From the NCBI GenBank assembly GCA_022833215.1, contig JAIPUZ010000092.1:51078-115077 (forward strand): a stretch of 64,000 nucleotides of DNA. The letters are read 5' to 3'. How positions within the stretch are numbered: the stretch's first letter is position 1; each line of letters begins with the position of its first letter. Positions 1-64,000 of the stretch are shown here, piece by piece. The notes below the pieces were generated by a model. The model was not told where the DNA came from. It saw nothing but the letters and a program-made list of their open reading frames with translations, and did no database searches. A program made the translations under genes and the position numbers. This stretch comes from Mesorhizobium sp. GTDB taxonomy: Bacteria > Pseudomonadota > Alphaproteobacteria > Rhizobiales > Rhizobiaceae.

Positions 1-143
1 ACATTAGCGTTAAGATTCGGTTTACAGGTTGTTTTCTGAAATACTGGCAATCTCCAGTTGTGTTTCTTTGCGGAACTCATATCCTGACATCGGAGGTATT
101 CATCTGAGGCGCAAGGACAAACGGAACAACAGAGGAGAGTGTC

Positions 144-530
144 ATGAACAAGTTCACCGTTATTCTTGCAACCGCAGCCGTTTCTTTCACCGCAGTCAGC
201 GCCCATGCCGGCGGATGGGGTTCCAAAGGCAACAGCAACAATTCCAGCGGCGGTCTGATCAATGTGGCGCCGGCCGTGGCGCTCGGAGACATCAAGGTTC
301 TGAACGGCCTTTCGATCCTCAACAAGTCGCCTATCCTGTCCGGCAACAACACCGTGCTCGGCAATGGCATCCTGAGCGGTATCGGGCTCGGCATTCTGGG
401 CGTCGGGGCAGGCTCCGCCAACTCGCCGGTGGGCATTTCCGGCGGCGGCAATAGCTATACCGACAACAGCGGCAACAACTTCAACAGCGGCAACGGCAAC
501 TCGTCCTACTCCGTGAAGAAGCGTCGCTAG
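144..530 (+). CDS. Secreted Gly/Asn/Ser-rich protein of unknown function
   Basis: This encodes 128 residues. An N-terminal signal peptide (about residues 1-23, ending SAHA before GGWG) predicts export. The mature part is low complexity: Gly/Asn/Ser runs at the start (NSNNSSGG), a middle hydrophobic Gly/Leu/Ile segment (about 78-92), and a C-terminal stretch of repeated GN/SGN units before a basic KKRR end. A good ribosome binding site (GAGGAGA) lies 6-7 bases before the ATG. No catalytic motif is visible. It could be a small surface or matrix protein, but that is inference from composition only. No operon partner is evident, because the next gene is convergent. Confidence 0.75.
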   Translation: MNKFTVILATAAVSFTAVSAHAGGWGSKGNSNNSSGGLINVAPAVALGDIKVLNGLSILNKSPILSGNNTVLGNGILSGIGLGILGVGAGSANSPVGISGGGNSYTDNSGNNFNSGNGNSSYSVKKRR

Positions 531-559
531 ACCAATAAGTCGGATGTCCGGGTCCGGCG

Positions 560-592
560 GCGGGCAGGAGGGTTCGCGTCCTTCCTGCCCGC
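560..592. terminator. Possible terminator hairpin between convergent genes
   Basis: GCGGGCAGGAGG at 560-571 can pair with CCTTCCTGCCCGC at 580-592 with one bulged T. There is no run of T after it, so it may be a factor-assisted stop or only a structured spacer between the convergent genes ending at 530 and 646. Confidence 0.35.
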
Positions 593-645
593 ATCCGTTC
601 AGGGGAACGGGGAGGGGATGCCACGCATTGCCTTGTGGCCGGGCC

Positions 646-1851
646 TCATATCTGCGCCCGCAAGCCAATGAAGACATCGGTGGTGCGCTCGCGGATGTCG
701 AGGATGGTCTTGAAGGTCTTCGAGACATCGACCCGGAATACAGCGCTGAGCGGCGTGGCGAACGCATAGGTCGCCTGTGCATAGAAGCCCCGTCCGCGCT
801 TTTCGTTCTCCATGAGCAGGTTCTGCTTTACCTCGCGATAGACGCCGGCCGACAGGGCGAGGCGTTCGGTTGCCTTCCAGCCCAGTTCGACTTCGGCGCG
901 GTCGAGCCAGGACGCGAGAGGATCGTCGCTGTCGCCGGTCTCGTACCGGCCGAACCATGCGCCGCGCAGTTCGAAATCCTTCAGCAGCGGCATGGAAGCT
1001 TTCACATGCCATGCGGGCCTGATTTCCGAATAGATGCCCTGCGCACCGCGCAAAGCTTCGGCGCCGAAAGCCATTCCAACCGACAATCCGGCCTCGCTGC
1101 GCATCTCCAGCTCGCCCTGTGCGCCGTAGAGCGCATAGGACAGCGACACGGGCGGTGAGCCGAGCTTCTCGACGGAGGCAAACAGCGCCGAAAGCGATCC
1201 TCCGGCCGCCAGCGGCCCGATGGTGCGCATGACACGCGCCGCGAGCCGGAACTTGTTCACGTCGGGGTCGAGACGGACCGGCAGGATCACATCTTCCTCA
1301 AAGCGCGTGCGGCCGGTGGTTTCGAAGACGTTGGAGGCGTCGAGGACGAGAGCTGTGGCCTCGTCCACGGCGATGCCCATCTGCACCTGCGCCGCCAGGA
1401 CCTGCTTGAGGGCGCGCGAGCCGATCACGAGCGGGCCGAACTCCAGATGATCGCCTTTGCTGATTGCCGACCAGGTCAGCGTGCCGCGCAGTTCCAGCGC
1501 GGGCGAAATGCGGCGGAAAGCATGCGCCGAGACGGCAATGCTGCGATCGTCCTCAATGGCGATGCGGTCGTGGCGCGTCATCTGGAATTCGGCCGCGATG
1601 CCGACATTGGCCTCATCGTTCCCGATGTCCTGACGCAGCGATCCGCGCAACAGCGTATACCAGTCCGCCACCGCAAATTCGCTGTCCAGCGCATTGCTGG
1701 TCCAGTGGCGTTCCAGCGAAGCCGAGATTTTCGGGCCCGGCTGCTCGGCCAGTGCGGGATCGGCAAGGAAAAGGGCCGGAAAGGCAAGCGCCAGCGTGGG
1801 GATCGAAGCCGTAAGTGTCAGTTGCCGCCTCCGCTTCGGCCTTGTCGCCAT
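646..1851 (-). CDS. Exported protein, probably outer-membrane beta-barrel
   Basis: This encodes 401 residues starting at the ATG at 1851, which has GGGAGAGG upstream; an in-frame upstream start would add a Pro-rich stretch with no ribosome site. A basic KRRR stretch and a hydrophobic segment ending ALAEQ (about residues 1-37) form a signal peptide. The rest alternates hydrophobic and polar residues in short amphipathic stretches rich in aromatic and Arg/Glu residues, and it ends in Gly-Leu-Arg-Ala-Gln-Ile. This is typical of an outer-membrane barrel that ends in a strand. No named family was recognised. It stands alone, divergent from the gene at 2089. Confidence 0.7.
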   Translation of the reverse strand: MATRPKRRRQLTLTASIPTLALAFPALFLADPALAEQPGPKISASLERHWTSNALDSEFAVADWYTLLRGSLRQDIGNDEANVGIAAEFQMTRHDRIAIEDDRSIAVSAHAFRRISPALELRGTLTWSAISKGDHLEFGPLVIGSRALKQVLAAQVQMGIAVDEATALVLDASNVFETTGRTRFEEDVILPVRLDPDVNKFRLAARVMRTIGPLAAGGSLSALFASVEKLGSPPVSLSYALYGAQGELEMRSEAGLSVGMAFGAEALRGAQGIYSEIRPAWHVKASMPLLKDFELRGAWFGRYETGDSDDPLASWLDRAEVELGWKATERLALSAGVYREVKQNLLMENEKRGRGFYAQATYAFATPLSAVFRVDVSKTFKTILDIRERTTDVFIGLRAQI

Positions 1852-2088
1852 CTTGCCTCTCCCGGTTCCGGGACCCCTTCCGCCGTGCGGGGGTGGCGAG
1901 GCGGAAGGGGCCGGAGGTTCCGCTGAAGCGGAAGGAACAGGCACCATTGCCTGCATGGACGATGATGCGACTGCGTGTCTAAGATGTAGTTTTCATTATT
2001 TTCATCTATAAGTTGCATCTGGTTGTGTTCTGCGCAGTGTGGAACCTATAGCCATGCGCGACGGTTGTTCCGGTGTCGAGGAAACAGC

Positions 2089-2502
2089 ATGCTGGAGAAA
2101 CCCTTCACCAGAGCCGCCAATGCGGTCGCCTATGTCACCGGCTTGCCGGTGGCTTTCATCGCCTGCCTTGCGCTCGTGCTCGGATGGGCGGTCAGCGGGC
2201 CGTTGTTCGGCTTTTCCGACACATGGCAGCTGATCATCAACACCGGGACCACCATCGTTACCTTTCTGATGGTGTTTCTTATCCAGAACACGCAGAATCG
2301 CGACGGTGCCGCAATGCAGGCAAAGCTGGACGAACTGATCCGCATCAGCAATGCGAACAACCGCTTCATCGGCATCGAGCATCTGACCGAGACGGAGGTC
2401 GAGGAAATTCGCCGGGCCTGTGAACGGGCGGTAAGACGCAAGCCCTCCAGGACCAACGCTTCCCGGCCGGCGACCGGAAAGTCCCGACCGGCCGCCGATT
2501 GA
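2089..2502 (+). CDS. Low-affinity iron permease family protein
   Basis: This encodes 137 residues from the ATG at 2089 (GAGGAAA upstream). The pattern matches the short bacterial members of the low-affinity iron permease family (Pfam Iron_permease): two membrane segments (about 18-40 and 48-70), the signature TGTTIVTFLMVFLIQNTQNRD-like motif around residues 50-70, and a cytoplasmic tail with KLDELIRISNANN. The yeast Fet4 relative is far longer, and the transport activity of the short bacterial forms is an assumption. The C-terminal tail is basic and low complexity. The following small gene starts about 48 bases downstream and may be co-transcribed. Confidence 0.85.
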   Translation: MLEKPFTRAANAVAYVTGLPVAFIACLALVLGWAVSGPLFGFSDTWQLIINTGTTIVTFLMVFLIQNTQNRDGAAMQAKLDELIRISNANNRFIGIEHLTETEVEEIRRACERAVRRKPSRTNASRPATGKSRPAAD

Positions 2503-2550
2503 CCTTTGCGTTCAGGCAGGCATGCTTGGGCAGTCGAACAAGAGGATGTC

Positions 2551-2838
2551 GTGGCGGACTGGATCGAAATCCTGCGCAAGCAGACCGAAACGGGCGAGAA
2601 GATGGCGCGCGAGGTGCCCGTGATCCTTGAAAATCCGCATGTGACGGAAGCGCAGGTGCGGGCCCTGTTCGACGAACTCGACCGGCAGGCGGAATTCGTC
2701 GAGAGCTTGCGCGAGACTCTGGAGAAGTTCGACCATGATTTTTCGGTGATCGAGGCGGCCGAAAAACTGGAAGAGCGTTTCGGCGATCTCGCCGCAGCGG
2801 CTGGCGAAAAGCTGAAAGCCATGCGTTCAGGCGGATAA
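2551..2838 (+). CDS. Small helical protein, function unknown
   Basis: This encodes 95 residues from a GTG start at 2551, preceded by AGAGGA at a good distance; a TTG at 2506 is an alternative but has no ribosome site. The protein is strongly acidic and predicted helical throughout, with heptad-like Leu/Ala spacing in the second half (RETLEKFD...AAEKLEERFG). There is no signal peptide or membrane segment. It lies directly after the iron-permease-family gene on the same strand and converges on the helicase gene, whose stop is 13 bases away. The family was not recognised. Confidence 0.7.
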   Translation: MADWIEILRKQTETGEKMAREVPVILENPHVTEAQVRALFDELDRQAEFVESLRETLEKFDHDFSVIEAAEKLEERFGDLAAAAGEKLKAMRSGG

Positions 2839-2851
2839 AGCCAGCCGGCCG

Positions 2852-5482
2852 TCAGGCGGCGGTCACGAAACTGTCCAGCACCTTTTTCTGGCCGGCGCGG
2901 TCGAAATCGATGGTCAGCTTGTTGCCGTCGATGGCGGAGACGTTGCCGTTGCCGAACTTCATGTGGAAGACCCGGTCGCCGATCCTGAAGGCGGCCGGCG
3001 CGTCGGCCACCGATTTCGCGACCAGTTCGCCGTCGATGGTGCGGCCCTTGACCGAACCTCTGCCGGCGCCATAGCCGGAATCGGCCTCGCCATAGCCTAT
3101 GCGTTCGACCGCATGGCCGGAACGCGTGCCCCAGTTGCGGCTGGTGGCCTCGGTGCGGTTCTGGCGCGCGCGCTGCCAGCCGGGTGTGGCGTAGGTGCTG
3201 GAGAACGCCTGATTGCCCTGATCGCCCCGTTTGGCATAGCCGCCGGAGGGGGAGCCCACGCTGTCGAAGCGCGATGCGCCGTAAGGGTTGCCGTAGCCGC
3301 CGAAGCCCGACCCGCTTTCGTTCACCTCGACATGCGCTTCCGGAAGCTCGTCGAGGAAACGGGAAGGGATGGTCGACTGCCACAGGCCGTGGATGCGGCG
3401 GTTGGAAACGAACCATATGTGCAGGTTCTTCTTGGCCCGCGTCAGCCCGACATAGGCGAGGCGGCGCTCTTCCTCGAGGCCGGAGCGGCCACCTTCATCG
3501 AGCGCACGCTGATGCGGGAAAAGACCTTCCTCCCAGCCGGGCAGGAACACGGTCTCGAATTCAAGTCCCTTGGCCGAATGCAGCGTCATCAGCGAAACGG
3601 CGTCGAGGTCCTCGTTCTTGTCGGCGTCCATGACCAGCGCGACATGTTCGAGGAAGGCGCGCAGGGATTCGTAATCCTCCATGGAGCGGATCAGCTCCTT
3701 GAGGTTGTCGAGCCGCGTCGGCGCATCGGCCGCACGGTCATTCTTCCACATGTCGGTGTAGCCGCTTTCCTCAAGAATTGTTTCGGCCAGCTCCGTATGC
3801 GGCGTGGTTTCCAGAAGGTTCTGCCAGCGGGCGAAATTGGCGGCGACCTCGCGCAACGCTGCCCGCGGTTTCGGCTTCAGCTCGTCGCTTTCCGCCAGAG
3901 TCGCGGCGGCCTGCAACATCGGCACACCCAGCGCGCGGGCCGTGTCATGCACCTGACGGATGGCGGCTTCGCCGAGACCGCGCTTCGGCACGTTGACGAT
4001 GCGCTCGAAGGCGAGATCGTCGCCCGGATTGGCCACGACGCGCAGATAGGCCATCGCGTCGCGGATTTCCTGCCGCTCATAGAAGCGCGGGCCGCCGATG
4101 ACGCGGTAGTTCAGGCCGATCTCGATGAAGCGGTCCTCGAAGGAGCGCATCTGGAAGGATGCACGCACCAGAATTGCGATGTCGTTGAGCGCATGCCTGT
4201 TGCGCTGCAACGCCTCGATTTCCTCACCGACCGCGCGGGCTTCCTCGTCGGAATCCCATGCCGCATGGACATTCACCTTCGGATCGTCCGGGTCCGGCTG
4301 GTCGGTGAACAGCGTTTTGCCGAGCCGCCCCTCGTTGTGGGCGATGAGATGGGCGGCGGCGCCGAGAATATGGGCGGTGGAGCGGTAGTTGCGCTCCAGC
4401 CGGATCACGGTCGCGCCCGGAAAATCCTTCTCGAAGCGCAGGATGTTGTCGACCTCCGCGCCGCGCCAGCCATAGATCGACTGGTCGTCGTCGCCCACAC
4501 AACAGATATTTATCTGTTGTGTGGGCTTGTCTTCGCTCACGGGCCGCATCGCCGCCTGCGGCGGCTGGCCCAGCGCCGGCGCGCCGTCGCGCGCTCGGCC
4601 TTCGGCCGGTTGGGCGGAGCCGGTGCGCGGGCGCTGGGCCAGCAGGCGCAGCCACATATATTGCGCGGTGTTGGTGTCCTGATACTCGTCCACCAGAATG
4701 TAGCGGAAACGCCTGTGGTACTCGGCCAGAATATCATGATGGGCGCGGAAGATGCGGATCGGATGCAGGAGCAGGTCGCCGAAATCGCAGGCGTTCAGCG
4801 TCGTCAGCCGCGCCTGATAGGCGCGGTAGAGCTCGCGCCCGCGACCATTGCCGAAGGAGCGGGCGTCGCCCTCGGGAATTTCTTCGGGGCCAAGACCCTT
4901 GTTCTTCCAGCCATCGATCATCTGCGCGAAGGTGCGCGGCGTCCAGCGCTTGTCGTCCAGCCCTTCGGCCTGAATGAGCTGCTTGATCAGGCGGATGACG
5001 TCGTCGGTGTCGAGAATGCTGAAATCGGAACGCAGGCCGGCGAGCTCCGCGTGACGGCGCAGAAGCTTGACGCCGATGGAGTGGAAGGTGCCGAGCCACG
5101 GCATGCCCTCGACCGCTTCGGGAACCAGCAGGGCGATGCGCTGCTTCATCTCGCGCGCGGCCTTGTTGGTGAAGGTCACGGCAAGGATCTGCGAGGGAAA
5201 GGCGCGGCCGGTGGCGAGGATATGGGCGATGCGGGTGGTGAGCACACGCGTCTTGCCGGTGCCCGCGCCCGCCAGAACCAGAACCGGGCCTTCCGTGGTC
5301 TCGACAGCCTGCCGCTGTTCGGGGTTTAGACCGCTCAGATAATCCGGCGGGGCGTTCTGCGCCTGGCGCGCGGCTATGGCGCGCGCGGCGATACCGGAAG
5401 GCGCGCCTGCGCTGCCGGAGGCGGCCGGTGGCCTTGCGCCCGGTTCATCGAAGAAGGGCATATCGTCGGAAAAGCCGGACAT
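2852..5482 (-). CDS. uvrD: ATP-dependent DNA helicase UvrD/PcrA
   Basis: This 876-residue superfamily 1A 3'-5' helicase acts in nucleotide excision and mismatch repair. Visible motifs in order are: Q-motif region GLNPEQRQAV (51-60), Walker A AGAGTGKTR (71-79), motif Ia TFTNKAAREMK, motif II DEYQDTN (265-271), motif III CVGDDDQSIYGWRGA (from 328), motif IV RLERNYRS, motif V TLHSAKGLEFE and motif VI RRLAYVGLTRAKK. The C-terminal tail is long, Gly/Ser-rich, and ends in a Tudor-like domain (about 820-876, KVLDSF) as in PcrA/UvrD. Between motifs II and III, about 38 residues (286-323) form an extra, low-complexity insertion whose DNA is built of inverted repeats; both motifs and the frame are intact. 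The start ATG follows TCAGGAACG. It is divergent from the dehydrogenase gene. Confidence 0.96.
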   Translation of the reverse strand: MSGFSDDMPFFDEPGARPPAASGSAGAPSGIAARAIAARQAQNAPPDYLSGLNPEQRQAVETTEGPVLVLAGAGTGKTRVLTTRIAHILATGRAFPSQILAVTFTNKAAREMKQRIALLVPEAVEGMPWLGTFHSIGVKLLRRHAELAGLRSDFSILDTDDVIRLIKQLIQAEGLDDKRWTPRTFAQMIDGWKNKGLGPEEIPEGDARSFGNGRGRELYRAYQARLTTLNACDFGDLLLHPIRIFRAHHDILAEYHRRFRYILVDEYQDTNTAQYMWLRLLAQRPRTGSAQPAEGRARDGAPALGQPPQAAMRPVSEDKPTQQINICCVGDDDQSIYGWRGAEVDNILRFEKDFPGATVIRLERNYRSTAHILGAAAHLIAHNEGRLGKTLFTDQPDPDDPKVNVHAAWDSDEEARAVGEEIEALQRNRHALNDIAILVRASFQMRSFEDRFIEIGLNYRVIGGPRFYERQEIRDAMAYLRVVANPGDDLAFERIVNVPKRGLGEAAIRQVHDTARALGVPMLQAAATLAESDELKPKPRAALREVAANFARWQNLLETTPHTELAETILEESGYTDMWKNDRAADAPTRLDNLKELIRSMEDYESLRAFLEHVALVMDADKNEDLDAVSLMTLHSAKGLEFETVFLPGWEEGLFPHQRALDEGGRSGLEEERRLAYVGLTRAKKNLHIWFVSNRRIHGLWQSTIPSRFLDELPEAHVEVNESGSGFGGYGNPYGASRFDSVGSPSGGYAKRGDQGNQAFSSTYATPGWQRARQNRTEATSRNWGTRSGHAVERIGYGEADSGYGAGRGSVKGRTIDGELVAKSVADAPAAFRIGDRVFHMKFGNGNVSAIDGNKLTIDFDRAGQKKVLDSFVTAA
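4493..4526. repeat. Perfect 34-bp palindrome inside uvrD
   Basis: The arms 4493-4508 (GCCCACACAACAGATA) and 4511-4526 are exact reverse complements around a central TT. One arm encodes the start of conserved motif III (NICCVG) of UvrD. The other encodes the residues just before it (KPTQQI), so the palindrome looks like a local inverted copy of the motif III codons. It is in frame and has no stop. Confidence 0.9.
4564..4643. repeat. GC-rich inverted repeat inside uvrD
   Basis: The 14-base arms GCTGGCCCAGCGCC (4564-4577) and 4630-4643 are perfect reverse complements. The enclosed region contains smaller CGGCC..GGCCG hairpins. Together with the palindrome at 4493-4526 it accounts for the low-complexity insertion between helicase motifs II and III. 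Confidence 0.8.
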
Positions 5483-5667
5483 CGTTCCTGAATGTAGTGA
5501 TTCGATCCCGAAAGACCAGAAGTGTAGCCGTTTTGTTCTGTTTTCAGGCTTCGCTTATCCTTCCCGGCGCGCGGCTGCAAGGAAAGCCTGCGACGGACGG
5601 AACATTACGCGCCTGGCATCATTATCCCTGATTACTCATTCTGGCACTCGAAGTTGGGGGATCAGCT

Positions 5668-7986
5668 TTGGCCATTTTCATCACATGTCTGGTGTTTGCC
5701 GTGTCCGGCGCCTGGCTCGGCATAGGCGGCATATGGCTCATAACGCTTGGGGGGAGCTGGTATTATGCCATCGTCGGCGCCGTTTTCCTGGTCGTGGCGT
5801 GGCTGCTTTACCGGCGGCGCACGGAAGCGCTGTGGCTGTATGCGTTTTTCGTGCTGGCGACCCTCGTCTGGGCCGTATGGGAGGCCGGCTTCGACTGGTG
5901 GTCTCTCGGTGCGCGCGGCGGCATCCTCGTGCTGCTTGCCATCTGGTTGCTGATGCCGTTCGTGTTGCGGAAGCTTTCGGGTACCGATGGCCGGGCACCG
6001 CTGATATTCGCCGTTCTGGCCTCGCTCGGCGTGGCGGGATATTCGATGACGACCGACCCGTACGACATCGTGGGAACCCTCCCGGCGGAGAAAGTTACGC
6101 CCGAGGGCGCCCTCGGCGCAAATTTCCCGGCCGGAGAATGGCACTTCTACGGGCGCAGCCCTTACGGCCAGCGCTATTCGCCGCTGGACCAGATCACGGT
6201 CGATAACGTCGACAAGCTCGAGCTGGCCTGGACCTACCAGACGGGCGATGTGCGCCTGCCAAGCGATGTCACCGAAACGACCTATCAGGTGACGCCGCTC
6301 AAGATCGGTGACAATCTCTACATCTGCACGCCGCACAACCTCGCCATTGCCGTGGATGCGGCGACGGGCGAGGAGAAGTGGCGCTTCGACCCGCAGATCG
6401 GGCCGGAGAACCAGCGGCAGCACCAGACCTGCCGTGGTGTTTCCTATTACAGGGATGCGTCGATCGCTGCCGGCGAAGCCTGTGCGGAGCGGGTCTACCT
6501 GCCGACCTCCGATGCGCGCCTCATCGCCCTCGATGCGGCCACCGGCCAGATCTGCCGCTCCTTCGGCAATGCCGGCATCGTAGACCTGATGGAGCATATG
6601 CCGCACCCGAAGGCTGGCTATTATTATTCGACCTCGGCTCCGCTGATCGCGCGCGACAAGATCATCGTGGGCGGTGCGGTCAACGACAACTACTCCACGG
6701 AAGAGCCGTCCGGGGTCATCCGCGCCTTCGACGCACGAACGGGCAACGTCGTCTGGGCGTGGGATTCCGGCAATCCCGAGCGCACAGAACCGCTCGGCGA
6801 TGGCGAGATCTATACGCCGAACTCACCCAACATGTGGTCGACGGCCAGCGCAGACGAGGAGCTCGGGCTGGTTTACGTGCCGCTCGGCAACCAGACCCCG
6901 GACCAGCTCGGCATGGGCCGCAGCGAGCATGTGGAAAAATACTCGTCCTCGATCACCGCCCTCGACCTCGACACAGGCGAAGTGCGCTGGGTGCGCCAGA
7001 CGGTGCATCACGACCTGTGGGACATGGATGTGCCGGCGCAGCCCTCGCTGATCGATCTGACGACGGATTCCGGGACGGTCAAGGCGCTGGTCGGCCCGAC
7101 CAAGCAGGGCGATATCTACGTTCTGAACCGGGAAACGGGCGAGCCTGTCATTCCCGTCAACGAGGTGCCAGCTCCCGGCGGTGCGATCGAAGGCGACTTC
7201 ACCGCGCCGACGCAGCCCGTGTCGGACCTGACCTTCATGCCGAAGCCGCTGACGGGCGCAGACATGTGGGGCGTGAGTCCGTTCGACCAGCTGGCCTGCC
7301 GGATCGAGTTCGCCAGACTGCGCTATGAGGGGCGCTACACGCCGCCTTCCGTACAGGGAACGCTGGTCTATCCCGGCAATTTCGGCACCTTCAACTGGGG
7401 CGGCGTGGCGGTCGATCCGGTGCGGCAGGTCATGTTCGGCATGCCGACCTATCTGGCCTTCAAGTCGCAGCTCGTTCCGCGCGATCAGGTGCCGCCTGCC
7501 GATGCGGAAGCGCGCGGCAGCGAGCAGGGACTCAACCGCAACGAGGGTGCCCCCTATGCCGTGATCATGGGGCCTTTCCTGTCGCCGCTCGGCATACCGT
7601 GCCAGTCGCCGCCGTGGGGATATGTTGCGGGCGCCGATCTTCGCACCGGCAAGATCGCATACAGGCATCGTAACGGCACGGTCTACGACATGACGCCGCT
7701 GCCGCTGCCCTTCAGGGTGGGTGTTCCGGGCATTGGCGGGCCGATCGTCACAGCCGGTGGGGTCGCATTCCTCGGCGCGGCCGTAGACGATTATCTGCGC
7801 GCCTATGACCTCACCAGCGGAAAGCAGCTCTGGAAGGCGCGTTTGCCGGCGGGCGGCCAGTCCACGCCCATGACCTATACGGCAGGCGACGGCAGCCAGT
7901 TCGTCGTCATCGTTGCCGGCGGGCACGGCTCGGTCGGCACGAAGGCTGGCGACTATGTGCTGGCCTGGAGGTTGCCGAAACAGTAG
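5668..7986 (+). CDS. gcd: Membrane-bound PQQ-dependent dehydrogenase (glucose/quinate/shikimate type)
   Basis: This encodes 772 residues, close to the roughly 800 of E. coli Gcd. Five hydrophobic segments in the first 130 residues anchor it in the inner membrane. The rest is a periplasmic eight-bladed PQQ beta-propeller, with WTYQTGDV, TPLKIGDNLYICTPHN, WAWDSGNPERTE and the TPNSPNMWSTASADEELG stretch typical of this family. It would oxidise an aldose or a cyclic polyol in the periplasm and pass electrons to ubiquinone. The start is TTG at 5668 after GGGGG. No pqq synthesis gene lies in the window, so cofactor supply must come from elsewhere. Glucose as substrate is by family only; quinate or shikimate cannot be excluded. 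Confidence 0.92.
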   Translation: MAIFITCLVFAVSGAWLGIGGIWLITLGGSWYYAIVGAVFLVVAWLLYRRRTEALWLYAFFVLATLVWAVWEAGFDWWSLGARGGILVLLAIWLLMPFVLRKLSGTDGRAPLIFAVLASLGVAGYSMTTDPYDIVGTLPAEKVTPEGALGANFPAGEWHFYGRSPYGQRYSPLDQITVDNVDKLELAWTYQTGDVRLPSDVTETTYQVTPLKIGDNLYICTPHNLAIAVDAATGEEKWRFDPQIGPENQRQHQTCRGVSYYRDASIAAGEACAERVYLPTSDARLIALDAATGQICRSFGNAGIVDLMEHMPHPKAGYYYSTSAPLIARDKIIVGGAVNDNYSTEEPSGVIRAFDARTGNVVWAWDSGNPERTEPLGDGEIYTPNSPNMWSTASADEELGLVYVPLGNQTPDQLGMGRSEHVEKYSSSITALDLDTGEVRWVRQTVHHDLWDMDVPAQPSLIDLTTDSGTVKALVGPTKQGDIYVLNRETGEPVIPVNEVPAPGGAIEGDFTAPTQPVSDLTFMPKPLTGADMWGVSPFDQLACRIEFARLRYEGRYTPPSVQGTLVYPGNFGTFNWGGVAVDPVRQVMFGMPTYLAFKSQLVPRDQVPPADAEARGSEQGLNRNEGAPYAVIMGPFLSPLGIPCQSPPWGYVAGADLRTGKIAYRHRNGTVYDMTPLPLPFRVGVPGIGGPIVTAGGVAFLGAAVDDYLRAYDLTSGKQLWKARLPAGGQSTPMTYTAGDGSQFVVIVAGGHGSVGTKAGDYVLAWRLPKQ

Positions 7987-8166
7987 GAACCGGCAAGCCG
8001 GCAGGGGATCGGCGGACAAACCGTCTCCATAAATCCACACCTGCGGGCTTCTCGCGGAGAGCGGGGTCAGTTTGGCCTTGCCCCTCGCGCACGCTCGGTT
8101 AAGTCTGTGGGCAATGCCCGTTCCGGAATCGTCCCGGGGAGTACGGGCGGGTGCAAGGAATGAGGC

Positions 8167-8415
8167 ATGGACGATAATTTCGACAAGGCCGGCATCGCAG
8201 TCATCATCGTGTTTGGCGCATTGTGTCTCGGCGGACTGATGGCGGCCAATCTTGTGGTGGGCGACCGCAACGGCTTCCTGCTGGCGCTGGCAGGTTCCCT
8301 GACCGCCTATATCGCGGGTTATGCGGTGCTGTTCGATCTGCCGCGCGTCTATGCGATCCTGATCGCAATCGCGCTCATATTCGGCATCGCCTCCACCATC
8401 GCCTACGCATTCTAG
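8167..8415 (+). CDS. Small integral membrane protein
   Basis: This encodes 82 residues with three probable membrane helices (about 8-27, 37-55 and 58-80) and a short acidic N-terminus (MDDNFDK). The ATG follows AAGGAATGAGGC. No family was recognised. It stands alone, about 180 bases after the PQQ dehydrogenase and convergent with the next small gene. Confidence 0.75.
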   Translation: MDDNFDKAGIAVIIVFGALCLGGLMAANLVVGDRNGFLLALAGSLTAYIAGYAVLFDLPRVYAILIAIALIFGIASTIAYAF

Positions 8416-8536
8416 ACCTGGACGGGCGGGGAAAACATGCGCTGCGCGACGAACTCGCCGCGCGCGGATGCTCATGGGTCGATTCCGGATTTTTTCTTAA
8501 CTCATTGATCTGAAATGGTGTTCGGGATAAGTCGCG

Positions 8537-8779
8537 TCAGGCGTGCCCGCGTCGCGAGCGCGCCTGCTTGAGGATGGCGCGCCAGCGCACCATGTCGAAG
8601 GGGATGGGATCGCCCCTCGCTGAAATCTCGAAGATGCGATTGTCGACATTCCTGAGCGAGCGCCAGAAATCATAGTCGGACACGCGCGGATCGGCGGCCA
8701 GCCTCTCGGCTTCCATCGTCACGCTGCGTATCGGGCCGGCCATCGCGGGGGATGGCGGCAGGTCGTTCTGCGTAGCCAT
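8537..8779 (-). CDS. Small hypothetical protein
   Basis: This encodes 80 residues: soluble, charged, with the segment SDYDFWRSLRNVDNRIFEISARGDPIPFDMVRW in the middle. Its composition is not that of an antisense shadow (Trp, Phe, Asp, Asn and Ile are well represented). No clear ribosome site is visible before the ATG. Function is unknown. It could be co-transcribed with the thioesterase gene upstream, which ends 98 bases away on the same strand. Confidence 0.6.
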   Translation of the reverse strand: MATQNDLPPSPAMAGPIRSVTMEAERLAADPRVSDYDFWRSLRNVDNRIFEISARGDPIPFDMVRWRAILKQARSRRGHA

Positions 8780-8877
8780 GCGAATGGATTGGCCGGCGCC
8801 GCGATTCGTTGCAACGGCTCCGGTCCGGCTATCCCCCGTTTATGACCGGTCAGGGTTAACAGGGCGGCGCGAGCCCG

Positions 8878-9363
8878 TCAGCCGGTCTTGCGGCGAATGC
8901 CGATGGACCTGCCGGCGCGTTCGGGAAACGGCAGGCCGGCATGCGCCTTGCGCATCGATTCGAGGTTGGCGGCAACATCCGGGGGGAAGGCCGCGACCTT
9001 CGGACCGGCCATATCGACATGCAGGGACAGGGTTTCCGCCGTCGCCGCCAGCCAGCCGTCGGCATGACGGATTTCCTGATAGGAGCGCAGGCGTTTGTCG
9101 TCGCTGTCGAGCACCTGGAAGCTCACCGTCACGCGGTCGTCCAGATGCAGTTCGCGGACATAGCAGACATGTATTTCCGCGGTGTAGATGGTGAGCTTGC
9201 GCTCCTGCGCATAGGCCGCACCCATGCCGAGCAGGTCCAGAACCTCGTCAGAGCCGCGATCGAACAGCACGTTGTAATAGGCCATGTTCATGTGGCCGTT
9301 GTAGTCGATCCAGTCCTTTTCGACTTCCATGACACGAGAGACAAAGGGCAGGGAAACGCTCAT
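8878..9363 (-). CDS. Acyl-CoA thioesterase (4HBT hotdog family)
   Basis: This encodes 161 residues from the ATG at 9363, chosen because GGAG lies 8 bases upstream; a longer reading from 9420 has no ribosome site. The hotdog signature DWIDYNGHMNMAYYNVLFD, about residues 17-35, carries the Asp/Asn used by 4-hydroxybenzoyl-CoA-type thioesterases. HLDDRVTVSFQV and AATAETLSLHVD follow in the expected order. Related proteins in rhizobia sit in carnitine catabolism operons as betainyl-CoA thioesterases, but no carnitine genes are here, so the substrate is unknown. It is divergent from the FAD oxidase at 9481. Confidence 0.85.
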   Translation of the reverse strand: MSVSLPFVSRVMEVEKDWIDYNGHMNMAYYNVLFDRGSDEVLDLLGMGAAYAQERKLTIYTAEIHVCYVRELHLDDRVTVSFQVLDSDDKRLRSYQEIRHADGWLAATAETLSLHVDMAGPKVAAFPPDVAANLESMRKAHAGLPFPERAGRSIGIRRKTG

Positions 9364-9480
9364 GAAAGCTCCATCTGAAGCTGGACAAAATCGTCGGAAA
9401 GGCAGATCAAGTATACACATATTCGCGGGCCAAACCTAATCGCAACCACCGGGCCCGTCTGTTCTGCCAGCGGAGGATTA

Positions 9481-10890
9481 ATGGCTCTCAGCGACCTGAT
9501 TGCAGTGCAACGCAACGACGAAGGCATCGCGAAGGTGCTGGAAATCCTGCGCAACGAGTTTGGAGACCGCTTGCAGACGGGCCATTCGATTCGAGAGCAG
9601 CACGGCCATACCACCACCTATCTGCCGAACCAGATCCCGGATGGCGTGGTGTTCCCCGAAAACACCGAAGAAGTGCAGAAGATCGTACGCGCCTGCGCGG
9701 CGCATCGCGTGCCGCTGATCCCGTTCGGCACGGGCACCTCGCTGGAAGGCCATGTGAACGCGCCGGGCGGCGGCATTTCGCTGGATACCTCGCGCATGAA
9801 CCGGATCCTCGCCGTTAACGCCGAGGATCTAGACTGCACCGTCGAACCGGGGGTGACGCGCGAGGAGCTCAACCGGCATCTGCGCGATACGGGCCTGTTC
9901 TTTCCGATCGATCCCGGCGCAAACGCGTCGCTGGGCGGCATGGCGTCCACGCGGGCGTCGGGCACCAATGCGGTGCGCTACGGCACCATGCGCGAGGCCG
10001 TACTGTCGCTGACGGCGGTGATGGCCGACGGCGAGGTGGTGAAGACCGGAGCGCGGGCGAAGAAGAGCGCCGCCGGCTACGATCTTACGCGCCTGCTGGT
10101 CGGTGCGGAGGGTACGCTGGGTGTCATCACCAGCCTGACCTTGCGCTTGCAGGGCATTCCGCAGGCGATCTCGGGAGGGGTGTGTCCGTTCCCGACGCTG
10201 GAGGCGGCCAGCCGGGCGGTGATCGCGACCATCCAGATGGGCATTCCGGTGGCGCGCATCGAACTGGTCAATGCGCTGCAAATGAAGGCTATCAACACCT
10301 ATTCCAGGCTCGACTATCCCGAAAGCCCGTGCCTGTTCCTTGAATTCCATGGCAGCGACGCCGGCGTGGCCGAGCAGGCGGAACTGTTCGGCATGATCGC
10401 CGAGGAGCAGGGCGGCGGACCTTTCCTGTGGACCACCGTGGCGGAGGAGCGCAACAGGCTGTGGAAGGCGCGGCACGATGCCTACTGGGCATCGTTCTCG
10501 CTTCGGCCGGGAGCCAAGGGGCTTTCCACGGATGTGTGCGTGCCGATTTCGCGACTGGCCGAATGCGTGGCCGAAACCGAGGCGGACATAGCCGAAAACG
10601 GGCTTCTGGCGCCTGTCGTAGGCCATGCCGGCGATGGCAATTTCCATACGCTTGTGCTGATGGACCCGGACGATCCGGCCGAAGTCACCAGGGTGGAGGC
10701 GTTCGTCGCCCGTCTCAACAGGCGCGCAATCGCCATGGACGGCACCTGCACCGGCGAGCATGGCATCGGACAGGGCAAGTCCGGTTTCCTGCGTCATGAG
10801 CTCGGTCATGGCGTCGATGTCATGCGCCTCATCAAGCAGGCCCTCGATCCGCACGGCATTTTCAATCCCGGCAAGACGATCACCGGGTAG
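9481..10890 (+). CDS. FAD-linked oxidase, D-lactate dehydrogenase (cytochrome)-like
   Basis: This encodes 469 residues. An N-terminal FAD-binding domain of the vanillyl-alcohol oxidase/PCMH type spans about 55-230 (PLIPFGTGTSLEGH, PGANASLGGMASTRASG, LLVGAEGTLGVIT). A C-terminal FAD-linked oxidase domain carries VVGHAGDGNFH and CTGEHGIGQGK, which hold the metal and substrate histidines and the glutamate of the Dld/GlcD group. It would oxidise a 2-hydroxy acid such as D-lactate or glycolate and pass electrons to cytochrome or quinone. No GlcE/GlcF partner follows, which favours the single-subunit D-lactate type. The ATG follows GGAGGATTA. Confidence 0.9.
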   Translation: MALSDLIAVQRNDEGIAKVLEILRNEFGDRLQTGHSIREQHGHTTTYLPNQIPDGVVFPENTEEVQKIVRACAAHRVPLIPFGTGTSLEGHVNAPGGGISLDTSRMNRILAVNAEDLDCTVEPGVTREELNRHLRDTGLFFPIDPGANASLGGMASTRASGTNAVRYGTMREAVLSLTAVMADGEVVKTGARAKKSAAGYDLTRLLVGAEGTLGVITSLTLRLQGIPQAISGGVCPFPTLEAASRAVIATIQMGIPVARIELVNALQMKAINTYSRLDYPESPCLFLEFHGSDAGVAEQAELFGMIAEEQGGGPFLWTTVAEERNRLWKARHDAYWASFSLRPGAKGLSTDVCVPISRLAECVAETEADIAENGLLAPVVGHAGDGNFHTLVLMDPDDPAEVTRVEAFVARLNRRAIAMDGTCTGEHGIGQGKSGFLRHELGHGVDVMRLIKQALDPHGIFNPGKTITG

Positions 10891-10979
10891 GAATTTGCGG
10901 TGGGGCAGCCTGTATTGCCTCTTTATCGTCATCGATATCCGGGTAGGATCGGCAAGCCTTCAGGATTTGCAGTGAGGAC

Positions 10980-13900
10980 ATGCTCGCACGCCTGTTCGTA
11001 ATCGTCGGCGGATTGCTGGTGCTGGTGCTGCTTGCGGCGCTGGCGGTGCCGCCGTTCATCGACTGGACGGGCTACCGGGCCGGGTTCGAGCGCGAGGCCA
11101 GCGCCATTCTGGGCCGCAAGGTCACCGTGCGTGGCGATGCCAGAGCGCGGCTGCTGCCGTTCCCTTCGGTCACATTCACGGATGTGGCGGTGTCCGGGGG
11201 CGCGGCGGGGCAGCCTTCCATGACCGTGGACACGTTTTCCATGGATGCGGAACTCGCGCCATTCCTGCGTGGCGAGGTGCTCATCTTCGATATGCGGCTG
11301 GAACGGCCGCGCGCGGTCATCGGCGTGGGCGAGGACGGCAAGGTCGACTGGGCCGTGCGGCCTTCCTCGCCTTTCGATGCGGCCCAGATCGCCATCGAGA
11401 AGCTGACCATCACCGACGGCGAGGTGGAACTGCGGCACGGTATCGGCGGACGCACGCATTCGCTGACGAACATCAATGCCGCCGTTTCGGCAAAATCACT
11501 GCTGGGGCCGTGGCGGGTCGACGGCTCCATGCTCTTCGACGGGGAATACAGCGATATTTCCGCATCCACCGGCCGGGTCGTGGAGGACGGCCAGATGCGC
11601 GTGCGGCTGCGCATTCGCCCGGACAGCTATGCGGCCACTGTCGAGAGCGACGGCAACGCCAGCATCGAAAAGGGCGTGCTGACCTATGCGGGCCAGTTCA
11701 GGCTGGCGGAGGACATTCAGGGGCCCCTGGAACTGCGCGACGGCGAAGGCGAGGCGGTTTCGGTCCGTCCGGCAAAAGTCGCACCCGGATATCGGGCCAG
11801 CGGCAAATTCCGGTTCGACCATCAAAGGCTGGTTCTCGACGAGTTCCGTTTCGAGACCGGCCCGCTCGACAATCCATACGCGGCGGACGGTACTGCCTTC
11901 CTCGATCTCGGCCAGGAACCGCGTTTCCGGATCGAGGCGGCGGGCGCGCAGGTACAGTTCGACGAGGCGGTTTCGGGCGAGCGCGGACCCGTGCTCAGCG
12001 CCGGGGAGCGCATTGCCGCACTTGAAAAGGCGTTGCGCCGCCTGCCGCGCCCGACCATCCCCGGCTCCGTCGACGTGAAGCTTCCCGCCGTGGTGGCCGG
12101 GGACACCACCATCCGCGACGTCCACCTTTCGGCCGAACCGGTGCAGGACGGCTGGCTGGTGCATTCGCTGGGCGCGACATTGCCGGGGCGGACCACGCTG
12201 GAAGCCGACGGCCTGCTCGCCACCGGCGATGCATCCGGCTTCCGGGGCAAGATGCTGCTCGCGGTGGCGCAGCCTTCCGGATTCGCTGCATGGCTGGCGA
12301 AAGATGTGGATGAGGCGGTACGCCGGCTGCCGGGCGCGGGGTTCAGCGCCGAGGTCGATCTTGCGGCCACGCGCCAGCAGTTCAGCAATCTGGAACTGAT
12401 GCTGGGCAGTGCGAAGTTCACCGGCCGCGCCGAGGCTGTGCAGGAAGGCGATGCGCGCCCCTCAGCGACGCTTGTGCTGGATGGCGGGGCGCTCGATCTC
12501 GAAGGTCTTTCCGCCTTCGCATCGATCTTCGTCAGCAGCGAGGGCGTGAACCGGTTCGCAGGGCAGGATCTCGATCTCGAAATCAGGGCGGGACCGGTGA
12601 GTGCATGGGGGCTGTCGGCGGATCGGGTGGATACGGCGCTGCGGTTGCGCGACGGCGTGCTGGAGGTCGACCGTCTCGCCCTGAGCGAGCTGGCCGGAGC
12701 TTCCGTAAGCGCCACGGGCCGCATTTCGAATTTTCCGGAAAGCCCTGCGGGCCGTCTCGACGCCTCGCTCGTCGCCGTCGATCTCGCGCCGCTGGTGGAT
12801 GCGCTGGAGAGCCAGTACGCAACGAATGCCATGATTGCGGGGCTCGCCCGGCGCGTCCACGCCTGGCCGGGCCTGCTGGAGGATGCGCGCATCGATGCGG
12901 TGATGAGCGTCGTCGCCGGGGATGGCAGCGATAGCGGCTTCGCCATTTCGGCCCATGGCAGCGCTGGAGGCTCGGCCTTCTCCGCCAGTCTTTCGGGCCA
13001 AAGCAACGGCGACGACATGTTGCGTGCGCCCTTGTCCGCAACCTTGGGCATCAGCAACGACGACGGGACAGCGCTGATGGCTCTGGCCGGGTTGCCGGCG
13101 CTGCCGCTCGGCCTTGCAGGCCCCGCCGTGGCGGATATTTCAGCCCGGGGCAACCTTTCCGACGGCATGGAGACCCATGCCCTGCTGGCCGGTGACGATT
13201 TCAGGGCTTCCTTCGAGGGTACGGTTTCATCCGGCGATGGAGCCGCGGTAAAAGGCAAGGTCAGCCTCGAAGCGGCGGACATCGAACCCTGGCTGATGAC
13301 GGCAGGTGTGGCGCTGCCCGGAATGGGAACCGGAACCGCCCTGTCGCTGGCGGCGGATGCCGATTATGACGGCGGCCTGCTGATCCTCAACGGACTTTCC
13401 GGCACGGTGAACGAATCCGCCGTTTCCGGCGACATCAATGTCGAGGTGAAGGAGGGCGGGCCGCACATCAGCGGAGAGCTGGCGCTCGACGAACTCGACC
13501 TCGACCCGATGGCGGCCATGGTGATGGGCGATGCCGCGTTAGGGTCCGTTGCGGAAGGATGGCCGACCACGCCGTTCCCGGCTGCTTCCGCGGCGCCGTT
13601 CAGCGCCGAACTGACGGTTTCAGCCGCGGCGTTGCTGGCGGGACATTTCGCCACCGCATATGACGCCTCACTGGCGCTGAAACTGGACGGGGAGGGCCTG
13701 CGTGTATCCGACCTCAGGGGCAAGCTGTTCGGCGGTGGGCTGTCCGGCCTGTTCGAACTGAAGAACTCGGCAGGCACGGGATTGCTCAACGCGCAAATGA
13801 GCCTTTCGGGTGCCGACCTCACGGCGATCCTGCCAGAGGCCGGTTTGTCGGGCAGAGCCGATATCTCGGCCTCGGTTTCCACCACCGGCAAATCGGTGGA

Positions 13901-14726
13901 CGCAATGGTGACGTCGTTGTCCGGATCGGGCACCGCATCGCTGAAGGACCTGCATATCGCCAATCTCAACGAGGATGCCCTGCCGGCCTTCCTGATCGCC
14001 GGCGATGCGGCCGGTCGCGATATCGATGCCCGCAGGACGGCCGAATTCGCGCCGGGAATAGCAGCCGGGGGCAGCTTTGCCGCGCAGAACGCCGATATCG
14101 CCTTCACGATCGCGAATGGCGTGGTTCGCGCACCGCCCGTCAAGCTTGCGGGCAAGGCGGCGGATATTTCGGCCGATCTCACGGCCGATCTGGCCAGCGG
14201 CAATGTACATGTTCAGGGCGCAATCGCCTACCGGCCGGGCGAGGATGCGCTCGTGGGTTCCGAGCCCACGCTGAACTTTGCCATCGACGGGCCGGTCGGC
14301 GATATGCGGCGCAGTTTCGACACGACGCCTCTGGCGCAATATCTGACGCAACGGGCACTGGAGCACGAGCAGCAGCGCGTAGAGGCGATGCAGGCGGAGC
14401 TGCTTGAAAAGCAGCGGCTGCGGCGTGAGGCGAGATACTACGCCGATCTGCAGGCGCAGCGGGAGCGCGCTGCGGAAGAAGAACGCCGCCGTCAGGAAGA
14501 GGCGCGGCTCAAAGCGGAAGAGGAGGCACGGGCGAAGGCGGACACGGAACGTGCCGCACGCGAGCAGCGGGAACGCTTGCGACGGGAGGAGGAGTTGCGC
14601 ACGCGCGCATCTCCGGCAATCGAGCGGGCACCGCTGCCGCCGCCCGGGAACGACAACAGCGGCGATCCACCCGCGACCGAGCCCTTCATCTTGCAGAACC
14701 TGCTGAAATCGCTGGAAGACGGGTAA
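10980..14726 (+). CDS. AsmA family protein with long coiled-coil tail
   Basis: This encodes 1248 residues. One N-terminal membrane segment (about 5-25) is followed by the AsmA signature (YRAGFEREASAILGRKVTVRGDARARLLPFPSVTFTDV), a long beta-rich body of repeated SxxLxLxxG-type strands, and a second AsmA C-terminal region near 950-1100. AsmA proteins are tethered to the inner membrane with their bulk in the periplasm, and are linked to outer-membrane assembly and phospholipid transport. After this comes a charged helical segment (about 1120-1205) rich in Glu, Arg, Ala and Gln, predicted coiled coil, then a Pro-rich end. The start is at GAGGAC-ATG. It stands alone. Confidence 0.92.
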   Translation: MLARLFVIVGGLLVLVLLAALAVPPFIDWTGYRAGFEREASAILGRKVTVRGDARARLLPFPSVTFTDVAVSGGAAGQPSMTVDTFSMDAELAPFLRGEVLIFDMRLERPRAVIGVGEDGKVDWAVRPSSPFDAAQIAIEKLTITDGEVELRHGIGGRTHSLTNINAAVSAKSLLGPWRVDGSMLFDGEYSDISASTGRVVEDGQMRVRLRIRPDSYAATVESDGNASIEKGVLTYAGQFRLAEDIQGPLELRDGEGEAVSVRPAKVAPGYRASGKFRFDHQRLVLDEFRFETGPLDNPYAADGTAFLDLGQEPRFRIEAAGAQVQFDEAVSGERGPVLSAGERIAALEKALRRLPRPTIPGSVDVKLPAVVAGDTTIRDVHLSAEPVQDGWLVHSLGATLPGRTTLEADGLLATGDASGFRGKMLLAVAQPSGFAAWLAKDVDEAVRRLPGAGFSAEVDLAATRQQFSNLELMLGSAKFTGRAEAVQEGDARPSATLVLDGGALDLEGLSAFASIFVSSEGVNRFAGQDLDLEIRAGPVSAWGLSADRVDTALRLRDGVLEVDRLALSELAGASVSATGRISNFPESPAGRLDASLVAVDLAPLVDALESQYATNAMIAGLARRVHAWPGLLEDARIDAVMSVVAGDGSDSGFAISAHGSAGGSAFSASLSGQSNGDDMLRAPLSATLGISNDDGTALMALAGLPALPLGLAGPAVADISARGNLSDGMETHALLAGDDFRASFEGTVSSGDGAAVKGKVSLEAADIEPWLMTAGVALPGMGTGTALSLAADADYDGGLLILNGLSGTVNESAVSGDINVEVKEGGPHISGELALDELDLDPMAAMVMGDAALGSVAEGWPTTPFPAASAAPFSAELTVSAAALLAGHFATAYDASLALKLDGEGLRVSDLRGKLFGGGLSGLFELKNSAGTGLLNAQMSLSGADLTAILPEAGLSGRADISASVSTTGKSVDAMVTSLSGSGTASLKDLHIANLNEDALPAFLIAGDAAGRDIDARRTAEFAPGIAAGGSFAAQNADIAFTIANGVVRAPPVKLAGKAADISADLTADLASGNVHVQGAIAYRPGEDALVGSEPTLNFAIDGPVGDMRRSFDTTPLAQYLTQRALEHEQQRVEAMQAELLEKQRLRREARYYADLQAQRERAAEEERRRQEEARLKAEEEARAKADTERAAREQRERLRREEELRTRASPAIERAPLPPPGNDNSGDPPATEPFILQNLLKSLEDG

Positions 14727-14861
14727 GCCACGCTGCTGGCTCTGTCTCCCCGGAGAGGGGAACGGAGCGCATGCGTAGCTGAGACGTCACGGAAGGAACC
14801 GGAAAAGCCTGCCTTCTTCTCCGCGTCATGCTTCCGGGATCGGCGCCTTCCGATGTCTGCC

Positions 14862-15083
14862 TCAGCTCCGCTTGCCCTTGGCCCAGTCGAGCACATAGAG
14901 CCGCAGCGCGGAGGACAGATTGGACTCTCTGGAGCGTTTCTCGTCCACCTCCGCAACCAGCGCGGCCAGCGGCATGTCGCGGGTGAGGGAGATCGTGACA
15001 AGATCGTCATAGAACGGCTGCTCCAGCGAGTAGCTGGTGCGGTGGCCGCGAATGGTGACGGAGCGCTTTTTCACCAGGCCCAT
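14862..15083 (-). CDS. Ribbon-helix-helix domain protein
   Basis: This encodes 73 residues. The RSVTIRGHRTSYSLEQPFYDDLVTIS segment and following LAALVAEVDEKR helix fit the ribbon-helix-helix family that is widespread in alphaproteobacteria (Pfam RHH_4). The ATG follows AAGGGATGATGAC. It is the last gene of the sspB-DUF4169-RHH set, 21 bases after the DUF4169 gene. DNA binding is likely from the fold, but the target is unknown. Confidence 0.85.
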   Translation of the reverse strand: MGLVKKRSVTIRGHRTSYSLEQPFYDDLVTISLTRDMPLAALVAEVDEKRSRESNLSSALRLYVLDWAKGKRS

Positions 15084-15104
15084 GTCATCATCCCTTGGCT
15101 GCGT

Positions 15105-15302
15105 TCATTTTTTATCCGCGGGCGAAAGCCGCAATAGCCTGTGGCCATCCAGAAAGCCGGCTGCCTTGTCGCCCGCCTTGCGGTCACGCTCGCGCTCGGC
15201 TTTGCTGCGGCCATGCAGGGCCCGGTTTTCAGCTGCCGTACGCTCCTTGTCCTCCCGCGCCTTCCGCTTGCGGACCTGACGCAGGTTGACGAGCTCGGCC
15301 AT
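15105..15302 (-). CDS. DUF4169 family protein
   Basis: This encodes 65 very basic residues starting MAELVNLRQVRKRKARE, the conserved N-terminus of DUF4169. A run of Lys/Arg/Glu helix follows, then GFLDGHRLL. Function is unknown. It sits 14 bases downstream of sspB and before the RHH gene, an order often seen in this group of bacteria, so co-transcription is likely. Confidence 0.85.
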   Translation of the reverse strand: MAELVNLRQVRKRKAREDKERTAAENRALHGRSKAERERDRKAGDKAAGFLDGHRLLRLSPADKK

Positions 15303-15316
15303 TGGCTGATCCTGCC

Positions 15317-15841
15317 CTATTTCTTGCGGAAGGCGTCGAGCGACACGACCTCGGCGCCCTTTCCTTCAGCCGTCTGCCCGGCTTCCGGCGTTTCCTTTTT
15401 CGGCTCTGCCGGCTTTTTGGCGGTTGCCGGCTTCACCTCGACAGGGACGGGAGACGCTTCGGGTTGCTCTTCTTCGGCCGGCTCGGTGCGGACGTCGAAC
15501 TCCAGCTCGAAGTTCACCGAGGGATCGTAGAAGCCACGCACCGCCGAGAAGGGAATCTCCAGCTTTTCCGGAATGTCGGAGAAGGACAGGCCAACTTCGA
15601 AGCCGGCGTCCGTGACTTTCAGGTCCCAGTACTGGAACTGGATGACGATCGTCATCTGTTCCGGATAGCGCTCGCGCAGACGGCTGGAGATGCGCACGCC
15701 CGGCGCGCCGGTCAGGAACGTGATGAAGAAGTGATGGTTGCCCGGCAACCCCGTGCGCGCAACCTCGGCCAGCACCTTGCGCATAACGCCGCGCAGAGCC
15801 TCCTGGGCCAGGATGTCGTATCTGATATGGTCGTCGGCCAT
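15317..15841 (-). CDS. sspB: SspB family ClpXP adaptor
   Basis: This encodes 174 residues from the ATG at 15841 (CGGAACTG upstream). The core, residues 1-120, starts MADDHIRYDILAQEALRGVMRKVL and holds FFITFLTGAPGVRIS and the ITIVIQFQYWDL-like strand of the alphaproteobacterial SspB fold. An acidic, Pro-rich linker follows, then a C-terminal VVSLDAFRKK peptide that matches the ClpX-docking tail. SspB brings ssrA-tagged proteins to ClpXP. The tmRNA gene that encodes the tag lies less than 1 kb away, on the same strand upstream. Confidence 0.92.
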   Translation of the reverse strand: MADDHIRYDILAQEALRGVMRKVLAEVARTGLPGNHHFFITFLTGAPGVRISSRLRERYPEQMTIVIQFQYWDLKVTDAGFEVGLSFSDIPEKLEIPFSAVRGFYDPSVNFELEFDVRTEPAEEEQPEASPVPVEVKPATAKKPAEPKKETPEAGQTAEGKGAEVVSLDAFRKK

Positions 15842-15960
15842 GAACAGTTCCGTTGAATCGTCGGCATAGCTGTAATCAAGCTTGGCGGCGGCGTAAACCG
15901 CATATAGAGCCCGAAACGTCTTGCGAGGGTTCTGGCCGCGAAGATTTGATCGGGCGTCCG

Positions 15961-16524
15961 CTACGACCTGTGCATCCGCAATGCCGGTCCGAGGGTATCC
16001 AGAACGAATTCCACACGCCGCGCCACGGGTGCGAAAGGCAGGGGAACAAGCTCGTAGCCCAGTTCGCGGTAGACGGTTTCCATCGCATCGAATGTAAGCC
16101 GGGCTTCCCCGGGCGTCTGCCTGCGTTCGGCGTCCTGCCCGAAGATTTCCGGCCAGAATGGCGCGATGAAGACGCGGCGATTGTAGCGCATGGTCCCGGC
16201 CGCGCGCATGATATGTTCCGGTACGGGCAGGCCGGTCAGCCGCAGATAGCCGACAGTGTCGGGAATGCCCCTGTCGAAGAACAGGGTGCCGGGCATGTCC
16301 CCGGCACCGACATGCGATCTCATTTCCCATGAAAGCATCAGTTCGGCGAAGAGGGACGGGTTGCGCCATGGCAGGGCGGGGCCCTCTATGGCCTGCTGGG
16401 CGCGGATGATGCCACGCCCGGCTTCCGGCAATGTCGAATATCCCTGTGCGGCCAGCGCTTCCAGAAGCGTCGTCTTGCCCGAGCCGGGACCGCCGGTGAT
16501 CACGATGAAGCGTTCGGTATTGAT
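15961..16524 (-). CDS. P-loop ATPase/kinase-like protein (AAA_28 type), start uncertain
   Basis: This is an about 187-residue single-domain NTPase. Walker A GGPGSGKTT lies near the N-terminus, FFDRGIPDTVGYL supplies the Asp of a kinase-like Walker B, and a C-terminal RVEFVLDTLG helix follows, as in the AAA_28 group. The first in-frame standard start is GTG at 16503, but that gives almost no residues before the P-loop and has no ribosome site. A strong AAGGAG at 16532-16537 instead points, at 7 bases, to an ATC codon at 16522-16524 in the same frame (giving MNTERFIVITGG), so the coordinates here use ATC. Function is unknown. Confidence 0.8.
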   Translation of the reverse strand: MNTERFIVITGGPGSGKTTLLEALAAQGYSTLPEAGRGIIRAQQAIEGPALPWRNPSLFAELMLSWEMRSHVGAGDMPGTLFFDRGIPDTVGYLRLTGLPVPEHIMRAAGTMRYNRRVFIAPFWPEIFGQDAERRQTPGEARLTFDAMETVYRELGYELVPLPFAPVARRVEFVLDTLGPALRMHRS

Positions 16525-16659
16525 GGTGGCACTCCTTTGCTGTCATGTGCCGTGAATCGCATGAGAGGAAAAACGTCAGGGCAGGCGCGCGAAAGCCTCC
16601 GGCATGCGGGTGCATGGCCGGCAAAGACGCGTTCAGGGGAAATGCGGAGGAGAGAAGTG

Positions 16660-16950
16660 GAGGTTTCTGTTGCCAGGTACCTCCGAACCCCGCCTAGAGG
16701 TGCGAACCCCTAGGAGTTTGATTGAAGCTGTCGCACCGCATTACGCAGCGAGACGTGCTTCCGCATAGTTGTCGTTGGCAACTATAAGTTTAGCCCGATA
16801 ACGGTGGTACAATGCCGGGCAAAAGTACGATCTTTACACCTTCGTCGATCCTGTTTCGCCCCCAGCAGAAGCCGCCCGTAACGGCGGTTTCTGGTGGAGG
16901 CGCCGGGTACCGCCCCCGGGTCCGAACGGCTTATTTCATCGCCCGTTTAT
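16660..16950 (-). ncRNA. ssrA: tmRNA (ssrA), circularly permuted two-piece form
   Basis: Read on the minus strand, the acceptor piece comes first. It has a 5-bp T-stem (CCGGG/CCCGG) and CGCCTCC-A-CCA ending at 16892. A spacer of about 28 bases (16864-16891) containing a hairpin follows, then the coding piece beginning GGGGGCG at 16863, which pairs with CGCCTCC to rebuild the acceptor stem. The tag frame is 16741-16779: ANDNYAEARLAA plus TAA. Downstream hairpins include CCTAGGGGT/ACCTCTAGG. This is the alphaproteobacterial arrangement, processed into two RNAs. The outer ends (16660 and 16950) are approximate. It rescues stalled ribosomes and tags the peptide for ClpXP with SspB. Confidence 0.95.
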
Positions 16951-16978
16951 CGCCATAGCCGGACGAGCCGGCGAAGCG

Positions 16979-17007
16979 AATATAGGCACTCCCGCAACCA
17001 AATGGAA
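16979..17007 (-). promoter_or_regulatory. Probable ssrA promoter
   Basis: On the minus strand TTCCAT (17007-17002) and TATATT (16984-16979) are 17 bases apart, a sigma-70-like arrangement. Transcription would start near 16970, about 20 bases before the estimated 5' end of the acceptor piece. Confidence 0.5.
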
Positions 17008-17174
17008 GAGTGTGCGTACAGGCAATTATCGGTGGCGGAGAGGGTTTCTTTAACTTGACTTGGATGCGCGATTTCTTGCAGGCTCGCACGCGGTGCGGGA
17101 ATCCGGCCCGGCAGCAGTTGGCAGCGGCGGATCATCCGTGAAGTGGGGATTTCCAACTCCTGAGAGGGGATTCT

Positions 17175-17483
17175 ATGAGCGATTATCTGGCCGATGTGAA
17201 GAAGTATGACGCCAAGGCCGACGAGGCCGTGGTGAACAAGATCGTCAAGCATCTGGGCATTGCCCTGCGCAACCGCGATTCCTCGCTGGTCTCGGCGACC
17301 GATCAGAAGGAACTGGACCGCGTGCGCGACAGCTGGTGCGTCAAGAAGCTGGGCGTGGATGCCGCCGCAGGCGAGGCCGCTGTCGCCAAGGTTGCGCAGA
17401 CCATGGCCGGCGACCGCTCCAAGGGGCGTGTGACTTTCTACTATCTCGTCGCCAGGGAACTCGGAAAGCTCGACTCTCTCTGA
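17175..17483 (+). CDS. DUF2853 family protein
   Basis: This encodes 102 residues, soluble and helical. It begins MSDYLADVKKYDAKADEAVVNKIVKHLGIAL and contains VSATDQKELDRVRDSWCVKKLG and GRVTFYYLVARELGKL, the conserved blocks of DUF2853. The ATG follows AGAGGGG. Function is unknown. It is divergent from the tmRNA gene, is a single-gene unit, and a terminator hairpin lies downstream. Confidence 0.88.
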   Translation: MSDYLADVKKYDAKADEAVVNKIVKHLGIALRNRDSSLVSATDQKELDRVRDSWCVKKLGVDAAAGEAAVAKVAQTMAGDRSKGRVTFYYLVARELGKLDSL

Positions 17484-17624
17484 GCGCCAGCCGCCCGACC
17501 GGCCGCCCGGCAACGGTTGCCGGCCCCCCGGGATTGCTTCAGATGCCGAGGCGGGAGTGTTCTGTCGAGGCAGGCTGTTGCCGCAGTTTCTGCCGTTGAC
17601 CGCCTTCTTGCGACGCAAGGCTGT

Positions 17625-17660
17625 CCATGCCGGCTGCATTTCTGCGGCCGGCATGGTTTT
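17625..17660 (+). terminator. Rho-independent terminator
   Basis: CCATGCCGGC (17625-17634) pairs perfectly with GCCGGCATGG (17647-17656) and is followed by TTTT. It probably ends the DUF2853 transcript before thyA. Confidence 0.7.
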
Positions 17661-17748
17661 GGCTGTGGACGGGATGCGGATCGAAGGCTGTGCCGGGGCG
17701 CATTCGCGCCTATAATGCCGGCCGTACGAATGCTTTGGAATGGAGCCG

Positions 17749-18543
17749 ATGCGGCAATATCTCGACCTTCTGCGCCACGTGCTCGAAACCGGCGTCGATC
17801 GCGGCGACCGCACCGGCACCGGCACGCGCTCGGTCTTCGGCTACCAGATGCGGTTCGACCTGGCGCAGGGTTTTCCCGTCACCACGACGAAGAAGCTGCA
17901 TCTGAAGTCGATCATCCACGAGCTTTTGTGGTTTCTCGCCGGCGACACGAACATCAAATATCTCAACGACAACGGCGTCACCATCTGGGACGAATGGGCC
18001 GACGAGAACGGCGATCTCGGCCCCGTCTACGGTCGCCAGTGGCGGTCGTGGCCGGATGGGAAGGGCGGCGAGATCGACCAGATCGCCAATCTTCTCATCG
18101 AACTGCGCCGCAATCCGCAATCCCGGCGTCTGATCGTTTCGGCATGGAACCCGGCGCAGGTGGACACCATGGCGCTGCCGCCCTGCCATTGCCTGTTCCA
18201 GTTCTATGTTGCCGAAGGGCGGTTGTCGTGCCAGCTCTACCAGCGCTCGGCCGACATCTTCCTCGGCGTGCCGTTCAACATCGCCTCCTATGCGCTGCTG
18301 ACGATGATGATCGCGCAGGTGACCGGGCTGAAACCCGGCGAGTTCATCCACACGCTGGGCGACGCCCATCTCTACGCCAATCATTTCGATCAGGCGCGCG
18401 AGCAGCTTTCACGGTCTCCCAGGGCGTTGCCGACAATGTGGATCAACCCGGCGGTGGACGATCTGTTCGCCTTCCGCTTCGAGGATTTCAGGCTGGAGAA
18501 CTACGTCGCCGATCCGAGCATCCGCGCGCCGATCGCGGTCTGA
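17749..18543 (+). CDS. thyA: Thymidylate synthase
   Basis: This 264-residue enzyme has the same length as E. coli ThyA. It converts dUMP to dTMP using methylene-tetrahydrofolate. Visible motifs are [42 protein letters not shown], the catalytic cysteine in [31 protein letters not shown] and the C-terminal APIAV. The start at 17749 is preferred to ATG at 17740 because TGGAG sits 4-8 bases upstream and the product then has canonical length. Its partner folA is 5.4 kb downstream; the molybdate locus is inserted between them. Confidence 0.97.
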
Positions 18544-18549
18544 CGCCTG

Positions 18550-18759
18550 TCAGTCCACCGCGACCATGACATCGGACGCCTTGACCACGGCATAGGCATC
18601 GTCGCCTTCCCGGATCCTGAGTTCATCCACCGCCTCGTTGGTGATGGAAGCGGTGATGATCGCTCCGCCGCCTATGTCGATGCGCACATGAGCGGTGGTG
18701 GCGCCTTTCGCGACTTCCACGATCCTGCCCCTGATCTGGTTGCGGGCGCTGATCTTCAT
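18550..18759 (-). CDS. Stand-alone molybdopterin-binding (Mop/TOBE) protein
   Basis: This encodes 69 residues, a single TOBE/Mop domain: MKISARNQIRGRIVEVAKGATTAHVRI, then GGAIITASITNEAVDELRIREGDDAYAVVKASDVMV. Such molbindins oligomerise and bind molybdate or tungstate as an intracellular store or sensor. The ATG follows AAGGAG at 7 bases. It is transcribed away from modA, and the Mo-box at 18831-18858 lies between them. The neighbouring ModE-like protein lacks this domain. Confidence 0.93.
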   Translation of the reverse strand: MKISARNQIRGRIVEVAKGATTAHVRIDIGGGAIITASITNEAVDELRIREGDDAYAVVKASDVMVAVD

Positions 18760-18830
18760 GGGACTGCTCCTTTTTCTCGTCCTTGCGGAAGCAGTGAAAC
18801 ACGGCCGGGCGCGAAGCGCAAAAGACTTCC

Positions 18831-18858
18831 CTTGTTATATTCATCCGTATATATCGAT
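18831..18858. promoter_or_regulatory. ModE operator (Mo-box)
   Basis: The right half TATATATCGAT (18848-18858) matches the ModE half-site TATATAnCGAT exactly. The left half CTTGTTATATT (18831-18841) matches the mirrored half at 7 of 10 defined bases, and the spacer is exactly 6 bases, as in the E. coli consensus. It lies between the divergent mop and modA genes, where molybdate-loaded ModE represses uptake. Confidence 0.8.
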
Positions 18859-18910
18859 TGCAGGCTGCTTCTGGCGGCATCTGAGCAACGGACATACAGG
18901 GAGAGGTGCG

Positions 18911-19717
18911 ATGGGTAAAATCAAGGGAACTGGTTTGAAGGCGCTGATGGCTGCGGGCGCACTGTCTGCATTGCTGATTGCGCCGGTCCCGACGGCGCAG
19001 GCCGATGACAGTCAGATCGTCGTTTTCGCTGCGGCAAGCCTGAAGAATGCGCTCGACGCTATCAACACCGTCTGCGAGGCCGATGTCGGCGAGACCGCGA
19101 AGATTTCCTATGCCTCGTCCTCGGCGCTGGCCAAGCAGATCGAGGAGGGCGCGCCGGCCGATGTGTTCATTTCGGCCGATCTGGACTGGATGAAGTATCT
19201 GTCCGACAAGAACCTCATCAAGGCCGACACCGAAGAGCAGTTGCTCGGCAACCGGATCGTTCTGGTCGCACCGGCGGATTCCACCGCAGAAGCCAGGCTG
19301 GAAAAGGGTTTTGATCTGGCCGGCCTGATCGGCGACGGCAGGCTCGCCATGGGCGATGTGCAGGCGGTTCCGGCCGGAAAATACGGCAAGGCGGCGCTCG
19401 AGGCGCTCGACATGTGGGGTTCGGTCGAAGGCAAGCTTGCTCAGGCCGAGAATGTGCGGGCGGCGCTCAAGCTGGTCGCCACCGGCGAGGCCGCCGCCGG
19501 CATCGTCTATGCCACGGATGCGGTGGCCGAGCCGGGCGTGAAGGTGATTGCGACCTTCCCGGAGGAAACGCACGCGCCGATCATCTACCCGGTGGCGCAG
19601 ACGGCCGATTCCAGGGATGAGGATACGCCGGCATTCCTGCAGTGCCTGCATACCGGGAAGGCGCGCAAGCTGTTCGAGGAACAGGGCTTCACGGTGCTCG
19701 CGCCGGCCTCGAACTAA
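18911..19717 (+). CDS. modA: Molybdate ABC transporter, substrate-binding protein
   Basis: This encodes 268 residues. The start is ATG at 18911 after GGGAGAGG. The signal peptide (about 1-30, ending AQAD) is followed by the ModA signature VVFAAASLKNALDAI, then YASSSALAKQIEEGAPADVFISAD, VPAGKYGKAAL and GIVYATDA, which line the oxyanion pocket. It captures molybdate or tungstate in the periplasm for ModBC. It is the first gene of modABC with the Mo-box upstream; 15 bases separate it from modB. Confidence 0.96.
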   Translation: MGKIKGTGLKALMAAGALSALLIAPVPTAQADDSQIVVFAAASLKNALDAINTVCEADVGETAKISYASSSALAKQIEEGAPADVFISADLDWMKYLSDKNLIKADTEEQLLGNRIVLVAPADSTAEARLEKGFDLAGLIGDGRLAMGDVQAVPAGKYGKAALEALDMWGSVEGKLAQAENVRAALKLVATGEAAAGIVYATDAVAEPGVKVIATFPEETHAPIIYPVAQTADSRDEDTPAFLQCLHTGKARKLFEEQGFTVLAPASN

Positions 19718-19732
19718 GCCGATCCGCAGTTC

Positions 19733-20437
19733 ATGAACTGGTTGCTGGACCTGACGCCGGACGAATGGACGGCGGTCAGGCTCTCGGTGAAGGTGGCGAC
19801 GGTGGCGATGCTCGCCTCCGTGCCGCCCGGAATATTGATCGCCTATGCGCTGGCACGCGGCCGTTTCTGGGGCAAGACGCTGCTTAACGGCATCGTGCAT
19901 CTGCCGCTGGTGCTGCCGCCGGTGGTTACCGGCTATCTGCTGCTGCTTGCCTTCGGCCGGCGCGGACCGGTCGGCGCTTTCCTGGCCGAGCATTTCGGCA
20001 TCGTGTTTTCGTTCCGCTGGACAGGTGCGGCGCTGGCCTGCGGGGTGATGGGCTTTCCGCTGATGGTGCGGGCGATCCGGCTTTCGATCGAATCCGTAGA
20101 CCGCAAGCTGGAAGCGGCCGCCGGAACGCTCGGCGCCAGCCCCTTGTGGGTGTTCTCCACGGTTACGCTGCCGCTCATCCTGCCCGGCATCATTGCCGGC
20201 GCGATCCTGTCCTTCGCCAAGGCGATGGGGGAGTTCGGCGCCACCATCACCTTCGTTTCCAACATTCCGGGCGAAACCCAGACGCTGCCTTCCGCCATCT
20301 ATACCTTCACGCAGGTACCGGGCGGTGACGAGGGTGCATTGCGGCTCACCCTCATCAGCATCATCATTTCTATGCTGGCGCTGGTGGCTTCGGAAGTGCT
20401 GGCGCGGCGGCTTGGCAAGCGGATGGATGTGGAATGA
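19733..20437 (+). CDS. modB: Molybdate ABC transporter, permease
   Basis: This encodes 234 residues with about five to six membrane helices. The EAA loop that contacts ModC is visible (AAAGTLGASPLWVFSTVTLPLILPGI). The C-terminal periplasmic segment GETQTLPSAIYTF is typical of ModB. It forms the homodimeric channel of the molybdate transporter. Its stop overlaps the modC start in ATGA (20434-20437), suggesting coupled translation. Confidence 0.96.
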   Translation: MNWLLDLTPDEWTAVRLSVKVATVAMLASVPPGILIAYALARGRFWGKTLLNGIVHLPLVLPPVVTGYLLLLAFGRRGPVGAFLAEHFGIVFSFRWTGAALACGVMGFPLMVRAIRLSIESVDRKLEAAAGTLGASPLWVFSTVTLPLILPGIIAGAILSFAKAMGEFGATITFVSNIPGETQTLPSAIYTFTQVPGGDEGALRLTLISIIISMLALVASEVLARRLGKRMDVE

Positions 20438-21543
20438 CGCTCTCTGTCGATATCCGCCACCGCCAGGGCGATTTCCGGATCGATGCAAGTTTCACCGGCT
20501 CCGGCCGGCTGACGGCGCTGTTCGGCCCCTCCGGCTCCGGCAAAAGCACCCTCATCAACCTGATCGCCGGCCTGATCCGTCCGGAAGAAGGGCGCATCGA
20601 GGTCGACGGCAAGGTGCTGGTCGATACGAAAGCCGGCATCTTTTTGCCGCGTCACAAGCGCCGCATCGGCATGGTGTTTCAGGATGCGCGGCTTTTTCCG
20701 CATATGAGCGTACGCTCCAACCTGCTCTACGGGCGCTGGTTCACGCCTGCTGCCGAGCGCTACATGGATATGGACGCCATCGTGAATCTGCTTGGCATCG
20801 GGGCGCTGCTGGAACGCAAGCCGGCACGGCTTTCCGGTGGCGAAAAGCAGCGTGTGGCCATCGGGCGCGCCCTGCTTTCCAGTCCGCGCCTGCTCCTGAT
20901 GGACGAGCCGCTCGCCTCGCTCGACGAGGCGCGCAAGGCCGAGATCATGCCTTATATCGAGCGATTGCGCGACGAGATGAAGATCCCGATCGTCTATGTC
21001 AGCCATTCGGTGGCGGAGGTGGCGCGGCTGGCGAGCGACGTGGTGGTGCTGGCGCAGGGCAAGGTCACGGCATCCGGGCCGGTTTCCGACATATTGCAGC
21101 GGCTCGACCTGCTGCCAGCCGGCGAGCGCGGCGAGGGCGGCGCGCTGCTCGAGACGGTCGTCCTTCGGCATGATGCCGCTTTTTCGATGACTGTTCTGGG
21201 CTCCCCGGCGGGCGAGATTCGCGTGCCGGGCATGAACATTCCGGTTGGCGATCCGGTGCGGCTGCGTATCCGGGCGCGCGACGTGATGATCGCCACCGAG
21301 CCCCCCTCCGGCCTCAGCGCGCTGAACATACTGCCGGGCAAGGTCGCTTCCATTGCGCATGGAGACGGGGCGGAGAGCGAGGTGTGCATAGACTGCAACG
21401 GCGTGTCCGTCATGTCGCGTATCACCGAGCAGTCCCGGCAGACGCTGGACCTCAGACCCGGCCTGCCCGTATTCGCGGTGGTCAAGACTGTGAGCTTCGA
21501 TGAAACCAGCACGGGGAAGGGGATGCGGGAGGCTCATCTGTAG
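20434..21543 (+). CDS. modC: Molybdate ABC transporter, ATP-binding protein
   Basis: This encodes 369 residues. The ATPase domain has Walker A FGPSGSGKST (about 30-39), signature LSGGEKQRVAIGRAL and Walker B LLLMDEPLASLDEARK. A C-terminal Mop/TOBE domain (about 290-360, VRLRIRARDVMIATEPPSGLSALNILPG) is where molybdate can bind and shut down transport, as described for ModC. It completes the modABC operon, which is followed 60 bases later by the ModE-like gene on the same strand. Confidence 0.96.
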   Translation: MTLSVDIRHRQGDFRIDASFTGSGRLTALFGPSGSGKSTLINLIAGLIRPEEGRIEVDGKVLVDTKAGIFLPRHKRRIGMVFQDARLFPHMSVRSNLLYGRWFTPAAERYMDMDAIVNLLGIGALLERKPARLSGGEKQRVAIGRALLSSPRLLLMDEPLASLDEARKAEIMPYIERLRDEMKIPIVYVSHSVAEVARLASDVVVLAQGKVTASGPVSDILQRLDLLPAGERGEGGALLETVVLRHDAAFSMTVLGSPAGEIRVPGMNIPVGDPVRLRIRARDVMIATEPPSGLSALNILPGKVASIAHGDGAESEVCIDCNGVSVMSRITEQSRQTLDLRPGLPVFAVVKTVSFDETSTGKGMREAHL

Positions 21544-21603
21544 GGCGCCGGGATAACCGCTATTTCATTTTGGAATAGCGCCTCCCGCCCGAAAGCGCTA
21601 GGA

Positions 21604-21975
21604 ATGAAGGAGACCGGATTGCGGGAAGAGAAGATGCCGTCGCTGACCTTGCGCATAAATCTCGATCCTGACGGGCGCATCGGGCCCGGAAAGATCGAGC
21701 TTCTGGAGCATATCGCCTCCTTCGGCTCGATCTCGGCCGCCGCCCGCACCATGCAGATGTCCTACAAGCACGCATGGGATCTGGTGGAGGACATGAACCG
21801 CGTGTTCGGCAAGCCCCTGGTCAGCGCCCAGACCGGTGGAAAGCGCGGCGGGGGCGCGCAGCTTACCCCGGTGGGGCTCGCCGTGGTCAGCCGCTACCGG
21901 GCGATAGAGCGCGCGGCCGCGGCTGCGGCGGAAACGCATATGATGGCGCTGCAGGCAGAGATCGACGCCGGATAG
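21604..21975 (+). CDS. ModE-like winged-helix regulator, DNA-binding domain only
   Basis: This encodes up to 123 residues. The winged-helix domain is clear: GPGKIELLEHIASFGSISAAARTMQMSYKHAWDLVEDMN, then a wing with GGKRGGGAQLTPVG. The C-terminal molybdate-binding Mop domains of full ModE are absent. The start is uncertain: ATG 21604 has poor spacing to its ribosome site, TTG at 21619 has an ideal AAGGAG 6 bases upstream, and ATG at 21634 follows GGAAGAG. It probably reads the Mo-box upstream of modA. How it senses molybdate without a Mop domain is open; the separate Mop protein is a candidate partner. Confidence 0.9.
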   Translation: MKETGLREEKMPSLTLRINLDPDGRIGPGKIELLEHIASFGSISAAARTMQMSYKHAWDLVEDMNRVFGKPLVSAQTGGKRGGGAQLTPVGLAVVSRYRAIERAAAAAAETHMMALQAEIDAG

Positions 21976-21977
21976 AA

Positions 21978-22793
21978 TTATGCGCGAGGGCGTGTAGTCG
22001 CTGCGGACGCCCTGCTGTCCTGTTCCTCCGGTTCGCCCGGCTTGCGCAGCAGATAGGTGTCCATGATCCAGCCCCTGGCGGCGCGGGCCTCGGCGCGGGT
22101 CGCCACGATCCGGTCTTCGACGTCGCCAAGGCGTCCGGTGACGATGATCTCATCCGGCGTGCCGAGATAGGCCCCCCAATGGATCGTCACATCCTTGTCC
22201 TTCAGGTTACGGAAGGCGCAGTTTCCGTCGAGCATCACCACGACCGTGCCGGCATTGTCCGGCATGCCTTCGGCGTCGAGACGCCGGCCGGTCGTGATCA
22301 GCACCGGGTCTGCGATGCGGTTGAGCGCCATCTTGTGGCTGGCGCACAGCGACTGGATGGCGGTGATGCCGGGAACCACTTCGACGGCAAAGTCAACCTT
22401 GCCCCGATTGCGCACCCGTTCGAGGATGCGCAGCGCGCTGTCGTAGAGCATGGGGTCGCCCCAGATGAGGAAGGCACCGCAGCCGTCTTCGGCAAGCTCG
22501 CTCAGGACCAGCGCTTCATAGATGCCGGCGATGTCCTCATGCCAGTCGTCCACGGTGCTGCGATAGGAGGAGGTGGGTTCCGCCCGTTTTGGAACGCCGA
22601 ATCCCACTCGTCGCGAGGCGGGGTTGGTGACGAACCGGTCGCAGATTTCATGGCGCAGACCGGCAAGGTCGCTCTTTTCCGCTCCCTTGTCCGGCACGAA
22701 CAGCACATCGGCCCGGTTGAGCGCGGCGATGGCCTGCACGGTCATGTGTTCGGGATTGCCGGCGCCGATGCCGATGACGAGAAGCGTGCGCAT
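21978..22793 (-). CDS. cobF: Precorrin-6A synthase (deacetylating)
   Basis: This encodes 271 residues from the ATG at 22793 (CAGGAA upstream). The SAM methyltransferase start LLVIGIGAGNPEHMTVQAI, then FLIWGDPMLYDSALRIL and VVPGITAIQSLCASHKMALNRI, are CobF hallmarks. CobF methylates C1 of precorrin-5 and removes the acetyl group; it is specific to the aerobic pathway. It lies 35 kb from the main cob operon of this window. It is convergent with the ModE-like gene, with only 2 bases between stops. Confidence 0.95.
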   Translation of the reverse strand: MRTLLVIGIGAGNPEHMTVQAIAALNRADVLFVPDKGAEKSDLAGLRHEICDRFVTNPASRRVGFGVPKRAEPTSSYRSTVDDWHEDIAGIYEALVLSELAEDGCGAFLIWGDPMLYDSALRILERVRNRGKVDFAVEVVPGITAIQSLCASHKMALNRIADPVLITTGRRLDAEGMPDNAGTVVVMLDGNCAFRNLKDKDVTIHWGAYLGTPDEIIVTGRLGDVEDRIVATRAEARAARGWIMDTYLLRKPGEPEEQDSRASAATTRPRA

Positions 22794-22916
22794 GGCGCAG
22801 TTTCCTGCCCGAACGCCGCCTCGCTGTCCAGTGGCTGGGGATAGCCGGGTCGGCCCTAGGAAGCGGCGGCCAAACTCTCTAGTGTCACGCGCACGATCCC
22901 AACAGGGGGAATCATC

Positions 22917-23924
22917 ATGCTGCGTTCCTGCACCGCTTCGCTCATGCTGCTGGCAGCCATGCCGGTGCTGGCCAATGATTCCATCGCCGAACTCGGCACC
23001 GGTGGGCTCATCCTGTCCCGCACCGACCTGATCGAGATGAAGAGCGAGGATCTGTTCATCTCGCAGAAACAGGTGCGCGTCGATTACGTCTTCGCCAACA
23101 GGTCGGACGAGGACGTTTCCACGATCGTCGCCTTTCCGATGCCGGAAATATCCGGCGGACCCGACGCGATGGTTGCCGTCCCGGACAATGCAGCCGACAA
23201 TTTCCTCGATTTTCGCGTGACCAGCGACGGCGTGGAGATGCGGCCCGAACTGGAGCAGAAGGCGTTCGCGGTGGAGCTGGACGTCACCGCGGAGCTGAAG
23301 GCCCATGGCATTCCGCTCAACCCGTTTGCCGAGGATGCCTATGCCAGGCTGGCGCAACTGCCCGACGAGGTGGCGCGCGACTGGCAGGAGCGCGGCATCA
23401 TCATGCTCAACGAATATGACGACGGTTCCGGCTGGAAGACCGAACGGACCCCGCTGTGGAGCCTGCGTTCCGCCTATTGGTGGAAGGCGACGTTCCCAGC
23501 CGGGAAGGATGTGCGCGTCTCGCACAGCTATGTGCCGAGCGTCGGGGCAACGGCGGGCATCGCATTCTTCCATGACGGCGAGTTCCAGGGCGAATACGAG
23601 GACTACAAGCACCGCTACTGCCTCGATTCCAGCTTCGAGAACGGAGTGCGCAAGGCGGCCGGCCGCAACGCGGACGCGGTGCCAGCGCTCAGCGAGAACC
23701 GTATTTCCTATGTGCTGACGACCGGTTCCAACTGGGCGCTCGGCACCATCGGCGACTTCAAACTGACCATCGACAAGGGCGACCCGGCGGCGCTCGTTTC
23801 GTTTTGCGGCACGGGCGTGAAGAAGACGGGACCTACCACCTTCGAGATGCGGGCGAAGGATTTCTATCCCGAGCGCGACATCGACATATTGATTCTCGTG
23901 CCGCCGGACAGCGGCGCGCAATAA
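22917..23924 (+). CDS. DUF4424 family exported protein
   Basis: This encodes 335 residues. A short signal peptide (about 1-19, ending VLAND) is followed by SIAELGTGGLILSRTDLIEMKSEDLFIS and QVRVDYVFANRSDEDVSTIVAFPMPE, the DUF4424 pattern. The body looks beta-sandwich-like with few cysteines. The ATG follows AGGGGGAATCATC. Function is unknown; a periplasmic location is likely. It is 9 bases upstream of folA and may share its transcript. Confidence 0.88.
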   Translation: MLRSCTASLMLLAAMPVLANDSIAELGTGGLILSRTDLIEMKSEDLFISQKQVRVDYVFANRSDEDVSTIVAFPMPEISGGPDAMVAVPDNAADNFLDFRVTSDGVEMRPELEQKAFAVELDVTAELKAHGIPLNPFAEDAYARLAQLPDEVARDWQERGIIMLNEYDDGSGWKTERTPLWSLRSAYWWKATFPAGKDVRVSHSYVPSVGATAGIAFFHDGEFQGEYEDYKHRYCLDSSFENGVRKAAGRNADAVPALSENRISYVLTTGSNWALGTIGDFKLTIDKGDPAALVSFCGTGVKKTGPTTFEMRAKDFYPERDIDILILVPPDSGAQ

Positions 23925-23933
23925 GGGCATCCA

Positions 23934-24434
23934 ATGAAAACTGCGATCTATGTGGCCATCGCCGAAAACGGCGTGATCGGGCGCGAGGGCGGGCTGCCCT
24001 GGCGGCTCTCCACCGACCTCAGACGTTTCAAGGCCGACACCATGGGCAAGCCGGTCATCATGGGCCGCAAGACCTATGAGGGCATCGGCCGGCTCCTGCC
24101 GGGCCGCCTGAACATCATCGTCACGCGCGACACAAGCTACGAGGTCGAGGGAGCGGAGATCGCGCATTCGCTCGGGGAGGCCATCGGCATTGCGGAACGC
24201 CATGTCGGGCCCGACGGAGAAGCCTGCATCATCGGCGGCGCGGAAATCTACGCCCAGGCGCTGCCAGTGGTTGACCGGCTGCATGTCACCCATGTTCTGG
24301 GCGAAGTGGAGGGAGATGCGTCCTTCCCCGCCATCGATGCCGAAATCTGGCAGGAGACGGTCCGTCAGGACGTTCCCTCCGGGGAAAAGGACAGCCACGC
24401 GACACGTTACGTCGTCTATGAACGGCGCGGTTGA
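23934..24434 (+). CDS. folA: Dihydrofolate reductase
   Basis: This 166-residue enzyme regenerates tetrahydrofolate after ThyA. Typical blocks are AIYVAIAENGVIGREGGLPWRL, the substrate-binding Asp in STDLRRFK, KPVIMGRKTYEGIGRLLPGR, NIIVTRD and ACIIGGAEIYAQALP. The ATG follows AAGGGC. It lies close behind the DUF4424 gene; thyA is upstream on the same strand beyond the molybdate locus. Confidence 0.96.
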   Translation: MKTAIYVAIAENGVIGREGGLPWRLSTDLRRFKADTMGKPVIMGRKTYEGIGRLLPGRLNIIVTRDTSYEVEGAEIAHSLGEAIGIAERHVGPDGEACIIGGAEIYAQALPVVDRLHVTHVLGEVEGDASFPAIDAEIWQETVRQDVPSGEKDSHATRYVVYERRG

Positions 24435-24599
24435 GGCGTTGCGGCCTCGCCAAATGACAGAAAGTTGCGCAATGCCGCAGGGACAAAGGAGTTTTTAGCT
24501 CCTCTGCGCGTTGAAAGCGGGCTTTTGCCTCCCTATAGAGGATCAAGGCTTGTGCGCCGTATGGACGGCGTATGAGGGAGTGCGGACGAAAGGACATTT

Positions 24600-25703
24600 A
24601 TGCCCTGGAACGACAAGAGCGGTGGCGGCGGCCCATGGGGTGGCGGCGGCGGAGGTAATGGCGGCCCGTGGGGCCAGGGTCCGAGAGGGCCGGGCGGACC
24701 ACAAGGCACGCCCCCCGATCTGGAGGACATCATCAGGCTGGGACAGGACAAGCTGCGCCGGGCTCTGCCGGGCGGCAATGGCGGTAACAAGGCCATGTTC
24801 CTGGTGATTGCGCTGCTCGTGCTCGGCATGTGGGCGTTCAAGGCGATCTATACGGTGCAGCCGGACGAGGTTGCCGTCGAGCTGCGCTTCGGCAAGCCGA
24901 AGCAGGAGCTTTCCGAGCCCGGCCTTCACTTCCACTGGTGGCCGGTCGAAACGGTCGAGACCGCCAAGATTTCCGAGCAGCTCGTCAATATCGGCGGTCT
25001 CGCGCGCAGCAACGACACTTCCGGGCTGATGCTTTCCGGGGACCAGAACATCGTCAACGTGCAGTTTTCGGTGGCCTATCAGGTGTCCGATCCGCGCGCC
25101 TATCTGTTCGCGGTTTCCGATCCCGACGGCATGCTGACGCAGGTGGCCGAAAGCGCCATGCGCGAAGCCGTCGGCCGGCGCCCGGCGCAGGACATCTTCC
25201 GCGATGACCGTCAGGGTATCGCCGAATCGGTGCGCCAGATTCTTCAGAATACGCTCGACGGCTATGATGCGGGTCTCAACGTCAACGCCATCTCCATCGA
25301 GGACGCGGCTCCGCCGCGCGAAGTGGCCGATGCCTTCGACGAGGTCCAGCGCGCTGAGCAGGACGAGGACAGGTTCGTCGAGCAAGCCAACCAGTATTCC
25401 AACCAGAAGCTCGGCCAGGCCCGCGGTCAGGCTGCACAGCTTCGCGAAGAAGCCGCCGCCTACAAGAACCGCGTCGTGCAGGAAGCGCAGGGTGAGGCGC
25501 AGCGCTTCATTTCGGTCTACGAGGAATATGCCAAGGCGCCGGACGTGACGCGCAAGCGTCTCTATCTCGAAACCATGGAGAAGGTCCTGAGGGATTCCAA
25601 CAAGGTGGTCGTGGAGCAGGGTGGCGGCCCGGGCGTCGTGCCGTACCTGCCGCTGCCTGAACTGCAGAAGCGCTCCGGCGCCGCTACCGGAGGGGCGCAA
25701 TAA
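24600..25703 (+). CDS. hflK: FtsH protease modulator HflK
   Basis: This encodes 367 residues. A Gly/Pro-rich cytoplasmic N-terminus (1-45, many GGG runs) is followed by one membrane helix (about 62-80) and an SPFH/band-7 domain (AVELRFGKPKQELSEPGLHFHWWPVETVE onward). A helical Gln/Glu-rich stretch (about 240-300) then leads to VPYLPLPELQ. HflK and HflC form a large periplasm-facing cage around the FtsH protease. The stop overlaps the hflC start as TAATG at 25701-25705. Confidence 0.96.
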   Translation: MPWNDKSGGGGPWGGGGGGNGGPWGQGPRGPGGPQGTPPDLEDIIRLGQDKLRRALPGGNGGNKAMFLVIALLVLGMWAFKAIYTVQPDEVAVELRFGKPKQELSEPGLHFHWWPVETVETAKISEQLVNIGGLARSNDTSGLMLSGDQNIVNVQFSVAYQVSDPRAYLFAVSDPDGMLTQVAESAMREAVGRRPAQDIFRDDRQGIAESVRQILQNTLDGYDAGLNVNAISIEDAAPPREVADAFDEVQRAEQDEDRFVEQANQYSNQKLGQARGQAAQLREEAAAYKNRVVQEAQGEAQRFISVYEEYAKAPDVTRKRLYLETMEKVLRDSNKVVVEQGGGPGVVPYLPLPELQKRSGAATGGAQ

Positions 25704-26641
25704 TGGCGAACCGTCTTCCAGCCATTGCCGTCGCCGGCATCGTCATCCTGTTCCTGATCTACTCGTCGATCTTCGTGGTCAATGCGCGCCAGCAGGCGAT
25801 CGTGCTGCGCTTCGGTGAGATCGTCGACGTGAAGAGCGACCCCGGCATCTACTTCAAGATGCCGTTCTCGTTCTTCGACGCCGACAATGTGCAGATGATC
25901 GAAAACCGCGTGCTTCGTTTCGACCTCGACAATATCCGCGTCCAGGTTTCGGGCGGCAAGTTCTACGAGGTCGATGCCTTCATCGCCTACCGCATCTCGA
26001 ATCCCCGCGTGTTCCGCTCGGCGGTCTCGGGCAGCATCGAACTGGCCGAACAGCGGCTGCGCACCCGTCTCGACGCGGCCCTGCGTCGTGTGTACGGCTT
26101 GCGCGGCTTCGAGGCGGCGCTCTCGGAAGAGCGCGCCGACATGATGCGTGAGGTGCGTGACCAGCTTCGTCCGGACGCGACCTCGCTGGGCCTCGAAATC
26201 GTGGATGTGCGTATCCGTCGTACCGACCTCACGCAGGAAGTGTCGCAGCAGACCTTCGAACGCATGAAGGCGGAACGTCTGGCCGAAGCCGAAAGGCTGA
26301 GGGCGCGCGGTAACGAAGCCGCCCAGCGCATCCGTGCCCGTGCCGACCGCGAGGTCGTGGAAATCGTCGCGGAAGCGCAGCGGGAATCGGAAATCCTGCG
26401 TGGTGAAGGCGATGCCGAACGCAACTCCATCTTTGCCGGCGCCTATCTGCGCGACCCGCAGTTCTTCGACTTCTACCGTTCGATGAGCGCCTATGGGACG
26501 GCCCTGAACGGCGAGGGCACCACCATGGTCCTGTCGCCGGAATCGGAATTCTTCCGCTTCTTCAGGGACCCGAACCAGAGCGGCGCGGCTGCGGTCTCCC
26601 CGTTGCTTCAGGCGCCCGCGCCGGCTGCCAGCGGCCAGTAA
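25703..26641 (+). CDS. hflC: FtsH protease modulator HflC
   Basis: This encodes 312 residues. There is an N-terminal membrane anchor (about 5-25) and an SPFH domain with QQAIVLRFGEIVDVKSDPGIYFKMPF and the VSGGKFYEVDAFIAYRI core. A long helical segment with ERMKAERLAEAERLRARGNEAAQRIRA follows, and FFDFYRSMSAYG near the C-terminus is diagnostic for HflC. It is coupled to hflK by a one-base overlap and followed after 3 bases by the DUF2065 gene. Confidence 0.96.
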   Translation: MANRLPAIAVAGIVILFLIYSSIFVVNARQQAIVLRFGEIVDVKSDPGIYFKMPFSFFDADNVQMIENRVLRFDLDNIRVQVSGGKFYEVDAFIAYRISNPRVFRSAVSGSIELAEQRLRTRLDAALRRVYGLRGFEAALSEERADMMREVRDQLRPDATSLGLEIVDVRIRRTDLTQEVSQQTFERMKAERLAEAERLRARGNEAAQRIRARADREVVEIVAEAQRESEILRGEGDAERNSIFAGAYLRDPQFFDFYRSMSAYGTALNGEGTTMVLSPESEFFRFFRDPNQSGAAAVSPLLQAPAPAASGQ

Positions 26642-26644
26642 TCC

Positions 26645-26830
26645 GTGCAGGATTTCCTGGCGGCCCTTGGCCTGGTCCTCGTCATCGAGGGCCTGGTCTA
26701 TGGGGGCTTTCCCCGCATGGCGCGCCGTCTGGCGGCAGAGGTCCAGTCCATGCCCGAAGGCGCCATGCGCATGGCCGGGCTGCTGGCCATCGCCTTCGGC
26801 GTCGGCATCGTGTGGCTGGTGCGCGGCTGA
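26645..26830 (+). CDS. DUF2065 family small membrane protein
   Basis: This encodes 61 residues with a GTG start, 3 bases after hflC. There are two membrane helices (about 3-20 and 40-59), with the GLVLVIEGLVYGGFPRMARRLA and MRMAGLLAIAFGVGIVWLVRG blocks of DUF2065. The family regularly follows hflC, which suggests a link to the HflKC-FtsH complex, but its function is unknown. Confidence 0.9.
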   Translation: MQDFLAALGLVLVIEGLVYGGFPRMARRLAAEVQSMPEGAMRMAGLLAIAFGVGIVWLVRG

Positions 26831-26836
26831 AAACGG

Positions 26837-26868
26837 AAGGGGCGGAGCGGTGTCGTTCCGCCCCTTTT
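26837..26868 (+). terminator. Rho-independent terminator of hflK-hflC-DUF2065
   Basis: AAGGGGCGGA (26837-26846) pairs with TCCGCCCCTT (26857-26866), followed by TT-CATT. It lies 6 bases after the DUF2065 stop. Confidence 0.8.
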
Positions 26869-26971
26869 CATTACGCAGGATTTACCTGACGATAGCAGTT
26901 AGCGTCGCAAACGTGCCGTATTTCGTGCCATCATGGCCGCACGCAACTTCGAGATGCCCGGAGCCCGTTCC

Positions 26972-28489
26972 ATGACACCCCACATTCTCCTGCGTACTGC
27001 GCGGACCGCATTGCTGGCGGCCAGCGCGCTGGCCGTGGCCGCAAGCGCCATGGTGCCACCGGCAATGGCGCAGGCGCCGGCATCTCCTGCCTTGCCCGAT
27101 GCCGGACCGGCCTCCGTGGCGGACCTCGCCGAAGGGCTGCTCGGCGCGGTGGTCAACATCTCCACCTCGCAGACCGTCAAGGGGACCGAGGGTCCCGGCG
27201 CGGTGCCGATGCCGCAGCTTCCCGAAGGTTCGCCTTTCCAGGATTTCTTCGACGAATTCTTCAAGGATCGCGGCGGCCAGCGCGGCGGCGGCTCGCAGAA
27301 GGTGCAGTCGCTGGGCTCCGGCTTCGTCATCGACGCGAAGGAAGGGTTCGTCGTCACCAACAATCACGTCATCGCCGACGCCGACGACATCGAGGTCAAC
27401 TTCTCCGACGGGCTGACGCTGAAGGCCGAACTGGTCGGCACCGATTCCAAGACCGACATCGCCGTTCTGAAGGTCGACCCGGCCGGCCACAAGCTGACCG
27501 AGGTGAAGTTCGGCGATTCCGACAAGATGCGCATCGGCGACTGGGTGATGGCCATCGGCAACCCGTTCGGCCTCGGCGGCACGGTCACCGTCGGCATCAT
27601 TTCCGCCCGCAACCGCGACATCAATGCCGGCCCCTATGACGACTTCATCCAGACCGATGCCGCCATCAACAGGGGCAATTCGGGTGGGCCGCTGTTCAAC
27701 ATGCATGGCGAGGTCATCGGCATCAACACGGCCATCATCTCGCCGACCGGCGGTTCGATCGGCATCGGCTTCTCCATTCCCACGCAACTGGCGAAAGGGG
27801 TCGTCGACCAGTTGCGCGAGTTTGGCGAGACGCGCCGCGGCTGGCTCGGCGTGCGCATCCAGCCGGTGACCGAGGACATCGCCGAAAGCCTCGGCATGAA
27901 GGATGCCAAAGGCGCGCTCATTGCCGGCATCATCAAGGGCGGGCCGGTGGACGACGGCTCGATCCAGCCCGGAGACGTGGTCACGAAATTCGACGGCAAG
28001 GAGATCGACGAGATGCGCGACCTGCCGCGCATCGTCGCCGAAAGCCCGGTCGGCAAGGCGGTCGACGTGGTGGTGGTCCGCAAGGGCAAGGAGATGACCG
28101 TCAAGGTCACGCTCGGCCGTCTCGAGGACGGCGAGAAGATGGCCGAAGGCGAGGATGACGAAGCCGTGCAGAAGGACGAGGCGGTCGCCACCGCTTCGGT
28201 TCTCGGCATGACCATCGGCGAACTCGACGATGCCGCGCGCGAGAAGTACGGGATCGATTCGGGCGTCAACGGTGTGGTGATCACCGAGGTCACGCCCGAT
28301 TCCGCCGCCGCCGAACGCGGCGTTCAGGCCGGCGAGGTCATTACCGAAATCGCACAGGAGTCGGTGGCGAACCCGAAAGACGTGATGGACCGTATCGCCG
28401 CGCTGAAGGAGCAGGGCCGCAAGAACGCCCTGCTGATGCTGGCCTCGAAAAGCGGCGAACTGCGCTTCGTGACGATTCGCATGGATTGA
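26972..28489 (+). CDS. degP: Do-type periplasmic serine protease (DegP/HtrA)
   Basis: This encodes 505 residues from the ATG at 26972 (GGAG 8 bases upstream; earlier ATGs have no site). A signal peptide (about 1-35, ending AMAQA) precedes a trypsin-like domain with His in VVTNNHVIADADDIEV, Asp in DSKTDIAVLKV and Ser in INRGNSGGPLFN. Two PDZ domains follow (RRGWLGVRIQPVTEDIAESLG onward, and VNGVVITEVTPDSAAAERGVQ). It degrades or refolds damaged envelope proteins. It sits just after the HflKC genes but behind a terminator, so it has its own promoter. Confidence 0.95.
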   Translation: MTPHILLRTARTALLAASALAVAASAMVPPAMAQAPASPALPDAGPASVADLAEGLLGAVVNISTSQTVKGTEGPGAVPMPQLPEGSPFQDFFDEFFKDRGGQRGGGSQKVQSLGSGFVIDAKEGFVVTNNHVIADADDIEVNFSDGLTLKAELVGTDSKTDIAVLKVDPAGHKLTEVKFGDSDKMRIGDWVMAIGNPFGLGGTVTVGIISARNRDINAGPYDDFIQTDAAINRGNSGGPLFNMHGEVIGINTAIISPTGGSIGIGFSIPTQLAKGVVDQLREFGETRRGWLGVRIQPVTEDIAESLGMKDAKGALIAGIIKGGPVDDGSIQPGDVVTKFDGKEIDEMRDLPRIVAESPVGKAVDVVVVRKGKEMTVKVTLGRLEDGEKMAEGEDDEAVQKDEAVATASVLGMTIGELDDAAREKYGIDSGVNGVVITEVTPDSAAAERGVQAGEVITEIAQESVANPKDVMDRIAALKEQGRKNALLMLASKSGELRFVTIRMD

Positions 28490-28630
28490 GGGCGGTTTTT
28501 TTCCGTATCTCGCGGCAATTCGCTTCGCTCACATCTCCGATGGAGCAGTCTGGTCGGCCGGTGGACGATCCTCTTGCCAACCCTGCGGATTCGGATGGGT
28601 CGGGACGTGCAAGATATTGTTCTGAAAGCG

Positions 28631-28658
28631 AAAAAGGCGGTCAGGAGGCCGCCTTTTT
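28631..28658. terminator. Bidirectional terminator shared by degP and a GNAT gene
   Basis: AAAAAGGCGG (28631-28640) pairs with CCGCCTTTTT (28649-28658), with A and T tracts on both sides, so it works on either strand. The right half lies within the last codons (KKKAAS) of the convergent acetyltransferase gene. Confidence 0.85.
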
Positions 28659-29213
28659 CTTTGCCCATTCATCTGCGCCGATCCGATAGAAGCTGTGGCG
28701 CTTCAGGTGCGGATGGCTGTCGGGCACGCCGGGATCGTCGAAGTCGCGGGCCGGATCGGCAACCATGCCGATGCGCTCCATCACCGCCGTCGAGCGCCGG
28801 TTTGCTGTCACCGCGAAGGACACGATCTCATCGAGGCCCATCACCTCGAAGCCGTAATCGAGCCACGCGATTGCGGCTTCCGAGACATAGCCTTTGCCCC
28901 AGAATTCCGGCGCGAGACGCCAGCCGATCTCGACGGTTCCGGCTGGAAACAGGCCCGGCATATGGTCGGTGCGGCTCAGGCCGATGAAACCTATGCACTC
29001 GCCTGTGGCGGCGATTTCCGCGGCCGTCCAGCCGAAGCCCTGCCGGGCGATCGTTGCGCGGAATTCGTCCATCTTGCTGTCGGAGGTCGCCCGGTCGCGC
29101 CGGAACGGGAAAAATTCCATCACCCGCTCGTCGGAGTTGATGCGATGGAAGAGATCGCGGTCGTGCTCCTGCCAGTTGCGCAGGATCAGCCTTTCGGTGC
29201 GGATGGGCTTCAT
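28641..29213 (-). CDS. GNAT family N-acetyltransferase (RimJ/RimL-like)
   Basis: This encodes 190 residues. It begins [22 protein letters not shown], has EIGWRLAPEFWGKGYVSEAAIAWLDYGF (acetyl-CoA binding loop) and ends VTANRRSTAVMERIGM, the layout of Acetyltransf_3/RimJ-type enzymes. The acceptor is unknown. The start overlaps the serB stop by 4 bases (29210-29213), so it is probably translated together with serB. Its last codons form half of the degP terminator. Confidence 0.9.
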   Translation of the reverse strand: MKPIRTERLILRNWQEHDRDLFHRINSDERVMEFFPFRRDRATSDSKMDEFRATIARQGFGWTAAEIAATGECIGFIGLSRTDHMPGLFPAGTVEIGWRLAPEFWGKGYVSEAAIAWLDYGFEVMGLDEIVSFAVTANRRSTAVMERIGMVADPARDFDDPGVPDSHPHLKRHSFYRIGADEWAKKKAAS

Positions 29214-30097
29214 GGGACGAATTGCTCCTGTCGGTAGCCTTGCAGGTAAAGCAACGCGGTAAGGTCGCCATGGTCGATGCGGATCTTGGCCTCCGCCGCG
29301 ACCGAAGGCTTGGCGTGCAGGGCGACGCCGGTGCCGGAAAGGCGGATCATGTCGAGATCGTTGGCGCCGTCCCCAACCGCGATGGCATCGGCGGGCGTCA
29401 GCTTGAGGCGGGCGGAAATATCATGCAGCGCTTCGGCCTTGGCGGCGCGGCCGAGGATCGGTTCGGTCACCTCGCCGGTCAGGCGTCCGTCGCGCTCGAT
29501 GAGCCGGTTGGCGCGATTTTCGTCGAAGCCCAGCATGGCGGCGATGCGTGAGGTGAACAGGTCGAAGCCGCCGGATACGAGCGCTGTCCAGGCTCCGTTC
29601 GCGCGCATGGTGGCGACCAGCGTTCGACCGCCCGAAGCGAGGGTGAGCCGGTTCTCCACGATGCGGTCGACCACGCCGATGTCGAGATCGCGCAGCAGGG
29701 CGACGCGTTCGCGCAGGGCCGGCTCGAAGGCGATTTCGCCATTCATGGAGCGGGCGGTGATTTCGGCGACGTGCGCCTTCACGCCCACCTCGTCCGCAAG
29801 CTCGTCGATGCATTCCTGATCGATCATGGTGGAATCCATGTCGGCGATCAGGATTTTCTTCCGGCGGGTGGTGGCGTCCTGTATCGCGACATCCACCGGA
29901 GCGGCGGCCAGCGCATCGCGCAGAAGCGCCGCTGCCGTCCGGCCTTCCATGCCGGAAGGGAGGACGATATCGCAGGCGATGGTTTCGGCCAGCCAGTCCA
30001 CGCCACTTGCGCCGAGCGCCGTGGACGCCTTATTTGCCAGGTCTGCCGTCAGGGCAGGGCCGGAAGGATTGGAAATGAGCGTGGCGATGAGCGGCAT
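29210..30097 (-). CDS. serB: Phosphoserine phosphatase
   Basis: This encodes 295 residues from the ATG at 30097. A variable N-terminal domain (1-75) precedes the HAD phosphatase core: nucleophile motif [20 protein letters not shown] (near 88-107), [13 protein letters not shown], and [10 protein letters not shown] with the Mg-binding Asp. It carries out the last step of serine synthesis in the cytoplasm. The first 23 bases of its gene overlap the start of miaA on the other strand. A longer in-frame extension to 30238 exists but would run deep into miaA. Confidence 0.94.
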
Positions 30098-31025
30098 CGG
30101 GGCTTCCGGTGAAGAGGGCGGGGAAGGGCGCGTCAGAAACGCCATCCTGATAGCCGGGCCGACCGCCAGCGGCAAGTCGAAGCTGGCGCTCGATCTTGCC
30201 GACAGGCTGGGCGGCGCGATCGTCAACACCGATTCCATGCAGGTCTACGGGGTGCTCGATGTCCTGACGGCGCGTCCCGGCGCCGACGATCTCAGGCGCG
30301 CCCCGCATCACCTCTATGGCCATGTGCCGCCAACATGTGCCTATTCGACCGGGGCATGGCTGCGCGATGTCACGCAGTTGATCGATGATGGGGGGCTGGG
30401 GAAGTTGCGGCCGATCTTCGTGGGCGGCACCGGTCTTTATTTCCGGGCTCTGACCGGGGGCATGTCGGAAATGCCCGACATTCCGTCCGAAATCCGCGAC
30501 CGCTGGCGTGGCGCCCTGCGGGACGAAGGAGCAGAGGCGCTGCACAGAAAGCTTGGCGAGCGCGATGCCGCTGCCGCCGCCCGTCTCAGACCTGCCGACG
30601 GCCAGCGCATCGTGCGTGCGCTGGAAGTTCTTGAAGCATCCGGCCGTTCGATCCTCGAATGGCAGGGCAGGCGCGGACAACCGCTGGTCGAGCGGTCGAG
30701 CGCGCAATGCATGGTCATCGAACCCGACCGCCAGGCACTCGGTGCGCGTATCGACATGCGTTTCGATGCCATGCTGGAGCGGGGCGCGCTCGACGAGGTC
30801 CGGGAACTTCTCAGGCTCGATCCCGACCCGTCCCTGCCGGCGATGAAGGCCATCGGCGTTCGCGAATTGCAGTCAGCCCTGGCCGGCGAAATGACCTTTC
30901 CGGAGGCCATCGAGCGAGCCAAGATCGCGACGCGGCAATATGCCAGGCGGCAGTCCACATGGTTCCGAAACCAGCTGGGGGCCGAATGGAAAAGGCTTGC
31001 GCTCGGAGAAGATGCGGACACTTAA
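30075..31025 (+). CDS. miaA: tRNA dimethylallyltransferase
   Basis: This 316-residue enzyme isoprenylates A37 of tRNAs reading UNN codons. Signatures are the P-loop [57 protein letters not shown] and the C-terminal [10 protein letters not shown] and [17 protein letters not shown]. The start at 30075 is chosen because AAGGA lies 6-7 bases upstream; ATG 30087 is an alternative. Either choice overlaps the divergent serB start, so each gene's 5' region lies within the other. Confidence 0.95.
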
Positions 31026-31077
31026 ACGGCGTGGCAGCGTCCAACGCTCGGACAACCCGGTCCGCCGCTCCCGGGTG

Positions 31078-31131
31078 TTTCTGCCGCATTTTTTTGCGAC
31101 GACAGGCGATTGCCCTGACTGCAAAATGCTT
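31078..31131. repeat. Intergenic repeat family B, copy 1
   Basis: The segment GCCGCATTTTTTTGCGACGA, followed by a small CAGG..CCTG inverted repeat and CTGCAAAATGCT, is about 80 percent identical to 36802-36855. It lies between miaA and the diguanylate cyclase gene and is non-coding. Confidence 0.7.
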
Positions 31132-31251
31132 TGCCGGGAGGATGCAATCGTTCTGGTCGATATCATCCGGAATTCGCGCTCTGGTTGTTGAAATCAGATT
31201 TTGTTAAGCTGCGCCGTGAGATAAGCCGGTGGGCAGGCTTCAAGGGCGACA

Positions 31252-32043
31252 ATGCGTTTCCATAAAGCGGAATCGGCATTTTTTGTTTTCATATGCGTGA
31301 TCCTGGGCGCCGGGATGCTCATGCTGTTCGCGCATGACGTCATGGAAACGCTCGTTCAGGAGGTGAGCCGTCCCGAGCGGGTTGCGCAGATTTCGCGGCT
31401 GCAAAGTCTTCTCTTCTTCACCAGCGTCCTGCTTGCGACAGCCCTGTTCTTCGGCATGTTCTTCATCTATCCGCTCATCCGCCGGCAGGTGCGCGAAGAA
31501 AGCAAGCTGCGCCAGATGACGGCCTCGCTCAGCGCGCGGTCCGAAACGCTGGAGATGGAGGCACTGACGGACGGGCTGACAGGAACGCAGAACCGCCGCT
31601 ATTTCGACGACGCGCTCAGGGAATACATCGAGGAGTTCCGGCGCATAGACAAGCCCGTGGGCCTGATGATCCTCGATCTCGACCATTTCAAGCAGGTGAA
31701 CGACAATCACGGTCACGACGTTGGCGACAAGGTGCTGCGCGCGGTGGGCAACTGCCTGCGCGACATGACCCGCTATCACGACGTGGTGGCGCGTCTCGGC
31801 GGTGAGGAATTCGCCATCGTGGCGCCGAACATGAACGCGCCGGGGCTGGAAAAGCTGGCTGAACGCATTCGCGATGCCATCGCTTCGCTGGTCATTCCCG
31901 CCGGGCGCGGCAAGCTGAGGGTTACGACCAGCGTGGGGCTGGCGATCTGGGATGGCAAGGAAACGGCCGAGGAATTCTACCGCCGCGCCGACCGCCAGCT
32001 TTACGAGGCCAAGCGGCAGGGCCGCAACAGAGTCTGTGCTTGA
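31252..32043 (+). CDS. Membrane diguanylate cyclase (GGDEF)
   Basis: This encodes 263 residues. Two membrane helices (about 8-26 and 50-70) bracket a short periplasmic loop of about 25 residues. A linker helix leads to a GGDEF domain (from DGLTGTQNRRYFDDAL) with substrate loop DHFKQVNDNHGHDVGD and active site RLGGEEFAIV, so it should make c-di-GMP. No RxxD inhibitory site is evident just upstream of the GGEEF. The small loop leaves little room for a sensor. A repeat (family A) begins directly at the stop codon. Confidence 0.93.
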   Translation: MRFHKAESAFFVFICVILGAGMLMLFAHDVMETLVQEVSRPERVAQISRLQSLLFFTSVLLATALFFGMFFIYPLIRRQVREESKLRQMTASLSARSETLEMEALTDGLTGTQNRRYFDDALREYIEEFRRIDKPVGLMILDLDHFKQVNDNHGHDVGDKVLRAVGNCLRDMTRYHDVVARLGGEEFAIVAPNMNAPGLEKLAERIRDAIASLVIPAGRGKLRVTTSVGLAIWDGKETAEEFYRRADRQLYEAKRQGRNRVCA

Positions 32044-32087
32044 AGCATGCCGCCCGAAAGCGGGAACCGGTTTCGGACGACACGCTT
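32044..32087. repeat. Intergenic repeat family A, copy 1
   Basis: AGCATGCCG at one end mirrors CGACACGCT at the other, around CGCCCGAAAGCGGGAACC GGTTTC, which is shared exactly with 38808-38831. This resembles a dispersed intergenic repeat common in Hyphomicrobiales genomes. Confidence 0.75.
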
Positions 32088-32119
32088 GGGGATGCCTGAT
32101 ACGGCTATCCGCGGCCTGC

Positions 32120-33967
32120 TCAGCCGTTGTGTGGCCGCACACCGAATGTTGTCGGTTTCAGCCCGTAGCGTTGCTCCGCTTCATCGGTGGCCGGACGCCG
32201 CAACAAGGAAGACGGCCGGCGATAGTCTGGATCGCCCGGCTGGCTTGTCGCATCCGCGGGCTCGGCGAACATGAGCGAGGTTTCCGGTGCAGATGCCTGC
32301 TGGGCTGACCCTGTACGCAGCCGGTTGACGATCGCTGCCAGATCGACGTCCTGGCCCGGGGCGGTGGCGGTGGGGTCGGCGCTGCTTAGCTGCTGGCCGG
32401 GCAGGAGGTTCCTGTCCAGTTTCTCGAATTTGAGGCGCATCGTGGTGGCCACGCCTTCGCCGAAGACGATTGCCTCGCGCTGCCCCATGGAGGACAGGAA
32501 GGAGAGGCTCGAGGCAGATGAGTCCGAAATGGCCGAACGGATGATCGCCTTGTCTTGCTCATTGGCAAGACGCATGGCGAAGACCGTCGAGCACTGGGAC
32601 AGGATGGTCGGGTCGAGTTCGCCGGGCCGCTGCGTGACGATGCCGAGGAAGCAGCCATATTTGCGCCCCTCCTTGGCGATGCGCGCCAGCGCCTCGCGCG
32701 TGGGCGCAAAGCCCTGGCGCGAATTGGCAGGCATATAGCGGTGCGCCTCCTCGCACATCACCAGCAGCTTCAGCCGTCCCTCGCTCCACAAGGCAAGGTC
32801 GAAGGCAAGGCGGGCCAGAACCGAGCACACGGCATTGACCACCTCGGAAGGAAGTCCCGCCATCTCGAAGCACGTCACCGGGCGTCCGCCATGCGGGACA
32901 CGGAAGATGTTGCCTATGGTCTGGTGGATCGTATCTTCGATCAGGCGCGAGTTGAACATGAAGCGATAGCGCGGGTCGACGGCGATCTGCTCGATGCGGA
33001 CACGCAGCGATCTCAGCGCCGGGCGGTCCGTTTTTCCTTCCAGAAGCCCGATGCGGTCGTCGATCTGCTTCAGCAGGTCGGCAATGCGATACGGAACCGG
33101 CGTGTCGGCCGTGATCGTGTCTGTCCCGCGCCGGACATGGCTTCCGCCGTTCCGGTAGATGGCCTTGGCAAGCGGAATGATATCCCGCAGCAGGTCCATT
33201 TCCTCGGGGATCGTCTCGCGTCCGCGAAACAGAACCTCGGCGAACTCTTCCAGCCGGAACATCCAGAAGGGCAGGTCCAGCGTCGAGCTGTCGATGCGAA
33301 CGCTGTGCTCGGGCAGCGAGGCTGCGAACTCGTTATGTGGATCGAGGATGAGGATGCGCAGGTCGGGGCAGGCTGCAATCGCCTTGCGCATCAGCAGCGA
33401 GACGGCGGTCGACTTGCCCACGCCGGTGGTGCCTACCACCGCGAAGTGCCGGGACAGGGTGTCCTCGATGGCGATATTGGCGGCGATCTCCTCATCCTGC
33501 GAGAGATGGCCGATCGTGATGCCGCGCCGCCCGGCAAGATCGTAGATGGCTTCCAGATCGCGTGAGCGGATGCGGTGCGCGTGAGCGCCGACATGGGGAT
33601 AGCGGGTGATGCCGCGGTCGAAAACCGGCCGGGCCAAGGGGATGGTGCCGTCCCGGACCTCGCCAACCAGCTCGACCTCGACCTCGATCGGGTTGAGTTC
33701 GCCGGCTTTCCAGTCATGGCCCGGCTTGCCGACACCGTAGACCAGACCGACCGTGCGGCTGCTCCCAAGATTGATCGAGATCATGCGTCCGACCGTCCAG
33801 CGTTCCGCCGGATCGTCCGTGCTGTCATCGCCGGCGAATGCGGCGAGCACGGCACGGGCGCCGTCGCAGCGCACCACATGCCCCAGAATGCGATGATCGG
33901 ATTGCTGTGCCTCGCGCCTTTCCTGCGACGTGGCTTCTCCAGGCGGATTTCCGCGCTCGACATACAT
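32120..33967 (-). CDS. HerA-like ATPase (DUF87 family)
   Basis: This encodes 615 residues. An N-terminal HAS-barrel-like region (about 25-110) is followed by a RecA/FtsK-like ATPase: Walker A GTTGVGKST (179-187), Walker B LKLLVMCEEAHRYMP, and a C-terminal arginine-finger region with GIVTQRPGELDPTILSQC. A variable, Pro/Ser-rich tail of about 90 residues follows. HerA-type enzymes are hexameric DNA translocases, often paired with the nuclease NurA, but no nuclease gene is adjacent here. Its role could be DNA repair or mobile-DNA defence; neither is shown by context. It is divergent from the ilvB leader. Confidence 0.88.
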   Translation of the reverse strand: MYVERGNPPGEATSQERREAQQSDHRILGHVVRCDGARAVLAAFAGDDSTDDPAERWTVGRMISINLGSSRTVGLVYGVGKPGHDWKAGELNPIEVEVELVGEVRDGTIPLARPVFDRGITRYPHVGAHAHRIRSRDLEAIYDLAGRRGITIGHLSQDEEIAANIAIEDTLSRHFAVVGTTGVGKSTAVSLLMRKAIAACPDLRILILDPHNEFAASLPEHSVRIDSSTLDLPFWMFRLEEFAEVLFRGRETIPEEMDLLRDIIPLAKAIYRNGGSHVRRGTDTITADTPVPYRIADLLKQIDDRIGLLEGKTDRPALRSLRVRIEQIAVDPRYRFMFNSRLIEDTIHQTIGNIFRVPHGGRPVTCFEMAGLPSEVVNAVCSVLARLAFDLALWSEGRLKLLVMCEEAHRYMPANSRQGFAPTREALARIAKEGRKYGCFLGIVTQRPGELDPTILSQCSTVFAMRLANEQDKAIIRSAISDSSASSLSFLSSMGQREAIVFGEGVATTMRLKFEKLDRNLLPGQQLSSADPTATAPGQDVDLAAIVNRLRTGSAQQASAPETSLMFAEPADATSQPGDPDYRRPSSLLRRPATDEAEQRYGLKPTTFGVRPHNG

Positions 33968-34097
33968 GTTCAGAGACCCCCGTACTCTATCGTGCCGAAC
34001 GATACGCTGCTGCGGTTAAGGTCGCGTGAGGGGGCATGGTTGCGGCAATCTTAACGCGCTTGCGCCATGCAACGGCATTTTCAGGCAAGATTGGGCG

Positions 34098-34127
34098 TTG
34101 ACACGATGCGAAAATCGCTTCTATTGT
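34098..34127 (+). promoter_or_regulatory. Promoter of the ilvBH attenuated operon
   Basis: TTGACA (34098-34103) and TATTGT (34122-34127) are separated by 18 bases, a near-consensus sigma-70 promoter. The predicted start of transcription (about 34133-34136) falls at or just before the ATG of the leader peptide, so the leader mRNA would have almost no 5' untranslated region. Confidence 0.75.
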
Positions 34128-34135
34128 CGCCCACC

Positions 34136-34189
34136 ATGAAAAAGGCACTCATTCTCGTAGTAGGACGGCGCGTGGGCAAGGTGGTGTAA
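34136..34189 (+). CDS. ilvL: ilv operon leader peptide (attenuator)
   Basis: The 17-residue peptide MKKALILVVGRRVGKVV holds one Ile, two Leu and five Val among its 17 codons, the mark of a leader that measures charged branched-chain tRNAs. Its stop codon TAA lies in the loop side of a GGTGGT/ACCACC hairpin (34180-34194). A terminator follows 33 bases after the stop, and ilvB 121 bases after it. The ribosome stalling on Val/Leu/Ile codons would favour an alternative fold and read-through. No ribosome binding site precedes it, and it may be translated as a leaderless message. Confidence 0.85.
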   Translation: MKKALILVVGRRVGKVV

Positions 34190-34222
34190 CCACCGGGCGA
34201 AATCCTCCCATGCGCAACACAC

Positions 34223-34246
34223 AGGCTCCCTCGGGGGCCTTTTTTA
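34223..34246 (+). terminator. Attenuator terminator ahead of ilvB
   Basis: AGGCTCCC (34223-34230) pairs with GGGGGCCT (34233-34240), including one G-T pair, and is followed by a run of six T. It ends transcription before ilvB when branched-chain amino acids are plentiful, by analogy with known ilv attenuators. Confidence 0.88.
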
Positions 34247-34310
34247 TTATCCGAAACAGCACTAAACGACGACAGCCTCGCGGAAGCGGAAACAGGACGG
34301 GACCAGACCG

Positions 34311-36092
34311 ATGAGCAACGGACAGAACGAGCGGCGCGAAATGACAGGCGCCGAGATGGTGGTGCAGGCGCTGAAGGACAATGGCGTCAAGCACATCTTC
34401 GGCTATCCGGGCGGCGCGGTCCTTCCGATCTACGACGAGCTTTTCCAGCAGGATGATGTCGAGCACATTCTGGTGCGCCACGAGCAGGGGGCCGGGCACG
34501 CGGCCGAGGGCTATGCCCGCTCGACCGGCAAGGCGGGCGTCATGCTGGTCACTTCCGGCCCCGGCGCCACCAATGCGGTGACGCCGTTGCAGGATGCGCT
34601 GATGGATTCCATTCCGCTGGTCTGCATCACCGGGCAGGTTCCGACCAGCCTGATCGGCTCCGACGCCTTTCAGGAGTGCGATACGGTCGGCATCACGCGC
34701 CCCTGCACCAAGCACAACTGGCTGGTGAAGGACGTCAACGATCTGTCCGCCATCATCCACGAAGCCTTCCATGTCGCCACCACCGGCCGTCCCGGTCCGG
34801 TCGTTGTCGACATTCCCAAGGACGTTCAGTTCGCAAAGGGCACCTATGTTTCACCGCAGACGGCGCCGCGCACCAGCTACAAGCCGCGCGTGCAGGGCGA
34901 TCTCGGTCAGATCAAGGCTGCTGTCGAACTGATGGCGAAGGCAAAGAAGCCGATCCTCTATACGGGCGGCGGCGTGGTCAACTCGGGTCCCGAAGCCAGC
35001 CACCTGTTGCGCGAGCTGGTCGACCTGACAGGGTTCCCGATCACCTCGACGCTGATGGGGCTGGGCTGCTATCCGGCGTCCGGCAAGAACTGGCTGGGCA
35101 TGCTCGGCATGCACGGCACCTATGAAGCCAACATGGCCATGCACGATTGCGACGTGATGCTGTGCATCGGCGCGCGTTTCGACGACCGCATCACGGGCCG
35201 CCTCGACGCCTTCGCGCCGAACTCCAGGAAGATTCACATCGACGTCGATCCGTCGTCGATCAACAAGAACGTGCATGTCGATATCGGCATCCTCGGCGAC
35301 GTCGCCACGGTGCTGGAGGACATGGTTCGCCTGTGGCGTGCGACGGTGAAGGCCGACAAGAAGGCGTTGCACCCGTGGTGGGAGCAGATCGCCAGGTGGC
35401 GCGCGCGCGACTCGCTGGCGTTCAAGACCAATCCGGACGTGATCATGCCGCAATACGCGATCTCGCGGCTCTATGAGCTGACGAAGGACCATGACACCTA
35501 CATCACCACCGAGGTCGGCCAGCATCAGATGTGGGCGGCCCAGTACTTCCATTTCGACAAGCCCAACCGCTGGATGACCAGCGGAGGTCTCGGCACCATG
35601 GGATACGGTCTGCCGGCGGCGCTCGGCGTGCAGATCGCCCATCCGGATGCGCTGGTCATCGACATTGCCGGAGATGCCTCGATCCAGATGTGCATTCAGG
35701 AAATGTCGGCCGCCATCCAGCATGACGCGCCGATCAAGATCTTCATCCTGAACAACCAGTACATGGGCATGGTGCGCCAGTGGCAGCAACTCCTGCACGG
35801 CAACCGCCTGTCGCACTCCTATACCGAGGCGATGCCGGACTTCGTCAAGCTCGCCGAAGCTTACGGAGCGCATGGCATCCGCTGCGAGAAGCCGGACGAA
35901 CTCGATGATGCGATCCGCGAGATGATCACCGTCAGGAAGCCGGTGATCTTCGATTGTCGGGTTGCAAATCTGGCCAACTGCTTCCCGATGATTCCCTCGG
36001 GCAAGGCGCATAACGAAATGCTCCTGCCGGACGAGGCGACGGATGAGGCGGTTGCCAATGCCATCGACGCCAAGGGCCGGGAGCTGGTGTAA
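34311..36092 (+). CDS. ilvB: Acetolactate synthase large subunit
   Basis: This 593-residue thiamine-diphosphate enzyme commits pyruvate to valine, leucine and isoleucine synthesis. It shows the catalytic Glu in VRHEQGAGHAAEGYAR, TSGPGATN, the FAD-domain RFDDRITGRL, GGLGTMGYGLPAALG and the ThDP motif IAGDASIQMCIQE...ILNNQYMGMVRQWQ. The start is preceded by AGGACGGGACCAGACCG. It is controlled by the attenuator just upstream and followed after 72 bases by ilvH, with which it forms the holoenzyme. Confidence 0.97.
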   Translation: MSNGQNERREMTGAEMVVQALKDNGVKHIFGYPGGAVLPIYDELFQQDDVEHILVRHEQGAGHAAEGYARSTGKAGVMLVTSGPGATNAVTPLQDALMDSIPLVCITGQVPTSLIGSDAFQECDTVGITRPCTKHNWLVKDVNDLSAIIHEAFHVATTGRPGPVVVDIPKDVQFAKGTYVSPQTAPRTSYKPRVQGDLGQIKAAVELMAKAKKPILYTGGGVVNSGPEASHLLRELVDLTGFPITSTLMGLGCYPASGKNWLGMLGMHGTYEANMAMHDCDVMLCIGARFDDRITGRLDAFAPNSRKIHIDVDPSSINKNVHVDIGILGDVATVLEDMVRLWRATVKADKKALHPWWEQIARWRARDSLAFKTNPDVIMPQYAISRLYELTKDHDTYITTEVGQHQMWAAQYFHFDKPNRWMTSGGLGTMGYGLPAALGVQIAHPDALVIDIAGDASIQMCIQEMSAAIQHDAPIKIFILNNQYMGMVRQWQQLLHGNRLSHSYTEAMPDFVKLAEAYGAHGIRCEKPDELDDAIREMITVRKPVIFDCRVANLANCFPMIPSGKAHNEMLLPDEATDEAVANAIDAKGRELV

Positions 36093-36164
36093 GACGGCTC
36101 CGCGCGGGTGAAAGCTGCGCGAAAACAATGAATTGTTGCAGATTTTGAAGATCGGGATTCAATC

Positions 36165-36737
36165 ATGAATGCACAGCTTCAGCCCACCGGCTCGGCCTAT
36201 TTCATGGCCAGGGAGACGGAGAAGCCGGAAACCCATACGCTTTCGGTTCTGGTGGACAACGAACCGGGCGTGCTTGCCCGCGTCATCGGCCTGTTTTCGG
36301 GGCGCGGCTACAATATCGAGAGCCTGACCGTCTCTGAAACCGAGCATGAGACGCACCTGTCGCGCATCACCATCGTGACGCGCGGCACGCCGCATGTGCT
36401 CCAGCAGATCAAGCACCAGCTCGAGCGCATCGTGCCGGTTCACCGGGTCGTGGATCTGACTGTGCGGGCACAGGAACTGGGGCAGGAGCGGCCGCTGGAG
36501 CGCGAGCTTGCCCTGGTGAAGGTCGCCGGCACCGGCACCGACCGGGTGGAGGCGCTACGTCTTGCCGATGCGTTCCGTGCCCATGTCGTGGACGCCAATA
36601 CAGAGCATTTCATCTTCCAGATCACCGGCAAAAGCTCGAAGATCGACCAGTTCATCGCCATCATGCGGCCCCTCGGACTGGTGGAAATCTGCCGCACCGG
36701 CGTGGCAGCCATGAACCGCGGTCATCAGGGCATGTAG
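36165..36737 (+). CDS. ilvH: Acetolactate synthase small (regulatory) subunit
   Basis: This encodes 190 residues. The N-terminal ACT domain (HTLSVLVDNEPGVLARVIGLFSGRGYNIESLTV, about 24-56) binds valine for feedback inhibition, and the C-terminal ALS_ss_C domain (ALVKVAGTGTDRVEALRLADAFRA to VEICRTGVAAMNRG) completes it. It sits in the ilvBH operon behind the attenuator. Normal length for the family. Confidence 0.97.
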   Translation: MNAQLQPTGSAYFMARETEKPETHTLSVLVDNEPGVLARVIGLFSGRGYNIESLTVSETEHETHLSRITIVTRGTPHVLQQIKHQLERIVPVHRVVDLTVRAQELGQERPLERELALVKVAGTGTDRVEALRLADAFRAHVVDANTEHFIFQITGKSSKIDQFIAIMRPLGLVEICRTGVAAMNRGHQGM

Positions 36738-37009
36738 CCTTTCATTTCCGGGATGGCGCGGCAGACGCCCGGACAGATCCGGGGTGCCGCTCTGTCTGCT
36801 TGTTTTCGCCGCATGTGTGCGACGTCAGGTGATTCCGCCTGACTGCGAAATGCTCCGGTGCCACGAAATATCAGGTTCGCGACGTTTCGGGAGAACGGCT
36901 TCCGCCCCGATAAACGTCGCGCTGGCATAAGGCGCGGCCGGGTTTTGGCGCGTTCCCGCTGCCGGTTTCTTTCAATAAAGGTCAGCATAGCTGACATTGC
37001 AGGCCAACC
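36738..37009. other. Non-coding gap between ilvH and lysE-type gene
   Basis: These 272 bases hold one family B repeat (36802-36855). No terminator with a T tract, RNA gene or convincing short gene was seen in the rest. Confidence 0.5.
36802..36855. repeat. Intergenic repeat family B, copy 2
   Basis: TTTTCGCCGCATGTGTGCGA, then TCAGGTGATTCCGCCTGA (a hairpin) and CTGCGAAATGCT, closely match copy 1 at 31078-31131 in the same order. A weaker resemblance is seen at about 55045-55062. Confidence 0.7.
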
Positions 37010-37606
37010 ATGACCTCTGAAGTCCTCCTTGCACTGGCCGCCTATGCGTTCGTGACCTCGATCACGCCCGGCCCGAACAATTTCATGCTGCTGTCGTCCG
37101 GGGTGAATTTCGGGTTCGTTCGCAGCATCCCCCATATGCTGGGCATCGGCATTGGTTTCGTCGTGCTGCTGCTGGCCGTCGGTTTCGGGCTGGGAGCGGT
37201 GCTGACAACATTTCCGGTCCTGCACACGGCGCTCAAGATCGTCGGCGGCGCCTATCTGCTTTATCTCGCATGGAAGATCGCCATGTCGCGCTCGGTCGAG
37301 AGCGGAGGCGACGGGACCGCGCAGCCGATGACCTTCCTGCAAGCGGCTGCCTTCCAATGGGTCAACCCCAAGGCGTGGGTGATGGCCGTCACGGCCATGG
37401 CGGTGTTCTCCAACCCTGCAAACCCGTTCCTGTCGGTCGTCCTGATCTCGGCGGTGTTCGGCATCATCAACCTGCCATGCGTTTCGAGCTGGGCCGGGTT
37501 CGGCATGGCGCTGCGCGGTTTCCTGTCCGATCCCGCGCGCCTGAAGTGGTTCAACATCGCCATGGGCGTGCTCCTCGCAGCCACGCTGTGGCCGATGGTT
37601 CGGTAG
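37010..37606 (+). CDS. LysE family amino-acid exporter
   Basis: This encodes 198 residues with six predicted membrane helices. The LysE/RhtB signature follows the first helix (TSITPGPNNFMLLSSGVNFGFVRSIPHMLGIGIGF), with FQWVNPKAWVMAVTAMAVF in the middle. It exports an amino acid or derivative; the substrate is unknown. The gene ends 62 bases before the RecD-like helicase gene on the same strand, which may share the transcript. Confidence 0.92.
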   Translation: MTSEVLLALAAYAFVTSITPGPNNFMLLSSGVNFGFVRSIPHMLGIGIGFVVLLLAVGFGLGAVLTTFPVLHTALKIVGGAYLLYLAWKIAMSRSVESGGDGTAQPMTFLQAAAFQWVNPKAWVMAVTAMAVFSNPANPFLSVVLISAVFGIINLPCVSSWAGFGMALRGFLSDPARLKWFNIAMGVLLAATLWPMVR

Positions 37607-37668
37607 GTGCGGGACAGTTCGGGCGTATCGAGCTTGCCCGGGAGGGGCGAATCGGGTCTGACCGTCTC

Positions 37669-38796
37669 ATGCAATTCTCACCGCAGCAGGACGAGGCCCT
37701 TCAGGCCGTCGCAAAATGGCTGAAGGCCGGTCGGCCGCAATTGTTTCGCCTGTTCGGCTACGCCGGTACCGGCAAGACGACACTGGCGCGCTATTTCGCC
37801 GAGCATGTCGACGGTCAGGTTCAGTTCGCCGCCTTCACCGGCAAGGCCGCGCAGGTTCTGCGTTCCAAGGGCGCAACCAATGCCCGCACCATCCATTCGC
37901 TGATCTACCGCCCGCGCGGCGAGGAGGCGGTCGAGGACGAGACGACCGGCAAGACCTCCATGTCGCCGACCTTCTCGCTCAACCGCCAGAGCCCCATCGC
38001 GAAGGCGGCGCTCGTCGTCATCGATGAGTGCTCGATGGTGGACGAGCAGCTCGGCCGCGACCTGATGAGCTTCGGCACGCCGATCCTCGTGCTGGGCGAT
38101 CCGGGGCAGTTGCCGCCCATTTCGGGCGGCGGCTTCTTCACCGAGCAGGAGCCGGATTTCCTGCTGACCGAAATCCACCGGCAGGCGCGCGACAATCCCA
38201 TCATCCGCCTGGCGCTGGACGTGCGCGAGGGCCGGGAGCTCACCTATGGTGACTACGGCACGGCGCGGGTGATCGGCAAGGACGAGGTGACGCAGGATCT
38301 GGTGCTCGACGCCGATCAGGTGCTGGTCGGCACCAATCGTACGCGCCGCCGCTACAACCGCCGGCTGCGTGAGCTGAAAGGTTTTACCGCCGACTATCCG
38401 CAAGCCGGCGACAAGCTGGTATGCCTGCGCAACGATCCGGCCAAGGGCCTGCTCAACGGTTCGCTATGGAAGGTGATGACCGCTTCGCGCGAGACGGTGA
38501 AGCCGGGCATAAACCTGCTGGTGTCGCCGGAAGAGGACGATCCCGATCGCGGGGTGGCGAAGATCAAGCTGCTCAAGGCTGCGTTCGAGGACGCCGAGGC
38601 GGAGATTCCGTGGCAGCAGAAGCGGCGCTTCGACGATTTCGACTACGGCTATGCGCTGACGGTCCACAAGGCGCAGGGTTCGCAGTGGAACGATGTGGTG
38701 CTGTTCGACGAGAGCTGGGCTTTCAAGGATACACGCGAGCGCTGGCTCTATACGGCGATCACGCGCGCGGCAGAAAAACTGACCGTCGTCAGATAG
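37669..38796 (+). CDS. RecD-like ATP-dependent helicase (AAA_30 / UvrD_C_2)
   Basis: This encodes 375 residues from the ATG at 37669; a longer frame reaches back into the lysE-type gene but lacks any ribosome site. Motifs: FSPQQDEALQAV, Walker A GYAGTGKTT (30-38), FTGKAAQVLRSKG, Walker B VVIDECSMVDEQL, LGDPGQLPPISGGGFF, EIHRQARDNPIIRLA, and the C-terminal YGYALTVHKAQGSQWNDVV with TAITRAAEKL. It resembles the motor core of RecD/Dda 5'-3' helicases without RecBC partners. A role in replication or repair is inferred. Confidence 0.92.
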   Translation: MQFSPQQDEALQAVAKWLKAGRPQLFRLFGYAGTGKTTLARYFAEHVDGQVQFAAFTGKAAQVLRSKGATNARTIHSLIYRPRGEEAVEDETTGKTSMSPTFSLNRQSPIAKAALVVIDECSMVDEQLGRDLMSFGTPILVLGDPGQLPPISGGGFFTEQEPDFLLTEIHRQARDNPIIRLALDVREGRELTYGDYGTARVIGKDEVTQDLVLDADQVLVGTNRTRRRYNRRLRELKGFTADYPQAGDKLVCLRNDPAKGLLNGSLWKVMTASRETVKPGINLLVSPEEDDPDRGVAKIKLLKAAFEDAEAEIPWQQKRRFDDFDYGYALTVHKAQGSQWNDVVLFDESWAFKDTRERWLYTAITRAAEKLTVVR

Positions 38797-38799
38797 GCT

Positions 38800-38880
38800 A
38801 AAGCCTGTCGCCCGAAAGCGGGAACCGGTTTCAGGACAACGACATGCGTTAAAACAGGAACCTGAAGCGCAAGGAGCGGA
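38800..38880. repeat. Intergenic repeat family A, copy 2
   Basis: CTGTCGCCCGAAAGCGGGAA, then CCGGTTTCAGGACAACGACATGCG and the trailing AAAACAGGAACCTGAAGCGC, form a longer copy than that at 32044-32087. The terminal CTGTCG..CGACATGC parts are inverted with respect to each other. It lies between convergent genes. Confidence 0.75.
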
Positions 38881-38913
38881 TCTGGAAGATCGCGACACGC
38901 TTTGGAGTCGGGT

Positions 38914-39312
38914 TCACGTCGTGCCGCGCGGCCTGGCATCCAGCCATTCCCAGGCTTCCGTTTCACGATCTGCCGGGAAATGCCGCAGCTCGGCTCCTTC
39001 AGGAAGTTCGCCACGCAGATATCCGCTCCAGTCCGGACCGCCGACACTCGCGCATTGCCTGACATGGCGCAGTGCCGCGTCGCGGCCCTGTTCGAAGGTG
39101 CCGGGTGAAATTTCCGCCCATTGCGCACCCTCGAAATCGGTCAGCCGCACCAGAACATCGATCTGCGAATGCAATGCATAGGCGGCTTCCAGCAGGCCGA
39201 ACAGGTTTTCGGCATCGGCCGGATTCACCTCTCCCACGATGTCGAAGGCGAACAGATCGTCCCTGTCCGTATCGATGCGGCGGATAGCCGGCACTTCTTC
39301 GAGATAGCTCAT
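38914..39312 (-). CDS. STAS/SpoIIAA-like protein
   Basis: This encodes 132 residues. The layout (charged first strand [43 protein letters not shown], then a helix and [19 protein letters not shown]) fits the SpoIIAA-like family (Pfam PF11964), with a SEC14/STAS-type fold. The ATG follows GGAGG at 4 bases. Function in proteobacteria is unknown. It is divergent from pdxJ. Confidence 0.85.
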
Positions 39313-39418
39313 TCAGCCTCCTTCGCCAAACGCTTCCATACTGGAACACACAAAACCTCTGTCTGTTCCCCGCAAAGCGGTTATAGATGCCGTCGCACAC
39401 GCTTCGGAAGGTACGGAT

Positions 39419-40162
39419 ATGCCGGTCAAACTGTCGGTCAATCTCAACGCGGTGGCCATGCTGCGCAACAGGCGCGACCTGCCGTGGCCGAGCGTGACAG
39501 GGCTGGGGCGCATCGCGCTGGCGGCCGGCGCGCACGGGCTGACCGTGCATCCGCGACCCGACCAGCGGCACACGCGCTACTGCGACCTTCCGGACCTGCG
39601 CGCGCTGATCGACGACGAGTTTCCTCATGCGGAATTCAACATCGAGGGCTATCCGACCGAGGAATTCCTGGCATTGGTGGAGCAGAACCAGCCCGAGCAG
39701 GTGACGCTGGTGCCGGACGATCCGGCGCAGGCGACTTCTGACCATGGCTGGAACTTCGCCGAGCAGTCTGCGTTCCTCACTCCTGTCGTCAGGCGACTGA
39801 AGAAGGGGGGGGCGAGGGTTTCCCTGTTCGCAAATGCCGAAACGGAGGGCTTGTCGGCGGCGCGCGATACCGGCGCCGATCGCGTCGAGTTCTATACCGG
39901 CCCCTATGCGAGCCAGCACTCCGACGAGGCGGCGATGGCGCGCGAACTCGACAAGCTGGGGCAGGCGGCGGAGGCGGCGCTGGAGATGGGTCTGGGGGTC
40001 AATGCCGGACACGATCTGGTGGTTGCGAACCTGCCGGCTCTGGTGAAGCGTATCCCCGGGCTCGCAGAGGTGTCCATCGGCCATGGGCTGACGGCGGATG
40101 CGCTGGAGTTCGGCATGGAAATGACGGTCAAACGCTTCCTGAAGGCGTGCGGATGGCCGTGA
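39419..40162 (+). CDS. pdxJ: Pyridoxine 5'-phosphate synthase
   Basis: This 247-residue TIM barrel joins 1-deoxyxylulose-5-phosphate to aminoacetone-3-phosphate to form vitamin B6 phosphate. Signatures are [76 protein letters not shown] and [13 protein letters not shown]. The ATG follows GGAAGGTACGG. It is a single-gene unit 95 bases upstream of kup. Confidence 0.96.
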
Positions 40163-40257
40163 GCAATCCTTGCAGGCGGGGCGGGACCAGGAAGCAGGGC
40201 ACTTGATATTGCGCTGCAGCAGGAGTAGAGCACCGCGCTCTTAACGGAGTTCTGTCC

Positions 40258-42177
40258 ATGGCCGTTGCCGATACCGGTAGCGAGGTAGAGTCAGCCCCGC
40301 AGGCTGACCATCCCCAACACAAGCCTCACAGCACGCCCTACATGATGCTCGCCGCTCTTGGCGTGGTCTATGGCGACATCGGCACCAGCCCGATCTACGC
40401 ATTTCGTGTGGCGCTCGGCGCGGCTTCCGCATCCGAAAATGCCACCCGCAACGATATTCTGGGCGTACTCTCGCTCATCATCTGGGTGCTCACCATCGTC
40501 GTGGCGGTGAAGTACATGATGTTCGTGCTGCGTGCCGACAACAAGGGCGAGGGCGGCACGCTTTCCCTCATGGCGCTTGGCCGCTCTGCGTTTCCCGCGC
40601 GCCCTGCCATCATCCTCGGCATCGGAATGGTGGGCGCCGCGCTTTTTTATGGCGATGCCGTCATAACACCTGCGATCTCCGTGCTTTCGGCAACGGAGGG
40701 CCTCACCATCATCGCCGACGGTTTCGGGCCATACATCGTGCCGCTGACGGTGGTCATCCTTCTGATCCTGTTTTCGGTACAGCGTTTCGGAAGCGGTGGC
40801 GTTGCAATCATCTTCGGCCCGATCACGCTTATCTGGTTCGTTGCCATCGGCTTTGCAGGGCTTCGCCACATCATCCACGATCCGGAGATTATCCTCGCGA
40901 TCAATCCGCTCTACATGCTCCGTTTCCTCGGTCATGAGCCGGTTGTCTCCCTTGCCATCATCGGAGGCGTCTTCCTGGCCGTGACCGGCGCGGAATCGGT
41001 CTATGCCGATCTTGGCCATTTCGGCCGCAAGCCCATCGTGCTCGCCTGGTTCTGGGTCGTGTTCCCCTGCCTGCTGCTGAACTATCTCGGGCAGGGGGCC
41101 TTCGTACTGGCTCACGATGGCCATGTCGGTCATCCGTTCTTCCAGATGAACGATGGCTGGCTGCTCTATGTGATGGTGGCGCTGGCGACGGCGGCGACCG
41201 TCATTGCCAGCCAGGCGGTGATCACCGGCGCCTATTCGCTGACACGGCAGGCGGTTCAGCTCAACATGCTGCCGCGCATGGAAATCCGCCACACCTCGGA
41301 ACGCCAGTCGGGCCAGATCTACATGCCGCGCGTGAATTTCCTGATGGCGGTGGCGGTTCTGCTGCTGGTGCTGGGATTCCGCGAATCGGAGGGTCTCGCC
41401 TCCGCATACGGAATTGCCGTGACCGGGGTGATGCTGGTTACGACCACGCTGTTTTCCATCGTCATGATCCGCGTCTGGAAGTGGCCTTTGTGGTCCGCAA
41501 TCGCCCTGACGGCGCTGTTCGGCCTGATCGAGCTCGGCTTCCTGATCACCAACGCCATGAAGGTCAGGGACGGCGGCTGGGCCTCGCTGGTGGTGGCGCT
41601 TCTGGTCATCGTGGTGATGGTGACATGGGTGCGCGGATCGCGCCTGCTGTTCGAGAAGACGCGCAAGAACGAGGTGCCGCTGGAGTTTCTGGCCGGCAAT
41701 CTGGCGAAGAAGAAGCCGCAGCTCGTGCCCGGCACGGCGATCTTCCTGACCAGCGATCCGTTCAGTGCGCCGACCGCGCTCATGCACAGCCTCAAGCACT
41801 ACAAGGTGCTGCACGAGCAGAATATCATCCTTTCGGTGGTGACCGCGCCGCAGCCGAAGGTGCCGGACAGCGAGCGGGTGAAGCTGGAAGCGATCAACGA
41901 CCTTTTCATGCGCATCACCCTGACATTCGGCTACATGGAGCAGCCGAACATTCCGCGCGCGCTGGCTTCCTGCCGCAAGCAGGGATGGAAGTTCGACATC
42001 ATGACGACCTCGTTCTTCCTGTCGCGGCGCTCTCTGAAGGCGGCAGCCAATTCCGGCATGCCGATGTGGCAGGATCGCCTGTTCATCGGGCTCGCGCGCT
42101 CGGCGGCGGATGCAACGGAATATTTCCAGATTCCGACCGGCCGCGTGGTGGAGATCGGCACGCAGGTGGCGATCTGA
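40258..42177 (+). CDS. kup: Kup-type potassium transporter
   Basis: This encodes 639 residues. Twelve predicted helices fill the first 460 residues, with [17 protein letters not shown] near residue 35, [32 protein letters not shown] and [17 protein letters not shown] cytoplasmic C-terminal domain follows ([27 protein letters not shown] to [10 protein letters not shown]). It imports K+ by H+ symport. The ATG follows CGGAGTTCTGTCC. It converges on the SDGG-domain genes, and its stop is 19 bases from theirs. Confidence 0.96.
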
Positions 42178-42196
42178 CGGGGCTGGTTTGCCCCAG

Positions 42197-43051
42197 TTAC
42201 TCGGACACCGTCATCTTGAAGAAATCGCCCTGTATCTCGAACTCCTCGATGCCGGGCGTGGTGGCGGTGAAGACGATGGCCCGGGCCGGGGTCAGCCCCT
42301 GGCAGAACTTGCTGAAGCGGCGGGCCAGCCCGCCGTCCGAGAAGGTTCCCGTGCGCAGCGCCGGCAGATCCGACTCAACCAGTTCCCAGTCGCGCGGCAG
42401 TTTCCCGCAATCGCCGCGCTCGGCGTAGATCGGGCGCGTGTCGCCAACCTTCATCGTCACCACCGGGTTGAACGGAACAATGGGGGCATGGTCGGCCGGG
42501 CCAGCCCATGGGCGCCAGCCGGATGCCGTGATCAGGGAACCGGCCGTGGCTCCGGCGGCCAGCAGGACGATGCCGCCGAGCATGGCCTGAAGCATCGAAA
42601 AGCGCTTGCGGCCCAGCCTTTCCCGGCCGAGCAGCGCGGGCAGGCCGGAGGCATGCGGTCCGCCCGCAATGACCGTCATCGGCCTCGCGCCCGCAACCGC
42701 CGGGGGAGAAATCGGCACCGGCAGGCCCGAACGGGCCTCCATGTCTCCCGCCTGCCTGTAGAGTCTGCTCCACAAAGCCTGCGTGGCGGGATCGTCGGCC
42801 ACGTTGAGCAGCTTCGCCAGCACCCTGAGATTGCCGGCGCGGGGCAGGTGACGCCCCGAGCGCCAGTTGTTGAGATTGCGCATGGCCGTCTCGAACTGGC
42901 GCTGACCCTTGCTTGCGGTCAGGGCGCAATAGGCGCTGGCCAGCGTCGCGTCGTCATAATAGCCGGCGCGGTTGCACAACTCGTCGAACATCAGGTGCCA
43001 GCGCGTGAACGCCGCGTCGTCGGTTTCCCCCATCTCCCCCTCTCTTCTCAT
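42197..43051 (-). CDS. HTH-like transmembrane protein with C-terminal SDGG domain (gene A)
   Basis: This encodes 284 residues. A helical N-terminal domain (16-102) contains NLNNWRSGRHLP...NLRVLAKLLNV, which looks like the last helices of an XRE-type DNA-binding fold. A linker and one membrane helix (about 153-175) follow. The C-terminal part (198-284) is probably periplasmic and carries MKVGDTR, RGDC (Cys215), FSDGG (237-241), SKFC (Cys250) and PARA (255-258). It is 4 bases overlapped by the upstream paralogue (ATGA, 43048-43051). ATG 43033 is an alternative start with a better ribosome site. The family was not recognised; the architecture is that of a ToxR-like one-component regulator. Confidence 0.85.
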   Translation of the reverse strand: MRREGEMGETDDAAFTRWHLMFDELCNRAGYYDDATLASAYCALTASKGQRQFETAMRNLNNWRSGRHLPRAGNLRVLAKLLNVADDPATQALWSRLYRQAGDMEARSGLPVPISPPAVAGARPMTVIAGGPHASGLPALLGRERLGRKRFSMLQAMLGGIVLLAAGATAGSLITASGWRPWAGPADHAPIVPFNPVVTMKVGDTRPIYAERGDCGKLPRDWELVESDLPALRTGTFSDGGLARRFSKFCQGLTPARAIVFTATTPGIEEFEIQGDFFKMTVSE

Positions 43052-43818
43052 CGAACCAGATGTGCCGGATCGGTGACGAAAATCTTGACGAAATCGTCCA
43101 GCAGCCGGACCTCCTCGACCCCGGCCTTCCGCGCTGTGAAGCGCACCGCCCGCACCGGCACGACGGCATTGCAGAAATTGCTCATCTTGCGGGCGATCCC
43201 GCCGTCCGAAAATGTGCCCAAGGTGCTGAACGGCACACGCGGCATCGTGTAGCCCCATCCGGGAACATTGCCCCCGTCGCAGTCGCCGCGATCTCCGTGG
43301 ATGAGCCGGCTTTCGCCGACAAGCATCCTGACGCGCGCGTCATAGCCGATCATCGGCAGGTCGCGATACGGGTCCGTGGCCATCCAGCGGAAGCCGGTGA
43401 CGGCAAGCACCGCTGTCATGGTGACGGCTCCCGCCCACAGCAGCCGGCGGCCGGCGGCCGGGCGGCGGACGCCCGCGCCGACAGGAGGTGTGTCCGTGGC
43501 GATCTGCTGCTGGCCGGGCACCTCGCGACCGCGCGCGGCGGCGTAGAGCAGGTTCCATTGCCTGAGCAGTTCGGGCTCGTCCGAGACATGCAGCAGCTCG
43601 GCCAGGATCATGAAGTTGCGCCGCAGCGGCAGGTGGCGCCCGAGCCGCCAGTTGCGGAGATTCTTCTCCGCCGCGTTGAAGTCCTCCTGCGCGGATTTGC
43701 CCGCCCGGCGGCAGAGCTGGCTCGCCAGCCTTGCATTGTCGATATGGCCACGGCTTTCGCACAACTCATCGAGCAAGATGTGCCACCGGCTGAACCTGTT
43801 CCACTCAAGGCGCTGCAT
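43048..43818 (-). CDS. HTH-like transmembrane protein with C-terminal SDGG domain (gene B)
   Basis: This encodes 256 residues from the ATG at 43818 (GAGGGGG upstream). It is a paralogue of the downstream gene. N-domain 10-95 has SRWHILLDELCESRGHIDNARLA and NLRNWRLGRHLP..NFMILAELLHV; one membrane helix lies at about 125-145. The C-domain has MLVGESR, RGDC (Cys180), FSDGGIARK (203-211), SNFC (Cys216) and PVRA (221-224). Identity to gene A is spread over all parts, so the pair arose by duplication. It is the first gene of a two-gene operon, divergent from the lipoprotein at 44034 that shares the C-domain. Confidence 0.85.
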   Translation of the reverse strand: MQRLEWNRFSRWHILLDELCESRGHIDNARLASQLCRRAGKSAQEDFNAAEKNLRNWRLGRHLPLRRNFMILAELLHVSDEPELLRQWNLLYAAARGREVPGQQQIATDTPPVGAGVRRPAAGRRLLWAGAVTMTAVLAVTGFRWMATDPYRDLPMIGYDARVRMLVGESRLIHGDRGDCDGGNVPGWGYTMPRVPFSTLGTFSDGGIARKMSNFCNAVVPVRAVRFTARKAGVEEVRLLDDFVKIFVTDPAHLVR

Positions 43819-44033
43819 GCTCTGTGCACCCCCTCGATGCCCACAGGGCGATTTAAGAAGCGATTCATGGAGATAGCAACCGGGATTGCTCCCATTTTTC
43901 CGTATTTTCCGGTGATTGGCGGACTTTTCGATTTGCTGGTGCGGAAGGATTTGGCACGCCGGAAAGGCCACCGCCGATGTTCTGCCTGGCTCCGGTGGAT
44001 CAGCTTTCAGGCGTTACAGAGAGGGGCTTAGAG

Positions 44034-44387
44034 ATGCGAAACGCAATTGTTGTCGGCGCGGTGTCGATCCTGTCGGGGTTGTTGCTGTCGGGTTGTGTCA
44101 CGCCGACCAACGCCGACAAGACAGTGGAAATGCGGGTGGGGGAAACGAGGCACCTGACCGCCTATCGCGGCAATTCCTGCGGCGCGGGAGCGCCAAGCTA
44201 TGCCGAAATCGTGGGCCGGCTGCCGAATTCGTCGATCGTCAGATATTCCGACGGCGGGCTTTCGAGCCGTGTCAGCCGGGATTGTGGCAAGCGGGTGCCG
44301 ACGCGCGCCGTCAACGGCACCGCCATCGCGGTGGGAACCGAAGGGCACCGCTATCAGTCGGGAACCGTGGCCATCGTCGTGAAATAG
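44034..44387 (+). CDS. Lipoprotein consisting of an SDGG domain (gene C)
   Basis: This encodes 117 residues. A lipoprotein signal peptide ends in the lipobox LLSG-C, with Cys21 as the lipid site. Everything after it is the domain seen at the C-termini of the two divergent membrane proteins: MRVGETR (33-39), RGNSC (Cys49), YSDGGLSSR (71-79), SRDC (Cys84) and PTRA (89-92). Spacing from SDGG to the second Cys (9) and from that Cys to the Pro (5) is the same in all three. The ATG follows GAGGGG. Function is unknown. A shared ligand or a contact with A and B is inferred from the shared domain. Confidence 0.85.
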   Translation: MRNAIVVGAVSILSGLLLSGCVTPTNADKTVEMRVGETRHLTAYRGNSCGAGAPSYAEIVGRLPNSSIVRYSDGGLSSRVSRDCGKRVPTRAVNGTAIAVGTEGHRYQSGTVAIVVK

Positions 44388-44421
44388 TATTCGCGGCAAA
44401 GACGGGACCTGTGCGGGGGCG

Positions 44422-44453
44422 GTGCGGGCGGCGCAGCAATGCGTCGCCCGCAC
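44422..44453 (+). terminator. Hairpin after the SDGG lipoprotein gene
   Basis: GTGCGGGCG (44422-44430) pairs perfectly with CGCCCGCAC (44445-44453), 35 bases after the stop. No T tract follows, so a terminator role is only possible. Confidence 0.4.
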
Positions 44454-44580
44454 GCGTTCATGGCGGTTGTGAACATGCGAGGCCTTGTTGTATCCCGGCG
44501 CCGGGGGAAGGTATCCGCAGGCGCATGACCCGGCAACCGGCGGTGCAGGATGCGCATTGCCGGAGCAAAGCAGGTCTGAC

Positions 44581-45849
44581 GTGCAATCAAAAATGTCTAT
44601 CGCCATTGCGGGAGCCGGGCCGGCCGGGCTCGCAGCAGCGCTCTATCTCCACCGCGCCGGGCACAGGGTCACCATATTCGAGCGGTTCGAAAAGCCGGCC
44701 CCGGTCGGTTCCGGGCTGATCCTGCAGCCCACCGGGCTCACCGTGCTCGCCGACCTCGGATTGCTTGGCGATATCGTGGCTCTCGGAAGCCGCATCGACC
44801 GGCTGCATGGCGTGGATGCACGGTCCGGCCGAACGGTGCTCGATGTGCGCTACCGGGCCCTGCCGGGCGGCCGCTTCGGTGTGGCGGTGCATCGCGCGGC
44901 GCTTTTCGGCGTGCTGTACCGCGCCGTGCAGCGCGAAGGCATTGCCATCGAGACAGGTGTCGACATCGATTCGCTCGATACGGGCGAGGCAGCGGTGCTG
45001 AGCGACGGCAAAGGAAGACGGATCGGATCGTTCGACCTCGTGATCGATGCCAGCGGCACGCGATCCCGGTTGCGGCGTTACTCGGATGTGCCCGTCGAGC
45101 CGACACCGCTGGCCTATGGCGCGTTCTGGGCGTCGCTGGGCTGGCGCGGCGAGGGTTTCGACGAACGGGCGCTCCTGCAACGCTATGACAGGGCCCGGGT
45201 GATGATCGGCGTGCTGCCTATCGGCCGCGCCGAACCCGGCGACGGGAAGATGGCGGCTTTCTTCTGGAGCCTGAGGCCCGACGATGCCGAACGGGTGCGG
45301 AACGCCGGCATCGAAGCGTGGAAGGCGCGGGTGGTCGATTACTGGCCGGAATGCGCCGCCTATGTCGATCAGATCGAGAGTTTCGATCAACTCTCCCTGG
45401 CACGCTACGGCCACCACACGCTGCCTGTTCCCGCCGGACGGCGCCTGGCGGTGATCGGCGATGCGGCCCATTCCACCAGCCCTCAACTGGGGCAGGGCGC
45501 CAACATGGCGCTGCTCGACGCAGCGGCCTTGGCACATTCCCTGAAGCAGAATGCGAGCGTGGAAGACGCGCTTGCAGCCTATGCGCGGGCGCGCCGCTGG
45601 CATATCCGCGCTTTCCAGACGTTGTCGCGCATGTTCACGCCGTTCTACCAGTCGGACGGCTGGCTGCTGCCTTTCATGCGTGACAGCGTGGTGGCGACCA
45701 TGGCGAGGGTTCCGCCGTCTCCGCGTATCCTTGCCGCGCTGGTGGCGGGAACGATCATCGACCCGCTGCACCGGATCGGACTTGCCGAGGCGGACTGGCA
45801 TCGGGTCGCGGCCAATTCTGCCGAGGCGGTTCAGACCGGCGTGACATGA
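44581..45849 (+). CDS. FAD-dependent aromatic-type monooxygenase
   Basis: This encodes 422 residues from GTG 44581 (AGCAGG 6 bases upstream); ATG 44593 four codons later is an alternative. Rossmann motif IAIAGAGPAGLAAALYLHRAGHRVTIFER lies at the N-terminus, DLVIDASGTRSRLR in the middle, and the second FAD motif is AVIGDAAHSTSPQLGQGANMALLDA (about 290-315). This is the UbiH/salicylate-hydroxylase group. The substrate is unknown. The protein stands alone, followed about 140 bases later by the TetR operator. Confidence 0.9.
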   Translation: MQSKMSIAIAGAGPAGLAAALYLHRAGHRVTIFERFEKPAPVGSGLILQPTGLTVLADLGLLGDIVALGSRIDRLHGVDARSGRTVLDVRYRALPGGRFGVAVHRAALFGVLYRAVQREGIAIETGVDIDSLDTGEAAVLSDGKGRRIGSFDLVIDASGTRSRLRRYSDVPVEPTPLAYGAFWASLGWRGEGFDERALLQRYDRARVMIGVLPIGRAEPGDGKMAAFFWSLRPDDAERVRNAGIEAWKARVVDYWPECAAYVDQIESFDQLSLARYGHHTLPVPAGRRLAVIGDAAHSTSPQLGQGANMALLDAAALAHSLKQNASVEDALAAYARARRWHIRAFQTLSRMFTPFYQSDGWLLPFMRDSVVATMARVPPSPRILAALVAGTIIDPLHRIGLAEADWHRVAANSAEAVQTGVT

Positions 45850-45985
45850 GCTGCCATTCTTCTGTCGTCGTGGATCCCGGGGCCTGCATTCGGTGTCTGC
45901 AGTTTGCCGTGGCACGCCTTTTCAAAAGATCGGTCCTGCGCGAAAAGACCCTCTTGCCTTCGGCATGGCGATGGGGCATAGCTGG

Positions 45986-46007
45986 AACCGTAACGTACGG
46001 TACGGTT
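45986..46007. promoter_or_regulatory. Palindromic operator upstream of the TetR-type gene
   Basis: The halves AACCGTAACGT (45986-45996) and ACGGTACGGTT (45997-46007) are mirror images except for one mismatched pair of positions. It lies 56 bases before the regulator's chosen start and is probably its own binding site. Confidence 0.6.
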
Positions 46008-46062
46008 GTCGGGTGAGGCTGACCGGTCGGGAGAAAGGCAGCGGCAGAATATCTTTGCCGGT

Positions 46063-46731
46063 ATGTGGGCGGACGTGAGCGCGGTGCAGGTTTACGAACA
46101 GGAGGAAGTGCAGAAGCTGACGGAACGTCAGAAGGACATTCTGGACGCGGCTCTGCGCCTGCTGGTCGAGGACGGCGACAATCTCACCATGGCTGCCGTT
46201 GCGCGCCGGGCGAAATGCTCCAAGGAAAGCCTTTACAAATGGTTCGGCGATCGCGACGGGCTGCTGACGGCGACGGTGCGCTGGCAGGCATCCAAGGTGC
46301 GCGTGGTGCCCGTGGACCAGGGCAGGCCGGATCTCATGTCGCTCACCGAAAGCCTCGAAAGCTACGCGCGCGACTGGCTGAAGGTGATTTCGAGCGATAC
46401 CTCCGTGGCGCTCAACCGCGTGGCGATCAGTCATGCCGGTTCAGGCCGCGACAAGCTCGGCGAGATCGTGTTGCAGAACGGGCGCTTTGCGCTGGCGTCC
46501 CGGCTCAAGCCTGTGCTGGATGCCGGCAAGCGGGCCGGTCTGCTGGTGTTCGAGGACGCGGAAACGGCGTTCCGGACGTTTTTCGGGCTGGTCGCGCGCG
46601 ATGTGCAGATCAGGCTTCTGCTCGGCGACTGGCCGGGCATGACGGAGGCGGCGATCGAGGAAGACGCGGCGCGCGCCACCAGGCAGTTTCTTGCCCTGCA
46701 CGGGGCCGGGAAGGGTCAACAGGCCGAGTAA
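46063..46731 (+). CDS. TetR family regulator upstream of ilvC
   Basis: This encodes 222 residues from ATG 46063; GTG 46075 or 46084 and an upstream TTG are other possibilities, and none has a strong ribosome site. The TetR DNA-binding domain is clear: RQKDILDAALRLLVEDGDNLTMAAVARRAKCSKESLYKWFGDRDGLL (about 20-66). The C-terminal ligand domain is helical with AISHAGSGRDKLGEIV. It lies 39 bases before ilvC on the same strand, so it may regulate ilvC as well as itself. The effector is unknown. Confidence 0.9.
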   Translation: MWADVSAVQVYEQEEVQKLTERQKDILDAALRLLVEDGDNLTMAAVARRAKCSKESLYKWFGDRDGLLTATVRWQASKVRVVPVDQGRPDLMSLTESLESYARDWLKVISSDTSVALNRVAISHAGSGRDKLGEIVLQNGRFALASRLKPVLDAGKRAGLLVFEDAETAFRTFFGLVARDVQIRLLLGDWPGMTEAAIEEDAARATRQFLALHGAGKGQQAE

Positions 46732-47790
<1,059 letters not shown>

Positions 47791-47812
47791 GTTTCCAGAC
47801 CTGCAAAAACGG

Positions 47813-47844
47813 AAGGCCGGCGATTGCAATCGCCGGCCTTTTTT
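47813..47844. terminator. Rho-independent terminator of ilvC
   Basis: AAGGCCGGCGATTG (47813-47826) and CAATCGCCGGCCTT (47827-47840) form a perfect 28-bp palindrome followed by TTTT. Five A bases lie before it with CGG between, so it may also serve the convergent BA14K gene. Confidence 0.92.
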
Positions 47845-47866
47845 CATGTGCGGGCAGGGAAAGATT

Positions 47867-48376
47867 TCAGCCGTAAGGCGAACGGCACTGGCGGCGCGGC
47901 CCGTGATAGGGCTGGAACGTGTTGTCCCAGGCCCGGTAGGACCGGTAGCGGTTGTAGCACCAGCGCACATGCGCATCGCCTGCCGGCCGATAATAGCGAC
48001 GCGGTTCGACATAGCGGTAGGCCGGAACGCCGAGCCCGAGGCCGAAATAGAAGCCTGAGCCGCGATAATGGGGCCGGTAGTAATTATGCCGGGGCGGCCG
48101 GGGGCGATGCCACTGCCCTCCATTGTGCGGAGGACGCCAGTGCGAGCCACCCGGACGGTGAGGGCGGTTCCAGTTGCCGGACGGCCGGTTGCCGTGATGG
48201 GGGGGCCTGCGCCAGCGCTCGTCGCGAATCTTGACGACGTCGTGCGATGCGCTTGCCGCAGGCGCGGCGGGTGTGTTGGCAGGCGGTGGCCCGGCCATCG
48301 CCGGAACCGAGAGCATGCCTGCAAGACACAGAACGGTCAGCCCGGCCCTGAGCGGAGAGGAAAGAAGCTTTTTCAT
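47867..48376 (-). CDS. BA14K family secreted protein
   Basis: This encodes 169 residues from the ATG at 48376. A signal peptide (about 1-28, ending AMAGP) is followed by a Pro/His/Arg-rich middle (many RPPHHG and HRP units) and the conserved C-terminal block [30 protein letters not shown]. That block is the BA14K signature, known from an immunoreactive Brucella protein with lectin-like activity. The location would be periplasm or surface. It stands alone and converges on ilvC. Confidence 0.9.
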
Positions 48377-48538
48377 GTGCCACTCCCGAGGATAGAGCAA
48401 GTCGCAGCGCCGAAGCGTTGCGGCGATTGGCTTCAGGATGACGTCTGGTCAATGAACGCAGGATGAACGGTTGCAGTTCCGTACGCATGCCGTTTCTGCG
48501 CTTGTCTTTGACGCGACTTGCAGGCAATTGTCGCTGCC

Positions 48539-49651
48539 ATGTCACTTCGCCTTGCCACCTTCAATGTCGAGAACCTGATGAACAGGTTCGATTTCTCCGG
48601 CTTCCGCAACCAGCTCAATCAGGACCGGACGCTGGCCCTGTTCGAGATCAGGAGCGAGGCCGAATACCGCGCGCTGGAACAGGCGCGCGCCATCGCCCAT
48701 TCCGACGATACGCGCCAGCTCACGGCGCTGGCGATCGCGGCGACGCGGGCCGACATCATCTGTATGCAGGAGGTGGACAATATCGAGGCGCTCAAGGCCT
48801 TCGAATACGGCTATCTGTTCAAGATGGTGGGCCAGGGCTACCGGCAGAAGTACACCACCTCCGGCAATGATTCGCGCGGCATCGACGTGGCGCTGATGAT
48901 GCGCGACGAGACCGCGCACGGCCAGCCGATCGAATTCGTGCGCATGACCAGCCATGCGCATCTCACCTTCGGCCAGCTTGGCCTGCATACGCCGGAACTG
49001 GCGGCATTGGGGCAGGAACCGCATGAGCGTATCTTCCGGCGGGACTGTCTCGAGATCGACCTGAAGGTCGGCGGCAAGCCGCTGACGCTCTATCTGGTTC
49101 ATTTCAAGTCGATGGGCAGCCCGCGCAACGGGCTCGATGGCCGTCAGGCGACCATGCCGATCCGCTTTGCCGAGGTGAAGGCCGTGCGCCATATCATCGA
49201 GCAGCGATTCGGGCGCGAGCGCGCGGCGGACAAGCGCTGGGCGATCTGCGGCGACATGAACGACTACCGGCAAAGGGTGGTGATCGACGGCGAGGGGCCG
49301 TCCGATTACCGCTTTGAGGTGCGCGACGAGCCCGTTTCCTGCCTCGACGTCCTGCTGGAAGACGGATTCTGCGAAAATGTCGTGGAACGACGGCCCGAGA
49401 TGGACCGCTGGACGCTCTACCACACACGCGGGCCGCAGGAGCGGCATCTGTGCCAGCTCGACTACATCCTGCTGTCGCGTTCGCTGGCGGAAGAAAATGC
49501 CGCGGCGGTGCCGGACATCGTGCGCAACGGACAGCCCTGGCGCACGCCGTTCCCGCGCGGACAGGATGTCGAGCGCTTTCCGCGCGTGGGCTGGGACCGG
49601 CCGAAAGCCTCGGATCACTGCCCTGTTGCGGTGACGCTGGATATCGTATGA
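48539..49651 (+). CDS. Endonuclease/exonuclease/phosphatase family hydrolase
   Basis: This encodes 370 residues from the ATG at 48539. EEP fold motifs are LRLATFNVENLMNRF, CMQEVDNIEALKAF (metal Glu), VHFKSMG, CGDMNDYRQ and ASDHCPVAVTLD (catalytic His). There is no signal peptide, so it acts in the cytoplasm. The substrate could be a nucleic acid or a phosphoester and cannot be told from sequence. It is followed 7 bases later by the Nudix-like gene, which suggests an operon. Confidence 0.88.
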   Translation: MSLRLATFNVENLMNRFDFSGFRNQLNQDRTLALFEIRSEAEYRALEQARAIAHSDDTRQLTALAIAATRADIICMQEVDNIEALKAFEYGYLFKMVGQGYRQKYTTSGNDSRGIDVALMMRDETAHGQPIEFVRMTSHAHLTFGQLGLHTPELAALGQEPHERIFRRDCLEIDLKVGGKPLTLYLVHFKSMGSPRNGLDGRQATMPIRFAEVKAVRHIIEQRFGRERAADKRWAICGDMNDYRQRVVIDGEGPSDYRFEVRDEPVSCLDVLLEDGFCENVVERRPEMDRWTLYHTRGPQERHLCQLDYILLSRSLAEENAAAVPDIVRNGQPWRTPFPRGQDVERFPRVGWDRPKASDHCPVAVTLDIV

Positions 49652-49658
49652 GGCTACG

Positions 49659-50372
49659 GTGAGCTTCAACCTGCCTGCAAACGTGATTTTGCCCGTCGAC
49701 AGGATCGACGTGCGGCTCGACCCCTCACCGCATCCATTCGAGCGTGACAATGCGGATGCCATCGCCGGGGGCTGGCTTGAGCACCGGGCGGGAAATCCTG
49801 CCCTGTTCGACGGAACGATGGTGCTTCTGTCGTCGCTCACCTATGAAGACGGAGTGCTGGCAGGGGTTTGCCACGAAGTTCGCTATTCCACCTTCCTGCA
49901 CTGGCGTCGCCACAGCGACACGCCGCACGCGCATCACGCCTTCGCCCACGCCATGCCGGTAACCAGTGACGGTGCGCTGGTGGCGATCCGCATGGCGCCG
50001 CATACGCTCAACGCCGGCAAGGTCTATTTCGCGGCCGGGTCGTTCGAGCCGGAGGATTTCGTCGGCGGGCAGGTCGACATGCACCGTAACATGGCGCGCG
50101 AGGTGGCGGAGGAAACCGGTCTGGATCTCGATGCCGCGGGGGCGGAGCAGCGGCACCATCTGATCTCGACGCCCGGTGGCGTGGTGATCTTCCGCCGCTA
50201 CCGTTTTGCCGAAACGGCCGGGGAACTGACTGCGCGCATCCATGCCCATATCGCTGCCGATCCCGATCCCGAGATCAGCGAGCCGGTCGTCATTGCCGAT
50301 GCTGCGGCGCGGCCTGCCGGGCTGATGGCCTACATGCCGGCCCTGATCGGCTGGCATTTTTCCAATGCCTGA
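49659..50372 (+). CDS. Nudix hydrolase-like protein with degenerate box
   Basis: This encodes 237 residues, GTG start, 7 bases after the EEP gene. The end of a Nudix box, REVAEETGL, is at 147-155, in the position expected after FEPEDFVGGQVDMHRNMA. The upstream Glu of the box is not in the usual register, so the box is incomplete. The N-terminal third is unlike other Nudix proteins (VRYSTFLHWRRHSD). Hydrolysis of a nucleoside diphosphate derivative is possible but not assured. Confidence 0.8.
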   Translation: MSFNLPANVILPVDRIDVRLDPSPHPFERDNADAIAGGWLEHRAGNPALFDGTMVLLSSLTYEDGVLAGVCHEVRYSTFLHWRRHSDTPHAHHAFAHAMPVTSDGALVAIRMAPHTLNAGKVYFAAGSFEPEDFVGGQVDMHRNMAREVAEETGLDLDAAGAEQRHHLISTPGGVVIFRRYRFAETAGELTARIHAHIAADPDPEISEPVVIADAAARPAGLMAYMPALIGWHFSNA

Positions 50373-50389
50373 CGGGCCGGGTTTTCTTC

Positions 50390-51610
50390 CTATTCGTGCC
50401 TGAGCGCATCGATCGGGTCGAGGCGCGCGCCGCGCAATGCGGGGAAGAAGCCGAACACCATGCCGATCAGCGCCGAGAAGCCGACGGCCAGCAGGACCAC
50501 TGCCGGATTCGGCGCAAAGGGTATCGAAAGGGCGATTGCCGCTCCGCCGGCCAGCGACAGTCCGAGCAGGATGCCGATGATGCCACCCAGCAGCGACAAC
50601 ACGGTCGCCTCGACGAGGAACTGGATCAGGATATGCTTTTCCTGCGCCCCGATCGCGAGCCTGATGCCGATCTCGCGGGTTCGTTCCGTCACCGATACCA
50701 GCATGATGTTCATGATGCCGATACCGCCCACCAGCAGGCTGACGCCGGCCACCGCGCCCAGCATTCCGGTCATGGTCGCGCTGGCGCTTGCCATGGTATC
50801 GGCGATCTGGGTCATGTCGCGGACACCGAAATCGTCCTCGCCGTCCGGCGGGATGCGGCGCACGTCGCGCAGAATGTTTTCCAGGCGCGTCTGCAATTCC
50901 GACGTTGAAACGGAATCGTCGGCCGAGACATAGATGTTGTCGATGTTGCGGTTGCCGGCGATGCGGCGCTGGTATGTCAGCAGCGGCATCAGCACGACAT
51001 TGTCCTGATCCTGACCGAAGCCGGTATAGCCCTTGGCTTGCAGCAGGCCGATGACCTTGCAGGTGCTGCGGTTGACGCGGATCAGCTCCCCGTCCGGGTC
51101 CCCGGACCCGAAGAATTGCTGTCGCACCGTCTCGCCGATCAGGCACACGCCGGCGCCGTTGCGGGATTCCTGTTCGGTGAAAGGGCGTCCCGCTGCCAGC
51201 GTCCAGTTGCGCGCCTCCAGAAAGGCGCTGTCCGTGCCCGTCACCGAAACGCTCATGCTTTCCGTGCCATAGATCACGCGCACCTGCTTTTGCGAGGCCG
51301 CGGAGATGGCGCGCGCCCCGGTAAGACGTGTCGATAGTGCCTCAAATTCCTTGGCTCCGAGCTTGCGGCGCTGGCTCCAGTCCGCGCCGCCCGGCCCCCC
51401 GGGGCCGGCAGGCCGGCCGGGATGGACGACCAGCAGGTTCGAGCCAAGCTGGGCAATGTCGGACCTCACCTTTTCCGTGGTGCCGGAGCCGATGGTGAGC
51501 ATGGCGATGACCGCCGCCACACCGATGACGATGCCGAGCAGGGTGAGGAAGGAGCGCAGTGCATTGCGGCGCACCGAGCGGAGAGCGAGGCGGACCGTTT
51601 CCCAGATCAC
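50390..51610 (-). CDS. MacB/FtsX-type ABC permease
   Basis: This encodes 406 residues. There is an N-terminal helix (about 18-40, ALRSFLTLLGIVIGVAAVIAMLTIG), a periplasmic domain of about 220 residues, and three C-terminal helices around GGIGIMNIMLVSVTERTREIGIRLAIGA, the FtsX/MacB permease signature. The ATPase is a separate gene here, overlapping by 4 bases upstream. With the adaptor it forms a tripartite efflux or lipoprotein/peptide export pump. The substrate is unknown. Confidence 0.9.
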   Translation of the reverse strand: MIWETVRLALRSVRRNALRSFLTLLGIVIGVAAVIAMLTIGSGTTEKVRSDIAQLGSNLLVVHPGRPAGPGGPGGADWSQRRKLGAKEFEALSTRLTGARAISAASQKQVRVIYGTESMSVSVTGTDSAFLEARNWTLAAGRPFTEQESRNGAGVCLIGETVRQQFFGSGDPDGELIRVNRSTCKVIGLLQAKGYTGFGQDQDNVVLMPLLTYQRRIAGNRNIDNIYVSADDSVSTSELQTRLENILRDVRRIPPDGEDDFGVRDMTQIADTMASASATMTGMLGAVAGVSLLVGGIGIMNIMLVSVTERTREIGIRLAIGAQEKHILIQFLVEATVLSLLGGIIGILLGLSLAGGAAIALSIPFAPNPAVVLLAVGFSALIGMVFGFFPALRGARLDPIDALRHE

Positions 51611-52320
51611 GACGCCATCCTCCGCACCCCGTTGCGCAGGTCTGCTGCGAGATTGCCATCGAGGAAGTGAATCGTGCGCCGTGCATAGGCGGCAATGTCG
51701 GCCTCATGGGTGACCATGACGATGGTCAGGCCCTGCTCCTCGTTGAGGTGGGTCATCAGTTCCATGATTTCATGGCTGCGGGCCGTGTCCAGATTGCCCG
51801 TCGGCTCGTCGGCCACCAGCAGGGTGGGTCGGGTGACGATGGCGCGGGCAATGGCCACGCGCTGCTGCTGGCCGCCGGAAAGCTCGGCGGGCGTGTGGTG
51901 TTCACGGCCTTGCAAGCCGACTTCGGCCAGCGCCTGCATGGCGAGGCTGCGTCTGTGACCGGCCGGGACGCCGCGATAGATAAGCGGCAGTTCGACATTT
52001 TCGGCCGCAGTGGTGCGCGCCAGAAGATTGTAGCCCTGGAAGACGAAGCCGATATAGCGGTTGCGCAGCAGGGCACGCCGGTTGCGGTCCAGGCGTCCGG
52101 CATCCACGCCCTTGAAGGAATAGGTGCCGGATGTGGGGGTGTCGAGACAGCCGATAATGTTCATCGCCGTCGATTTCCCCGAACCGGAGGGTCCCATGAT
52201 CGAGACGAATTCGCCCGTTTCGATGACGAGATCGACGCCGGCCAGCGCATGCACCTGCGCCTCGCCTTCGCCATAGGTCTTCCGGACCTTGTCGAAGCGG
52301 ATAAGCGGTGAGCCTGCCAT
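51607..52320 (-). CDS. MacB-type ABC transporter ATP-binding protein
   Basis: This encodes 237 residues. Walker A is GPSGSGKSTAMNIIGCLD, the signature LSGGQQQRVAIARAI and Walker B TLLVADEPTGNLDTARS; a LolD/MacB-type ATPase. It starts 4 bases after the adaptor gene stop and overlaps the permease start by 4 bases (ATGA, 51607-51610), so the three are one operon. Confidence 0.93.
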   Translation of the reverse strand: MAGSPLIRFDKVRKTYGEGEAQVHALAGVDLVIETGEFVSIMGPSGSGKSTAMNIIGCLDTPTSGTYSFKGVDAGRLDRNRRALLRNRYIGFVFQGYNLLARTTAAENVELPLIYRGVPAGHRRSLAMQALAEVGLQGREHHTPAELSGGQQQRVAIARAIVTRPTLLVADEPTGNLDTARSHEIMELMTHLNEEQGLTIVMVTHEADIAAYARRTIHFLDGNLAADLRNGVRRMAS

Positions 52321-52324
52321 CGGG

Positions 52325-53623
52325 TTATCCCCGCTGCTGCTGCGACGTGACGACCAGATCGCCTTCGGAAATGCCCGACAGGATTTCGGTCAGTTCGCCA
52401 TTGGTCGAACCGACATGGACCCGGACAGGCTGCGGTTCTCCATTCTTCAGCACGTAGAGCATGCGGGTGCCGTCTGCCTCGCGCTGGCGGTCCTGCTGCT
52501 GGCCTCGCCGTTCGCGCGGTGGCTGCATGCGGCCGGTGAGCATGGAAAGCGCATTCCAGCCGCTTTCACGCTGTGGCATGGCAGGGCGATAGCGGAAGGC
52601 TGCCGTCGGCACGGTAAGCGCATCCTTCGCGTGCTTGGTGACGACGGTAACGGTGGCCGTCATGCCCGGGCGAAGCAGCAGTTCGTCATTCTCCACCTCG
52701 AGCCGCGCATCATAGGTGACGACGCCGTCGGTGGTGACCGAAGCATAGGAGATATCGCGTATGGTGGCGTCGAACCGCCTTTCGGGAAAGGCATCCACCG
52801 AGAAGCGCGCCTGCTGGCCGGACCTGACCGTACCGATGTCGGCTTCGTCTATCGCCGCCTTGAGTTCCATCTTCTTCAGATCGGCCGCAAGCACGAACAG
52901 CACCGGAGCCTGAAGCGAGGAGGCAACGGTCTGGCCGGGGTCGACCGAGCGGGTCAGGACCACGCCGTCGATGGGAGCGTAGATGGTGCTTTTGTCGAGA
53001 TCGGTCTGCTGCGCCTTGAGGTCTGCCTCGGCGATGGCGAGATTGGCCTCGGCGCTCTCGAGCGCGGCTTTGGCCCGGTCGCGGGTCGCTGTCGCGGCTT
53101 CCAGCGCCTGCGCAGTCGCCATGCCGCGCTTGGTCAGCGCGTCGGTACGCACCAGAGCCTGTTCGTTTTCCCTGAGCGTCACGGTGGCATCGTCGACCTT
53201 CGATGCCGCTGCCCGTGCGGATGCCTTTGCCCGTTCGATCTGCACCTCCAGCTTGGAGGTGTCGAGGGTGGCCAGCACGTCTCCCTTGCCGACTTCCTGG
53301 TTCTCGGCGACGGCGACCGAGCGCACGATGCCGGAGAGCTCGCTGGAAATGTCGACCTGCGTCAGTGGCTGCAATGTGCCGGTGGCGGAGACCTCGATGA
53401 CGAGATCCGATCTGACGGCAGCCTGGGTGGAATATTCGATGCGGGGCGTATCGGCGGAGAGGTAGCTATAGCCGGCGAAGGCGGCAGCGGCGGCCACGAG
53501 CGCCATTATCGCATAGCCGAGACGGTGCCGGCGCTGCTTCGTCGCACCCTTGCCGTCGAGCCCCAGTGCGGTCTCGATCGAAGTTTCGGATTCCGCTTTC
53601 GGCGGATTGACAAACTGGTCCAC
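52325..53623 (-). CDS. MacA/HlyD-type periplasmic adaptor
   Basis: This encodes 432 residues. A cytoplasmic start (1-35) is followed by one membrane helix (about 36-55) and a lipoyl/barrel-sandwich half VEVSATGTLQPLTQVDISSELSG. A coiled-coil hairpin follows (about 105-185, rich in Ala/Glu/Asp), then the second half TIYAPIDGVVLTRSVDPGQTVA and the beta barrel. This is the RND/MacA adaptor layout. It is the first gene of the efflux operon. It is divergent from the PhzF gene. Confidence 0.93.
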   Translation of the reverse strand: MDQFVNPPKAESETSIETALGLDGKGATKQRRHRLGYAIMALVAAAAAFAGYSYLSADTPRIEYSTQAAVRSDLVIEVSATGTLQPLTQVDISSELSGIVRSVAVAENQEVGKGDVLATLDTSKLEVQIERAKASARAAASKVDDATVTLRENEQALVRTDALTKRGMATAQALEAATATRDRAKAALESAEANLAIAEADLKAQQTDLDKSTIYAPIDGVVLTRSVDPGQTVASSLQAPVLFVLAADLKKMELKAAIDEADIGTVRSGQQARFSVDAFPERRFDATIRDISYASVTTDGVVTYDARLEVENDELLLRPGMTATVTVVTKHAKDALTVPTAAFRYRPAMPQRESGWNALSMLTGRMQPPRERRGQQQDRQREADGTRMLYVLKNGEPQPVRVHVGSTNGELTEILSGISEGDLVVTSQQQRG

Positions 53624-53739
53624 GCCGGACCCCTATATTAGCCGTGAACGTCCCTTACACGACACACATCAGGCCTGCGGGCCTGAATTTCAAATTAAAT
53701 TTCGCTCATGTTCCGCCGGTCGGCGGGGGGAAGCCGGTC

Positions 53740-54639
53740 ATGCAGGGTCGCAGATATCTGGTCTATGACGTGTTCACGGAAGAGGCGATGGGTGGCAATC
53801 CGCTTGCCGTCGTTCTCGACTGCGAAGGTCTGGACGAGCGGGCGATGCTGCGCATTGCGCGCGAGTTCAATCTGTCCGAAACCGTATTCGTGCTCCCGGC
53901 AGCGCAGGCACGGCACCGGGCGCGCATCCGGATTTTCACCCCGCATTACGAGATGCCATTCGCCGGCCATCCGACGATCGGCACGGCGGTGGCGCTGGCG
54001 CAGGAGGCCGGGGAAGGGGCGAGCATCCTGGTTCTGGAGGAGAATATCGGGCCGGTGCGCTGCGCGGTTTCGCAGAATGGCGGCTTTGCAGAGTTCGATC
54101 TGCCAAGATTGCCGGAAAGGCTCGATCTCAGCGCCGAAGCGGAAGCCGTCGGAGCTGCCCTCGCCTTGTCGCCGCACCAGATCGGGTTCGAGAATCACCG
54201 TGTTTCCTGCTGGAGCGCCGGCGTTCCATACGTCATGATCCCGGTTGCCGGACTGGAAGAAGCATCGAGGGCACGGCTGGACACGCGCCTGTGGGCTGAC
54301 CTTTCGCCGCGTAAGAGCAGCACCGCCGTCGCCAGTGCCTATGTCTATTGCCGCGAGACCATCCGGCACGACAGCGCTTTCCATGCGCGCATGTTCGTTC
54401 CCGGCAATCCCTCTTACGAGGATCCGGCAACGGGTTCGGCGGCCGCGGCTTTCGCCGGCGCGGTCATGCATTTCGACGGCCCGGGTGAGGGCATGTCGCG
54501 CCTGTGGATCGAGCAGGGAATGGAGATGGAGCGGCCCTCGCGAATCCGGCTGGAGCTGGATGTGGAAAGCGGCACGCTCGCCACGGCCCGCATCGGCGGA
54601 AATGCGGTCAGGATAGCCGAGGGGCAGCTTTTCGTTTGA
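53740..54639 (+). CDS. PhzF family isomerase-like protein
   Basis: This encodes 299 residues from the ATG at 53740 (GGGGGAAG 6 bases upstream; an upstream in-frame ATG at 53644 has no site). The PhzF fold has YDVFTEEAMGGNPLAVVLD, the catalytic Glu in EFNLSETVFV (Glu47), RIFTPHYEMPFAGHPTIG, and the C-terminal EDPATGSAAAAFAG motif. Members isomerise or epimerise small acids; the substrate here is unknown and no phenazine genes are nearby. Confidence 0.93.
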   Translation: MQGRRYLVYDVFTEEAMGGNPLAVVLDCEGLDERAMLRIAREFNLSETVFVLPAAQARHRARIRIFTPHYEMPFAGHPTIGTAVALAQEAGEGASILVLEENIGPVRCAVSQNGGFAEFDLPRLPERLDLSAEAEAVGAALALSPHQIGFENHRVSCWSAGVPYVMIPVAGLEEASRARLDTRLWADLSPRKSSTAVASAYVYCRETIRHDSAFHARMFVPGNPSYEDPATGSAAAAFAGAVMHFDGPGEGMSRLWIEQGMEMERPSRIRLELDVESGTLATARIGGNAVRIAEGQLFV

Positions 54640-54859
54640 AGCCTCCGGTAAACTTCCTATGCCGTGTAATCCATATTACCTTTTGTTTTGACATCATATT
54701 TTGGCCCTGAACGCCTCCCCGTCATCGCGGCCAGCGCGCCTGGCATCCGCTTTTTTTCAGGACTGCGGAATGTTTTCTCAGCGAAATATCGCGACAGGGG
54801 TAGACAGGCTCAATAGGGGCAGCTATATGCCCGCCAACGTTGGTTTTACCAACGCCCGT

Positions 54860-54935
<76 letters not shown>

Positions 54936-55093
54936 TTTCAATCACTTGGATGGCGAACAGAGCTTACTGTCTTGCAGTTGGGACGGCTTTCTGCTCGCCC
55001 TTTGGGCCTGTCTCGCCTGCGATCTTCCTGACCGGTTTCGCTCCTGCAAAATGCTCCGGTGGCAGGCTGGCGCCCGGCGATCCTGCGATCTCT

Positions 55094-56845
55094 TCAGCTT
55101 GCGACCGCGCGGGACCTTATCTGCCGCTCCGGGAAGGATTGCAGGCTTGCGAGCATGTAGGGCAGATGCAGCAGGTTGCATGCCTTGGCGAAATACCAGC
55201 CTTGCAGGCTGTCGCAGCCGAGCGCGGTGAGGATTTCAACCTGCTCGCCGGTCTCCACGCCCTCTGCCGTCACCACCTTGCCCATGCCGTGGGCGATATC
55301 GATCACCCCGCGCACGATTGCGAGGTCGGCGCTGCTGGTGCCGAGATTCGAGATGAAGCTGCGGTCGATCTTCACGCGATCGATGGGCATGCGTCGCAGA
55401 TGCGAGAGCGAGGCGAAGCCCGTGCCGAAATCGTCCAGCGCGATTTCCACGCCGGCAGCGTGAAGCCTGTGCAGACGTCCTTCCAGTTGCTGGAAGTCGC
55501 GACCCAGGAACACGCCTTCCGTCACCTCTATGCAGAACTTGTCCGGTGACAGACCGGTGCGGTCGGAAAGCTCGAAGAACCGGTCGACGAAGGCGTCCGA
55601 ACGGAAGTCTGCATTGGTCACGTTGATGGCGACGCGGCGCAGCGGCAACGCCATTTCCTGCATCTTTTGCATGTCGATGAAGACCTGCTCCAGCACGAAC
55701 ATGCCGAGGGCGGCCAGAAGACCCGGGTCGTTCATGTCCGCAAGGAATGCGCCGGGCGTCAGATGTCCCTGTTGAGGGTGCTCCCAGCGCAGCAGACCTT
55801 CAAGCGCCGGTTTAAGCTGCTGGTCGGTGGCGATGATCGGCTGGTACAGCAGGCGGAACTGACCCTGCGCCAGACCGGTCTCGAAAGCGTGGAGCAGCTC
55901 GCTCTTGCGCAGGGCCACCTCGCGCAGGCGCGGAACGAAGAACTGCAGGCGGTCCCGGCCCAGCTCCTTGGCGCGATAAAGCGCAAGGTCGCTCGCCTTG
56001 AACAGCTCATCGAGGGAGCCGGCCTGATCCGGGAATGTGGCGATGCCGATGCTGGCGGAGCAGCGCCGCACCACCGGGCCGAGGTCCACCGGCTGGCGCA
56101 GGTACGACAGCACCTTGCCCATCATGTCGTGGACGTCCCGGTCCGGAAGTCCGGTCATGACGATGCCGAACTCGTCGCCGCCCAGCCGGGCGACGAAAAC
56201 CTCGGGGCTGGCCAGTTCACACAGGCGCCCGCTTACGACCCGCAGCAACTCGTCGCCCACGTCGTGACCGAAGGTGTCGTTGATCTCCTTGAACGTGTCG
56301 ATGTCCAGCAGGGCCAGATGGACCCTCGACGGCTGCGTCCTGCCGTGATTCGATATCACCGTTTCGAGGTGTTCCTGAAACCGGCGGCGATTGGCTATCC
56401 CGGTCAGGGCGTCGATATTGACGATGTGCCGGAGCTTTTCGTCGGCCCGATGGCGGTCTGTGATGTCGAAACGGATGGCGGTGTAGCTGTCGACCTTGCC
56501 GGCGGCGTTCACATGCGGGACGATGGTGGTGTCGACCCAGTAGTGCGAGCCGTCCTTGCGCCGGTTGCATATCTCGCCCTGCCAGACGCGCCCGGCGGCG
56601 ATGCGCCGGTACATCTGGCGGAAAAACCTGACGTCATGCATGCCGGAATGAAGCATGCGATGATTGGCGCCGATCAGTTCCTGCCGCGAATATCCCGATA
56701 TCTCGCAGAACTTGTTGTTGACGAAGGTGATCGTGCCTTTCACATCGGTGATGGCCACGATCGCGGCGCTGTCGAGGGCGTAGCGTATGAACTCCATTTC
56801 CGAGGGAAATGCAGGAGTATTGGCCTTTTTCGTCTGCGATGTCAT
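55094..56845 (-). CDS. PAS-GGDEF-EAL c-di-GMP enzyme
   Basis: This encodes 583 residues from the ATG at 56845. A PAS domain (about 20-130, with WVDTTIVPHVNAAGK and the PAC end) is followed by a GGDEF domain (DALTGIANRRRF, active site RLGGDEFGIV) and an EAL domain. In the EAL domain the metal ligands are kept: E in LEGLLRWEHP, N in AINVTNADF, E in CIEVTEG, DD in ALDDFGTG, K in VKIDRSFI and E in AEGVETGEQ. Both activities could therefore be intact; the motif reads EGL instead of EAL. There are no membrane segments; it is a cytoplasmic sensor. Confidence 0.93.
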   Translation of the reverse strand: MTSQTKKANTPAFPSEMEFIRYALDSAAIVAITDVKGTITFVNNKFCEISGYSRQELIGANHRMLHSGMHDVRFFRQMYRRIAAGRVWQGEICNRRKDGSHYWVDTTIVPHVNAAGKVDSYTAIRFDITDRHRADEKLRHIVNIDALTGIANRRRFQEHLETVISNHGRTQPSRVHLALLDIDTFKEINDTFGHDVGDELLRVVSGRLCELASPEVFVARLGGDEFGIVMTGLPDRDVHDMMGKVLSYLRQPVDLGPVVRRCSASIGIATFPDQAGSLDELFKASDLALYRAKELGRDRLQFFVPRLREVALRKSELLHAFETGLAQGQFRLLYQPIIATDQQLKPALEGLLRWEHPQQGHLTPGAFLADMNDPGLLAALGMFVLEQVFIDMQKMQEMALPLRRVAINVTNADFRSDAFVDRFFELSDRTGLSPDKFCIEVTEGVFLGRDFQQLEGRLHRLHAAGVEIALDDFGTGFASLSHLRRMPIDRVKIDRSFISNLGTSSADLAIVRGVIDIAHGMGKVVTAEGVETGEQVEILTALGCDSLQGWYFAKACNLLHLPYMLASLQSFPERQIRSRAVAS

Positions 56846-57136
56846 GCGCCCGTCGCCCAAGAATTACCGCCTGCCGAACGCTTCGAACGTTCGTCACAAC
56901 GATGCCCCAATCCCCCTGAAGTCATCGTTTAGGAAGGCCCGGTTAAATTTTTGGAACTTTTGCCTGCCGGACCCCGGTGCAAACATAAAAATGAGACCGC
57001 ATTTGCCCGTATCGGCCTTGAAAGAGTTTCAAATTCTAACATTGTTGCGCAAAAGGGGGCGACAAACTGTCATGAAGAAGAGCTTGATCGAGGTCGTTGC
57101 GAACCTCAGGCTGATCGCAGCGCAAGGCAGGTGACC
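56846..57136. other. Divergent promoter region with a possible short ORF
   Basis: These 291 bases lie between the c-di-GMP gene and the DUF2478 gene. A 20-codon ORF (57072-57134) occupies the end. No cobalamin riboswitch features were seen in it. Confidence 0.5.
57072..57134 (+). CDS. Possible 20-residue leader ORF before DUF2478
   Basis: The ATG-started frame reads MKKSLIEVVANLRLIAAQGR and stops 2 bases before the DUF2478 ATG. No ribosome site stands out. It may be a translational coupling leader or chance; a basic start with a hydrophobic middle gives no clear function. Confidence 0.3.
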   Translation: MKKSLIEVVANLRLIAAQGR

Positions 57137-57679
57137 ATGGCCCAAAACCCTATTGCAGCAATCACAGGCGCCGAAACCGCGGCGATCCAGGCCCTTCTGC
57201 TGAATGCGGTGGGGCGCTGGCGCGCCGCTGGCCTTATCGTATGTGGCATCGTCGAGGAGAGCGACGGGCCGACGCAGAGCAGCTGCAGCTGCGGAGTGTT
57301 GCGCAACCTCGTCACCGGTGCGCGCTTTCCCATGTATCTCGATGAGCCTCCCGCCCATACGTCCTGTCATCTCGATGAAACCGGCGTCACGAATGCGGGC
57401 GAAAGCGTGCTCGGTCAGATCGTGGGCGCAGACGTGGTGGTGCTGAGCAAGTTCGGCAAGGTGGAGGCGGTTGAGGGCGGTCTTTTCTGCGCGTTCGAGG
57501 CCGCCGCTGCTCTGGGCAAGCCGGTCATCACCTCCGTGGCCCCCAAGCACAACTATCCATGGCAGCGTTTTGCCCCGCACGCCACGGCGATCAGGCCACG
57601 ACAGGACGAAATCGACGGCTGGTGGCAATCGGTTGCTCCGGCCGCCTCCCTGCATGGCCTGGCCGCGTCAGGGCGGTAA
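57137..57679 (+). CDS. DUF2478 family protein
   Basis: This encodes 180 residues. ALLLNAVGRWRAAGLIVCGIVEESDG, then CSCGVLRNLVTGARFPMYLDEPPAHTSCHLDETGVT and the GADVVVLSKFGKVEAVEGGLFCAFEAA block mark DUF2478. The family looks like a P-loop-related fold and is often near molybdenum genes in alphaproteobacteria; here it is beside cob genes and 35 kb from modABC. Function is unknown. Its stop is 2 bases from the convergent cobT stop. Confidence 0.85.
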   Translation: MAQNPIAAITGAETAAIQALLLNAVGRWRAAGLIVCGIVEESDGPTQSSCSCGVLRNLVTGARFPMYLDEPPAHTSCHLDETGVTNAGESVLGQIVGADVVVLSKFGKVEAVEGGLFCAFEAAAALGKPVITSVAPKHNYPWQRFAPHATAIRPRQDEIDGWWQSVAPAASLHGLAASGR

Positions 57680-57681
57680 GT

Positions 57682-58692
57682 TCAGCCTGCCGAAACCCCG
57701 GCTTCGGTGAAACTCGCCATGCGCGCGTGGCATTCCAGCGCCGACCGCAGGATGTTGACGGCAAGGCATGCGCCCGAGCCTTCGCCCAGGCGCATACCGA
57801 GGTCGAGCAGAGGCTTCAGTCCGAGCGCTTCCAGCAGGCGGCGATGGCCGGCTTCGGCCGAGACATGGGCGGCAAGCGTGTGGGCGAGCCCCTGAGGGTG
57901 GAGCCGCGCCAGCGGTGCGACTGCGGCAGTGCACACGAAACCGTCGAGCAGCACCGGAACGCCGCGATGGCGGGCGGCCAGCGTTGCGCCGAGGATGGCG
58001 GCCAGTTCGCGCCCGCCCAGGCTGGACGCCACTTGCAGCGGGTCTGCCAGCGCCGCCGAATGGCGCTTTAGTCCGGCCTCGATGGCCGTGACCTTGCGCT
58101 TCAGCCCGGCATCGTCGACGCCGGTGCCGCGTCCGGTCCAACCCTGCACCTCGCCACCGAACAGGGCAGCAGCGATGGCCGCGGCCGGCGTGGTGTTGCC
58201 GATGCCCATCTCGCCGAAGCAGACCAGATCGAGATTTTCGTCCACGGCATCATAGCCGGCCGAGACGGCGGCGAGGAAATCGGCCTCGTCCATGGCCGGC
58301 TCCTGCGTGAAATCGCCGGTCGGCCGGTCAAGGTCGAGCGGAATGACGTCCAGTTCCGCTCCCGCCACACGGGCAAGCTGGTTGATCGCCGCGCCGCCAT
58401 GGGCGAAATTCGCCACCATCTGCACGGTGACTTCCGCCGGGAAGGCGGAAACGCCTTGTGCGGTGATGCCGTGATTGCCGGCGAAGACGATCACCTTCAC
58501 CCGCTCAAGCTTCGGCATGTCGCGGCCCTGCCAGCGCGCCAGCCAGCCGGCGACTTCCTCCAGCCGGCCGAGGCTGCCCTGCGGCTTGGTCAGCGTGTCC
58601 TGACGGCTTGCGACGGCCGTCTGCGCCGCCTCATTTCCGGCCGGCAGATCGAGGCAGGCAGCGCGCAGGTTTTCGAGGGATTTGAAGGGCAT
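57682..58692 (-). CDS. cobT: Nicotinate-nucleotide-dimethylbenzimidazole phosphoribosyltransferase
   Basis: This 336-residue enzyme activates dimethylbenzimidazole as alpha-ribazole phosphate for the lower loop of B12. Motifs are TKPQGSLGRLEEVAGWLA, VIVFAGNHGITAQGVSAFP, FGEMGIGNTTPAAAIAAAL and the catalytic Glu in GMRLGEGSGACLA. It is named CobU in Pseudomonas denitrificans usage. It is the last gene of the cob operon, 24 bases after cobS. Confidence 0.96.
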   Translation of the reverse strand: MPFKSLENLRAACLDLPAGNEAAQTAVASRQDTLTKPQGSLGRLEEVAGWLARWQGRDMPKLERVKVIVFAGNHGITAQGVSAFPAEVTVQMVANFAHGGAAINQLARVAGAELDVIPLDLDRPTGDFTQEPAMDEADFLAAVSAGYDAVDENLDLVCFGEMGIGNTTPAAAIAAALFGGEVQGWTGRGTGVDDAGLKRKVTAIEAGLKRHSAALADPLQVASSLGGRELAAILGATLAARHRGVPVLLDGFVCTAAVAPLARLHPQGLAHTLAAHVSAEAGHRRLLEALGLKPLLDLGMRLGEGSGACLAVNILRSALECHARMASFTEAGVSAG

Positions 58693-58716
58693 GGGGCCGA
58701 AAACTCCAGAAGTGAT

Positions 58717-59472
58717 TCAGGAAAATGAAGCGGCTGCAACCAGCAGAACGATGATCTCGCCCAGTTGCTGGAGCGCGCCGGCGGTGTCGCCGGTCTGGCC
58801 GCCGATCTGGCGGCGGCACAGCGCGCCGAAGCCGGCAAGCAGCAGGACAAGCAGGACAAGCGCAGCAAGCGCCGGGCCGAGCCCGAGGATCAGAAGCGAC
58901 ATGGCTCCGATGGCGGCGCCGAGCAAGGCACTCTCCTGCGAAACCGTGCCGGCGCTGGCTGAAAGCCCTTCCGCGCGGGCCGGCGGCAAGACATGCATCA
59001 GCGCGCCGGGCAGGGCGCGCGAGGCGCAATGGGCGGCGATGAAGGCGGCGAACACCTGTGCTGGCCCGGCGAGAGCAGCCAGTGCGCTCCAGCGCAGCAG
59101 CAGGGAGATGACAAGCGCGGCCGTGCCATAGGAGCCGATGCGGCTGTCGCGCATGATCTCCAGCTTGCGCTCACGCGTCGAGCCGCCGCCAAAACCGTCC
59201 GCCACATCGGACAGACCATCCTCATGCAGGCAACCGGTTGTCAGCATGGCGGCGGCGAGCGCCAGCGCGGCGGCGGGGCCGATGGGCGGGCCAAGCCACG
59301 TTGTAATTGCATAGGCAGCCGAGGCAATGACCGCCACCGCCAGCCCGGCAACGGGTGCCGCCCAGATGGCATCGGCCAGCGCCCTGTCTCTGAAATCAAA
59401 GTGCGGCAGCGGCAGCCGCGTGAAGAAGGCGAGGCAAAGCGCGATGTCGAGCGGGTCGAACCGGTCTCTCAT
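58717..59472 (-). CDS. cobS: Adenosylcobinamide-GDP ribazoletransferase
   Basis: This 251-residue membrane enzyme joins adenosylcobinamide-GDP to alpha-ribazole. About six helices are present. The active-site block GCLHEDGLSDVADGFGGGSTRERKLEIMRDSRIGSYG is intact. The start at 59472 overlaps the cobB stop by 4 bases (ATGA); a longer frame upstream is only a read through cobB. It is named CobV in P. denitrificans usage. Confidence 0.95.
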   Translation of the reverse strand: MRDRFDPLDIALCLAFFTRLPLPHFDFRDRALADAIWAAPVAGLAVAVIASAAYAITTWLGPPIGPAAALALAAAMLTTGCLHEDGLSDVADGFGGGSTRERKLEIMRDSRIGSYGTAALVISLLLRWSALAALAGPAQVFAAFIAAHCASRALPGALMHVLPPARAEGLSASAGTVSQESALLGAAIGAMSLLILGLGPALAALVLLVLLLAGFGALCRRQIGGQTGDTAGALQQLGEIIVLLVAAASFS

Positions 59473-60788
59473 GCGCCCGCCCGCGCTATGGCATGGAAGA
59501 AGGTGCCGCTGACATGGCCGCGACGGCCGCCGGCGGACCCAAGCGGATTGCCCTGACCATCCGCGAGTTCTGCGAGAGGGCCGTCGTTGCCGGGTTCGGT
59601 GACCCGCGCATAGTGGAATTCGTGGCCGCGAATGGCGTCGCCGGCGCGCCCCAGCGGACAGTTGGCCAGAAGGCGCGCCTGCCGGTAGCCAAGGTTCATC
59701 TTGCGTTTGGCGAAGCTGGTGGTGTGGCCGAGCAGGCCGAGCATCCGGTGGGTGACGCCATCCGCATCTTCCAGAGCCTCGCCCAGCACCATGTAGCCGC
59801 CGCACTCGCCATGCACTGGTTTTTCCGCTGCGAACACTGTCATTCCGGCGTGGAATTTTCCGGCCGAGGCCAGCGTTCCGGCATGCAGTTCAGGATAGCC
59901 GCCGGGCAGCCAGCAGACATCGCAATCCGGTCCCGGCGCCTCGTCGGCCAGCGGCGAAAAGGGTACGATCTCGGCGCCTTCATCGCGCCAATGGCGGGCG
60001 ACATGGGGGTAGAGGAAGGTGAAGGCGCGATCCTGCGCAAGGGCGATGCGCTGCCCCGGCGGGGGCAGGGCGCAAGTAAAATCGCCGGTTTGCGGGGTTA
60101 GTGGTGCTGCCAGTTCCAGCACCGCGTCGAGGTCGATGGAGCGTTCGGCCATGTCGGCCATGCGGTCGATGAAGGCCATCAGATCGTCATGCTCGCCGGC
60201 CTGCACCAGACCCAGATGGCGCTCCGGCATGGTCAGTGTCGGGTCGCGCTCGATGGCGCCGACCACCAGCAGGCCGAGTGCCTCTATCGCCTCGGCGCAC
60301 AGGCGGCGATGCCGTTCGCTGCCCAGCCGGTTCAGCACCACGCCGGCAATGCGCACCTCCGGCCGGTAGGAGGCGAACCCCTTGGCGACGGCCGCGACCG
60401 TGGTGGACTGGCCGGACACGTCGAGCACCAGCAGGGTGGGAATGCCATACAGCGCGGCGAGATCGGAAGCAGCACCCGAGCGGCCGGGCGTGCCGGGTAT
60501 GCCGTCGAACAGGCCCATAGCGCTTTCCAGCACGACGATGTCGGCATCTTCCGCCGCGCGCCGGGCGAGCCCGTTGAGCAGCGAAGGGGCCATCGCCCAG
60601 CTGTCGAGATTGACGCCGGCGAGGCCGGTTGCCGCCTCATGGAAGCCGGGATCGATGTAGTCGGGGCCGGATTTTGCCCCGCGCACGCGCAAGCCGCGCC
60701 GGGCCAGCGCCCGCAGCAGGCCGATGGTGACGCTGGTCTTGCCCGAGCCCGAACGCGGCGCGCCGATGATGATCGCGCGCGCCGTCAT
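59469..60788 (-). CDS. cobB: Cobyrinate a,c-diamide synthase
   Basis: This 439-residue glutamine-dependent enzyme amidates carboxylates a and c of (hydrogeno)byrinate. It has a dethiobiotin-synthetase-like P-loop AIIIGAPRSGSGKTSV (5-20), ESAMGLFDG, and a C-terminal glutaminase domain with the nucleophile in PVHGECGGYMVLGEAL. It overlaps cobA upstream and cobS downstream by 4 bases each. Confidence 0.96.
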   Translation of the reverse strand: MTARAIIIGAPRSGSGKTSVTIGLLRALARRGLRVRGAKSGPDYIDPGFHEAATGLAGVNLDSWAMAPSLLNGLARRAAEDADIVVLESAMGLFDGIPGTPGRSGAASDLAALYGIPTLLVLDVSGQSTTVAAVAKGFASYRPEVRIAGVVLNRLGSERHRRLCAEAIEALGLLVVGAIERDPTLTMPERHLGLVQAGEHDDLMAFIDRMADMAERSIDLDAVLELAAPLTPQTGDFTCALPPPGQRIALAQDRAFTFLYPHVARHWRDEGAEIVPFSPLADEAPGPDCDVCWLPGGYPELHAGTLASAGKFHAGMTVFAAEKPVHGECGGYMVLGEALEDADGVTHRMLGLLGHTTSFAKRKMNLGYRQARLLANCPLGRAGDAIRGHEFHYARVTEPGNDGPLAELADGQGNPLGSAGGRRGHVSGTFFHAIARAGA

Positions 60789-61591
60789 GGCCTGCCCGCC
60801 AGTTGGTCGCGCAGCGCCACGATATGCCCGACGACGATGAGCGCCGGCGAGACGATTTTTTCGCGCGCGGCTGCTTCCACCAGCGTGCCGAGCGTTGTGA
60901 CCACGGTGCGCTCTTGCGCCAAAGTGGCGTTTTCGATAAGGGCTGCGGGCGTGTCGGGCGAAAGCCCGCCGGACAGCAGGTCGGCCACCGTCGCTGCCAT
61001 ATGGGTAAGCCCCATATAGATGACGATGGGCTGGCCGGTTCGGGCAAGGGCCGCCCAGTCCGGCCGATCGTCGGAGATGGCGGCGAAACCGGTGGCGAGG
61101 ATGATCGCGCCGTTGACGCCGCGCATGGTGGCGGGAATGCCAGCCGAGGTGAGGCCGCCGAAAGCGGAGGTTACGCCCGGCAGCACGCGCCAGGGAATGC
61201 CGGCTTGCGCCAGCGCGCGGGCTTCCTCGCCGCCGCGCCCGAACACATAGGGGTGGCCGCCCTTCAGCCGCACCACCTTGCGGCCTTCCCGGCCGAGCTT
61301 GACCAGCAGCGTATTGATCTCCTCCTGCGGGATGGAGAGCCGCCCGCCGCGCTTGCCGACATAGAATTTCTCCGCCTGCGCGGCGACGGCGACGATCTCG
61401 GGCGACACCAGCGCATCATGGACGAGGGCATCGGCCTGCGCCAGCGCGCCCAGCACGTCGAGGGTCAGAAGGCGCGGGTCGCCCGGCCCGGCGCCCGCCA
61501 GCCATACATGGCCGGGTTCCAGCACGCGTGGCTCGAAATCGAGACGGGCCAGTGCCTCGGCAAGCGCGGCTTTTGGTGTGTCGAGGCTCAT
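60785..61591 (-). CDS. cobA: Uroporphyrinogen-III C-methyltransferase
   Basis: This encodes 268 residues from the ATG at 61591. The SUMT motifs [49 protein letters not shown] and [20 protein letters not shown] are present, as is [12 protein letters not shown]. It makes precorrin-2, the entry point to B12 synthesis. It is coupled to cobM and cobB by 4-base overlaps. Confidence 0.95.
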
Positions 61592-62352
61592 GCGCCCTCC
61601 CGGCCGCGGAAGCGGCGCTGATAATAGGCATCGTAGAGCGCGCTTTCGGAGAAATCCTCGGCGGCCAGCGAGCGGCCGACGAAGATGATGGCCGAGCGCT
61701 CGATGGGGTCCTTGCCAAGTTCCTGCTCGATGGTCGCCAGTGTGGCCCTGACCACGCGCTGTTCCGGCCACGAGGCGCGGAACACGACGGCCACCGGGCA
61801 ATCGCTGCCATAAAGCGGGGTCAGTTCCGCCACCACCTGTTCGATGGCGTGGATGGCGAGGTGGATGGCAAGCGTGGAGCCGGTGCGGCCGAAGGCGGTC
61901 AGCGTTTCGCCGGGCGGCATCTTCGAGGCGCGGCCGGAAACGCGGGTCAGCACGAGGCTCTGCGCGATTTCGGGAATGGTGAGTTCGCGGCCGAGCGCGG
62001 CAGCGGCAGCCGCGAAGGAAGGCACGCCGGGAGTGAGTGTGTAAGGAATGCCGGCGCGCTCAAGGCGGCGAATCTGCTCTGCCACCGCGCTCCACACCGA
62101 CAGGTCGCCCGAATGCAGCCGCGCCACATCCTGTCCGGCCGCGTGGGCGGCGCGATATTCCGCCTCGATCTCGTCCAGCGACATCGGGGCGGTGTCGACC
62201 AGCTTCGTTCCCGGCCCGCAATGTCCAAGCAGTTCGGGCGAAACGATGGAGCCGGCATAGAGGCACACCGGGCAGGAGGAGAGCAGGTTTGCACCGCGCA
62301 GGGTGATGAGGTCGGCAGCGCCGGGGCCGGCGCCGATGAAATGGACGGTCAC
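61588..62352 (-). CDS. cobM: Precorrin-4 C11-methyltransferase
   Basis: This 254-residue SAM methyltransferase carries [38 protein letters not shown] and [18 protein letters not shown], and adds the C11 methyl group to precorrin-4. The start is GTG at 62352, which overlaps the cobE stop by 4 bases (GTGA). The C-terminus runs into the cobA start by another 4 bases. Confidence 0.95.
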
Positions 62353-62735
62353 GGCTCTTCTCCGTTGACGGCGATGGCGCAGGTCACCGGTCCATGCACG
62401 GAGCGGGGGCCGAGCAGCCGGGATTTCTGACCGGCCGCGGCAAGCGCGGCCGTTTCCGAGACGGAAGGTGTGCCAGCCGCCGAAAGCGATGCCGTCGAGC
62501 GGGTCAGGCTGCGCAGCGAGACCATCTGCATGGCGGGGCCGTCGACAAGGAAAACGGGAAGGCGCAACGCATTGCCGGCCTCGATGATCGCTTTTTCCCC
62601 GGACTTCATCCTGGCGGTGGCAAGGCCGGACAGCGAGTCGGGCGACAGGCCATAGGGTTCGAGAGCGGATTCGACGGCTGCCAGAACCTCCTGAAGCGAG
62701 ACGCCCTTGCGGCAACCTATGCCGGCGACGATCAT
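62349..62735 (-). CDS. cobE: Cobalamin biosynthesis protein CobE
   Basis: This encodes 128 residues from the ATG at 62735, which overlaps the cobL stop (ATGA, 62732-62735). It starts [25 protein letters not shown], the usual CobE/CbiG C-terminal-type opening; [33 protein letters not shown] is in the second half. CobE is required in the aerobic pathway, probably for precorrin ring opening or delivery, with its exact reaction not well known. Confidence 0.9.
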
Positions 62736-63958
62736 GGCTTTTCCCAGCTCCATTGCGTGATCGGCATGGCCGGCTTCCAGCCGCTCATGCTGCCGACCGG
62801 GGCCGCCCGCGCCACGGAAATGCGGGTGAGCGCGCCGCCCAGCCCGGCATGGCGGGCGATCAGGAGCGTTTCCATTTCGAGCGTGACGGCATTGGCGACG
62901 AGGCGTCCGCCGGGGCGCATCGCCCGGATTGCCGTATCGAGAACGCCCGGATCGCTGCCGCCGCCGCCGATGAAGATGGCATCCGGCGTTTCGAGATCGG
63001 CCAGCGCTGCGGGGGCCGTGCCATGGACGACGGCAAGACCGGGCACGCCGAAGGCGGCAGCGTTGCGGCCGATGCGGGCGGCGCGCCCGGGATCGGCCTC
63101 GATGGCGATGGCGTTGAGCGAGGGATGCGCGAGCATCCATTCGATGGCGACGGAGCCGGAGCCCGCGCCGATGTCCCACAGTAGTTCGTCGCGCCGGGGG
63201 CTGAGTGCCGAGAGCGTCAGCGCGCGCACTTCGCGCTTGGTGATCTGCCCGTCATGCTCGAACAGATCGTCGGCGAGGCCATGTGCAAGCGGCAGGATGC
63301 GCGCTTGCGATGTCGATTCAATCTCCAGTGCCAGAACATTGAGCGGATTGATGTTTTTGAGGTCGAATGATGAGGCGCGGGTGCTGCGGATGCGCTCGCT
63401 CGCACCGCCCAGTGCTTCCAGAACGGTGATGCGTGTTGGCCCGAAGCCGAGACCGGCAAGCAGGGCGGCTATCGCCGCTGGAGCGGCTTCGTCCGAGGTC
63501 AGCGCAAGGATGCGCGTGCCGGGATGCAGCAGCGGCCGGATAAGGTCGGTGGGGCGGCCGTGCAGGGAGACGGTTTCGACGTCCTGCAAGGCCCAGCCCA
63601 TGCGCGCGGCGGCGAGCGAAACGGCCGAAGGCGCGGGGAGAGCGCGCATCTCTGCCAGCGGTATTTTCCGCGCCAGCGTGACGCCGACGCCGTGGAAGAA
63701 CGGGTCACCCGAGGCCAGCACGCAGACCTTGCGGCCGGCAAGAGCCATCACCGCGCTCATGGCCGCGTCGAACGGCACCGGCCACCGGCGCGCTTCTCCC
63801 GCAATCAACGGGCGGGCAAGTTCCAGATGCCGGGCGCCGCCGAACACGAATTCGGCAGCTTCGATCGCCTGCTTGGCTGCGTCGCCGAGACCGGATATGC
63901 CGTCTTCACCAATGCCGACGATGGTGAGCCACGGGCGGGAAGGAGCCTCAGCCGACAT
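62732..63958 (-). CDS. cobL: Precorrin-6Y C5,15-methyltransferase (decarboxylating)
   Basis: This encodes 408 residues from the ATG at 63958 (GAGG 6 bases upstream). It is a fusion of a CbiE-like methyltransferase (1-200, [42 protein letters not shown]) and a CbiT-like one (about 235-408, [25 protein letters not shown]). It adds methyls at C5 and C15 and decarboxylates the C12 side chain. It is the first gene of the cob operon. Its start codon overlaps that of cobK on the other strand. Confidence 0.96.
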
Positions 63959-64000
63959 GCGCATCCTCATTCTGGGCGGAACGACGGAAGCGCGGCAGGC
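63957..64000 (+). CDS. cobK: Precorrin-6A reductase, 5' end only
   Basis: The last 44 bases read [14 protein letters not shown], the conserved N-terminus of CobK/CbiJ, an NADPH-dependent reductase that acts just before CobL. AAGGAG lies 11 bases before the ATG, within the cobL coding region. The gene is cut by the window edge. Confidence 0.85.
   Translation, partial: MRILILGGTTEARQ

Follow-up and report, generated by a model that had tools for sequence, protein, structure and literature searches.

A paralogous pair of putative membrane-bound XRE-type regulators shares a two-cysteine domain with a divergent lipoprotein in Mesorhizobium

Three adjacent genes in a 64,000-nucleotide stretch of Mesorhizobium sp. 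(contig JAIPUZ010000092.1), hereafter the window, encode one and the same two-cysteine domain in two membrane proteins and a lipoprotein, which raises the question of what such a trio might do. Genes A (42197..43051, minus strand, 284 aa) and B (43048..43818, minus strand, 256 aa) have the same layout, i.e. an N-domain, a linker, one membrane helix and a two-Cys domain predicted to be periplasmic, and B leads a B-A operon with a 4-bp overlap. Gene C (44034..44387, plus strand, 117 aa) is divergent to B-A and encodes a lipoprotein with the lipobox LSGC and Cys21. The three reading frames and coordinates of a preliminary description made from the letters alone are correct, and the common pattern that it reported, with its motifs and spacings, was re-read in the translations. 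The pattern opens with MKVGDTR in A, MLVGESR in B and MRVGETR in C, and continues with the first-cysteine motif (RGDC, RGDC and RGNSC), the SDGG motif (FSDGG, FSDGG and YSDGG) and the end motif (PARA, PVRA and PTRA). The cysteines are 35, 36 and 35 residues apart, and in each protein the distance is 9 from the last glycine of SDGG to Cys and 5 from Cys to Pro.

The likeness of the three sequences is far above the chance level, with single pairwise comparisons yielding E=2e-51 for A and B (35% over 274 columns, covering both domains), E=1e-12 for A and C, and E=2e-15 for B and C. A and B are homologous over their full length, beyond the C-terminal domain noted earlier, and A matches only these three genes at E<=10 in its own genome (4.55 Mb, 131 contigs). 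None of the three proteins hits any family in Pfam or NCBIfam at E<=10, the best PHROGs values are E 0.027 (B) and 0.2 (C), and a sequence search of the PDB gives no match below E 0.35. Family alignments likewise produced no credible match in Pfam or NCBIfam, in keeping with the proposal that the domain belongs to no known family. The scattered weak matches of the alignments to Pfam, NCBIfam and PADLOC (Shadoo, SpdB, anti-sigma, carph-isopro, RmrA and more), each seen in 1-3 members, were rejected as noise, the HTH-like leads excepted.

The N-domain was studied with an alignment of 46 regulators (A5) that includes A and B of the window and omits L038 (a near-copy of L037), A of L082 and both L083 regulators, the last three because of split frames. 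An AlphaFold2 model of A based on these 46 rows has a mean pLDDT of 84 and consists of a helical N-domain, a low-confidence linker, a helix at residues 153-176 and a beta domain at 197-283. When the model was compared by VIA-align 2, 41 of the 50 matches listed fell on the N-domain, and 37 of those 41 bear the titles of DNA-binding proteins of the XRE, lambda, Cro or POU type; the other four are a designed DNA-binding protein, one entry of unclear title, an oxidase-type enzyme and a globin. Among the matches listed in the fold searches there is no winged-helix or RodZ entry, an absence that carries no weight against either, and Foldseek alone returned no match at E<=0.001 for the predicted structures. 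As modelled, the N-domain of A is an XRE/lambda-repressor-like five-helix HTH fold (residues 15-104, the range of the XRE-type model matches; 42740..43009, minus strand), a DNA-binding-type fold that agrees with the XRE-like end read from the sequence. The presumed recognition-helix region is basic (A residues 50-75, and in A5). The N-domain of B (residues 5-97; 43528..43806, minus strand) was assigned by profile match. Against the DNA-binding-type models of Pfam, the best result among the 46 members is HTH_3, with one member at E 0.2.

The single membrane helix suggested earlier is supported by the helix of the A model (residues 153-176; 42524..42595, minus strand) and by hydropathy, the 19-residue mean being at least 1.6 in 40 of the 46 members and 1.25 at the lowest. 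In B the helix was placed by eye at residues 126-143 (43390..43443, minus strand) with the aid of the family hydropathy. The net positive charge is greater before the helix than after it in 36 of the 46 sequences. A separate feature of the N-domain is its cysteines: Cys26 occurs in 46 of 46 rows of A5 and Cys42 in 42 of 46 (in A at about 42974-42976 and 42926-42928, minus strand), and they may have a redox or metal role or merely contribute to core packing.

The two-Cys domain spans residues 194-284 of A (42200..42472, minus strand; Cys215, Cys250), residues 159-249 of B (43072..43344, minus strand; by profile match) and residues 29-116 of C (44118..44381, plus strand; Cys49, Cys84). It contains exactly two cysteines, 34-36 residues apart, in all 46 rows of A5, and the lipobox is present in 12 of 12 C orthologues (alignment A6). 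The model of C (20 rows) has a pLDDT of 86 and the same strand order as the beta domain of A. The beta domain gives only weak Ig-like fold matches, to SU10, SbsC, Big_2-CBM56, chagasin and numerous others. When the domain is compared pairwise across 11 trio loci, identity averages 70.0% for C, 67.1% for A and 51.5% for B; by this measure the free copy is the best conserved and the copy in B the least.

Whole-genome searches (E<=0.01, own genome included) gave matches in 4 of 51 genomes of the genus, 15 of 151 of the family, 12 of 347 of the order, 5 of 385 of the class and 2 of 398 of the phylum. In the genus two are credible (G000 and G041, both trios), the matches in G030 and G035 being weak with internal stops, as are three of those in the family. 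The phylum count comprises the own genome and a half-length match in G1160 (E 1.2e-5), which forms no coherent protein and was not accepted as a relative. A peptide-pattern scan of the genome collection found at least 24 loci, a lower bound since a single pattern was used, and all of them are rhizobial by record title (Aquamicrobium, Mesorhizobium, Nitratireductor, Corticibacterium, Oryzicola, Mycoplana, Shinella, Xaviernesmea, Hoeflea, Brucella oryzae and MAGs). The closest named relative is Aquamicrobium defluvii, at 92% for A. Judging from these matches, the distribution is patchy and so far alphaproteobacterial. A phage or plasmid origin was considered and rejected: A has no match in 50,697 phage records at E<=0.01, and 2 of 72,556 plasmid records match, from Rhizobium sp. 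WL3 (a single regulator annotated as hypothetical) and Pseudosulfitobacter (C-domain only), so that by these searches the family is not mobile.

With the N-domain and C-domain profiles the loci fall into five kinds, after duplicate contigs were dropped (L063=L036, L066=L039, L068=L040, L074=L038, L075=L037, L084=L041). Twelve have a B-A pair with divergent lipoprotein C (the window, L036, L037, L038, L040, L062, L064, L065, L067, L070, L071, L073), seven a B-A pair without adjoining C (L039, L069, L072, L076, L081, L082, L083) and sixteen a single regulator (L041-L044, L077-L080, L085-L089, L145, L146, L149); two encode the N-domain only (L090, L091) and eleven a C-domain protein only (L045-L047, L092-L096, L147, L148, L150). 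The trio thus recurs, as had been anticipated, with divergent C at 12 of 19 pair loci, but C is not obligatory, 7 of 19 being without it. In the eight single-regulator genomes that were searched whole with both profiles a separate C is absent; the other eight such loci were judged on the locus alone. For the 11 C-only loci, 8 genomes were searched whole and none of the 8 has an N-domain. This absence beside stand-alone exported C-domain proteins, in other alphaproteobacteria, suggests that the C-domain probably has an older job of its own. At L145 (G874, another family of the class) a single regulator is divergent to an exported C-domain protein.

Some loci depart from the intact arrangements. 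In Brucella oryzae NBRC 102588 (L083, 7537-9184) each of the two regulator genes, and likewise the divergent gene for an exported protein, is broken into two frames, and the same genes are whole in the relative Xaviernesmea oryzae (L081); module decay or an error-prone assembly may account for this. In Mesorhizobium sediminum (L082, 8001-8803) A is split over two overlapping frames and B is whole. The N-domain-only genes (L090, 5999-6481; L091, 5820-6347), from two genomes of one genus, encode the N-domain, a Pro-rich tail and a stop, with no C-domain in either genome and no element upstream, and may be soluble members or decayed copies.

The pair itself appears to be old. In a full-length tree of 47 regulators (L145 added, L146 and L149 left out), 16 A proteins form one clade (100/98) and 17 B proteins another (99/97), which implies that one old duplication made the pair, since kept; Shinella-group singles are sister to A (98/98). 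A C-domain tree of 68 rows, short and with few columns, recovers the B clade and a clade of the 12 C lipoproteins (each 100/100) and a weak A clade (82/65), and places the Shinella group beside B instead (86/87). B and A overlap or lie no more than 30 bp apart in 17 of 17 measured pair loci, with start codons chosen by us. The proposed regulatory pair has accordingly stayed side by side since its duplication, as far as the tree tells.

The region between B and C (43819-44033) had been singled out as the place to look for operator motifs, and a conserved repeat element was found there at 43895..43929 on the strand of B (minus), about 80-110 bp before the B start. It consists of a GAAAA box and the direct repeat CGGAAAA-NN-CGGAAAA, on a 9-bp step. 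The alignment of this intergenic region from the 12 trio loci contains a single conserved block, which reads CGGAAAA-NN-CGGAAAA in most and deviates in L064 and in the first copy of L065. A 9-bp box matrix was trained on boxes picked by eye from this alignment in 10 of the 12 loci, L062 and L038 being omitted as near-copies of the window and L037, and was applied to 21 held-out regulator loci (L082 and L083 left out), namely 16 single-regulator loci and 5 pair loci that are closer kin of the training loci than the singles are. In 20 of these 21 loci the best box pair has the sense orientation and precedes the start codon by 52-113 bp, and 15 of the 21 reach p<0.05 against 300 dinucleotide shuffles. 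When whole loci were compared, 18 of the 21 have no other scoring window as high, the exceptions being L079 (4 of 218 windows), L081 (2 of 360) and L086, which fails at 121 of 256. An AAA precedes the first box by 16-21 bp in 16 of the 21 loci including L086 (a count made without shuffle control), the distance peaking at about two 9-bp steps.

The control genes behave differently. Upstream of the 11 C-only genes p<0.05 is reached in 2 (L096, L148), with mixed strands (4 sense, 7 antisense), and the two N-only genes have no significant element. Nowhere else in the window does a sequence come within 3 bits of the element score. In the own 4.55-Mb genome the three-box pattern occurs once, between B and C (reversed control 0 and 0), and the two-box pattern has one further exact match, inside a MazG-like ORF, which we ascribe to chance since the reversed control also gives 2 matches. 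Putative DNA binding by the N-domain, the weakest part of the preliminary description, has gained most support, indirectly, from the modelled fold and from the element upstream.

At loci without C, a different small exported protein is often encoded divergently from the regulator, according to a reading by eye that left out L146 and L149 and in which seven proteins were scanned. A protein of about 130 aa occupies this position in L039, in L076-L081 and, in split form, in L083; its L081 version matches Big_9 at E 0.001, below the cut-off. Elsewhere the gene encodes a PEBP-family protein (L044; PF01161, 2.1e-10), an LprI-type protein (L085; PF07007, 4.1e-5), an unnamed exported protein of about 100 aa (L042, L043), a lipoprotein (L041), less clear exported proteins (L087-L089) or, by reading, a glutathione-transferase-like protein (L069, L082); nothing clear was found in divergent position in L072 and L086. 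The Big_9-like protein is present in 2 of 151 family genomes (G058, G167), adjoining a B-A pair in G058. In G167 two tandem copies lie at a contig end (C11, 20-1007; L152, L153), and no regulator was found in that genome. Across L041, L042-L044, L076-L081, L085 and L145, unrelated exported partners (C-domain, Big_9-like, PEBP, LprI, unnamed) are swapped, as though a single regulator module had interchangeable outputs.

We consider it quite probable that A and B are membrane-bound transcription regulators of an undescribed family, in which an XRE-type reader, an Ig-like sensor and a GGAAAA array are combined to control the regulators themselves and a divergent exported partner, with presumed feedback from C. 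The N-domains would reside in the cytoplasm (N-in topology) and be connected through the linker and one membrane helix to the periplasmic Ig-like domains, whose conserved cysteine pair would form a disulfide. A and B probably act together as a heteromer and would bind the GGAAAA boxes of the B-C intergenic region through the XRE-type domain. The boxes follow one another head to tail at 9-bp intervals, which suggests that several N-domains bind next to each other in the manner of a membrane-held oligomer. In this way A and B would control the transcription both of themselves and of the divergent exported-protein gene, here C, and an element located between divergent genes may serve both promoters. 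Our guess is that C, or the other exported protein elsewhere, is the output that returns information to the sensor domains; as a free copy of the sensor domain, C might bind those of A and B or the same ligand, providing periplasmic feedback. With the element as a well-defined DNA target and the divergent gene as a well-defined output, the system is directly testable.

Two narrower readings, both rather unlikely, concern what the circuit senses. In the first, C is a homotypic periplasmic reporter: its supply, attachment or folding would be the signal, read through domain contact or competition, and A and B would drive C and their own expression through the tandem 9-bp operator array. If true, this would amount to a thermostat of envelope state built from three copies of one disulfide-linked Ig-like domain. 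In the second, for which we see an equally modest chance, C and the other divergent exported proteins would be inhibitors or stabilisers that guard the envelope against an enzyme (protease, lysozyme), and A and B would sense free inhibitor or enzyme; such a circuit adds an output to the main reading and does not replace it. The weak fold matches of the beta domain do include the inhibitor chagasin, but many other Ig-like domains match just as well, no sequence match to an inhibitor family was found, and for most of the divergent proteins no function has been assigned.

It is improbable that A and B are instead structural proteins like RodZ, with the XRE-type domain bound to a cytoplasmic protein (e.g. 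a cytoskeletal filament) and the periplasmic domains forming an envelope scaffold with C. RodZ is the main structural rival because its XRE-type domain does not bind DNA, and its part order is identical, i.e. an XRE-type HTH, one membrane helix and a beta-rich periplasmic domain (PMC6946637). However, the presumed recognition-helix region of our family is basic, a sense-strand element upstream of the genes would on this view have no reason to exist, and A and B are paired and divergent to an exported protein. The 46 members, searched against Pfam at E<=10, match no RodZ model (HTH_25, DUF4115) and only four unrelated weak families. The RodZ HTH binds MreB, not DNA; in the own genome a single, partial match to MreB_Mbl exceeds the cut-off (37.6 bits, positions 127-301), and this model also matches 12 of 14 controls, including Corynebacterium and Haloferax, which are not known to have MreB. 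Just as doubtful is a reading of the element as real but a promoter feature or another regulator's site, with A and B acting elsewhere or needing another DNA-binding partner: A-rich repeats just before a start can serve other ends and no promoter was recognised nearby, but the element accompanies the regulator family even where the divergent genes are quite unlike one another, is not consistent before C-domain-only genes and takes its three-box form only here in the own genome.

As putative membrane-bound regulators, A and B resemble ToxR, CadC and TcpP in the predicted cytoplasmic N-terminal DNA-binding-type domain, the single membrane helix, the C-terminal periplasmic domain, the A-rich direct-repeat site and, often, a partner gene. 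The ToxR box is given as TNAAA-N5-TNAAA (PMC8517210), and ToxR, YqeI and TcpP are described as having a disulfide in the periplasm (PMC9214523). The fold here is XRE-type, whereas ToxR and CadC use an OmpR-type winged helix, and no winged-helix Pfam model matches the 46 members at E<=10. A and B differ further in the Ig-like periplasmic domain, in being two paralogous regulators side by side, and in the partner, which is divergent and exchangeable and, at the loci with C, homologous to the sensor domain. From the model and the sequences, they seem to work like ToxR-type regulators in design and to stand outside that family by the winged-helix criterion. VtrA/VtrC likewise combine a membrane-bound regulator with a partner whose gene overlaps or adjoins it, and their periplasmic part is heteromeric, as proposed for A and B, but VtrC-type partners are lipocalin-like sensors that have no DNA-binding domain (PMC9214523); unlike in such co-component systems, overlapping A and B both carry an N-domain and the third protein is divergent. 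HigX of Caulobacter is an alphaproteobacterial membrane-bound transcription factor, but has a LytTR domain, four membrane helices and no periplasmic domain (PMC13384398).

Transmembrane transcription regulators (TTRs) are defined by a predicted TM region and a predicted DNA-binding domain, and the census counted membrane-bound transcription factors with Pfam DNA-binding models (PMC10269533). The A/B family has at least one transmembrane region by model helix and hydropathy, and the HTH_3 value at E 0.2 is its best DNA-binding model; with no credible match of this kind, it would probably be missed by a TTR-type count. The tables of the census cover more than 100 DNA-binding domains and may well include XRE-type membrane regulators in general. 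In Listeria, a secreted protease and a lipoprotein resembling an inhibitor have two XRE regulators as neighbours, in a report whose abstract opens without mention of membrane-bound regulators (PMC8235301). We found no paper on the A/B/C family in the open-access literature, nor the combination of a paralogous pair, a head-to-tail 9-bp box array and a divergent exchangeable exported partner.

The surroundings of the trio gave no hint of function, Kup, PdxJ and most other neighbours in the window being common only to L062, L036 and L064. L093 (G403), which has a C-only gene at 5761-6168, carries relatives of window ORFs at 37270, 46771 and 53644, and the C-domain gene may thus sit in an old shared neighbourhood.
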